Positions 1 through 38,522 of a DNA stretch of 38,522 nt are shown in pieces. Source of the stretch: Gemmatimonadaceae bacterium (lineage in GTDB: Bacteria > Gemmatimonadota > Gemmatimonadetes > Gemmatimonadales > Gemmatimonadaceae); the NCBI GenBank assembly GCA_037721215.1, contig JBBJNV010000031.1, positions 1-38,522 of the forward strand, given 5' to 3'. Under the pieces are notes generated by a model. The model saw only the letters and a list, made by a program, of their open reading frames with translations, did no database searches and had not been told where the DNA came from. Each line of letters opens with the position of its first letter. The stretch's first letter is position 1. Position numbers and translations under genes: made by a program.

Positions 1-66
1 TGTCGGGTTCAACACGCCGTCCCCGGGATCCTCGAAGTCGCGTCAAGCCCTGTAATTTATAGCGGA
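1..66 (+). other. Leader of the kinase gene; possible 3' end of an upstream gene
   Basis: Frame 2 is open from the window edge and ends at TAA 53-55, so it could be the last 17 codons of a gene transcribed in the same direction; it is too short to identify. The kinase frame is also open through this stretch but has no ATG before 67. The sequence just before the kinase start is AT-rich for this genome, and no strong ribosome binding site is visible. Confidence 0.25.
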
Positions 67-1311
67 ATGGCGATGAAGCAACTCCGGTTCCGAACGCGAC
101 TCATCGTCATCCTCTCGCTGTTTGCGATTGTACCAGCGTTGATGCTGACACTTCTCTGGGGCGGAACGGTGAGCAGCGCGTTGCGCCTGGTCAGTGGACG
201 AGCGGCCTGGGAAAGCGTAGCCGCAAGCGGTCAACAGGCGATCGCGGGCGCAAGGCGTGCGCCACTCGACCGGTCTCAACGGGAGCTCCTTGACGCGCAC
301 GAGCGCGAGCTGAGAACGTCTCTCGAACAGGCCCGCCGTTACAGCTTTCTCGCCGGCAGATCAGGGCGAATCGTTGCGGTCATCGCAGTAATGGGGTTGA
401 TAGTCTTCGGAGTGAGTGCGTCCCGCGTTGCCGGCCACCTGAGCCGGCAGCTGAGCCGCCCGCTCGATGAGCTCGTCAAGTGGACTGCTCTTATCGGTCG
501 CGGCCAGCCACTCCCGGTCCCCGCCGATCCTCCTGTAAAGGGCGCGCCCGAGTTTGCGACTCTCCGCGAACGGATGCGCGAAATGGCGGACGCCGTCGAG
601 ACTGGCCGCCGGCGCGAGGCCGAAGCCGAACGGCTGAAAGCTTACCGTGAGAGTGCACGCCGCGTTGCGCACGAACTAAAAAATCCATTGACTCCCATAC
701 GTTTTGCCGTCGATCGATTGCGCCGGGACGCGCCACCGGAGCTGAGCGAGACCGTAGACGTACTTGCCGTTGAGTCCCGCCGTATCGAGCGAATTGCAAA
801 GAGTTTCGCCGAGTTCGGCCGCATGCCGGACGGTGCCGCCGCAGATATCGATATTGCCGAGCTCGTCAGATACCTCGCGACGGCCGCGACGCCACCAGAC
901 ATCAAAATAGAAGTCGTCTCTCCGGACCATCTTCCGCTGGTAAGAGGATACCATGATGCGCTCGCGGGAGCATTGTCCAACGTGATTTTAAACGCTGTGG
1001 ATGCCTGTTCCGGCGAGGGACGGATCGTCGTTACTGCCGCTCTTGCGCAACTCGGCGGCAAGGACGCTGTCAGTATCGAGGTGAGCGACGATGGCACCGG
1101 CATCCCCTCCAAAGATCTTGCGGAGATCTGGGAACCGTATGTAACCCACAAACCTGGCGGCACCGGGCTCGGACTGGCGATTGCGCGTCAGACCGTGCTT
1201 GCACATGATGGAACTGTGGCAGCCTCCAGCACGTTAGGTGTTGGTACAACGATTCGATTCACACTGCCGGCGCACCAGGCAATGAAAGGAGGAGATAATA
1301 ATGGGTCCTGA
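67..1311 (+). CDS. Sensor histidine kinase, NtrY-like
   Basis: This is a membrane histidine kinase of 414 residues that should phosphorylate the response regulator encoded at 1614. A first transmembrane segment lies at about residues 10-32, a short extracytoplasmic stretch follows, and a second segment lies at 101-119. A HAMP-like linker follows, then the H-box (AHELKNPLTP) with the phosphoacceptor at His202. The ATPase domain shows the N-box (NVILNAVDAC), the G1 box (DDGTGIP) and the G2 box (GGTGLGLAI). The H-box and the pairing with an NtrC-family regulator resemble NtrY. The sensor part is much shorter than in classical NtrY and no PAS domain is seen. The ATG at 67 places the first hydrophobic segment correctly; a second ATG lies two codons later. 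The end overlaps the next gene by 11 bases, so the genes are probably co-translated. The signal sensed is unknown. Confidence 0.92.
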   Translation: MAMKQLRFRTRLIVILSLFAIVPALMLTLLWGGTVSSALRLVSGRAAWESVAASGQQAIAGARRAPLDRSQRELLDAHERELRTSLEQARRYSFLAGRSGRIVAVIAVMGLIVFGVSASRVAGHLSRQLSRPLDELVKWTALIGRGQPLPVPADPPVKGAPEFATLRERMREMADAVETGRRREAEAERLKAYRESARRVAHELKNPLTPIRFAVDRLRRDAPPELSETVDVLAVESRRIERIAKSFAEFGRMPDGAAADIDIAELVRYLATAATPPDIKIEVVSPDHLPLVRGYHDALAGALSNVILNAVDACSGEGRIVVTAALAQLGGKDAVSIEVSDDGTGIPSKDLAEIWEPYVTHKPGGTGLGLAIARQTVLAHDGTVAASSTLGVGTTIRFTLPAHQAMKGGDNNGS

Positions 1312-1612
1312 AATGGCCGCGATATTCGTGCCTCTTGGATTTTTTGCGATGGTCATCGCCATAGTTGTTGGCCGCCCGATGGTCCAGGCCTATGCGAAGC
1401 GCGTCTCCAACGAGTCGGGAAATCCCCAGATCCCTCCTGAGGTCCTGATGCGGCTCGAGCGCATGGAACAATCCATCGACAGCATCGCTGTTGAAGTCGA
1501 GCGCATCTCGGAGGGACAGCGGTTTACCACCAAGCTGCTCTCCGAGGTACGCGACGCCGCGCCGGCGCTGCAGGAACGCACGTTCCCTTCCGGCGGGCAG
1601 AGCTCACCGTAG
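1301..1612 (+). CDS. Small membrane-anchored coiled-coil protein
   Basis: This is a 103-residue protein of unknown function. It has one hydrophobic segment at about residues 5-23, then a charged, heptad-rich stretch at about 45-80 that looks like a coiled coil, and a polar tail. The start is well supported: a near-perfect Shine-Dalgarno sequence (AAAGGAGGAG, 1285-1294) sits 6 bases before the ATG, inside the end of the kinase gene. The stop at 1610-1612 is one base before the GTG of the response regulator. Lying between kinase and regulator suggests an accessory role in signalling, such as scaffolding the kinase at the membrane; that is inference. I do not recognise a named family. Confidence 0.8.
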   Translation: MGPEMAAIFVPLGFFAMVIAIVVGRPMVQAYAKRVSNESGNPQIPPEVLMRLERMEQSIDSIAVEVERISEGQRFTTKLLSEVRDAAPALQERTFPSGGQSSP

Positions 1613-1613
1613 C

Positions 1614-3059
1614 GTGGCCACTGTCCTTATCGTCGACGATGAAGCGAACATCCGTCGAATGGTCGGGGCGCTTCTCGCAGCGGAAGGATATGATGTCCGT
1701 GATGCGCCCGGCGGGGCTCAGGCTCTCGCGCGGGCCGCTGAGGACGCGCCGGACGTCGTCCTGCTCGACCTTATGATGCCCGGCGACCTGGATGGCATGG
1801 GGGCGCTCGCGAAGCTGCGCACGAGTCACCCCGATCTACCGGTCATAATGATGAGCGGCCGGGCCGGATTGAGCGATGCCGTCAGCGCAACAAAACTCGG
1901 AGCAGTGAATTTTCTCGAGAAACCGCTGACGCCCGAGGGAGTGCTGTTCGCAATTGGCTCGGCGCTCGAGCTGAGACAGACGCGGCGAGTCGCCCGGGAG
2001 CTGCGCGAGGAGCTCGGACTTGCTGGCGACATGATCGGCAAAAGCGCGCCGATGATGGAGGTCCGGCAGATGATCGCGCGCGTCGCGGGCACCGACGCGC
2101 GGATCCTCATCAGCGGCGAATCGGGAACAGGCAAGGAGCTCGTGGCAAGTGCGATCCACGGCGGCAGCGCTCGACGGGAGAAGCCGTTCGTCCGCGTGAA
2201 TTGTGCGGCCATTCCGCGTGACCTGGTGGAGAGCGAAATGTTCGGCCACGAACGCGGAGCGTTCACCGGGGCTACACAAACGCGCATCGGCAGATTCGAG
2301 CTCGCTCATACCGGAACGCTGTTCCTCGACGAAATCGGCGATCTCAGTCTCGAGGCCCAGGCCAAGTTGCTGCGAGCTATCGAAGCAAAGGAGGTTCAGC
2401 GCGTGGGGGGCAACCGCAACGTGAAGGTCGATGTACGCATCATTGCCGCGACAAATCACGACCTCGGCCGTGCTGTCCGCACGGGGTCTTTTCGCGAGGA
2501 TCTTTTTTTTCGGCTGAACGTAATTCCACTGGCGTTGCCAGCACTGCGCGAAAGAGATGGTGACGTCCCGCTGCTGGTCGAGCATTTCTCCATGCTTCAT
2601 TTCAAACGTACGGGTCAGTTGCCGCCGACATGGCATCCGCAAGCAATGGCGGCACTCGAGCGCCACCGCTGGCCGGGGAACGTCCGGGAGCTTGCCAACA
2701 TCGTCGAGCGAATCGCGATCGTGCACGCTGGCGAGCATATCGGGGCGGCCCGCGTTCGCAGCCTGCTGGCAACTACACCGGACGGTTCGCCGGACGAATC
2801 AGAAATGTCGCGATTTTTCGCCGGTAACGCTCACAGTCCCGCGCCGCAAGACACCGACAGGGACGACCAGTCGCTCGCAGGCATGCTCGACGACTTCGAG
2901 CGGCATACGATCGAGCGCGCCCTCGGAAAAGCCAGAGGAAACATCGCTGAGGCAGCGCGGCAGCTTCAGACCGATCGTCCGAATCTCTACCGCCGGATGA
3001 AACGGCTGAACATCGATGGTGTCAGGACACAAATTCCACCGGCCACAAACGACCAGTGA
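1614..3059 (+). CDS. Sigma54-dependent response regulator, NtrC/NtrX family
   Basis: This is a 481-residue transcription activator and the likely partner of the upstream kinase. The receiver domain covers about residues 1-120, with the acidic pair in IVDDE and the phosphoacceptor Asp52 (LLDLMMP). The AAA+ domain has Walker A GESGTGKE (168-175), the sigma54 contact loop GAFTGA (215-220) and Walker B LFLDEIGDL. The C-terminus carries a Fis-type helix-turn-helix. The intact GAFTGA loop argues for true sigma54-dependent activation. The chosen start is GTG 1614, because the receiver fold begins there; the longer open frame back to 1491 overlaps the small protein and adds unrelated residues. There is no clear ribosome site, so translation is probably coupled to the upstream gene. 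Confidence 0.93.
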   Translation: MATVLIVDDEANIRRMVGALLAAEGYDVRDAPGGAQALARAAEDAPDVVLLDLMMPGDLDGMGALAKLRTSHPDLPVIMMSGRAGLSDAVSATKLGAVNFLEKPLTPEGVLFAIGSALELRQTRRVARELREELGLAGDMIGKSAPMMEVRQMIARVAGTDARILISGESGTGKELVASAIHGGSARREKPFVRVNCAAIPRDLVESEMFGHERGAFTGATQTRIGRFELAHTGTLFLDEIGDLSLEAQAKLLRAIEAKEVQRVGGNRNVKVDVRIIAATNHDLGRAVRTGSFREDLFFRLNVIPLALPALRERDGDVPLLVEHFSMLHFKRTGQLPPTWHPQAMAALERHRWPGNVRELANIVERIAIVHAGEHIGAARVRSLLATTPDGSPDESEMSRFFAGNAHSPAPQDTDRDDQSLAGMLDDFERHTIERALGKARGNIAEAARQLQTDRPNLYRRMKRLNIDGVRTQIPPATNDQ

Positions 3060-4432
3060 TGATTCGCTCACCGATAATCGTCTGCGGCGCTTTCGCGCTC
3101 GTGACGCATGCCACTCCGATGGCCGCGCAGGCTCCGGACACGGTCAGATCGGACACAACCTTCTCGATTGGGTCGCTGCTCGACCGCGGCGACGATCGCG
3201 GGGGTATCACGATTACGTCAGGCAAAGCATACAACCGGGTAGAGGGGTTGCCGATTCTCATCGGACCCACCTACCGCGCGAGCCACCGTGATGCATCAGT
3301 GTCTATCAGCGCGCTCGGCATTATCAGGAGCGCGCACGGCTTTCACTGGGACTCGGAAAACCTCGGCCACCGCATTACCGCGGAAGTGCGCCTGGGGAGG
3401 CGTCGCGGCGTGACCCTCGGAGCATCGTCATTCGACGAAGTTGTTCCGATTGAACGGTGGCAGCTCGGTGAACCCGACGCTGGGCTGGCTGCATTTTTTC
3501 TCAAGCGTGACTATATGGATTACTTCGGCCGGCACGGAGGGCGGCTGCATGCTTCGGCATTCGCCGGTGCCAACGCCACAATCGGCATCGGATTCAGTGA
3601 CGAACGATGGAGCTCACGCCGGGAGCGTGATGTTTTTGCGCTTTTCCGGGGTGATGAATCGTGGCGACTCAACCCACGGGTGGACGAAGGGCGAATTCAC
3701 GTCGCAGACATTCGCGCTGATATCGATTCCCGGAACAGCGAGCTCAATCCTCTTGCCGGATGGTATGTCAGCGCGCAGTACGAGCGCGGGGCCGGGCGGC
3801 TTGCAGTTGCCGACGTGGCGCTTCGCCCAGGTGGTGGCCCGAACCCCGCATCAATAGCCTACGGTCGCGGGTTTCTCGATCTGAGGCGCTACAACCGCAT
3901 ATCGCCTGCGAGGCAGCTCAATGGACGCATGGTGATTGGAGGATGGTTGCACGGCGACCAGCTTCCTCTCGAGAGACGGCTTTCTGTTGGCGGAGTTGGT
4001 ACGATCCCTGGGTTTGATTTCCGTCGGACGATGCTTGGCACCGATGTCGGGCAGTGCAACCCCGATCCGCAATTTCCGGCGGGCAGGCCTGCACGCTGCG
4101 AACGGGTGGCACTTGCCCAGGTCGAGTACCGCCAGGAACTCCATTCCGAACTGATAGACATGTTCAACAGGAATCGCATCCGCGTGCGCGGAGCCGCATT
4201 CCGGGTAAGACCCTCAGGAGTGCTGTTCGCGGACGCGGGACGTGGCTGGCTGCTTGGCGAGCGCGATGGAACTCTCCGATATCCAACCGGCACCATCCCC
4301 TCATTCGACACTTTTCGCACCGATATCGGGCTGGGTATCGACTTGGGAATTGCGGGGCTGTACGTCGCAAAGGCGGTATCGGCCTCAAAAGAACCCGCCA
4401 ATTTTTTTGTTCGCATCAACAACCGCTTCTAA
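3059..4432 (+). CDS. Outer-membrane beta-barrel protein, Omp85/D15-like
   Basis: This is a protein of about 457 residues with an N-terminal signal peptide that ends near the Ala-Ala-Gln at about residue 25. The body has alternating polar and hydrophobic stretches typical of a beta barrel. The segment LERRLSVGGVGTIPGFDFRR resembles the conserved barrel region of BamA/TamA-type surface antigens, and the chain ends in Phe, as outer-membrane barrels usually do. No POTRA repeats are evident, so it is a barrel-only relative rather than BamA itself. The ATG at 3059 overlaps the regulator's stop (TGATG); a GTG at 3056 is possible. It could be a target or effector of the two-component system. Substrate and function are unknown. 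Confidence 0.75.
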   Translation: MIRSPIIVCGAFALVTHATPMAAQAPDTVRSDTTFSIGSLLDRGDDRGGITITSGKAYNRVEGLPILIGPTYRASHRDASVSISALGIIRSAHGFHWDSENLGHRITAEVRLGRRRGVTLGASSFDEVVPIERWQLGEPDAGLAAFFLKRDYMDYFGRHGGRLHASAFAGANATIGIGFSDERWSSRRERDVFALFRGDESWRLNPRVDEGRIHVADIRADIDSRNSELNPLAGWYVSAQYERGAGRLAVADVALRPGGGPNPASIAYGRGFLDLRRYNRISPARQLNGRMVIGGWLHGDQLPLERRLSVGGVGTIPGFDFRRTMLGTDVGQCNPDPQFPAGRPARCERVALAQVEYRQELHSELIDMFNRNRIRVRGAAFRVRPSGVLFADAGRGWLLGERDGTLRYPTGTIPSFDTFRTDIGLGIDLGIAGLYVAKAVSASKEPANFFVRINNRF

Positions 4433-4435
4433 CTG

Positions 4436-5083
4436 GTGCACACGCTCGGGCGGCTGATTCTCATTGCAACTGCAATTAGTGCTTCAGCGACAGCTGAGGC
4501 TCAGCGACCCCAGGTGCAGCTTGTGCTGCCCGAGCGGCAGGCACTCGCAACCGAGCCTCCTTGGGTCAGGTCGGCGGCGCTGGTATCGGACGGAGCGCTT
4601 CGCGATCTGCTGCATAACGGATTCCCCGCCCGGCTTCACTACAAGGTTGAACGGTGGAGCACTGGCGGATGGTTCGACGATATCAAGGCTACTGCAGAGT
4701 GGGATGTGGTGGCGAGATATGACGCATTGACAAAAGTGTACCAGATTTTCCGGATCACAGGGAACTCCACGCGCTATCTCGGAAGCTTCCAGACTTTTGC
4801 GGATGCCGAGGCTGTGCTTGATGCGCCATTCAAAGTGCCTATTTCGCTGCCCAGGCGCGGACAGCGCAGTTACTACAACCTGGTTCTCGATGTGGAGATG
4901 TTGTCGCTGACGGAGCTTGACGAGGTGGAACGCTGGCTGCGGGGGGAGGTCAAACCCGCGGTGCGCGGGCAGAAGAATCCGGGAACCGCCGTATCGCGTG
5001 GTGTGAAGACTGTTTTCGTTCGCCTGCTGGGTGGCGAAAGGCGCCGGTATGAGACGCGCTCAGGAACGTTTCGACCATCGTGA
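4436..5083 (+). CDS. DUF4390-like exported protein
   Basis: This is a 215-residue protein with an N-terminal signal sequence (cleavage near AEA-Q at about residue 23). The body resembles the DUF4390 family, including a WDVVARYDALTKVYQIFR-like core and a C-terminal part rich in beta strands. DUF4390 genes often sit next to ntrY/ntrX in Proteobacteria, which fits this place downstream of the kinase and regulator. The start is GTG, 3 bases after the preceding stop, so it is the last gene of the operon. Its role is unknown; it may help sensing or assembly in the envelope. The stop lies only 15 bases from the convergent HNH gene, and no terminator hairpin fits between them. Confidence 0.65.
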   Translation: MHTLGRLILIATAISASATAEAQRPQVQLVLPERQALATEPPWVRSAALVSDGALRDLLHNGFPARLHYKVERWSTGGWFDDIKATAEWDVVARYDALTKVYQIFRITGNSTRYLGSFQTFADAEAVLDAPFKVPISLPRRGQRSYYNLVLDVEMLSLTELDEVERWLRGEVKPAVRGQKNPGTAVSRGVKTVFVRLLGGERRRYETRSGTFRPS

Positions 5084-5098
5084 CGCGAGTTGCGCTGC

Positions 5099-5704
5099 CT
5101 ACGATGCTCTCTCGGGACCACTCCGGGCCTGCGCACCAGCACGGTGTTCAAGATCCTCGAGATGATGCAGCGTTTCTTCGCCGTAAAACATGCGGATGTA
5201 CCGCGCCTGGGTTGGGGTCAACCGGCGGACAGCCCAGCTCAAATGCACGAAGTGGGGTTCTACCGGAGCGTGCAGCGGATGCATGCCAATTTCGCTTGGC
5301 AGGCTGTTCGCCTTGCGGGTATTGCACGGACTGCAGGCGGTCACAACGTTCGTCCATTCGTTGCTCCCGCCGCGTGACAGCGGAATGAGATGGTCGCGCG
5401 TCAGCGACTCGCGCGGCTTGAACTCCATCTGCATCCGGCCGCAGTACTGGCACCGGTAACGATCGCGGGCGAACAGAAAAGTGTTGGTGACCTGACGACG
5501 GAAGCGGCGCGGGACATGGATGAATCGCATCAGCCGGATGACCGCCGGCCGCGGCATGGTGAGTCGCTCGGAACGAACCACCTTGTCGTGGTCCGCTTCG
5601 ACGATCTCAGCCTTGCCGTCGATAACCAGCCTTAATGCACGTCTGAGAGGCACCATTGTCAATGGCTCAAACGACGCATTCAGTGCGAGACAGCCAACGA
5701 TCAA
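5099..5704 (-). CDS. HNH endonuclease family protein
   Basis: This is a 201-residue protein with a classic HNH nuclease core. A CxxC (CQYCG) is followed by RDHLIPLSRGGSNEWTN and a second CxxC (CSPCNTRK), which bind structural zinc around the metal-dependent active site. The N-terminus (LNASFEPLTMVPLRRA) is the hallmark of a widespread stand-alone bacterial HNH family whose biological substrate is not established. It is encoded by housekeeping-type chromosomes and is not obviously part of a restriction system. It lies 53 bases downstream of the branched-chain aminotransferase gene and is probably co-transcribed with it. Confidence 0.88.
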   Translation of the reverse strand: MIVGCLALNASFEPLTMVPLRRALRLVIDGKAEIVEADHDKVVRSERLTMPRPAVIRLMRFIHVPRRFRRQVTNTFLFARDRYRCQYCGRMQMEFKPRESLTRDHLIPLSRGGSNEWTNVVTACSPCNTRKANSLPSEIGMHPLHAPVEPHFVHLSWAVRRLTPTQARYIRMFYGEETLHHLEDLEHRAGAQARSGPERAS

Positions 5705-5757
5705 GCAGTCCTCCCCGTTCGCCGTAAATGGGACGGCGCAATATACACCGATTCTTT

Positions 5758-6705
5758 CTAAATACCCGCGCTGGCCCCGCTCGGAACATGCGTCAGCCAG
5801 CCATAACGATCAGGCAATTTTCCTTCGGCGATTCCCATGTACTGTTCCTGTATCGCGAGCGTCAACGGCCCCGGCCTGCCTGTACCCACAGGAATACGGT
5901 CAACAGAGCGAATCGGCGTAATCTCGGCCGCCGTTCCGGTGAAGAACAATTCATCCGCGATGTAGAGCATCTCCCGCGGCATAACCTGCTCAATGACCTC
6001 GAGATCCATGTCCCGCGCGATACGTGATACCGAGTCGCGAGTGATGCCGTTCAGGATACCAGCCGACAACGGAGCCGTGATCAGCTTCCCGTCACGAACA
6101 AGAAACAGGTTCTCGCCACTTCCCTCTGCGACAAGGCCAAGCGTATCGAGCATTATTCCTTCCGAATAATTGTCGAGGCGGGCCTCCATCTTGGACAACT
6201 GAGAGTTGAGATAGTTCCCGCCGGCTTTTGCCATGGTGGGGAACGTGTCAGGTGCAGGCCGGCGCCAGCTCGACACGCAAACATCGACCCCCTCGGACAG
6301 CGCGTCGTTGCCGAGGTATGGGCCCCATGTCCACGGAATTATGAATACCTCGAGCGGTGTGTCATTCGGAAGCACTCCCATCTGCTCGCCGGTTCGTAGC
6401 GCCACAGGCCGAAGGTAGCAGTGCGGCAGATCATTTTCCGAAACCGTATCGATGCACGCCTGCACCAGCTGGTCCTGCGAGTACTCGAGAGGCATGCGAT
6501 AAATGCGGCAGGAATCTGCGAATCGCCGCATGTGATCTCCGATGCGGAAAATCGCCGGCCCGGACGGTGTCGCGTAGCACCGCACGCCCTCGAACACACT
6601 CGAACCGTAGTGCACGACGTGACTCATCACATGAATGGTCGCGTCCTCCCAGTCCACGAGCTGTCCGTCGCGCCAGATCCTGTGATGATTGTCAGCCCGG
6701 GCCAT
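5758..6705 (-). CDS. ilvE: Branched-chain amino acid aminotransferase
   Basis: This is a class IV PLP-dependent aminotransferase of 315 residues, the normal length for IlvE. It performs the last step of Val, Leu and Ile synthesis, moving an amino group from glutamate to the branched 2-oxo acid. Conserved features include HVVHYGSSVFEGVR near the N-terminus, KAGGNYLNSQLSKMEA, which contains the Schiff-base lysine, and GSGENLFLV, which binds the cofactor phosphate. The ATG has a Shine-Dalgarno-like AGGGA just upstream. The 109 bases between this start and the upstream amidohydrolase gene could carry its own promoter; a TTGACA sequence is present there on the minus strand (6731-6736), but no good -10 box follows at the right distance. 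Confidence 0.95.
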   Translation of the reverse strand: MARADNHHRIWRDGQLVDWEDATIHVMSHVVHYGSSVFEGVRCYATPSGPAIFRIGDHMRRFADSCRIYRMPLEYSQDQLVQACIDTVSENDLPHCYLRPVALRTGEQMGVLPNDTPLEVFIIPWTWGPYLGNDALSEGVDVCVSSWRRPAPDTFPTMAKAGGNYLNSQLSKMEARLDNYSEGIMLDTLGLVAEGSGENLFLVRDGKLITAPLSAGILNGITRDSVSRIARDMDLEVIEQVMPREMLYIADELFFTGTAAEITPIRSVDRIPVGTGRPGPLTLAIQEQYMGIAEGKLPDRYGWLTHVPSGASAGI

Positions 6706-6814
6706 CAGTCGTCCCTGTTCGTGTTGAAGTTGTCAAGGAAATTACGAGAGCGTGTGGAACCCGCAACTTATCGCCAGGTCTTTGCCGGCGACGACTGCTG
6801 ACTTTCCGCGCCGT

Positions 6815-8233
6815 TCATTGCGGCACCGACGTCAGTGGCATTGCGGGACCGACGTCAGTGGCACCCACATCGATAGAAGTGGCTGAACGCCAGGTGCCTG
6901 TGCGCTCCCATGCCGCCAACGCGTTGGCGGATGCAACCACGCGTTGCACAAGAGCGGGATCGGGTAGCACCAGCCCGCCATCGACGATGCGCGGTTCTCC
7001 CCTTACCGCAACAAACTGCGCAGGGGTGCCGGCAACTGCGAAAAGAATTGCGGCAACGATGTCGCCGACTGGTGTTGCGCGCGCCGCGGAGAGCGGGAAC
7101 GCGGCGAGATCTGCTTCCTTCCCCACTTCCAGCGAACCCACCTTGTCGTCGATGCCCAGAGCGCGCGCGCCGCCGATCGTTGCAAGCTCCAGTGCCTGCT
7201 GCGCCGTGAGCGCGCGTTCAGTGCGCTTCAACGCGCGTTGGAACAGAATCGCGAGCCGTGCTTCTTCGAGGATATCCATGCGGTTGTTGCTTGCCACCGA
7301 ATCGGACCCCAACCCAACGGTCACACCCTTGGCAAGAAGATCGGCTACCGGTGCAATACCATGCCCGAACTTCGCGTTCGACGCCGGACAGTGTGCCACC
7401 GAGCAGCCATGGCGGCGAATGGTTTCGATATCTTCGGAGTCGAGCTGCACGCAGTGGATCAGGAGTGTCGTAATCGAGAGGCACCCCGTCGCCTCGAGCA
7501 ATGCCACCGGCGTTCGCGCGCGAGGGAGCACATCGAGGCCGCGCAGTCTCCATTCATCCGCAAACGGTCCGGCAGCATCGCAGACGATCTGCTGCTCCGA
7601 CACGCTCTCGGCGATGTGTAATCCCATCGGCAGCCCTGCTTCCCGCGCAAGGTCTGCGGAGGCTGCGTAAAGAGAATCGGAGATTGTGTACGGCGCGTGC
7701 GGCGAGACACCGAGCCGGACGAGACCCGTCTGCAGTGGCAACAGCCGTGCAATCGCGGCACGCAGGACATTCATGGAATCTTCGCATTGTTCGGGCGCGG
7801 AACCGAAGGTTTCCTGATACATGATGCCGCGCACACCCATTTCGATCATTGCCTGCATTACCAGACCGGTCGAACAGGTGTCGGCATAGGTCGTGATTCC
7901 GGCGTGCAGGCCTTCGACTATTCCGAATCTCGCCGAGTCGAGCAGCATCTCGTCCGTGAGGGCTTCCTTGCGGCTGCTTCGAAGCTTGTCGATCCAGTCA
8001 TTGAAGCAGAGATCCTCCAGGAAACCGCGCATCGATGTGAGCTCGAGATGCGTATGCGCGTTGATGATTCCGGGCATGAGAACGCAGTCACCCAGGTCAT
8101 GATCGTCGCCCGGCGGTGCAGCGCTGGTGGAACCCACGTACGCGATGTTGCCATCCGGCGCGACAGAGACACATCCATTCTCGATCGGCGGCCGGGTTAC
8201 CGGAACAACCCAGCGCGCGCGGTACCGTTTCAA
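6815..8233 (-). CDS. Amidohydrolase/deaminase, possibly aminodeoxyfutalosine or adenosyl-nucleoside deaminase
   Basis: This is a metal-dependent hydrolase of the ATZ/TRZ-like branch of the amidohydrolase superfamily, 472 residues long. The metal ligands are visible in order: HTH (NAHTHLELTSMRG), His in HIAES, His in the IHCVQL region and the Asp of LGSDSVASNN. The motif VSPHAPYTIS is typical of deaminases acting on modified adenosines, such as MtaD (methylthioadenosine/S-adenosylhomocysteine) and MqnX (aminodeoxyfutalosine, menaquinone synthesis). The sequence alone does not settle the substrate. The start overlaps the PBP1A stop by 4 bases (ATGA), so the genes are coupled. The last codons lie in a 23-bp duplication that changes the C-terminal tail. 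Confidence 0.88.
   Translation of the reverse strand: MKRYRARWVVPVTRPPIENGCVSVAPDGNIAYVGSTSAAPPGDDHDLGDCVLMPGIINAHTHLELTSMRGFLEDLCFNDWIDKLRSSRKEALTDEMLLDSARFGIVEGLHAGITTYADTCSTGLVMQAMIEMGVRGIMYQETFGSAPEQCEDSMNVLRAAIARLLPLQTGLVRLGVSPHAPYTISDSLYAASADLAREAGLPMGLHIAESVSEQQIVCDAAGPFADEWRLRGLDVLPRARTPVALLEATGCLSITTLLIHCVQLDSEDIETIRRHGCSVAHCPASNAKFGHGIAPVADLLAKGVTVGLGSDSVASNNRMDILEEARLAILFQRALKRTERALTAQQALELATIGGARALGIDDKVGSLEVGKEADLAAFPLSAARATPVGDIVAAILFAVAGTPAQFVAVRGEPRIVDGGLVLPDPALVQRVVASANALAAWERTGTWRSATSIDVGATDVGPAMPLTSVPQ
6817..6862. repeat. Tandem 23-bp duplication at the deaminase 3' end
   Basis: Two adjacent 23-bp copies (6817-6839 and 6840-6862) differ at one base. Because 23 is not a multiple of 3, the second copy read by the deaminase gene is in a different frame from the first. 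The duplication therefore supplies a new tail (PLTSVPQ) and stop codon. It looks like a recent replication-slippage event at the gene end. Confidence 0.85.
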
Positions 8234-10527
8234 GACGGCGGCGGTGCCAGAGTGCTATCGAGCCTGAGCCTGATTCTGTTCGTATCGGGCGGCAGATTGA
8301 AACGCCGCGGAGTCGGCGCTGCGCCTGGAATCACACGGGTACCGGTACTGGTTGGCGGTGCCGGGGGAGGGAGAGGAGGAGCCACATTCGGATCGGCAGG
8401 CGGTTGCATACCCCCGCTCACGCTATCGTACAAAGGCACTGTGAACGCCGTGTGCTGGTCGCACTCACGCGTCGGCTCAGTGCCAGGGATGTAGAATTCG
8501 GCGCGCAGTTTTTCGCGAGGACAGTAGGGCGTCTGAAGCAGGCCGGTAGTTACGTCGATTTCGCGAATGATGAGTGACGTTGGACGTGGCCAGTCCGGTG
8601 GCGCGGGCTTGCGGCGGTAAACCTCGGACATGAAAGTCGTCCACGCGGGAGCCGCAAGCCTTCCGCCCTGAGCATCGCGCATGATCTGTTTGGGACGGTC
8701 GAACCCCATCCAAACTCCGGCCACGAGATCTGCCGTGTAGCCGATGAACCAGACATTGGTGCCGTCGTTGGTAGTCCCCGTTTTGCCTCCCGCCGGCAGG
8801 CGGAAACCCGCACCCCAGACGCTTGCAGCCGTGCCGCGACGGATGACGTCCTTCATCATGTCGACCATCAACCATGACTCTTCCGGCGACAGTACCTGGG
8901 TGCGGCCCGGCGTCTGATGGGACAGGACTTCCTGACGCGCGTTTTCGACACGGACAATCGAATTGGGGGCGGCCCGAATACCCTGGTTTGCAAACGGACC
9001 ATAGGCTGCAACCATTTCAAGCGGGTAGACGTCCGCTGATCCGATAAATATCGATGGATACGGCGGAATGGCCGTCGTGATTCCAAAGTTGCGGGCTTCG
9101 TTGATTATCGTTCGCTCGCCGAGTTCCATGCCGGTGCGGATCGCAACGATATTTCGCGAATCGTAAAGACCGTTTCTCATCGTCAGTGGCCCGGCAAAAC
9201 GGCCATCGTAATTCTTTGGCGTCCAGGGCTTGCCAGTACCCTGATCGACTTCGAGCGGCGAATCATCCACGATATACGAAGGTGGACGCCCGTTCTGAAC
9301 AGCGGCGGCATAGACGATTGGCTTGAACGCCGAACCTGGCTGCCGCAATGCCTGGGTAGCTCTGTTGAACCGGGAGTCGTAGAAGTCACGACCGCCGACC
9401 ATTGCGCGAATGGCTCCGTTGCGAGGGTCCATCGCAACGAAGGCGCCCTGCAGGTAGGGGGAATTGGTGCCAGGCTCAGTGCCCGCGAGGCTGCGCGCGA
9501 TGTAACGCTCGTAGCTTTCGTGCGGGAAGCGCCCGTATCGTCCGGCTTCAATCCGCTTTATCTGCCCCTCGAGCGCGCGCTCGGCGGCGAGCTGCATGTC
9601 GAGGTCGAGCGTCGTGTAGATCTTGAGCCCCTGCTCGTAAAGCTGGCGACCGTACTGGTCGTCCAGCTGCTGCCGCACCCACTCCACGAAATACGGTGCG
9701 GTGTCACCGGACTCAGTCTTGCTGGCGAGTTGCAGCGGAAACGCTTTGGCACCGCTCGCTTCGGCATCCGTGATGACGCCATTTCGCCGCATCAGCTCGA
9801 TCACCAGATTGCGGCGTTTGATGGCGCGCTCGGGGTGCTTCCGCGGGTTATATCGCTCAGGAGCCTTCGGAAGCGCGGCCAGTGTCGCCGCTTCGGCGAG
9901 GTTGAGATCACGGACCGATTTCCCAAAGTACCGCTGCGACGCTGTCTCGACTCCAAACGCTCCGTTGCCGAGGGAGATCTGATTCAGGTAAAGCTCGAGG
10001 ATCTTGTTCTTCTCGTACTTGTTTTCAATGCCGCGCGCGACCTTCGCTTCGCGAAGCTTTCGCACCAGGGTCTTCTCGCGGGAAATTCGCTCCGGAAAAA
10101 CGTTGCGTGCGAGCTGCATCGTGATCGTCGAGAAACCTTCGTCCCATCGCATCGCGATGATATCGCGGGCCAGGGCGCCAAACACCCGGCGCCAGTCGAT
10201 GCCGGCGTGGGCCCAGAAGCGCTTGTCCTCGGTGATGACGAACGCCTGGGTGACCTTGTCCGGAATCTCGTCGATCTTGACGAGTGTACGGCGCTCATTG
10301 CCGAGCTCGGCGATAAAGCGGCCGTCAGCGGCGTAGAGCTTTGAGGTCTGGCGGGGAGTGTAGTCGTTCAGCTCCTCCACCGGCGGACACTGGCCGCCGC
10401 GGCAGACGAGTGCCCAGCCGCCATACGCGAGGCCAGCTGATGTCGCTGCGCCGAACGTGAATAGCAGCAGTAGAACCCGAATGAGGGTAGGGTGCCGGCG
10501 GCGGAAGGTGTTCTTGCGTGTGACCAT
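8230..10527 (-). CDS. Penicillin-binding protein 1A, bifunctional peptidoglycan synthase
   Basis: This is a class A PBP of about 765 residues. It polymerises glycan strands from lipid II and cross-links the stem peptides at the outer face of the inner membrane. One transmembrane segment follows the basic N-terminus. The GT51 glycosyltransferase shows ITEDKRFWAHAGIDW with the catalytic Glu, and TITMQLARNVF. The transpeptidase shows the SxxK nucleophile box (PGSAFKP) and KTGTT. The C-terminus is a proline-rich tail. An in-frame TTG at 10536 is an alternative start; the ATG at 10527 is preferred as the canonical codon directly before the basic anchor, although neither has a strong ribosome site. 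It is transcribed divergently from tyrS and overlaps the deaminase gene by 4 bases. Confidence 0.95.
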   Translation of the reverse strand: MVTRKNTFRRRHPTLIRVLLLLFTFGAATSAGLAYGGWALVCRGGQCPPVEELNDYTPRQTSKLYAADGRFIAELGNERRTLVKIDEIPDKVTQAFVITEDKRFWAHAGIDWRRVFGALARDIIAMRWDEGFSTITMQLARNVFPERISREKTLVRKLREAKVARGIENKYEKNKILELYLNQISLGNGAFGVETASQRYFGKSVRDLNLAEAATLAALPKAPERYNPRKHPERAIKRRNLVIELMRRNGVITDAEASGAKAFPLQLASKTESGDTAPYFVEWVRQQLDDQYGRQLYEQGLKIYTTLDLDMQLAAERALEGQIKRIEAGRYGRFPHESYERYIARSLAGTEPGTNSPYLQGAFVAMDPRNGAIRAMVGGRDFYDSRFNRATQALRQPGSAFKPIVYAAAVQNGRPPSYIVDDSPLEVDQGTGKPWTPKNYDGRFAGPLTMRNGLYDSRNIVAIRTGMELGERTIINEARNFGITTAIPPYPSIFIGSADVYPLEMVAAYGPFANQGIRAAPNSIVRVENARQEVLSHQTPGRTQVLSPEESWLMVDMMKDVIRRGTAASVWGAGFRLPAGGKTGTTNDGTNVWFIGYTADLVAGVWMGFDRPKQIMRDAQGGRLAAPAWTTFMSEVYRRKPAPPDWPRPTSLIIREIDVTTGLLQTPYCPREKLRAEFYIPGTEPTRECDQHTAFTVPLYDSVSGGMQPPADPNVAPPLPPPAPPTSTGTRVIPGAAPTPRRFNLPPDTNRIRLRLDSTLAPPPS

Positions 10528-10536
10528 TGATTTCAA

Positions 10537-10876
10537 AAGGTAATGTCAGGCGCGAAAGGGCGCCCCGGAACACAGAGCGACCGGGCGTCCACGGTTCGGT
10601 GATGGTCCCTATCATTGAATTACGACGGTCGCGTCCGTATCGTCACCTTTATGTACCATCAATTCAATCCGGGTGTTCGACTTCTGTCGGCGGCGCTGGC
10701 GGTTGCCGGCCTTGCGGGCGCCTCGGCGCACGCGATGGGGAGCTCCGCCGGTTGGTGCGGAAGAGAGATTGAAAACGGCAAATGGATGCCCGACGTCGTT
10801 CAATCGGTTCATGTGAAGTCGGTGATATACGGGAGAGCGATGCCACCCCAGAATTCCGATTCGACCAGGTTGGGGC
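10537..10876. promoter_or_regulatory. Divergent intergenic region between PBP1A and tyrS genes
   Basis: These 340 bases hold no convincing gene; a short plus-strand frame (10615-10884) has no family likeness and runs into tyrS. The region must contain promoters for both flanking genes. The clearest structure is an 8-bp inverted repeat, ATTGAATT (10614-10621) and AATTCAAT (10661-10668), separated by 39 bases, in a locally AT-rich patch. It could be an operator or part of the PBP1A leader. No confident -35/-10 pair or T-box is visible before tyrS. Confidence 0.4.
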
Positions 10877-12136
<1,260 letters not shown>

Positions 12137-12172
12137 TCGGAAGGAATCAATGACGAAGTAACCTTCGACGCG

Positions 12173-12478
12173 TCAGACATGGCTGTCATCAACTCTCCAC
12201 GGATCGAGCACTGAAATCCCGGCTCGTCGGAAGTCTCTCGTGTTGCGCGTCACGAGGGTCATGCCGTGGACGTCGGCGGTCGCAGCAAGAAAGACATCGA
12301 TGGTGGCCATGCTTACGCCCGCTGCCTCACACCGGGCCGCGACCACTCCCCAGTGCATGGCTACCCGCCGATCGATATCAAGGATGCGATCCTCGAAGCG
12401 CGACACCAGATCGTCAACCAGCCACGCGGCCAGGCGCTCACGTCGACGGCCAGCCGGGAGCAACGCGATTCCCGGCTG
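12173..12478 (-). pseudogene. C-terminal remnant of a FitB-like PIN-domain toxin
   Basis: The last hundred codons of this frame match the back half of a FitB/VapC PIN-domain ribonuclease: GIALLPAGRRRERLAAWL, WGVVAARCEAAG, ATIDVFLAATA, LVTRNTRDF and a terminal LDPW. The later acidic residues are kept, but the N-terminal third that holds the first catalytic Asp and Glu is missing. Upstream of about 12478 the frame turns into unlikely basic sequence and then runs antisense or out of frame against the end of the M16 peptidase gene. No antitoxin is next to it. It should be inactive, left over from a toxin-antitoxin pair cut by a deletion near 12480-12525. Confidence 0.75.
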
Positions 12479-12524
12479 ATTGGCGAACGGCGCAGGTTGA
12501 GTTTGATCCTTGCTCCGCCTCCGA

Positions 12525-13928
12525 TTACTCCAGCGTAAGACCGTACGGCACCAGCTGCGATGCCACCTTCGCTTTGTCACCGACGACTACAATCGTCATC
12601 TGATCCGGCCGGATGTAGGTCCTCGCGATGCGCATCACCTCGGCCGGCGTCACAGCATGCACTCGTCGAACCAGATTCGCCAGATAGTCTCGCTCGAGCC
12701 CGTGGAGGTTCAGGAAGCGGAGCTGGCCGATGATGCCCGATGGACTTGAATTCTGCAGCACAAATATGCCGGCGATGTAATTCTGAATGCCGCGTAGCTC
12801 CTCGACCGAAGGAGCCTCGCTGCGCAGCCGATCGACCTCGAGGAATATTTCCTTCAGCGATGCACCCGTTACGTCGGTGGTGACGTCGGCCTGTTGCGTC
12901 CAGTACCCGTCGCGATAGCGAGTCGACACCGAGCTGAATGGTGAATACGTGTAGCCCTTGTTCTCGCGGATGTTACGCGTGATGCGAGATCCAAAGGAAC
13001 CTCCGAGCAGCGCGTTCGCGACGGTTAGCGCCGGATAGTCGGGGTTCGATGGATCGAGCACGGGCAGGCCAAGGATCAACGTCGATTGTACCGCGCCCGG
13101 CCGGTCAATGAGATGGATCGACCGGCGCGACGCCGGCTTGGGGATGTTGTCGGGCGCGGGTGTACCGCGCGCCCATCCGCTGAACGCCGAGCGAACGGCT
13201 GCTTCGGTTGTCTGCGCGTCAAACTTTCCGGCGACATACAGATGGGCCCGCCCGGCGCCGAAGTTCGCCGTGTAAAAACTTCGCGCCTGCTCGACCGTGA
13301 AGGAGTTGATCATTGCTTCTGTTGGAAATATGCGGCCGTAAGCGTGATCGCCGTAAAGCACTCCCCGGAATTTCTCGAGCGCGAGCGACGACGGTTGCAC
13401 CTTCGATTGCGCCAGTGTTCGGAGACGATTCGTCTTGAGCCGGGCAAGCTCCGATGCGGGCAATCGAGGATTTCGCGCCACGTCGGCGATCAGGCTGACC
13501 ATCCGCGGACTGACTTCCGAAAGTGAATTGCCGGAAATCGTCGTTTCGTCCGCACCGACGCCAATGTTGACGCTGCCTCCCATTCCTGCCGCGGCACTGG
13601 CAACCTCCTGCGCGCTCCGGGTCGTCGTGCCCTCCTGCATCAGATCGCCGGTAATATCCGCCAGCCACACCTGATTCGCGCTTTCGTTCGCGTTGCCGCT
13701 TCGAACTACCAGCTGCATCCATGTCTTGGGCACGGTTCCATACGGAATGAGGGTCACCTTCAGTCCGTTCGGAAGAGTGAAGCTCTGCGTGGCAGGCAGC
13801 GTGAAATTCCGCGGTGTTCCGGGAGCGGGCGGCGTTTGTTTTTGCGCCTGCATGCCAACCGGAGCAGCGAGTGAAAAGCACGCCGCAACAAGCAGGCCGC
13901 GAACTGCCGCATTCGATGTCGATGTCAT
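12525..13928 (-). CDS. M16 peptidase family protein lacking the zinc motif (partner subunit)
   Basis: This is a 467-residue insulinase/mitochondrial-processing-peptidase family protein with an N-terminal signal peptide. The M16 N-terminal pattern is present (FTLPNGLKVTLIPYGT), but where HxxEH should be the sequence reads ADITGDLMQEGT, so it cannot bind the catalytic zinc. The rest of the two-lobed fold is present, including a glycine-rich R-x-NKGYTYSPFS-like stretch (RENKGYTYSPFSS) typical of inactive beta-type subunits. Its start overlaps the stop of the active M16 gene by 4 bases (ATGA). The two products most likely form a heterodimeric periplasmic peptidase in which this subunit helps bind substrate. 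Confidence 0.88.
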   Translation of the reverse strand: MTSTSNAAVRGLLVAACFSLAAPVGMQAQKQTPPAPGTPRNFTLPATQSFTLPNGLKVTLIPYGTVPKTWMQLVVRSGNANESANQVWLADITGDLMQEGTTTRSAQEVASAAAGMGGSVNIGVGADETTISGNSLSEVSPRMVSLIADVARNPRLPASELARLKTNRLRTLAQSKVQPSSLALEKFRGVLYGDHAYGRIFPTEAMINSFTVEQARSFYTANFGAGRAHLYVAGKFDAQTTEAAVRSAFSGWARGTPAPDNIPKPASRRSIHLIDRPGAVQSTLILGLPVLDPSNPDYPALTVANALLGGSFGSRITRNIRENKGYTYSPFSSVSTRYRDGYWTQQADVTTDVTGASLKEIFLEVDRLRSEAPSVEELRGIQNYIAGIFVLQNSSPSGIIGQLRFLNLHGLERDYLANLVRRVHAVTPAEVMRIARTYIRPDQMTIVVVGDKAKVASQLVPYGLTLE

Positions 13929-15304
13929 GGCGCCGCCTTGGGTTCAATGGAGAGCACAGTGCGATTCGTCGGCCGCAGGTACTCGGCGGCGGTTCTGCGC
14001 AGGATTGCTGGAGTCACTTTTCGGAATTCAGACTCGATGTTGTTGATGCGGCTCGGATCGTCGTCGAAAAGCGCAAACGATGCGAGCAGATCCGCGCGAC
14101 CGAAGCCGGAATTCATCACATCGTAAAAGCCCGACCTGAGCTTGATTCTCGCCCTGTCCAGCGTTGCCTGATCGACCAGCGTACTCCGCAGCCGCTCCAC
14201 GACTGAATCGGACGCCGCCAGAATGCGTTCGGCAGTGACGTTCTTGTCATGGAAGAGAGAAACTGTCCAGAGCATCGGCCCGCTGTAGTTGAACATGTTG
14301 CCGAGCAGGTTGATGCCGCCGGTGACTGAACCGGTGAGCCCGCTTTTCTGAACGAGCGCCTGACGCAGCAGCGCGTCGTTGCCCTGCAGCAGAAGCTGGT
14401 CGATCAAGCCCATTGCATAGAATTCCGGTGTGTTGCGATCGGGCATGTGATAGGCGAACGCGAGCGCAGGACGGTTCGCCTTGTCGTCCGGCTTCGATAC
14501 GCGCTTTTCCTTCACCTGCCGCGGCTCAGTCAGGTCTGGCTTGGCCGGCTGAGGCGCGGACGGAATATTCCCGAAGTATTCGCGAATCATCCCCATTGCC
14601 TCGGCCGACTGGAAGTCTCCAACCACCACAACGACCGCATTGTTGGGCGCATAGAACGTCTTGTGAAACGCCCGCACATCCTCGAGCGTGGCGGCGTCGA
14701 GCTCCGCCAGATCCCCATAGAAATTGTGAGAGTTGTACCAGTTGGTGTTCGCGTGCTGAGGCAGGTCGAGCCACGGAAAACCACCATACGGCTGGTTGAG
14801 CACGTTCACACGGACCTCGCTCTTTACCACCCCTTGCTGGTTGGTGAGCATTGCCTGGTCGATCGCCAACCCGCGCATTCTGTCTGCCTCGGCCCACAGC
14901 ATCGTCCTCAAAGTGTGCGCCGGCACTATCTCGAAGTAATTCGTGTAATCGAAACGCGTGGATCCATTCAGCGTGCCGCCGTTGGACTGAACGAGATTGA
15001 TGAACTCGTTCTTGCCCAGATTTGACGAGCCCTGAAACATCATGTGCTCGAACAGGTGTGCGAACCCGGTGCGATTGCGCGGCTCGTTACGAAGTCCGAC
15101 TCCGTAGTACGCCGCAATGGTGGCGGTAGGAGCAGTGCGATCGGGAGACAGGACAACCCTGAGACCGTTCGGAAGTTTGTGATACTCCACCGGTATCCTG
15201 AAACCGGATACTGCCTGCGATGACAACGCCCCCGGAACGACGACAGTCAGCAGCGCCAGCACAGGAACCGCTCTGCCGAGAAGTGACAACCGACGATTGC
15301 TCAT
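13925..15304 (-). CDS. M16 zinc peptidase, catalytic subunit
   Basis: This is an exported zinc metallopeptidase of 459 residues. A signal peptide (about residues 1-30) precedes the catalytic lobe. The inverted zinc motif HLFEH gives His83, Glu86 and His87, and the third ligand is likely Glu163, at the usual spacing. The substrate is unknown; relatives degrade peptides in the periplasm. The start chosen is the ATG at 15304, which has AGAGGA a few bases upstream; an upstream in-frame codon at 15361 would add 19 residues before the signal peptide. The 87-base gap to the preceding gene could hold a separate promoter. It is paired with the inactive M16 gene downstream. Confidence 0.92.
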   Translation of the reverse strand: MSNRRLSLLGRAVPVLALLTVVVPGALSSQAVSGFRIPVEYHKLPNGLRVVLSPDRTAPTATIAAYYGVGLRNEPRNRTGFAHLFEHMMFQGSSNLGKNEFINLVQSNGGTLNGSTRFDYTNYFEIVPAHTLRTMLWAEADRMRGLAIDQAMLTNQQGVVKSEVRVNVLNQPYGGFPWLDLPQHANTNWYNSHNFYGDLAELDAATLEDVRAFHKTFYAPNNAVVVVVGDFQSAEAMGMIREYFGNIPSAPQPAKPDLTEPRQVKEKRVSKPDDKANRPALAFAYHMPDRNTPEFYAMGLIDQLLLQGNDALLRQALVQKSGLTGSVTGGINLLGNMFNYSGPMLWTVSLFHDKNVTAERILAASDSVVERLRSTLVDQATLDRARIKLRSGFYDVMNSGFGRADLLASFALFDDDPSRINNIESEFRKVTPAILRRTAAEYLRPTNRTVLSIEPKAAP

Positions 15305-15391
15305 CTGGTTTCCTCTGATTATTTGATGGTTTGACACTACTGGATAGGTGCAGCGTTGCAAGAAATATGGAAGCGCCAGGTGCGGGTTTGC

Positions 15392-16564
15392 TTAACCGTC
15401 CCCTAATCCCATCCGGTACACCCGTCCGTTCTGGGAAACGATATACAGTTCTCCAAGGCCGTCCTCTCCGAACGACGTGATGTTACCGATCCCGTCGATC
15501 TTCCACTGCCGATGATCGCTCGCTGAGCCATTTGCCAGTCTGAAGCTCCTTAGCCAGCCCGCACAGTAGTCCGAATAAAAATAATGTCCCGCGAACGCAG
15601 GCACTTTGGCGCCCCGGTAGACAAAGCCACCTGTTACCGAGCATGCGCCGCCTGAGTGACGATACTCATGCACCGGAAGTTGTAACCGCGTCCGGCTGCA
15701 GCTGCCAGTACCGTAGCAGTCGGTTCCCTCCATGATGTTCCAGCCGTAATTCACGCCCGCCCGGCTCGAGGGTACCGCGTTGATTTCCTCGAATTTGTTC
15801 TGCCCGACGTCGGCGATAAACAGCATTCCGCTGGTGCGATCGAACGCGAAACGCCACGGGTTGCGCACTCCCGTCGCCCATATCTCGGGACGGCCCCCTT
15901 GTGCATTCGCGAACGGATTCCCTCTGGGGATGGTGTATGGCTCAGCGCCGCTGACATTTATTCTGAGCATCTTCCCAAGCAGCGAACGCGGGTCCTGGCC
16001 GTGGCGATGCGGATCGCCACCCGAGCCACCGTCACCCATTCCGATGTACAGCATGCCATCGGGCCCGAACATGATGAGGCCGCCGTTGTGGTTGGAGTAC
16101 GGCTGGTCGATCTTCAGAACCCGACGCGCAGACCCCAAATCGGCGAGATCCGGATTCGAGGAAACCCTGAACCGCTCGACGTGGGTGTCCCCCTTGAGAT
16201 CGGTGAAATTGACGAAGAAGTAGCCGTTGGCGCGATACTGCGGGTGAAACGCTACGCTCAACAGCCCCTGTTCGCCTCCACTCTTCACGCGTGAAGAAAT
16301 ATCGAGAAAAGGAGTCCGCAACATCGTGCCATTACTGACGATCCGAATGCGCCCCGCCTGCTCGACGACGAACAACCGCCGATCACCCGGAGGCGAAGCG
16401 AGGTGCACCGGACTGTCGAACCGCCCAGATACCGTTTCGAGCCGCATCCGCTGGGCGGCGGCCGGCGATGAACTCTGTGACTGCGCGGGAGTTGCTCCGG
16501 ACCCATCACAGGCTAGCAGCGCCGCCGGCAGCAGATAGCACAGCCCACGCACCTTGTGGATCAC
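15392..16564 (-). CDS. PQQ-dependent sugar dehydrogenase-like lipoprotein
   Basis: This is a 390-residue six-bladed beta-propeller of the glucose/sorbosone dehydrogenase (GSDH, YliI/Asd-like) family. The signal sequence ends in a lipobox (ALLAC), so the mature protein should be a lipoprotein. Family landmarks include LLSVAFHPQYRANGYFFVN, SNHNGG, DGMLYIGMGDGGSGGDPH, ATGVRNPWRFAFDR and FIADVGQNKFEEIN. The family contains PQQ-dependent aldose-sugar dehydrogenases and related soluble quinoproteins; no PQQ synthesis genes are in the window. It starts with GTG and overlaps the permease gene upstream by 4 bases. Its link to the envelope genes in the same run is unclear. Confidence 0.85.
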   Translation of the reverse strand: MIHKVRGLCYLLPAALLACDGSGATPAQSQSSSPAAAQRMRLETVSGRFDSPVHLASPPGDRRLFVVEQAGRIRIVSNGTMLRTPFLDISSRVKSGGEQGLLSVAFHPQYRANGYFFVNFTDLKGDTHVERFRVSSNPDLADLGSARRVLKIDQPYSNHNGGLIMFGPDGMLYIGMGDGGSGGDPHRHGQDPRSLLGKMLRINVSGAEPYTIPRGNPFANAQGGRPEIWATGVRNPWRFAFDRTSGMLFIADVGQNKFEEINAVPSSRAGVNYGWNIMEGTDCYGTGSCSRTRLQLPVHEYRHSGGACSVTGGFVYRGAKVPAFAGHYFYSDYCAGWLRSFRLANGSASDHRQWKIDGIGNITSFGEDGLGELYIVSQNGRVYRMGLGDG

Positions 16565-17424
16565 AGTACCTGCCGCGGTGCCTTGCGCTGCTGCTTCGGA
16601 TCGAGCGCATCCCGCAACGCATCGCCCAGCAAATTGAACCCCAGCACCGCCGCGCCGATCGCGACGCCGGGAACTACCGATGTCCAGGGCGCGCGCCGCA
16701 GCTGATCGAGATCACGCCCATCCGCTATCATCGAGCCCCAGCTCGGGGTCGGAGGTGGAACTCCGAGCCCGAGAAATGACAACGCCGCTTCGGCCATGAT
16801 CGCTCCGGCCACGCCGAGGGTCGCGGCAATCACCACCGGAGCGATGACATTGGGTAAAACATGCTGCAGCATCACTCTAATGTCGCGCGCTCCGAGTGCA
16901 CGGATTGCCTGCACATACTCGAGCTGCCGCACCACCAGCACCTGCCCTCGTACGAGCCGTGCCATACCCGCCCAGCCCACCACACCGATTACCACGAACA
17001 CCACGCCCATTGAGGGCTGGAACGCTGCCACCATCGCGATCAGCAGCAACAATGTCGGAAACGCGAGCGTCACGTCGGCAAGGCGCATCACCAATTCGTC
17101 TACCCAACGGCCATAATACCCCGCCAGCAGCCCGAGTGTCACGCCAAGCAGCAGTGCGATGCCCTGAGAAATGAGGCCGACAGTAAGCGACACCCTCGCG
17201 CCGAATACCAGCCGCGACCATATATCCCGGCCCTGGATGTCGGTCCCGAGCCAGTGGGCCCCAGAGGGTTTTGCAAGAAAGTTCGAGAGATCGATCACCA
17301 GCGGATCGTGCGTAGCGATAAGCGGAGCCGCGAGTGCCGCGAGGCACATCAGCACCACGACACTCGTTCCGAACCGCGCGCGATTATCCCGCCAGAGACG
17401 CCTCTGCTGCGCCGGATCGAGCAC
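16561..17424 (-). CDS. ABC transporter permease, DppC/OppC family (orphan)
   Basis: This is a 287-residue inner-membrane permease of the dipeptide/oligopeptide/nickel importer type. It has about six hydrophobic segments and the OppC-type N-terminal region (GAHWLGTDIQGRDIWSRLVFGAR). The EAA loop that contacts the ATPase is visible at about QAIRALGARDIRVMLQHVLP. Normally such a protein pairs with a DppB/OppB permease, one or two ATPases and a binding protein, but none is encoded in the window. Its start is GTG, 20 bases after the acyltransferase stop, and its end overlaps the sugar dehydrogenase gene by 4 bases. Partners may be elsewhere in the genome. Confidence 0.9.
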   Translation of the reverse strand: MLDPAQQRRLWRDNRARFGTSVVVLMCLAALAAPLIATHDPLVIDLSNFLAKPSGAHWLGTDIQGRDIWSRLVFGARVSLTVGLISQGIALLLGVTLGLLAGYYGRWVDELVMRLADVTLAFPTLLLLIAMVAAFQPSMGVVFVVIGVVGWAGMARLVRGQVLVVRQLEYVQAIRALGARDIRVMLQHVLPNVIAPVVIAATLGVAGAIMAEAALSFLGLGVPPPTPSWGSMIADGRDLDQLRRAPWTSVVPGVAIGAAVLGFNLLGDALRDALDPKQQRKAPRQVL

Positions 17425-17444
17425 TTTATCTCACCCCGTTGTCA

Positions 17445-18374
17445 TCAGTCATCAAGCGTTGGGTCTCTCAGTTCGGCAGGAGTGTCCGCCGGTTGTCGCC
17501 GCCAGCGCCTGTGCTGCCAGAAATATTGCTCAGGCACCTGCCTCACCCAGCCCTCGAGAACTTCCGTGAACCGGGTCACGATTGCATCGACATCCTTCTC
17601 CCTGTCGCCCGTCGTCTCGGCTGCAATGGGCTCGATGATGATCCGATATTTTCCGCTCGGCAGCCGGAGTGCATCAACAAACAATACAGGAGCCTTGAAA
17701 CGCAAGGCGAATACCGCCGCGCCCCGGGGCGTCTTTGCCGGTCGCCCAAAGAATGTGACGAAGGTCGACGCCAGTCCGAGTACACCCTGATCGGCGACAA
17801 ATGCGACCGCGCGCCCCGCACGCAATGACCTTGGCGTCCTTTTGACTGCCTCGGAGTCACGCACTACGGTCATGCCAAGCTTTCGACGCGTCTCATTGAG
17901 ATACGCGTCGAACAGTTTGTTGGACATTCCCCGGACGATCACGTCGATTGGAACGCCTCGCGCCGCGAGCCACGCCCCGAGTAGTTCCCAGTTGCCGTGA
18001 TGACCGGCGACGATGACCACTCCGGCTCCAGCGGTGACAGCCGATTGCATGTGCTCCCATCCATCTACCTGATCGACCAGCTCGAGCACACCTCGTTCTC
18101 CAAGGGACGGGAGTAAAGCGGTCTCGATTGTCGAACGCCCGAGATGCTCGAACGACGATCGCGCGAGCCGCTGTACATCGTCCGCGGATTTCTCGGGAAA
18201 GGCGGCAGCGATCTGCCGCTCGGCCACGTGCCTGCGAATTCCGAAGGGCCGGTAACCCATCGCACCCAGCCTTGCTCCCACTCCGCAGGCGCTTTCCCAG
18301 CTCATCGTTCCGACCGCCCGGATCAATGCTCGCAGAGCGAAATACTCTGCGCGGTGAGACAGAGTTGCCTTCAC
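17445..18374 (-). CDS. Lipid A lauroyl/myristoyl acyltransferase, LpxL/LpxM-like
   Basis: This is a 309-residue LpxL/HtrB-family enzyme that adds a secondary acyl chain to a lipid A precursor at the inner face of the cytoplasmic membrane. The catalytic HX4E motif is present in VAGHHGNWELLGAWLA. FPEKSADDVQRLARSSFEHLG in the N-terminal part and VAFVADQG and RGAAVFALR in the later part are typical. One hydrophobic anchor lies near the N-terminus. It is the most distal of the envelope glycan genes; its start overlaps the preceding glycosyltransferase stop by 4 bases. The acyl chain used cannot be read from sequence. Confidence 0.9.
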   Translation of the reverse strand: MKATLSHRAEYFALRALIRAVGTMSWESACGVGARLGAMGYRPFGIRRHVAERQIAAAFPEKSADDVQRLARSSFEHLGRSTIETALLPSLGERGVLELVDQVDGWEHMQSAVTAGAGVVIVAGHHGNWELLGAWLAARGVPIDVIVRGMSNKLFDAYLNETRRKLGMTVVRDSEAVKRTPRSLRAGRAVAFVADQGVLGLASTFVTFFGRPAKTPRGAAVFALRFKAPVLFVDALRLPSGKYRIIIEPIAAETTGDREKDVDAIVTRFTEVLEGWVRQVPEQYFWQHRRWRRQPADTPAELRDPTLDD

Positions 18375-19558
18375 TCGGCCACGGGGGGCTTGACCACCGA
18401 CCGCGTGAACTCGCGGGTGTCCCGGGCGACGCGGTCCCAGTTGTAGTGTCTCTCCACCGCCTTCCGCCCGGCAGCCCCCGTGAGCCGGCGCAGCGACTCG
18501 TCGCGCAAATAGCGTCCGAGTGCATTCGTCATGGCCTCGACGTCGGTTGGCGGAACGACCACTCCCGTCTCTCCGTCGCGCACGGCGGACCGTACTCCCC
18601 CCGAGTCACCCGCGACGACGGGTAATCCCGACGCCGACGCTTCGAGAAACGATATACCGAAACCCTCGGCATTGATGCCCTTGTCAACGCGCGAAGCGCC
18701 CAGATAAACACTGGATGTGGCATACGCTTCGGGCAGCTCGTCATCGCGCATTGCTCCCGCGAAAATCACCCTGTCCGATACCGCCAGCTCGCGCGCGAGG
18801 TCGCGCAGGCCGCCCTCGGCCTCTCCCTCACCAACAATGACATACCGCAACTCGGGAAATTCGGACCGCAACGCAGACAATGCACGAATCCCTACGTCCT
18901 GACCCTTGTGCGGAACCAGCCGGGCGACGGTGACGATGAGCGGAGCATCGCCCACTCTCCAGCGCGCGCGAAGCTTGCCCGAGTTGCGTGAGGGGTTGAA
19001 CACAGCGGGGTCCGTTCCCAGATCCAGAGCGACGACGGGTGGCATCTCCTTTATCCCGGCGGCTGCCATCACCTCGCCCGTGAGCTCGCCAACCCATCTG
19101 GATGTTGCAACGATTCCGGACGCCTGACCGAGGATTCGCGCCGCGCCCGCTCGCTTGAGTCTGCTTGCCTTGACCTTCTTCAGCTCGCGCAGCAGGTCAC
19201 CACCGTTTACATAGACCAGATACGGAATGCCGAGTCGGCGGTGCGTCCCCTGAACGGCGTAGCCCACCGGCCTGATATTGCCGCAGTGAATGACGCCGAC
19301 GCGGTTGCGGCAGTACCGATTCAGCCACCGCGACCACCGTATCTGGTTGGTAAACCGTTTTGCATCTCTGAAGGAAAAAGACTGGCGATGGATCTCGCAG
19401 GGCTCGCGCGCATCAAAAACCTCGGAGCCCCGGTTTGCCACCGTCGAAACCGCCATTGTGTTTTCCTGGTCGGAAAACCGACGGCATAGCTCCACGTGCC
19501 GCCGGGCCATGCCACCGAGATCCGGGCCGTAGTCCTGGGTGACGAAAAGATGCTTCAA
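18371..19558 (-). CDS. Glycosyltransferase, family 4 type
   Basis: This is a 395-residue GT-B glycosyltransferase with an N-terminal acceptor domain beginning MKHLFVTQDYGPDLGGMARR. The C-terminal GT4 nucleotide-sugar domain shows ARLVPHKGQDVGIRAL, IVGEGEAEGGLRDLA and the E-x7-E signature region (EGFGISFLEASASGLPVV). It should transfer a sugar from a nucleotide-sugar donor with retention. Neighbours encode two other glycosyltransferases, MsbA and LpxL, so the acceptor is probably the lipooligosaccharide core. Both ends overlap neighbours by 4 bases. Confidence 0.92.
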   Translation of the reverse strand: MKHLFVTQDYGPDLGGMARRHVELCRRFSDQENTMAVSTVANRGSEVFDAREPCEIHRQSFSFRDAKRFTNQIRWSRWLNRYCRNRVGVIHCGNIRPVGYAVQGTHRRLGIPYLVYVNGGDLLRELKKVKASRLKRAGAARILGQASGIVATSRWVGELTGEVMAAAGIKEMPPVVALDLGTDPAVFNPSRNSGKLRARWRVGDAPLIVTVARLVPHKGQDVGIRALSALRSEFPELRYVIVGEGEAEGGLRDLARELAVSDRVIFAGAMRDDELPEAYATSSVYLGASRVDKGINAEGFGISFLEASASGLPVVAGDSGGVRSAVRDGETGVVVPPTDVEAMTNALGRYLRDESLRRLTGAAGRKAVERHYNWDRVARDTREFTRSVVKPPVAE

Positions 19559-20550
19559 CGAGCCGCCAGCGGATTCACGAACGCGCGATTCTCCAGCAGA
19601 TTCGCGATTCGCTGATCATATGTGTGATGGGCCCTGACAAACTGCTCGCCTTCGGTCCTGATTCGAATCCGCTCGTCCGGATGCGCGAGATACCATGTGC
19701 ATTTCTCGATGCACGACTCGTCACCGTCATACCACGCGCAGTGCTCACCATCCTTCAGCATGGCGGCCACGCCAGGCGTCTTCTGTCCCAGATAAAATGC
19801 CCCGGCAAGCATTACCATCCACGTACGATCCGAAGTGTACGTTGTTCCACCCGCGGCACGGGCGGGGTTGATACCGAGCATGATCGATGCGCTCGAGCAG
19901 ACGCGCGCAAAATCCCGACCCTCTACGGGGCGTCCTTCCCACCGGAGCGGCTCCTTCCATGCATCCCAGCCCAGACCCCACACGCGAACGTCGTGCTTGC
20001 GCGCGACGGCGAGCAGCAACCGTCCACGTTCGGGATCATATCCGGTGCCGATAAAAGCAACGTCCGACGCAAACCTGCGATCCATTGGTTCGGCGCCGAT
20101 GCGACTGTCCCCCGCCGCCGGAAGGTAGAGTGCCGGCAGACCGTTTGCCCGCCACTCATCGTCAAATCCAGTGACAAAAAAAGTTGTCGCCAGGCGGCCA
20201 ATGGTGGCGATGTGCGCGACGTCCATTCGGTCCAGATCGCGGTACCACTGCGGATCGTGGTACCACATCACGTTCTGCACGCCGTTGATTATCGCTCCGA
20301 CCGTTTCCGGATCCAGAGCAAGACACTTGGAGAGGAAAACGAAATCCGGTTTAAAGCGTTTCGCATGTCTGAGCGCCAATCGCTGCGTAAGGCGGCGGCC
20401 GACGACGCGTTTCGTGCGCCTGTCGTCGATCAGAAGTGTGGTGTGACCGGCGCGTTGAAATGCACGTTCGACCGCACTTTCCATGCGCCATGGATTGTCG
20501 CTGCCGATGAGGAGTATCCGCCTTGCTGTCGCAGGGCGTCCCTCTGTCAC
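19555..20550 (-). CDS. CgeB-like glycosyltransferase
   Basis: This is a 331-residue protein resembling CgeB-type glycosyltransferases (first named from Bacillus spore-coat maturation). The N-terminal domain starts RRILLIGSDNPWRMES and contains NVMWYHDPQWY. The C-terminal domain shows DVAFIGTGYDPERGRLL, VWGLGWDAW, MLGINPARAAGGTTYTSDR and a closing GEQFVRAHHTYDQRI. Donor and acceptor are unknown, but its place between two GT4-like genes points to the same surface glycan. It overlaps both neighbours by 4 bases. Confidence 0.82.
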   Translation of the reverse strand: MTEGRPATARRILLIGSDNPWRMESAVERAFQRAGHTTLLIDDRRTKRVVGRRLTQRLALRHAKRFKPDFVFLSKCLALDPETVGAIINGVQNVMWYHDPQWYRDLDRMDVAHIATIGRLATTFFVTGFDDEWRANGLPALYLPAAGDSRIGAEPMDRRFASDVAFIGTGYDPERGRLLLAVARKHDVRVWGLGWDAWKEPLRWEGRPVEGRDFARVCSSASIMLGINPARAAGGTTYTSDRTWMVMLAGAFYLGQKTPGVAAMLKDGEHCAWYDGDESCIEKCTWYLAHPDERIRIRTEGEQFVRAHHTYDQRIANLLENRAFVNPLAAR

Positions 20551-21698
20551 CCCTTTTTCCGAGAGCGCCCGCTCGCAGAACTGATGGCGCTCTCGAACCC
20601 GTCGATCATTGCCGTTTCGGGAAACTCGCGCCCCACCCGGGCTCGCGCCGCCGCTCCCATTCCCAGGCGTTGATCGTCGCTGGTGAGGAGCGTCACGACG
20701 GTGGCCGCCGTGGTTGCCGCATCCTCCGGCGGCACGAGCGCGCCGCTGATCAGATTGGCCACGTAAGTGTCGGCAATCCCACCCTCGGCGGCGATGACGG
20801 GTATACCAAGCGCCATCAGGTCGAGTATACCGTAGGCTGCCGTGTCCGCTTCAGCGACAACCCACCCGAGCTCAGCGTCGCGCATGAGCGTCAGATGGTC
20901 GTCGCGCTCACCGAGAAAACTCACAAGGTCCATCACTCCAAGAGCGGCCGCCTGCATCCGGAGATCTTCGCTATCCGAGCCCGCTCCAAAGATTATCAGT
21001 CGCAGATACGGATGCCGGGGGGAAAGCATCGACACTGTGCGGATTGCCGTGGCTGCCCTGCCGCGGGAAGTCGGGTCATAGACACAGATGATGTAACGCA
21101 GTCCGGCGGGTTCACCAATCGATGGCGCCGGCGAAGTCGTACGGTTCGGATAGCGTGATACGTCGACGCCAAGGAGGGCGATAGTTGGCTTGGCTGCCCG
21201 ACGTGGCAATGAGGCGAGACGCGCGTCACCTTCGCTCGAGAAGAGGTACGTGGTTTTCCTGAGCCATGACCCGAGCTTTCCCTCACCGCGCATCATCAGA
21301 GGGCAGCTTGCCGGGGTGCGCCGGACGATTGTACCGCTGCGGCCCAGCCAGCACGCCGTTGCCGCTATCAAGTGCTCCCGTTCAGTGTGCACGAACACCA
21401 CATCGGTGTCCCACCGTCTGAACGTACGACGCAGCCGAAACGCCGCGCCAAGCCACAACCCGTCGCAGGAAAATTGCACGACGTCGAATGGAGCGACATC
21501 CTTGAGCGCCACCGGGTCATCGCCGCCGAGGCGTGATGCAACCGATGCAATGCGCGATGCTGATTGCTCGACGACGCTGTCGGGCTCAGCGAGGAAAGTC
21601 ACGTTGTAACCGCGCGCGGCTAGTCCGCGCGCCGCGATCGCGAACGCGCGGGCCGTGCCTGACCATTCCCGGGCACAATGCATGAAGAGAATGCGCAC
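20547..21698 (-). CDS. Glycosyltransferase, GT-B fold
   Basis: This is a 383-residue glycosyltransferase with a GT4-like architecture. The N-terminus MRILFMHCAREWSGTARAF is an acceptor-domain start, and the donor domain contains RLIIFGAGSDSEDLR, FLGERDDHLTLMRDAELGWV and ALGIPVIAAEGGIAD. The end is SRKKG. It starts with GTG 21698 directly after the MsbA-type stop (TAAGTG), so translation is coupled. It is probably involved in lipooligosaccharide core or O-glycan assembly together with the next two glycosyltransferases. Confidence 0.88.
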   Translation of the reverse strand: MRILFMHCAREWSGTARAFAIAARGLAARGYNVTFLAEPDSVVEQSASRIASVASRLGGDDPVALKDVAPFDVVQFSCDGLWLGAAFRLRRTFRRWDTDVVFVHTEREHLIAATACWLGRSGTIVRRTPASCPLMMRGEGKLGSWLRKTTYLFSSEGDARLASLPRRAAKPTIALLGVDVSRYPNRTTSPAPSIGEPAGLRYIICVYDPTSRGRAATAIRTVSMLSPRHPYLRLIIFGAGSDSEDLRMQAAALGVMDLVSFLGERDDHLTLMRDAELGWVVAEADTAAYGILDLMALGIPVIAAEGGIADTYVANLISGALVPPEDAATTAATVVTLLTSDDQRLGMGAAARARVGREFPETAMIDGFESAISSASGRSRKKG

Positions 21699-23537
21699 TT
21701 ATACCACCGACGAAATCATGGAGTCATTCACCCTGGCTGTAGTCCCGAACTGCATCGAATAGAGACGATGATATGCGCCCGGCGCCGCAAGAAGCTCTGC
21801 GTGTGTGCCGCGCTCGACGATCTCACCGCGTTCAAGAACCAGAATCTGGCCCGCGTGCACGATCGTTGAGAGCCGGTGCGCGATTACAAGCACCGTCCTC
21901 CCGCGCAACAATCTATCCAGTGCTTCCTGAACCAGGCGCTCGGATTCAGTATCGAGAGCCGATGTTGCCTCGTCCAGAATGAGGATTGGCGGATCACTGA
22001 GCAAGGCCCGCGCAATCGCCAGACGCTGCCGCTGGCCGCCGGAAAGCCGGGTGCCTCTCTCGCCCAGCAGCGTGTCGTAACCGTCCGGAAGGCCGACAAT
22101 GAACTCGTGCGCGTTCGCCGCGCGTGCCGCGGCTTCGATCTGATCCGCTGCATAAGTCGCGCTGGCCCCGTAGGCAATATTGCCACGCACAGTGTCGTTG
22201 AACAGAACAGTGTCCTGGCTGACAATTCCCGTAAGTGAACGGAGCGCGGGAAGGCGTATGTCCCGCACGTCGACCCCGTCGATGAGAATTCGGCCGGATG
22301 TCACTTCATAAAAACGCGGCAGGAGATCAACAAGTGTTGACTTGCCCGCTCCACTGGGCCCAACGAGCGCTATGATATCGCCTTTTCCGGCGGTGAAACT
22401 GATGCCGGACAACACTGGCTTGTCATCGTAGGCAAACGTGACGTCGTCGAATCTGATTTCACGCTCGAACGATGCCGTATTGCGCGTGCCGGTATCGGTC
22501 TGCTCCTCCGATGGAGAGTCGAGTATCTCGAACAGCCGCTCCGCGGCGGCGAGCGACGATTGTGCAGTGGTGGGCATCTGCGACAGCTGTTTCAGCGGCT
22601 GCAACAGGCGAAGCGCGTAAAGCAGAAACGCGATGAGGTCACCCCCCGACATCGACCGCTCCACGAGTACCTGCCGCGCGCCGTACCAGAGGACAAGTAC
22701 CGCGATCGTCGTCCCCACGATTTCGGTCACCGGCGATGCGAGAAACGACAGCCGGGTAAGCCGCACAGTACTTGCCGCGTAACGGTTGCTTGCCTCGCTG
22801 AACCTTTGCTGCTCATGCCTCTCTGCGCCCGACGACTTCACGAGGCGGATGCCGCTTACCGTTTCCTGCACGACGCTCGTCATCTCACCGTGCTGATTGC
22901 CGCGACGCCGGTTGCCCTTTCGCAGTTTTCGGAGGATTGGCTGGAGAACGGCTCCCAGGAGTGGCACCACGATGAGCGCCATCAGTGTCATCCGCCACGA
23001 TATGAGGAAGAGGAAGACGACGTAGCTCAGAACAAGTGCGCCATTCTGAAGCGATGACGTTACCAGCTGCGTGAGAACCAGCCGCGTCTCGGCCGTATCG
23101 GTAATGACGCGGGAGAGGATCTGCCCCGTTTTCGTGCGCTGGAAGTAACTCAGCGGCAAATGCGCGATATGACGGTAAAGCGCATTGCGAAGATCCCGCG
23201 TCACGAATTCCTGAAGGCTTGCTCCAAGCTGGCCGCTCACCCAGACGAGAAGATTCTTGAGGAGCACCACGCCCAGCACGATCAGGATCACATTTCTAAG
23301 GGATCCCATACGATCTGCCGGGTCGAGCAGAACGCCGACTGTGGATCGGAGCAGGGCAGAAAGTCCGCCGCCACCCACGCCGATTGGCGGCTGATCGAAC
23401 AGCGTGTTGAGGAACGGGATCAGCAGCGCGAGCGAGAATGCGTCGAGCACCGCAGCGCCGATGTTGCCGGCGATCGCGCCGGCCATCCGCCACCCGTGAG
23501 GACGGACGAATGGCAGCAGCCGCCCGTAAAGCGACAC
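21699..23537 (-). CDS. msbA: ABC exporter, MsbA-type lipid flippase
   Basis: This is a 612-residue half-transporter with an N-terminal six-helix membrane domain (about residues 1-330) and a C-terminal ATPase. The ATPase has Walker A GPSGAGKSTL, the signature LSGGQRQRLAIARALL, Walker B LILDEATSALD and the switch His in VIAHRLS. Family and context (LpxL and glycosyltransferases downstream) favour flipping of lipid A-core across the inner membrane, as in MsbA; a polysaccharide or lipid exporter of the same family cannot be excluded. It starts with GTG directly after the PorX-like stop (TAGGTG) and ends directly at the next gene. Confidence 0.9.
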   Translation of the reverse strand: MSLYGRLLPFVRPHGWRMAGAIAGNIGAAVLDAFSLALLIPFLNTLFDQPPIGVGGGGLSALLRSTVGVLLDPADRMGSLRNVILIVLGVVLLKNLLVWVSGQLGASLQEFVTRDLRNALYRHIAHLPLSYFQRTKTGQILSRVITDTAETRLVLTQLVTSSLQNGALVLSYVVFLFLISWRMTLMALIVVPLLGAVLQPILRKLRKGNRRRGNQHGEMTSVVQETVSGIRLVKSSGAERHEQQRFSEASNRYAASTVRLTRLSFLASPVTEIVGTTIAVLVLWYGARQVLVERSMSGGDLIAFLLYALRLLQPLKQLSQMPTTAQSSLAAAERLFEILDSPSEEQTDTGTRNTASFEREIRFDDVTFAYDDKPVLSGISFTAGKGDIIALVGPSGAGKSTLVDLLPRFYEVTSGRILIDGVDVRDIRLPALRSLTGIVSQDTVLFNDTVRGNIAYGASATYAADQIEAAARAANAHEFIVGLPDGYDTLLGERGTRLSGGQRQRLAIARALLSDPPILILDEATSALDTESERLVQEALDRLLRGRTVLVIAHRLSTIVHAGQILVLERGEIVERGTHAELLAAPGAYHRLYSMQFGTTARVNDSMISSVV

Positions 23538-25109
23538 CTAAGTCCGGGGAGTCAGCAGCGCGAGCGGGAGAATCACTTCCTCGGGTGACACTCCGCCATG
23601 GAGGAACGACCCCCGATAGCGGCTCTGGTACTCGCGCAGCTTGGTCGGATAGACGAAAAAGCAGTCGTTGGTAGCGAGGAGCGTATTGCCACCGGCCCCA
23701 CGACGCGGAAGTCGCAAGTCGTCCTCGCAGGTGAACAGCAGCGCCTGATCCGGCCTTTCCGCCCGCAGATCTTCCCCGAACTTGTAACGCAGATTCGCGG
23801 TCGCGTCCCGCTTCGCAAAAACCGTCGCCGGGGAGTTGCAGTGAATCGATCCGTGGTCGGTGGTGAGCAACACGGAAATTTTGCGACGCGACGCTTCCTT
23901 GAGAACGCTGAAAAGAGCAGATCTCTGAAACCACTGCCTGGTGATCTGACGGAGGGCGATCTCATCACGCGCCACTTCATAGAGGATCTGGGATTCACTC
24001 CGCCCGTGAGTGAGCAGATCGACAAAATTGAAGACGAAAGCGCTTACTCCTTCATTGCCGATAGCAGTGCCGAGGTGGCGCTCGAGCTCGTCCGAGTTGG
24101 CGGCGGTGGAGATTTTCTGATAGCGAACGGGAGTGGGGCCGCCGGTGATATCTGCGAGGTGAGCTACGAGCAATTCGCGCTCGTGCGCGTTCAGCGATTC
24201 GTCTTCACGGTCGGCGTTGCCCCACCAGTCCGGAAGCCGGGCGGCGATTTCCCCCGGAAAAAGCCCGCTGAACAACGAGTTCCGCGAATAGGGCGTCGCC
24301 GTCGGCAGCACCGCGAAATAATGCGTCGTTTCCACATCGAAAAAGGGCGCGAGAAGAGGCTCGAGCACCCGCCACTGATCGAGCCGCAGGCAGTCAACAA
24401 CCACGAAGACGGCTGCCCGGTCGCGTTGAAGAATCGGGAGGAGGAACTCACTCACCACATCGATCGAGAGCGGGGGCCGGTCGCCTTCGAGATTCTTGAG
24501 CCACGCCGGGTACTCTGTCTTCATGTACACCGCGAATTCGCGATGCATGGCCGGATACAAACCGCGCAGCGAATCATACAGGCCAGTCTCGCCCGCCGAG
24601 GCAAGGTCTACATCCCACCGCATCAACTCGTCGAAGCGATCGATCCACCCCCGCCAGTCGAGGTTTTTGTCGCGCTCCAGCTCGATGGCGCGGAATCTCT
24701 CGACAAAGCGACGCGCAATTGCCTGCTGCCTGATTCGCGGACCTTCAAGAATCTGCGTCACGATGCTCAGCACCTGGCGCGGATTGATCGGCTTCACCAG
24801 ATAATCGCGAATATTGGCGCCGATTGCCTCCTTGAGCGTCGTGTCCTCTTCGCTCTTGGTGACCATCACTACCGGCAGATTCGGCGCGATCTCGCGGAAA
24901 TCCCGGTATGCCTCGAGGCCGCGCTTGCCGGGCATCTGCTCGTCGAGAAGCATGATGTCGAACGAGCGCCGGCGCAGCATCTCGACGGCATCGTCGGCGT
25001 TGCTGGCCCATTCGACTTCATAGCCCTTGGACCGAAGAAAGATGCGGTGAGACTCGAGGAGCTCGCCTTCGTCGTCAACCCATAGAATGGATTTGGGGAC
25101 TTGTGCCAT
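23538..25109 (-). CDS. porX: PorX-like response regulator with a PglZ (alkaline phosphatase-like) output domain
   Basis: This is a protein of 523 residues. The receiver domain covers about residues 1-125, with the acidic pair in WVDDE, phosphoacceptor Asp56 (DIMLLDEQMP) and Lys106. The rest is a PglZ-type domain of the alkaline phosphatase superfamily. Likely metal ligands lie in VVVDCLRLDQW, TPYSRNSLFSG (nucleophile Thr), VDLLTHGRSES, LTTDHGSIH and LHGGVSPEEVILP. In Bacteroidota, PorX with kinase PorY controls the type IX secretion system, and its PglZ domain is a zinc phosphodiesterase. The start is ATG 25109, at the receiver; a longer frame begins at 25142. It heads the MsbA/glycosyltransferase run with no gap. 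No kinase adjoins it. Confidence 0.9.
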   Translation of the reverse strand: MAQVPKSILWVDDEGELLESHRIFLRSKGYEVEWASNADDAVEMLRRRSFDIMLLDEQMPGKRGLEAYRDFREIAPNLPVVMVTKSEEDTTLKEAIGANIRDYLVKPINPRQVLSIVTQILEGPRIRQQAIARRFVERFRAIELERDKNLDWRGWIDRFDELMRWDVDLASAGETGLYDSLRGLYPAMHREFAVYMKTEYPAWLKNLEGDRPPLSIDVVSEFLLPILQRDRAAVFVVVDCLRLDQWRVLEPLLAPFFDVETTHYFAVLPTATPYSRNSLFSGLFPGEIAARLPDWWGNADREDESLNAHERELLVAHLADITGGPTPVRYQKISTAANSDELERHLGTAIGNEGVSAFVFNFVDLLTHGRSESQILYEVARDEIALRQITRQWFQRSALFSVLKEASRRKISVLLTTDHGSIHCNSPATVFAKRDATANLRYKFGEDLRAERPDQALLFTCEDDLRLPRRGAGGNTLLATNDCFFVYPTKLREYQSRYRGSFLHGGVSPEEVILPLALLTPRT

Positions 25110-25158
25110 TGGTGTGCAGAATGTAGCCGGGTGCCTCTGCAATGCCTAGATTGCGGGC

Positions 25159-25593
25159 GTGACCGGTAACCAGCCACCGTACGCCCTTGCATCAGCCCGC
25201 TTCCGGTTCCGCGCGCTGGCGCTGCAGGCAGGACGTACCCCTCTCGGTGGAAACCGCGAGGTGATCATGGCGTGCTTCGTCGCGTGCAGAACGGGGGCCG
25301 GTCTCTGCTCCGATGCCGCTTTGGCGCCGGCGGTGCTCAAGTCACGTGCGTTGGCAGCAAGGGCCTGGCTTGCATCAATGTCGGTTCCCGGGCAGATCCG
25401 CCTCGCCACCGGTGCGACCATCGACGCATCGGGATCCGCAAACGGTGTTGCCGTCGCGCAATGCCTTGCCCAGCTGCTGATGCAAGCCGCGCCACAACTC
25501 GACGAGGCCGCATTTGCCGAGATGCGGGAGCTGGTGGATGAGCTGGCTCACGATTCGAGCGAGTTTCAGGTTGAGATGATCACGGCGCGGTGA
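25159..25593 (+). CDS. Hypothetical protein
   Basis: This is a possible 144-residue protein divergent from the PorX-like gene, with 49 bases between the starts. The N-terminal half is basic and Ala-rich. The second half (about residues 70-140) looks like a folded domain with helices, including PGQIRLATGATIDASGS and EAAFAEMRELVDELA. Codon composition fits the neighbouring genes. The start is a GTG with a purine-rich GCGGGC just before it; a later ATG at 25267 is possible. I do not recognise a family. The alternative is that it is non-coding, though the absence of a better frame on either strand favours coding. Confidence 0.5.
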   Translation: MTGNQPPYALASARFRFRALALQAGRTPLGGNREVIMACFVACRTGAGLCSDAALAPAVLKSRALAARAWLASMSVPGQIRLATGATIDASGSANGVAVAQCLAQLLMQAAPQLDEAAFAEMRELVDELAHDSSEFQVEMITAR

Positions 25594-25612
25594 GACTTTG
25601 GGGTGCAGGGCG

Positions 25613-25879
25613 GTTACCACAGATGGCACAGATGGGCACAGATGACACAGATGAAGGGCGCAGCATCCGCACCGACGACGAACGTGCGCGTCCGTTGTCC
25701 AAAAATAAAAAAAGGGTTAACTGCAACTACAAACGCAGCCATTCGACGCCCGTGGCAGCCCCACCGTTGCAGTCACCACCGTTGCAGTCCCGCCGTTGCA
25801 GTCACCACCGTTGCAGTCCCGCCGTTGCAGTCCCCACCGCTGCAGTCATCTGTGCCCATCTGTGTCATCTGTGGTTAAC
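25613..25879. repeat. Foldback element with CACAGATG-type inverted arms
   Basis: The left arm starts at 25613 and repeats CACAGATG four times with one- or two-base variation; the right arm (25846-25879) is its reverse complement, with about 33 matched positions and few mismatches. Arms are therefore inverted around about 200 bases that hold a 14-15 bp tandem array. RNA from this region could form a long hairpin. Arms of this CACAGATG kind recur between genes in many environmental bacteria; that is from memory and not tested here. There is no transposase gene inside. It fills the gap between the hypothetical gene and yebC. Confidence 0.85.
25761..25847. repeat. Six tandem 14-15 bp units inside the foldback element
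   Basis: Six consecutive units of the type CCACCGTTGCAGTC, with lengths 15, 15, 14, 15, 14 and 14 bases, run from 25761 to 25847. Variation is limited to CCACC versus CGCC starts and the last base; the last unit has CGCTGC in place of CGTTGC. There are no spacers, so this is not a CRISPR array. The last unit runs directly into the right arm of the foldback. Confidence 0.9.
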
Positions 25880-25895
25880 GCCGTCCCCGCAGTCC

Positions 25896-25901
25896 TATAT
25901 T
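25896..25901 (+). promoter_or_regulatory. Candidate -10 box for yebC-ruvC-ruvA
   Basis: TATATT lies 27 bases before the yebC ATG, just outside the right arm of the foldback. No convincing -35 element sits at the normal distance; the GTTAAC end of the foldback arm is the nearest T-rich stretch, 16-18 bases upstream. A leader of about 20 bases with AGGAAAA before the ATG would follow. Confidence 0.35.
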
Positions 25902-25927
25902 ACTGACCACTCCGTCTCTCAGGAAAA

Positions 25928-26665
25928 ATGGCCGGTCACAGCAAGTGGAAGCAGATCAAGCATTACAAAGCAGCGACCGATGCTAAGCGCGGCGCTCATT
26001 TCACAAAACTGATCCGCGAAATCACGATGGCGGCGAAGCTGGGTGGGGGCGATCCAGCGGGCAATCCGCGCCTCCGGACTGCCATCGATATCGCGAAAGC
26101 CGCGTCGATGCCCAAGGAAAACATCGAGCGGGCGGTCAAGAAGGGGACGGGCGATCTCGAGGGCGTGGAATACAGCGAAATCACCTACGAAGGCTACGGC
26201 CCCGGCGGCGTGGCGATCCTCATTTTTTCACTTACCGATAATCCCAACCGTACTGTTGCGGAAGTGCGACACAAGCTGTCGCGAGCCGGCGGTAACCTCG
26301 GCGCAGCGAATTCGGTTTCGTGGATGTTCGAACGGAAGGGTTTGTTGTACATCGATGCCGCGAAGCACGGCGAGGATGCCGCGCTCGAGGCAGCACTCGA
26401 CTGCGGTGCCGAAGACTTCAGGGCTGAGGGCGACCAGTTCGAGGTAACGACTGACCCCAACAATCTTCACTCGGTGAAGAGCGCGCTCGCACAGCGGGGT
26501 TACGAGGTCACGGATGCAGAGGTTGCATCGGTGCCGAAGAATCTCGTGAAGGTGGAGGGAAAGGCCGCAGAGTCCCTCGTAAAGCTGCTTGAAGAGCTCG
26601 AAGATCTGGACGACGTGCAGAAAGTGGCCGCCAACTGCGACGTGGAGATGGAAGAGCCGCAGTGA
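25928..26665 (+). CDS. yebC: YebC/PmpR-family regulatory protein
   Basis: This is a 245-residue YebC/TACO1-family protein, full length, with the invariant start MAGHSKWKQIKHYKAATDAK. Further landmarks are FTKLIREITMAAKLGGGDP, NPRLRTAIDIAKAASMP, KENIERAVKKGTG and YEGYGPGGVAILI. The family has been linked both to transcriptional regulation and to helping ribosomes through difficult peptide stretches. AGGA lies 5 bases before the ATG. It is followed by ruvC and ruvA in the same direction, a common bacterial arrangement. Confidence 0.98.
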   Translation: MAGHSKWKQIKHYKAATDAKRGAHFTKLIREITMAAKLGGGDPAGNPRLRTAIDIAKAASMPKENIERAVKKGTGDLEGVEYSEITYEGYGPGGVAILIFSLTDNPNRTVAEVRHKLSRAGGNLGAANSVSWMFERKGLLYIDAAKHGEDAALEAALDCGAEDFRAEGDQFEVTTDPNNLHSVKSALAQRGYEVTDAEVASVPKNLVKVEGKAAESLVKLLEELEDLDDVQKVAANCDVEMEEPQ

Positions 26666-26690
26666 GCATGCAGGCCCCCGGGGTCACGGC

Positions 26691-27209
26691 ATGATCGTAA
26701 TCGGCGTCGACCCGGGTACCGCGATCACCGGCTACGGAGTGGTCAGCGGGGAGCGCATGTCTCCTCCGCGACTGATCGAGTGTGGAGTCATCCGCACTCG
26801 CTCGAGGGACCCTCTTCCGCAGCGCCTGGAGGAGATCTATTCCGGCATCGTGGAGCTGATAAGTCGCCACCGCCCCGAGGCACTGGCAATCGAGGACGTC
26901 TTCTACGCCCGGAACGTTCGGACGACCATCGTGCTGGGACACGCACGCGGCGTCATCCTGCTCGCCGCATCCCAGTCACGGCTGGATATCGCGGAGTATC
27001 CTCCGGCTGCAATCAAGAAGGCCGTGGTGGGTACCGGGGCGGCGAGCAAGGAGCAGGTTCAGTTCATGGTTGCAAGGCTGCTGCGTCTGAAGACCGCTCC
27101 TCAGCCGGCCGATGCCGCGGACGGTGTCGCGGCCGCGCTGACCTACGTGATGACGGCGTCCGTCCCGGCCATCCGGCGCGAAGCGGAAGCCATGGCCCTG
27201 CGTCAATGA
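26691..27209 (+). CDS. ruvC: Holliday junction resolvase RuvC
   Basis: This is a 172-residue endonuclease that cleaves Holliday junctions during recombination repair, working with RuvAB. Acidic catalytic residues are visible: Asp in VIGVDPGTAITGYG, Glu in LAIEDVFYARN and the Asp residues of PADAADGVAAAL. The start ATG at 26691 is 25 bases after the yebC stop. An 8-codon frame (26668-26694) ends across this start (ATGA) and could couple translation. The end overlaps ruvA by 4 bases. Confidence 0.96.
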   Translation: MIVIGVDPGTAITGYGVVSGERMSPPRLIECGVIRTRSRDPLPQRLEEIYSGIVELISRHRPEALAIEDVFYARNVRTTIVLGHARGVILLAASQSRLDIAEYPPAAIKKAVVGTGAASKEQVQFMVARLLRLKTAPQPADAADGVAAALTYVMTASVPAIRREAEAMALRQ

Positions 27210-27808
27210 TCTCGCATGTCGCAGGCACTCTCATGACAAAGGACATCGACAGAGTCGAAGTCATGACTGCTGGAGGCACTGCTTACGAGCTGCAGATTCC
27301 GCTTGGCGTTTTCGAGACTCTGCCGCGGCAGGGCGAGCCCGTTTCGCTTCACACATCGCTTGTGGTGAAAGAGGATTTGTGGCTGCTCTTCGGATTCGCG
27401 TCGCTCTATGAGCGGCGGCTGTTCCAGAAGCTGCTCACCGCCAACGGCGTCGGGCCATCGCTCGCACTCGGCCTGATGTCGGCGTTGTCGCCGCAACGCC
27501 TCGTGCGTGCGATTCAGGAGAAGGACATCCCTACGCTGCAGGGTGTTCCGCGGGTCGGCCGCAAGAAAGCCGAGCGGCTCATACTCGATCTCAGTGACAA
27601 GCTCGACTCGATCGGTGGCGAAGCAGATGCGGGTATAACTAGGCCGGACGGTGGCGCATCGGAGGACACGTTGCGCGCGCTTGTATCGCTCGGGTACTCG
27701 AGCGCCGATGCCGAGCGCGCCGTTCGCGCGGCGCTCGATGCGGGTGGAAGCGGGCTCGGTGCGGCAGAGCTGATCAGGGCGGCGCTGGCCAACCTGGGAA
27801 GCAGATAG
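27206..27808 (+). CDS. ruvA: Holliday junction branch migration protein RuvA
   Basis: This is a 200-residue protein that binds four-way junctions as a tetramer and loads RuvB. Domain I is an OB fold (MISHVAGTLMTKDIDRVEV). Domain II has two helix-hairpin-helix motifs (ANGVGPSLALGLMSAL and LQGVPRVGRKKAERLILDL). Domain III, which contacts RuvB, is at the C-terminus (about residues 150-200, LVSLGYSSADAERAVRAAL). The ATG overlaps the ruvC stop (ATGA). In this genome ruvB is not next but lies 4.7 kb downstream. Confidence 0.97.
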   Translation: MISHVAGTLMTKDIDRVEVMTAGGTAYELQIPLGVFETLPRQGEPVSLHTSLVVKEDLWLLFGFASLYERRLFQKLLTANGVGPSLALGLMSALSPQRLVRAIQEKDIPTLQGVPRVGRKKAERLILDLSDKLDSIGGEADAGITRPDGGASEDTLRALVSLGYSSADAERAVRAALDAGGSGLGAAELIRAALANLGSR

Positions 27809-27847
27809 CCCTAGCCGCTCAGCCCCACAGACCTTCAATATTCTCTT

Positions 27848-29011
27848 ATGCCATCAGCCACCGCGCATCGCGCTTCAACGTTCTCGGAATCCGTGATTCG
27901 CGAGATGACCCGCGTTGCGAATCAGTACGGCGCAATAAACCTCGCTCAGGGGTTCCCCGATTTTCCGATGCCGGCGCCGATGAAGGATGCGGCGTGCGCA
28001 GCAATTCACGGTGACATCAACCAGTACGCGATAACGTGGGGCACGCCCGCGCTCCGGCTCGCAATCGCCGAAAAATACCGGCGCTGGTACGACATGGACC
28101 TCGATGCCGAGCGCGAGATCACCGTGACGTGCGGGGCAACCGAGGCGATGGCGGCAGTGTTTCTGGCACTCATCAATCCGGGCGATGAGGTGATCATCTT
28201 CGAGCCGTTCTACGAGAATTACGGTCCCGATGCGATCCTCGCCGGAGCGAAGCCCGTGTTCGTCCCGCTCGAAGGTCTGGATTGGAAGCTCGATCCCGAG
28301 AGGCTGCGCGCCGCTTTCTCTGACAGGACTCGCGCAATCGTCGTCAACACGCCGCACAACCCCACTGGCAGGGTGTTCACCCGCGATGAGATGTCACTCA
28401 TTGCCAGTCTCTGCCAGCGGCATGACGCTATCGCAATCACCGACGAGATCTACGAACACATCCGCTACGCGGGGGGCCATCATTGCCTTGCGACGTGGCC
28501 GGGAATGCGCGACCGAACGGTGACGATATCGGGTCTGTCGAAGACCTTCTGCTGTACGGGGTGGAGGCTCGGCTATGCCATCGCTCCGTTTGAGTTCACC
28601 TCGCCGATCCGCAAGGTTCATGATTTTCTTACCGTGGGTGCTCCTGCGCCACTGCAGGCCGCGGGAGCGATCGGGATGGCATTCGATGCTGATTATTACA
28701 ACCATATTGCGCTCGAATACCGGGAGCGCCGCGACCTGATGGTCGGGGCGCTGAATGACGCCGGGTTCAAGTTCTCAGCACCTGAGGGCGCGTACTACAT
28801 ACTTGCCGACTTCACCGATCTGAGCGATCTCCGCGGTATTGACTTCGCGATGTGGCTGGCGAAGGAGATTGGTGTTGCGACAGTGCCGGGGACGAGCTTT
28901 TATCACGAGCCGAAGCTCGGCGAGAACGTGACGCGGTTTGCGTTTTGTAAGAAGCTCGAGACACTGGTACGGGCGGCGGAGCGGTTGGTGGGGATGGCGG
29001 CGCGGGTGTAG
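27848..29011 (+). CDS. PLP-dependent aminotransferase, class I (KAT/YbdL-like)
   Basis: This is a 387-residue fold-type I aminotransferase. NLAQGFPDFP near the N-terminus and NQYAITWGTPALR are typical of the kynurenine/methionine/glutamine aminotransferase group (YbdL, KAT). Other landmarks are VNTPHNPTGRVF, ITDEIYEHIRY, the Schiff-base lysine in SGLSKTFCCTGWRLGY and the C-terminal Arg in VTRFAFCK. The substrate is not decided by sequence; aromatic, methionine or aspartate use are possible. It starts 39 bases after ruvA, with an AT-rich patch (AATATT) upstream that may be a promoter. It is the first gene of the stretch separating ruvA from ruvB. Confidence 0.93.
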   Translation: MPSATAHRASTFSESVIREMTRVANQYGAINLAQGFPDFPMPAPMKDAACAAIHGDINQYAITWGTPALRLAIAEKYRRWYDMDLDAEREITVTCGATEAMAAVFLALINPGDEVIIFEPFYENYGPDAILAGAKPVFVPLEGLDWKLDPERLRAAFSDRTRAIVVNTPHNPTGRVFTRDEMSLIASLCQRHDAIAITDEIYEHIRYAGGHHCLATWPGMRDRTVTISGLSKTFCCTGWRLGYAIAPFEFTSPIRKVHDFLTVGAPAPLQAAGAIGMAFDADYYNHIALEYRERRDLMVGALNDAGFKFSAPEGAYYILADFTDLSDLRGIDFAMWLAKEIGVATVPGTSFYHEPKLGENVTRFAFCKKLETLVRAAERLVGMAARV

Positions 29012-29026
29012 ATACAGAGTTCCAGC

Positions 29027-29356
29027 TTATAGTCCGAGTGCGATTCTCAACGCGGCGTTGAGGGCTGCGGCTTTTTTGACGGACAGGGATCCAAGGTAGT
29101 TCGTAAGGGCTGACTTTTGGACCAGCACGAGCTGGTCGCAATTGATAACGGAAGCGTGCTTCAGCCCCTCGGCTATACCAATGGCGACTTCGGTAGAGCG
29201 TCCGTCGTTGTTGGTATTTACCGGCGCGCAAACGACTTTGTCGGCTTTGGAGTCGCAAAGAGTCTGGCGGCTGACAATGACGACTGGTCGCGAGCGCCTG
29301 GGATCATCCCCTGCTGGCGGGGAGACCAGGTAGAGCTCGCCTCGCCTAACGCTCAT
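29027..29356 (-). CDS. MazF/PemK-family toxin (mRNA interferase)
   Basis: This is a 109-residue type II toxin with the expected fold cues: RRGELYLVSPPAGDDPRRSRPVVIVS at the start, VVCAPVNTN in the middle, and INCDQLVLVQKSALTNYLGSLS later. Family members cut RNA at short specific sequences. It should be kept inactive by the ribbon-helix-helix protein encoded just upstream; the two genes overlap by 4 bases (ATGA). It converges with the aminotransferase gene, with 15 bases between stops. Confidence 0.9.
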   Translation of the reverse strand: MSVRRGELYLVSPPAGDDPRRSRPVVIVSRQTLCDSKADKVVCAPVNTNNDGRSTEVAIGIAEGLKHASVINCDQLVLVQKSALTNYLGSLSVKKAAALNAALRIALGL

Positions 29357-29646
29357 TCCGGCCAGGCCTGCAGCTCCAATACGCGGTCGGACTCGCGATT
29401 TGTGACTTTGGCCGAAGCGTTGATGGCTTCGAGGTCCCGCTCGTTGCGCGACCGATTTACGAGCCGCCGCAAGTACGCACGGAGCGCTCGCTCAATGAGC
29501 GCCGAGCGTTGGGTCTTGCCCGCCACTGCGTCGGCTGCCCGGATTATTTCGCCCGACAGGCTTACGGAGGTCTTCTCCTTTTTTTCTCGGCGGGCCAGTA
29601 GCCGGCCAACCTCAGCCAGGGTTTTGCCGGTTATGGTGGTTTTCAT
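29353..29646 (-). CDS. Ribbon-helix-helix antitoxin
   Basis: This is a 97-residue antitoxin for the MazF-like toxin. TSVSLSGEIIRAADAVAG and QRSALIERALRAYLRRL form a ribbon-helix-helix DNA-binding unit, probably at residues 25-70; the acidic tail may cover the toxin. The start is taken as ATG 29646, which has AGGTGG just upstream; a longer frame begins at 29682 but adds residues without family likeness. It overlaps the toxin start by 4 bases. Confidence 0.82.
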   Translation of the reverse strand: MKTTITGKTLAEVGRLLARREKKEKTSVSLSGEIIRAADAVAGKTQRSALIERALRAYLRRLVNRSRNERDLEAINASAKVTNRESDRVLELQAWPE

Positions 29647-29650
29647 ACCA

Positions 29651-29661
29651 CCTAAAGTAGG
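29651..29661. promoter_or_regulatory. Possible operator palindrome of the MazF module
   Basis: CCTAAAGTAGG is an imperfect palindrome (CCTA, 3 bases, TAGG), 5 bases upstream of the antitoxin ATG on the minus strand. It overlaps the ribosome site, so antitoxin binding could block expression. Further upstream on the same strand TTGAGA stands 17 bases from TACTTT, a weak promoter pair. Assignment rests on position and symmetry alone. Confidence 0.3.
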
Positions 29662-29784
29662 ACATATTTTGCTACCTCTCAATGTCGATACGGATCATTT
29701 GCTGCAAATTTCGTCTTGTATGGCCACGGCACCGCGCGGAGAAATGACGAGTTCGGCCGTTGAGCGCAGGGGCCTTTTTGCGGA

Positions 29785-30141
29785 TCAAGGCAGAGCCGCC
29801 CGCTCCAGCTGTTGCGCCGCCCACTTATTGATACTCATTCCCGCACGTTCGGCAGCACGCGTGATCGCGCGATGGATTGCCGGGTCGACGCGAAGCACGA
29901 ATCTTCCCGAGAAAGGCTGTTCGGGAGACTCTCCCTGTTCCCGGCAAAACACGAAGTATTCCTGGATCGATTTTGCGAATTCACGTCTGAGCTCCCTCAT
30001 CGAGGTCCCCTTGAAGTTCACGACGTCCGAGATGTTGATGACGGTGCCATGGAACCCGTCGTTCTCCTCATCCACTTCGATTCGGCCCACGTAGCCTTTG
30101 TATTCGATGGTTGCCATCGTGGCAGCTCCAGAAGGTTTCAT
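29785..30141 (-). CDS. hicB: HicB-family antitoxin
   Basis: This is a 118-residue antitoxin. The N-terminal HicB fold begins at about residue 9 (ATIEYKGYVGRIEVDEENDGFHG), contains IVINISDVVNFKG-like strands (TVINISDVVNFKGTS), and is followed by a DNA-binding ribbon-helix-helix at the C-terminus (GRFVLRVDPAIHRAITRAA, SINKWAAQQLERA). The chosen start is ATG 30141, which overlaps the HicA stop (ATGA); a later ATG at 30117 is also possible. Longer frames upstream overlap HicA out of frame. Confidence 0.9.
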   Translation of the reverse strand: MKPSGAATMATIEYKGYVGRIEVDEENDGFHGTVINISDVVNFKGTSMRELRREFAKSIQEYFVFCREQGESPEQPFSGRFVLRVDPAIHRAITRAAERAGMSINKWAAQQLERAALP

Positions 30142-30419
30142 GGTTTGATCCCGGCGCGCTCGAGGAATTCTCTCATGTTCCTCAATGCATTCCGGTCTGT
30201 AAGCGGCGATGGGTGCGGCCGGTGAAAGACCGCTCGCTTCCCGTTCAGGCTCAGCGCCACCCTCGAGCCCTTTCGCTCTGACAGACTTCCGCCCAGCGCC
30301 GCGACAAGTGATTCGACGTCGGACCACCTGACACCTTGAGGCACCGGCTGTCTGAACACCGCGTCAAGTGTGCGCCGCTGATTCGAGTTAAGCTTTGATG
30401 ATATCATTTCCGGTGTCAT
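30138..30419 (-). CDS. hicA: HicA-family toxin
   Basis: This is a 93-residue putative mRNA interferase with a dsRNA-binding-like fold. WSDVESLVAALGG and ERKGSRVALSLNGKRAVFHRPHP match the HicA core. In the classic HicA, the active-site His follows the Gly-Ser of the KGSH motif; here it is Arg (KGSR), a variant I recall from a group of HicA relatives whose FHRPHP segment keeps His residues. Toxin-first order and the 4-base overlap with hicB are normal for this system. ATG 30407 is an alternative start; a perfect palindrome ATGATATCAT (30398-30407) covers it. Confidence 0.85.
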   Translation of the reverse strand: MTPEMISSKLNSNQRRTLDAVFRQPVPQGVRWSDVESLVAALGGSLSERKGSRVALSLNGKRAVFHRPHPSPLTDRNALRNMREFLERAGIKP

Positions 30420-30709
30420 GTATCAAGCTGACGCCGGCCCCGCCCGTCCGCGGAGGAGGGGTCAGCCTGGCAATTTGCTTCACGGGATGCACGTTGTTCG
30501 GACACGCTCAGCGGGGGCTTGAGCCCGACGAGGCCGATCAGCAACCTCGTCAGGGTAGCACGATGTCAGACGGGAGCGTAACCTTTGCTGCCCTGTTCAC
30601 TCCACTTCACCGCTTCTCTTTTACGCGAGTCCAGCCCAGTCACCTTACGACCCTCAACGGCCAGGGAATCGTCCGATTCGTCGACCTATAATATCGACCT
30701 TGAATTCAG
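30420..30709. other. Gene-free stretch upstream of hicA and the HNH fragment
   Basis: These 290 bases hold no convincing gene. A plus-strand frame (30395-30691) lacks any family likeness. TATAAT at 30687-30692 is a perfect -10 box 18 bases before the ATG of the HNH fragment, but no -35 is seen at the right distance. An imperfect GC-rich inverted sequence lies at about 30430-30465 (TGAC...GTCA ends). The region must also carry the promoter for hicAB on the minus strand. Confidence 0.4.
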
Positions 30710-31039
30710 ATGAATGTGTACGTTTATCCAACAGACCATAGCTGGTTCCGGTTCCTACAGAGCGTTCCGAAACTCGATGAGGTCAATTTCTGGCAGCCCG
30801 GTGGCGGGAGCGCATTCAACCGTCTTGCGCCAGGAGACCTGTTCCTCTTCAGGCTGAAGTGTCCCATCAACAGGATCGTCGGTGGCGGTGTCTTCGCGCA
30901 CTCGTCGGTCTACCCGATTGACCTGGTTGATCCAGGCACCGCCCGGTGCGCGCGGCCTCGTCGACGAAATAGTCGAGCGGCTCATCTCGAAGTTCAGTCC
31001 GAGGAGGATCTATCTCTTCGGCAGCCGCGCGCGCGCTGA
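30710..31039 (+). pseudogene. N-terminal fragment of an HNH restriction-type endonuclease
   Basis: The first 72 or so residues (MNVYVYPTDHSWFRFLQ, LDEVNFWQPGGG, PGDLFLFRLKCP, GGGVFAHSSVYPIDL) match the start of a family of HNH endonucleases of about 300 residues that look like restriction enzymes. After about 30926 the match ends and the frame continues out of frame through the nucleotidyltransferase gene as basic sequence with no likeness, up to 31039. The HNH catalytic part is absent. It looks like a gene truncated by a deletion that joined it to the neighbouring MNT gene. Confidence 0.7.
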
Positions 31040-31499
31040 TGCTCACGCCGACAGCGATTATGATTTTCTCATCGAGGTCGATGCCCTGCCACCGGACATT
31101 GCGCTGACTCAGGGCATGATGTGGCTTCGTGATTTTCCGCGCACCGAGGTTCAGGTCCACGTTCGGTCGCCGGACGGATTCGAGCGAAAGAAGGATGATC
31201 CTGGAACGGTCGACTGGGATGTCGTACGGGAAGGAATCCTGCTTTTTGCGCTGGAGGATTTGCCGGCAATGAGGGCCGGGGCTGCTCCGAACATGGTCCG
31301 GGAAGGAGCCCGCAAGCCGCCACGCTCGCTCGGAGGCTGGTTGAGACACGCGGACGAACACATGAGGGGCTCGCAGGGTGCGGCCGCGCCGATCTCCGGG
31401 GATATCGAACCACCGGTCACAGTTACTGAAGCCCAGGCGCGCCGTGCCTTTGCTATCGCCGAGCGCATCGAGGCGGCTGTTCGCGCGCGCCTCCGATGA
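30882..31499 (+). pseudogene. Decayed MNT nucleotidyltransferase with collapsed HEPN domain
   Basis: The nucleotidyltransferase domain starts near 30950 (GLVDEIVERLISKFSPRRI) and keeps the active-site pattern LFGSRARADAHADSDYDF, with DPGTVDWDVVREG later. The following part begins like a HEPN domain (LGGWLRHADEHMRG) and ends like one (VTEAQARRAFAIAERIEAAVRARL), but the middle is only about 20 residues, so the RX4-6H active site and most helices are missing. The frame is intact, implying an in-frame deletion. No clean start is seen: GTG 30882 lies inside the HNH fragment, and TTG 30927 is an alternative. MNT-HEPN pairs act as toxin-antitoxin systems in which MNT modifies the HEPN toxin; here the toxin half is probably dead. 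Confidence 0.72.
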
Positions 31500-31594
31500 C
31501 ATCCAAAGTCACCCAGCCAATCCTCGTCTCGCCTTACGACAGCATCGCGGACGTCAGCAACATCCTCGATGAACCAATCCTGGCCTTCGTCTGA
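31496..31594 (+). CDS. Very short frame after the MNT gene
   Basis: A 32-residue frame starts with ATG overlapping the MNT stop (ATGA) and ends at 31592-31594. It contains LVSPYDSIADVSNILDE and has no recognisable family. The overlap suggests that it was once the start of a coupled gene, now truncated; it may be no gene at all. Confidence 0.25.
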   Translation: MTSKVTQPILVSPYDSIADVSNILDEPILAFV

Positions 31595-31643
31595 CGGCCG
31601 CGTGCAGCTCAAACGCGAATGACGGACTCGGGCCCGCCACGAC

Positions 31644-32081
31644 TCAAATCAGATCTTGCAACTGGACAACTTTGAGCCCCGGGATCTTTGGCAACTTCAG
31701 GTCATTAGTCACGAACGTTGAACATCCCGACGCAAGCGCCGCCGAAAGCTGGATAGCGTCCATCGTTCGCAGACCGTGCGACGCGCGCAGATACGCTGCG
31801 GCGCGCAATTGTGAGTGATCGAGCGCGACCAGCCGAACCCCCCGGCTTCGCGTCAGCAGCTGTTCATATTTCGTGGCGAGCGGAGCGTCGTCGTTGCGAT
31901 AGGGCATCACGAGCAACTCGAGTAGCGTTACAGCCGAAGTGACAATGGTGATGCCACCTGCGTCCGCCGCTTCGAATATCGGTTCGACCAACGGCAGGTA
32001 CTTTCGATGCGCCTCGATGTAGTAGATGAAAATGGACGTATCGAGCCCAACAGATCCGCTGCCGACGTTCAGAGGCTCCAT
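31644..32081 (-). CDS. vapC: PIN-domain toxin, VapC-like
   Basis: This is a complete 145-residue PIN-domain ribonuclease. The four acidic positions are visible: Asp14 (GLDTSIFIYYIE), Glu55 (TLLELLV), Asp108 (RTMDAIQL) and Asp127 (FVTNDLKL). VapC toxins usually cleave tRNA or rRNA. The antitoxin gene lies just upstream and overlaps this start by 13 bases. In contrast to the PIN remnant at 12173, this copy has all catalytic residues and should be active. Confidence 0.9.
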   Translation of the reverse strand: MEPLNVGSGSVGLDTSIFIYYIEAHRKYLPLVEPIFEAADAGGITIVTSAVTLLELLVMPYRNDDAPLATKYEQLLTRSRGVRLVALDHSQLRAAAYLRASHGLRTMDAIQLSAALASGCSTFVTNDLKLPKIPGLKVVQLQDLI

Positions 32082-32302
32082 TCATCCCGTTCAGCATTGA
32101 CGTAGGCGGCTGCGTCGATTCCGCCCCAGGCGTTTTTTCCGAGTCCCTTCAACTGCAGGATTGATAACGGCTCCGGCTCGCTCAGGGCGTGAGCGAGAAT
32201 GTCGGTCACTTCCTGCGCGACGGATCGCCTGCGTGCCTTCGCGCGAGCTTTGAGGTGGCGGTACAGCGAATCGGGCAGGTTCTTGACGTTGAGCGTTGCC
32301 AT
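32069..32302 (-). CDS. vapB: VapB/FitA-like antitoxin
   Basis: This is a 77-residue antitoxin. The N-terminus [19 protein letters not shown] and [13 protein letters not shown] is a ribbon-helix-helix of the FitA/VapB kind; the C-terminal part ([16 protein letters not shown]) would wrap the toxin. The start is ATG 32302, with a strong GGGAGGAG ribosome site; a longer frame up to 32341 crosses the operator and adds 13 unrelated residues. Confidence 0.9.
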
Positions 32303-32316
32303 AGTCTCCTCCCTTA

Positions 32317-32335
32317 TTCCTCCAATATGGAGGAA
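32317..32335. promoter_or_regulatory. Likely VapBC operator palindrome
   Basis: TTCCTCC and GGAGGAA form a perfect 7-bp inverted repeat around AATAT, 15 bases upstream of the vapB ATG. Ribbon-helix-helix antitoxins repress their own operon by binding such palindromes. The arms resemble ribosome sites, so a hairpin in the leader is an alternative explanation. Position and symmetry are seen; function is inferred. Confidence 0.55.
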
Positions 32336-32469
32336 ACTCACTGCTGCGTCAACTCATCGAGAACGGAGCCGATAACGGAGCCGGTTCTTGCACAGGAAAT
32401 TCTTTCTTCGTGCTTCCGTGCCTGCGTGGCCATTCGGACTTCAGCCAATATGGTTTCCCTGCTTCGGGA

Positions 32470-32475
32470 TATATT
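32470..32475 (+). promoter_or_regulatory. Candidate -10 box for ruvB
   Basis: TATATT, in the longer form TATATTTG (32470-32477), lies 43 bases before the ruvB ATG. The form also fits the TAnnTTTG -7 element of Bacteroidota, but no TTG lies 19 bases upstream, and no sigma70 -35 is obvious. It is the best promoter candidate for ruvB now that the gene is separated from ruvCA. Confidence 0.35.
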
Positions 32476-32518
32476 TGGTAGTGTCGGCATCACGCCTCGC
32501 CATAGACTTGCCACGGAC

Positions 32519-33544
32519 ATGACCCGCCCGGAAATCACGACCCCCGACGAGCTGCCCGAAGACTCACCCGCTGAGCTATCGCTCCGCCCGCAGCGGCTCT
32601 CTGAGTTCATCGGCCAGCCGAAGGTGAAGGAAAGCATGCGCATCTACATCGATGCCGCCATCAGCCGCCGCGAGCCACTCGACCATACGCTATTTTTCGG
32701 CCCCGCCGGACTCGGCAAAACCACCCTCGCTGAGCTCATTGCCCGAGAGATGGGGGTCAACGTTCGAAACACGTCGGGGCCCGCGCTCGAAAAGCCGGGT
32801 GATCTCGTTGGGACCCTCACTAATTTGCGGGAGGGCGACATCCTGTTCATCGACGAGATTCACCGCCTGCGCCCGATCATCGAGGAATTCCTCTATCCCG
32901 CGATGGAGGATTACCGAATCGACATCCGGCTCTCCGAGGGGCCCAAGGCGCAGACGATTACGATGCCGATAGAACGGTTCACGCTCGTTGGTGCAACAAC
33001 GCGCCTCGGCCTGCTGACGCCGCCGATGCGGGCGCGGTTCGGCATCGAGCAACGACTCAATTTCTATCCGGCAAGCGATCTCGAGACGATCGTGCGGCGA
33101 ACGGCGGAAGTCCTGAAGGTGAGAATCGACGACGGCGGTGCCAAGGAGATCGCCTGCCGATCGCGTGGGACGCCGAGAGTTGCGAATCGGCTGCTGCGGC
33201 GCATTCGCGATTACGCGCAGGTCAAATCCGGCGGAGACATCACGCGATCCGTTGCCCAGGATGCGTTGCGCCTGCTCGACGTTGACCAATTCGGACTCGA
33301 CGATATGGATACCCGGATTCTGAAAACGATCATCGAAAAATTCGATGGCGGGCCGGTCGGAGTCGGCACGATCGCCGCGGCGGTTGGCGAGGATGCGAAC
33401 ACGATCGAGGAAGTGTACGAGCCATTCCTGGTGCAGAATGGATTCCTGCAACGCACCCCGCGCGGGCGCATGGCTACTGCGCAGGCTTACCGTCACTTCG
33501 GCTTCACGATGCCCGGTGACTCGTCGCAGCCGAATCTGTTTTGA
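32519..33544 (+). CDS. ruvB: Holliday junction helicase RuvB
   Basis: This is the 341-residue AAA+ motor that drives branch migration with Ruv[13 protein letters not shown] begins the conserved region. Walker A is [12 protein letters not shown], Walker B is [29 protein letters not shown] contains sensor and Arg-finger residues, and a C-terminal winged helix ends with [15 protein letters not shown]. Start ATG 32519 gives the standard length; in-frame codons back to 32189 overlap the vapB region and add unlike sequence. ruvB normally follows ruvA; here an aminotransferase and TA modules stand between. Confidence 0.97.
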
Positions 33545-33641
33545 GAATCAGGCATCTGCCCGAAGCGGACAGTGTGACACGGTGCGATCACCGCGATGTA
33601 ATTGACTGAGTGAGAGCCGATCAATCACTCAAATCCCGGAC

Positions 33642-36305
<2,664 letters not shown>

Positions 36306-36309
<4 letters not shown>

Positions 36310-36860
36310 CGATACTCGGCATTCGGGTGCTGGGTGATCCGGTACTGCGCCAGTCCACCGAGCCCCTTATCGAGGTAACCGACGACACTCGTGCGCTTAT
36401 CTCCGACATGTTCGACACGATGCATGCCGCCGAGGGCATCGGTCTCGCCGCGCCGCAGGTGGGAAGAAGCGAGCGGGTTGCGGTCATGGATGTCGATGGC
36501 GCCAGCTATGCGCTCGTGAATCCCGAAATCATCGAGCGGGAGGGCAGCGCACGCGGCGAGGAAGGCTGTCTGTCGATACCGGAAGTGTTTGGCGAAGTCG
36601 ACAGAGCGACACGCGTGGTTGTTCGCGCACTCGACGAGAACGGACAGCAGATTGAAGTCGAGGCGACGGAACTTCTCGCGCGTTGCATTCAGCACGAAGT
36701 CGATCACCTCGACGGCAAGCTCTTCCTCGACTACCTGAGCGTTCTCAAGCGCCGCTCGGCGCTCTCCAGATGGGACCGCCTGAAGAATGACTACCCGGGC
36801 TTTATCCGCCGGGTGGTCCTGGAGCGCCGCGGTCCGGAGCACAGCGAGGGCGAGCTGTAG
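36306..36860 (+). CDS. def: Peptide deformylase
   Basis: This 184-residue metalloenzyme removes the formyl group from new proteins. All three motifs are present: GIGLAAPQVG, EEGCLSIPE with the metal Cys, and QHEVDHLDG with two metal His and the catalytic Glu. It starts with GTG overlapping the yajC stop. It is directly followed by fmt, which adds the formyl group, so both halves of the formyl-methionine cycle are in one operon. Confidence 0.97.
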
Positions 36861-37802
36861 GTGCGGGTCCTTTTCTGGGGGACACCCGAGTTTGCGGCCG
36901 TGCCGCTGCGAACTCTGATCGGCGAAGGCTTCGACGTTATCGGTGTCGTCACGAGAGAGGACAAGCCACAGGGAAGGTCGCGTGTTCTGACGGCACCGCC
37001 GGTAAAGCAGATTGCCATCGACGAACGGATTCCCTGTTTCCAGCCGGCAACTCCGAAGGATTCGGAATTCCTCGACACGGTGTCCGTGATGCAGCCGGAT
37101 ATCTCGGTCGTCGTGGCTTACGGGCACATTCTGCCGCAGAAAGTCATCGATCTTCCAGCGCTCGGAACACTGAATATTCACGCATCGTTGCTGCCGGCCC
37201 TGCGCGGTGCGGCGCCGATTCAGGCAGCGATACGCCAGGGATTCACGGAAACCGGTATTACGATCATGCGAATGGTTCCGGCGCTCGACGCCGGGCCGGT
37301 GATCCTTCAGGCGTCGGTTCCGGTGCTCGACGACGAAACGTACGGTGAGCTGCAGCTTCGGCTCGCCGAGCTCGGCGCTGTGGCGATGATAGAGGCGCTG
37401 GCGCTCATCTCGATCGGAGAAGCGAAGGACGCTCCGCAGGATGATGCGATGGCAACCTACGCCCGTAAGGTTACGCGTGACGATGCCCGAATTGACTGGT
37501 CGATGCACGCTTCGGACGCCGCGCGTGTAATCCGGGCTTTCGATCCGCGTCCCGGAGCGTTTACCTCCGTCAATCAAACCGACGTGAAGATGTTTGGCCC
37601 TCGCTCTGTCAACCCGGGTGTGCGCGATCAGGAGCAATCCACGCCGGGAACGGTTCTCTCAACCGACGATGGACTGGTCATTGCCTGCGGGTCGGGCGCA
37701 CTTCGAATAGAAGAAGTACAGCCGGCGGGCAGAAGCAGAATGAGCTTCACCCAGTGGTCGCGCGGCAGAGGCGTTGCAGTTGGAGATCGCTGCGGGAATT
37801 GA
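36861..37802 (+). CDS. fmt: Methionyl-tRNA formyltransferase
   Basis: This is a 313-residue enzyme that formylates initiator Met-tRNA with 10-formyl-tetrahydrofolate. The N-terminal Rossmann domain begins RVLFWGTPEFAAVPL. NIHASLLPALRGAAPIQAAI is the folate and catalytic signature, with Asn, His and later Asp (PALDAGPVIL). The C-terminal tRNA-binding domain is at about residues 205-310. It starts with GTG directly after the def stop. The end is shortly before the ThiE/TenI-like gene. Confidence 0.97.
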   Translation: MRVLFWGTPEFAAVPLRTLIGEGFDVIGVVTREDKPQGRSRVLTAPPVKQIAIDERIPCFQPATPKDSEFLDTVSVMQPDISVVVAYGHILPQKVIDLPALGTLNIHASLLPALRGAAPIQAAIRQGFTETGITIMRMVPALDAGPVILQASVPVLDDETYGELQLRLAELGAVAMIEALALISIGEAKDAPQDDAMATYARKVTRDDARIDWSMHASDAARVIRAFDPRPGAFTSVNQTDVKMFGPRSVNPGVRDQEQSTPGTVLSTDDGLVIACGSGALRIEEVQPAGRSRMSFTQWSRGRGVAVGDRCGN

Positions 37803-37821
37803 AGCTCGCGACACCCCTTCA

Positions 37822-38522
37822 ATGCTGACCGGTTTTCCGGTAATCCACGTCGTAACGGACAGCACATCACTGCTCCTGCCCGGTTTTTCTGAACGCGCCG
37901 AAAAAATTATGCGCGCACTCGGCACTCGTGGCGCGCTGCACCTGCGAAGTTCGCGTCTTTCAGGACGGTCGTTTCACGGGATTGCAGCAAGACTTGCGGA
38001 AGTTCAGACGGCCACCGGCTGCTGGCTCATCGTCAACGATCGCGTGGACATTGCGCGCGCAGTCGGCGCCCGGGGTATTCAGCTCGCCGCACATTCGCTT
38101 CGAATTTCTGACGCTCTGACTGTCGCGCCCGACATTCCAGTCGGAGCCAGCATCCACAGCGTCGACGAGGCCCGCAAGTCCGAATCCGAAGGTGCCGCGT
38201 GGTGCGTCGCTGGGACCGTGTTCGAAACCCCGAGCCATGAGGGGCGCCCTCCAGCCCAAATCCAGTTCATCGCTCAGGTGGTGGCCGCCGTGCGCATTCC
38301 AGTCATCGCCATCGGAGGTATTGCACCATCTGACGTGGGCGCATTGCGCGCGGCGGGCGCGCACGGTATTGCCACGATCCGCGGAGCGGTATGGGACTGC
38401 GGCGCTGACGCGATTCCGGGCCCCGCAGCACCGACTCAATCCAGCGGATTGCCGCTGACTTACGACGACGCTGACGAACCGGTCGCGCGCTATATTTCAG
38501 CGTATGATGCCGACGATGGAAG
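37822..38522 (+). CDS. Thiamine phosphate synthase/TenI-like protein, 3' end outside the window
   Basis: The frame is open from ATG 37822 to the window edge (233 codons). It is a TIM-barrel protein of the ThiE/TenI group: FPVIHVVTDS at the start, LHLRSSRLSGR, WLIVNDRVDIARAVGARGIQ, GASIHSVDEA, AGTVFETPSHEG, VIAIGGIAP and IATIRGAVW. ThiE joins the pyrimidine and thiazole halves of thiamine; TenI is a thiazole tautomerase. The GIQLAAHSL stretch lacks the ThiE Gln-Asp/Glu pattern, and the TenI His before VFET is Thr here, so the reaction is open. No strong ribosome site precedes the ATG; TTG 37774, overlapping fmt, is an alternative. It extends past the usual domain end by about 40 residues. Confidence 0.85.
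   Translation, partial: MLTGFPVIHVVTDSTSLLLPGFSERAEKIMRALGTRGALHLRSSRLSGRSFHGIAARLAEVQTATGCWLIVNDRVDIARAVGARGIQLAAHSLRISDALTVAPDIPVGASIHSVDEARKSESEGAAWCVAGTVFETPSHEGRPPAQIQFIAQVVAAVRIPVIAIGGIAPSDVGALRAAGAHGIATIRGAVWDCGADAIPGPAAPTQSSGLPLTYDDADEPVARYISAYDADDG

Follow-up and report, generated by a model that had tools for sequence, protein, structure and literature searches.

The repeat element located before yebC in the window (the whole stretch of 38,522 nt that was analysed) is a lineage-specific insertion, because the corresponding site was empty in 17/17 readable relatives. On balance, the element is best regarded as a gene-less, non-autonomous, MITE-like foldback insertion of a class whose coding members enclose a GxxExxY gene of the PD-(D/E)XK type. 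The arms of the proposed class would be short words at 9–10-nt spacing, such as CACAGATG, CGCAAAGG, CACGGATT, CGCAGAGG and the like. The arms of the window element consist of such CRCNVA-type words at 8–11-nt spacing. No GxxExxY gene was found within the window element, therefore it is only a gene-less relative of the class.

Structure of the element

The element has 38-nt inverted arms (25609–25646 and 25845–25882), which are 92% complementary and separated by 198 nt. In the whole 38.5-kb window, five inverted pairs of at least 20 nt with arms up to 1500 nt apart were detected, the other four being 71–81% complementary. The left arm (plus strand) is composed of four CACAGATG words at 25618, 25627, 25637 and 25646 (spacing 9, 10 and 9), the last lying just beyond the paired part, and has an outer GGCGGTTAC extension. 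It matched the arm model R1 at 25613–25656 with an E-value of 2.4e-15. The right arm (minus strand) contains three inverted CACAGATG words at 25847, 25857 and 25866, followed by GGTTAACGCC, and matched the same model at 25845–25878 (E 1.0e-10). The original prediction had described inverted arms of repeated words and an inner 14–15 bp tandem array within 25613–25879. Both features were confirmed; the limits were a few bases short.

The array was located by Tandem Repeats Finder at 25750–25848 with a period of 15 (6.8 copies) or 29 (3.4 copies). It is made of about six 14/15-bp units ending in TTGCAGTC or CTGCAGTC, the minus-strand unit being GGACTGCAACGGYGG, and represents an expanded form of the GGAACTGCAACGG / GGAGCTGCAACGG block, of which the C3 and C32 copies have one each. 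In the C1 copy, a similar inner block has expanded in parallel. The left interior (25654–25749) has little likeness to other copies.

Weak outer complementarity, judged by eye, reaches about 25601 and 25893, and the whole self-pairing element, with a length of about 270–300 bases, was assigned to 25598–25896, its ends being fixed only to within about 10 nt. The folding of this segment resulted in −139.3 kcal/mol as RNA (z −9.1) and −68.2 as DNA (z −5.6), and in both cases 0/200 dinucleotide shuffles were as good. The arms could pair into a cruciform or a fork hairpin in DNA, or into a 31-bp stem in RNA.

The arm pairing starts 16 nt past the stop of the upstream ORF (25159–25593, plus strand, 144 aa), which gave no Pfam match at E 0.001 and no NCBIfam match at E 0.01. 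The downstream gene (25928–26665, plus strand), which we take to be yebC, encodes a protein matched in 19/19 genus genomes. Just outside the element (25896–25901, plus strand), TATATT was noted by eye as a candidate −10 motif, and similar motifs were seen by eye upstream of yebC in L082, L083 and L085; no sigma-70 site was found in the promoter scan. None of the ORFs across 25590–26012 resembles GxxExxY. The only PF13366 match in the source genome (G000) lies on C24, with another copy, so the window element is gene-less. A known RNA family was rejected, as no Rfam match up to E 5 was obtained in 25500–26000.

Insertion at the yebC site

In the 400 nt before yebC, neither arms nor an exact CACAGAT word were present in the 17 readable congeners, which bears out the claim of an insertion. 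In ten of them, an ORF of 139–151 aa, the size of the upstream gene, ends 2–90 nt before yebC; the gap in the source genome is 334 nt. With the other seven, where a different frame was chosen by the script, the gap was assessed by eye. In the source lineage, the element would have become inserted between yebC and the ORF upstream of it. The duplicated target bases suggested as a check by the original prediction were not seen: no direct repeat of at least 5 nt was detected between the flanks 25585–25612 and 25878–25905, where the element ends are uncertain by about 10 nt and the relatives have diverged. According to a passage of PMC10969869, the target-site duplications of MITEs wane with age.

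The strong RNA fold and the intergenic position would also suit a functional element of the transcript, in which the 31-bp stem, lying between yebC and the gene upstream, is a signal for the processing, the stability or the termination of RNA. One minus-strand terminator-like stem was detected in the loop (25741–25718; 0.3 expected), and RNase III cuts transcripts of Correia elements, which are MITEs, and the stems of rRNA intervening sequences (IVSs), as stated in parts of PMC10969869 and PMC4990558, respectively. However, the element is missing at this site in all the readable congeners, the interiors and arm lengths vary between copies, and no plus-strand terminator-like site or Rfam match was found, which makes this explanation quite improbable. 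Processing of the stem in RNA may still accompany the favoured MITE-like insertion.

Copies in the source genome and the genus

The BLAST search of the source genome with the element gave 17 matches. An arm model of 46 positions, built from 25 arms of three genomes, was run on 19 genus genomes and resulted in 21 matches in the source genome, 35 in G012, 12 in G013, and one each in G015 and G006, with 0 matches in the other 14 of the 18 congeners. A sole copy lacking related sequences in relatives, the situation that was thought to speak against a mobile or functional role, was thus not encountered.

The copies are largely inverted pairs located mostly between ORFs (simple ORF calling). Their interiors differ, and both interiors and arm lengths vary from copy to copy; the expectation of constant arms with varying interiors held among the other copies of the genome. 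The half-element consensus consists of TTTACC, four words and then a GGAAC..CAA.TG block, and this consensus of arm and inner block is common to separate loci. The identity between the compared copies (6 in the source genome, 8 in G012 and 4 in G013) was about 0.45–0.75 and lower where the lengths differ. Due to this low identity, no recent burst is visible and the family is old here. In copies of G012 and G013 (L023, L230, L231, L235), an outer AAGTGCG block is located ahead of the arm; its resemblance to what we take to be the Pasteurellaceae uptake-sequence core is probably by chance.

CACAGAT arms in other phyla

A pattern of three words with the CACAGATK spacing was run on a collection of 84,980 species and was detected in at least 119 stretches, 80 of them among the matches listed. 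These matches include records named Chloroflexi, Bacteroidota, Verrucomicrobia, Planctomycetes, Gammaproteobacteria, Nitrospirae, Spirochaetes, Acidobacteria, an archaeon and others; many of the stretches listed are inverted pairs and others single arms. The element consensus gave only partial matches to 2 phage and 4 plasmid records, and a weak partial match was located on a Gemmatirosa plasmid. In L163 (1995–2417) and L169 (6301–7260), head-to-tail copies with a spacing of about 132–133 bp and one CACAGAT arm each were observed; these repeats are half-elements amplified in place.

The palindromes and words could also have arisen locally, without any mobility, through slippage during replication and through switching of templates at the fork. 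The expansion of the inner array in the window and the parallel one in the C1 copy are consistent with such an origin, as are the tandem copies of about 132 bp in L163 and L368 and the low identity between copies. However, the same three-word arm with 9–10 spacing occurs in unrelated phyla and slippage would not yield the same word. The arm and inner-block consensus of separate loci and the 17/17 empty sites, where the 400 nt ahead of yebC lack even one exact word, also argue against formation in place, which is therefore considered very unlikely.

A recurrent neighbour gene of the cross-phylum arms was rejected: among 128 ORFs near the arms of 119 loci, no family occurred more than twice (best 25 of 106 families; single transposases are possible), and only one of these ORFs was GxxExxY. 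The HMMs built from the genus detected one GxxExxY gene and one four-helix gene at the 80 listed loci. Most CACAGAT elements elsewhere, among the loci examined, have no GxxExxY or four-helix gene nearby. The count of CACAGAT words near the GxxExxY and four-helix genes of the genus suggested no link either, and the link between genes and arms emerged only once arms of any word were allowed.

Gene-bearing relatives

Downstream of guaA in the source genome (C24, 34600–35410; L237, 1614–2402), a GxxExxY gene which matches PF13366 and TIGR04256 is enclosed by a left arm of the CACAGATG type and a right arm that is degenerate. The arm score of this C24 element was 17. At the convergent guaA–PTS_EIIA intergenic site (L272–L283), foldbacks were found in 8/11 readable species, the source genome included, with CACAGATG arms in G013, CACAGAG in G015 and others in G005, G006, G010, G011 and G017; foldbacks other than the CACAGA types were judged by eye. 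A GxxExxY gene is present there in two species (source genome and G006) and a four-helix gene in G011, and G001, G003 and G012 have an empty site. The guaA intergenic site is a hot spot for such insertions, and the mixed foldbacks and genes found in it led to a direct test of arms in the gene flanks.

In this test, one 350-nt flank of a gene was aligned with the reverse complement of the other, and scores of at least 16 were counted as passed. The pooled results were 34/41 for four-helix genes, 26/36 for GxxExxY genes and 3/72 for neighbouring ORFs. In the genus, 17/20 four-helix rows, 7/13 GxxExxY rows and 0/37 neighbouring ORFs passed. With the fetched best matches from other phyla, the corresponding values were 17/21 for four-helix genes vs 2/16 controls and 19/23 for GxxExxY genes vs 1/19 controls. 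The high four-helix controls were L294, which coincides in position with the four-helix gene, and L308, beside an array. Each row stands for an ORF that overlaps the family match, in some cases on the opposite strand, and the L057 locus accounts for two rows; those with flanks shorter than 350 nt or ORFs longer than 300–400 aa were dropped. For the cross-phylum tests, 28 and 30 loci, at most one per genome, were fetched and 5 short loci were set aside in each.

Both genes are common, as GxxExxY genes were detected in 39 and four-helix genes in 30 of the 42 genomes of other groups, all chosen for holding CACAGATK arms. Their frequent position inside inverted word arrays suggests that they are parts of mobile elements and not stray host genes.

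The two gene families differ in their arms. According to the lag test, the four-helix arms are tandem arrays of a 7–9-nt word (18/18 cross-phylum, 9/17 genus), and the word differs between elements; for GxxExxY arms, tandem arrays were determined in only 11/20 cross-phylum and 1/5 genus loci. Pairs of CRCNVA words were found in the GxxExxY arms of 13/20 cross-phylum and 4/5 genus loci, in 0/35 four-helix arms and in 11/600 random windows, the value of 13/20 being partly circular since the pattern was written after seeing the cross-phylum arms. The word tests keep the best row per locus with slightly other length limits, resulting in totals of 5, 17, 18 and 20. In L343, the GxxExxY gene is located between CACAGATTACACAGATT arms, and G005 and G006 have several GxxExxY genes yet only 0 and 1 CACAGATG arm matches, respectively.

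On plasmids, inverted arms enclose 5/5 four-helix genes but only 2/8 GxxExxY genes, which is the main weakness of the GxxExxY half of the claim. The four-helix genes tested come from 5 of the 28 plasmid records detected and the GxxExxY genes from all 8 detected, with the gene limits in the unannotated L399 and L401 set by hand. Several plasmid GxxExxY genes have, by eye, direct word copies or an adjoining foldback. In L399, L400 and L404, word-like copies flank the gene in direct orientation (by eye), an arrangement missed by the inverted-arm test. In L405, a Sphingomonas plasmid, the GxxExxY gene (1477–1905) is separated from its neighbours fabD and fabG by 33 and 2 bases and, with a score of 12, did not pass the inverted-arm test, i.e. 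it is an arm-less copy in an apparent operon. Spread by phages was rejected, as the GxxExxY protein had no match at E 1e-6 in 50,697 phage records and the element consensus matched phage records only partially.

Gene loss in Chryseobacterium

The flanking gene of a Chryseobacterium site was present in 172/173 genomes; 30 loci were fetched and 21 were read around the site. The GxxExxY gene aligns in L368, L372, L373, L374, L379, L383, L387 and L389. In L370, the arms are kept and most of the GxxExxY gene is gone, with sister species holding the gene at the same site, and in L384, L388 and L393 a single CCACAGATT remains and little else. The series shows gene loss from an element, not movement. 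Gene-less copies of the yebC type would come from such gene loss together with the expansion of the inner block. In L368, the GxxExxY gene is located beside the arm pair and is not enclosed by it. Hairpins of another family, approximately GATGCTTCGACTCCGCTCAGCATGACA with its complement, were observed in L377, L390, L394, L396 and L397 at the site which elsewhere holds the CACAGATG/GxxExxY element. The search for insertion ends in IMG/VR contigs gave 15 stretches, and all the mutually alignable ones carry arms.

The GxxExxY protein

In 29 aligned GxxExxY sequences, columns of G, E, D, K, Q, Y, F and R were invariant and E78 nearly so. The C24 protein keeps D68, E78, K80, Q92 and Y96, and a nuclease motif, D...ExK...QxxxY, can be read from the conserved columns. 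The structure predicted for the source-genome protein (pLDDT 94.9) was closest to SSO0001, which we take to be a Cas4 nuclease (Foldseek E 7e-4; VIA-align Z 10.0, rmsd 4.3, 100 aligned). Lower matches were obtained with the R2 endonuclease and lambda-type exonuclease domains (Foldseek) and with Hjc (Z 7.1), and these lower-ranked scores may reflect only a common arrangement. The likeness of the predicted fold to nucleases is no proof of function. Solved relatives were not found by sequence up to E 1, and one of four proteins had weak PADLOC matches, which include a Cas4b model.

Comparison with known mobile elements

REP/REPIN sequences, which are associated with RAYT, are likewise dispersed intergenic hairpins. 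A RAYT/REP origin was rejected, since no Y1_Tnp match was found at E 0.001 in the element-rich G000, G012 and G013 (genomes 96–98% complete); Y1_Tnp is present in G005, G015 and G016. The foldback transposons of the Drosophila FB type have inverted arms of short direct subrepeats and a variable or gene-bearing loop, as seen here, but belong to a different domain of life.

In comparison with MITEs (Correia, ERIC, RUP), the element is similarly short and gene-less, with inverted ends, an intergenic and patchy occurrence and a stable transcript fold, as described in part of PMC10969869. Unlike them, it has 38-nt arms of internally repeated words (4–30 bp in a typical MITE according to the same source), and its coding relatives carry a nuclease or a four-helix gene. 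Neither a parent transposase, looked for by the Y1_Tnp scan and among the ORFs near the arms, nor a target duplication was found.

In the case of an ordinary MITE, the arms would be terminal inverted repeats belonging to a DNA transposon, its transposase being now absent or unsampled, and the tie with GxxExxY would be incidental, both gathering in tolerant intergenic sites. Terminal inverted repeats, a gene-less length below 500 bp, an insertion relative to an empty site, the position mostly between ORFs and the patchy occurrence among species all agree with this explanation. At two sites, several unrelated foldbacks occur in related species, where genes and repeats could meet by chance. Nevertheless, an ordinary MITE is considered unlikely: none of the families among the 128 ORFs of the 119 loci recurred more than twice (best 25 of 106, single transposases being possible), a Y1 transposase was not matched in G000, G012 and G013, and the target duplication was not found. 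In addition, the arms are word arrays whose word varies between elements, and genes are often enclosed by them.

The favoured MITE-like foldback insertion of a gene-encoding class also resembles the rRNA IVSs with an S23/four-helix ORF (PF05635). The likeness includes pairing inverted ends, a long stem around a small ORF and sporadic spread (part of PMC4990558), and ORF-less insertions are present beside ORF-bearing ones in rRNA genes (part of PMC11270868). In the passages available, the functionality, origin and mobility of IVSs are called unsettled (PMC4990558) and the S23 domain functionally uncharacterised (PMC11270868). However, the window element is not an rRNA IVS, since it is located between an ORF and yebC, i.e. 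intergenic and outside rRNA, and has no S23 ORF. Its arms are CACAGATG words as with GxxExxY genes, in contrast to the words of four-helix genes. Four-helix genes are also described inside cas loci beside Cas4 or Cas6 (part of PMC3936711).

The likeliest mechanism is that the element-encoded nuclease acts on the arms when they are paired, and does so in trans where a copy is gene-less, although as a complete account it is rather doubtful. The nuclease would act on the paired structure and not on one fixed sequence, in cis or in trans. We tentatively propose a phylum-spanning class of mobile elements set by structure, in which inverted arms of changing words surround one GxxExxY or S23/Avd-like four-helix gene. 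The rRNA IVSs and the free-standing S23 elements would also fall into this class. The hairpin would be recognised while the words drift, and gene-less copies of the yebC type would have been moved in trans. Such a class offers an origin for the CACAGAT-type hairpins which recur from Bacteroidota to an archaeon. In the open-access literature on the repeat words, GxxExxY, the family accessions and S23/IVS with repeats, no description of such a class was recognised.

In the Bacteroidaceae genome of L149, two identical CACAGAT arms in inverted orientation, at a distance of 2.7 kb, flank a small ORF (6455–6838). This ORF presumably encodes a DUF559-type endonuclease and is a possible third gene type of the class.
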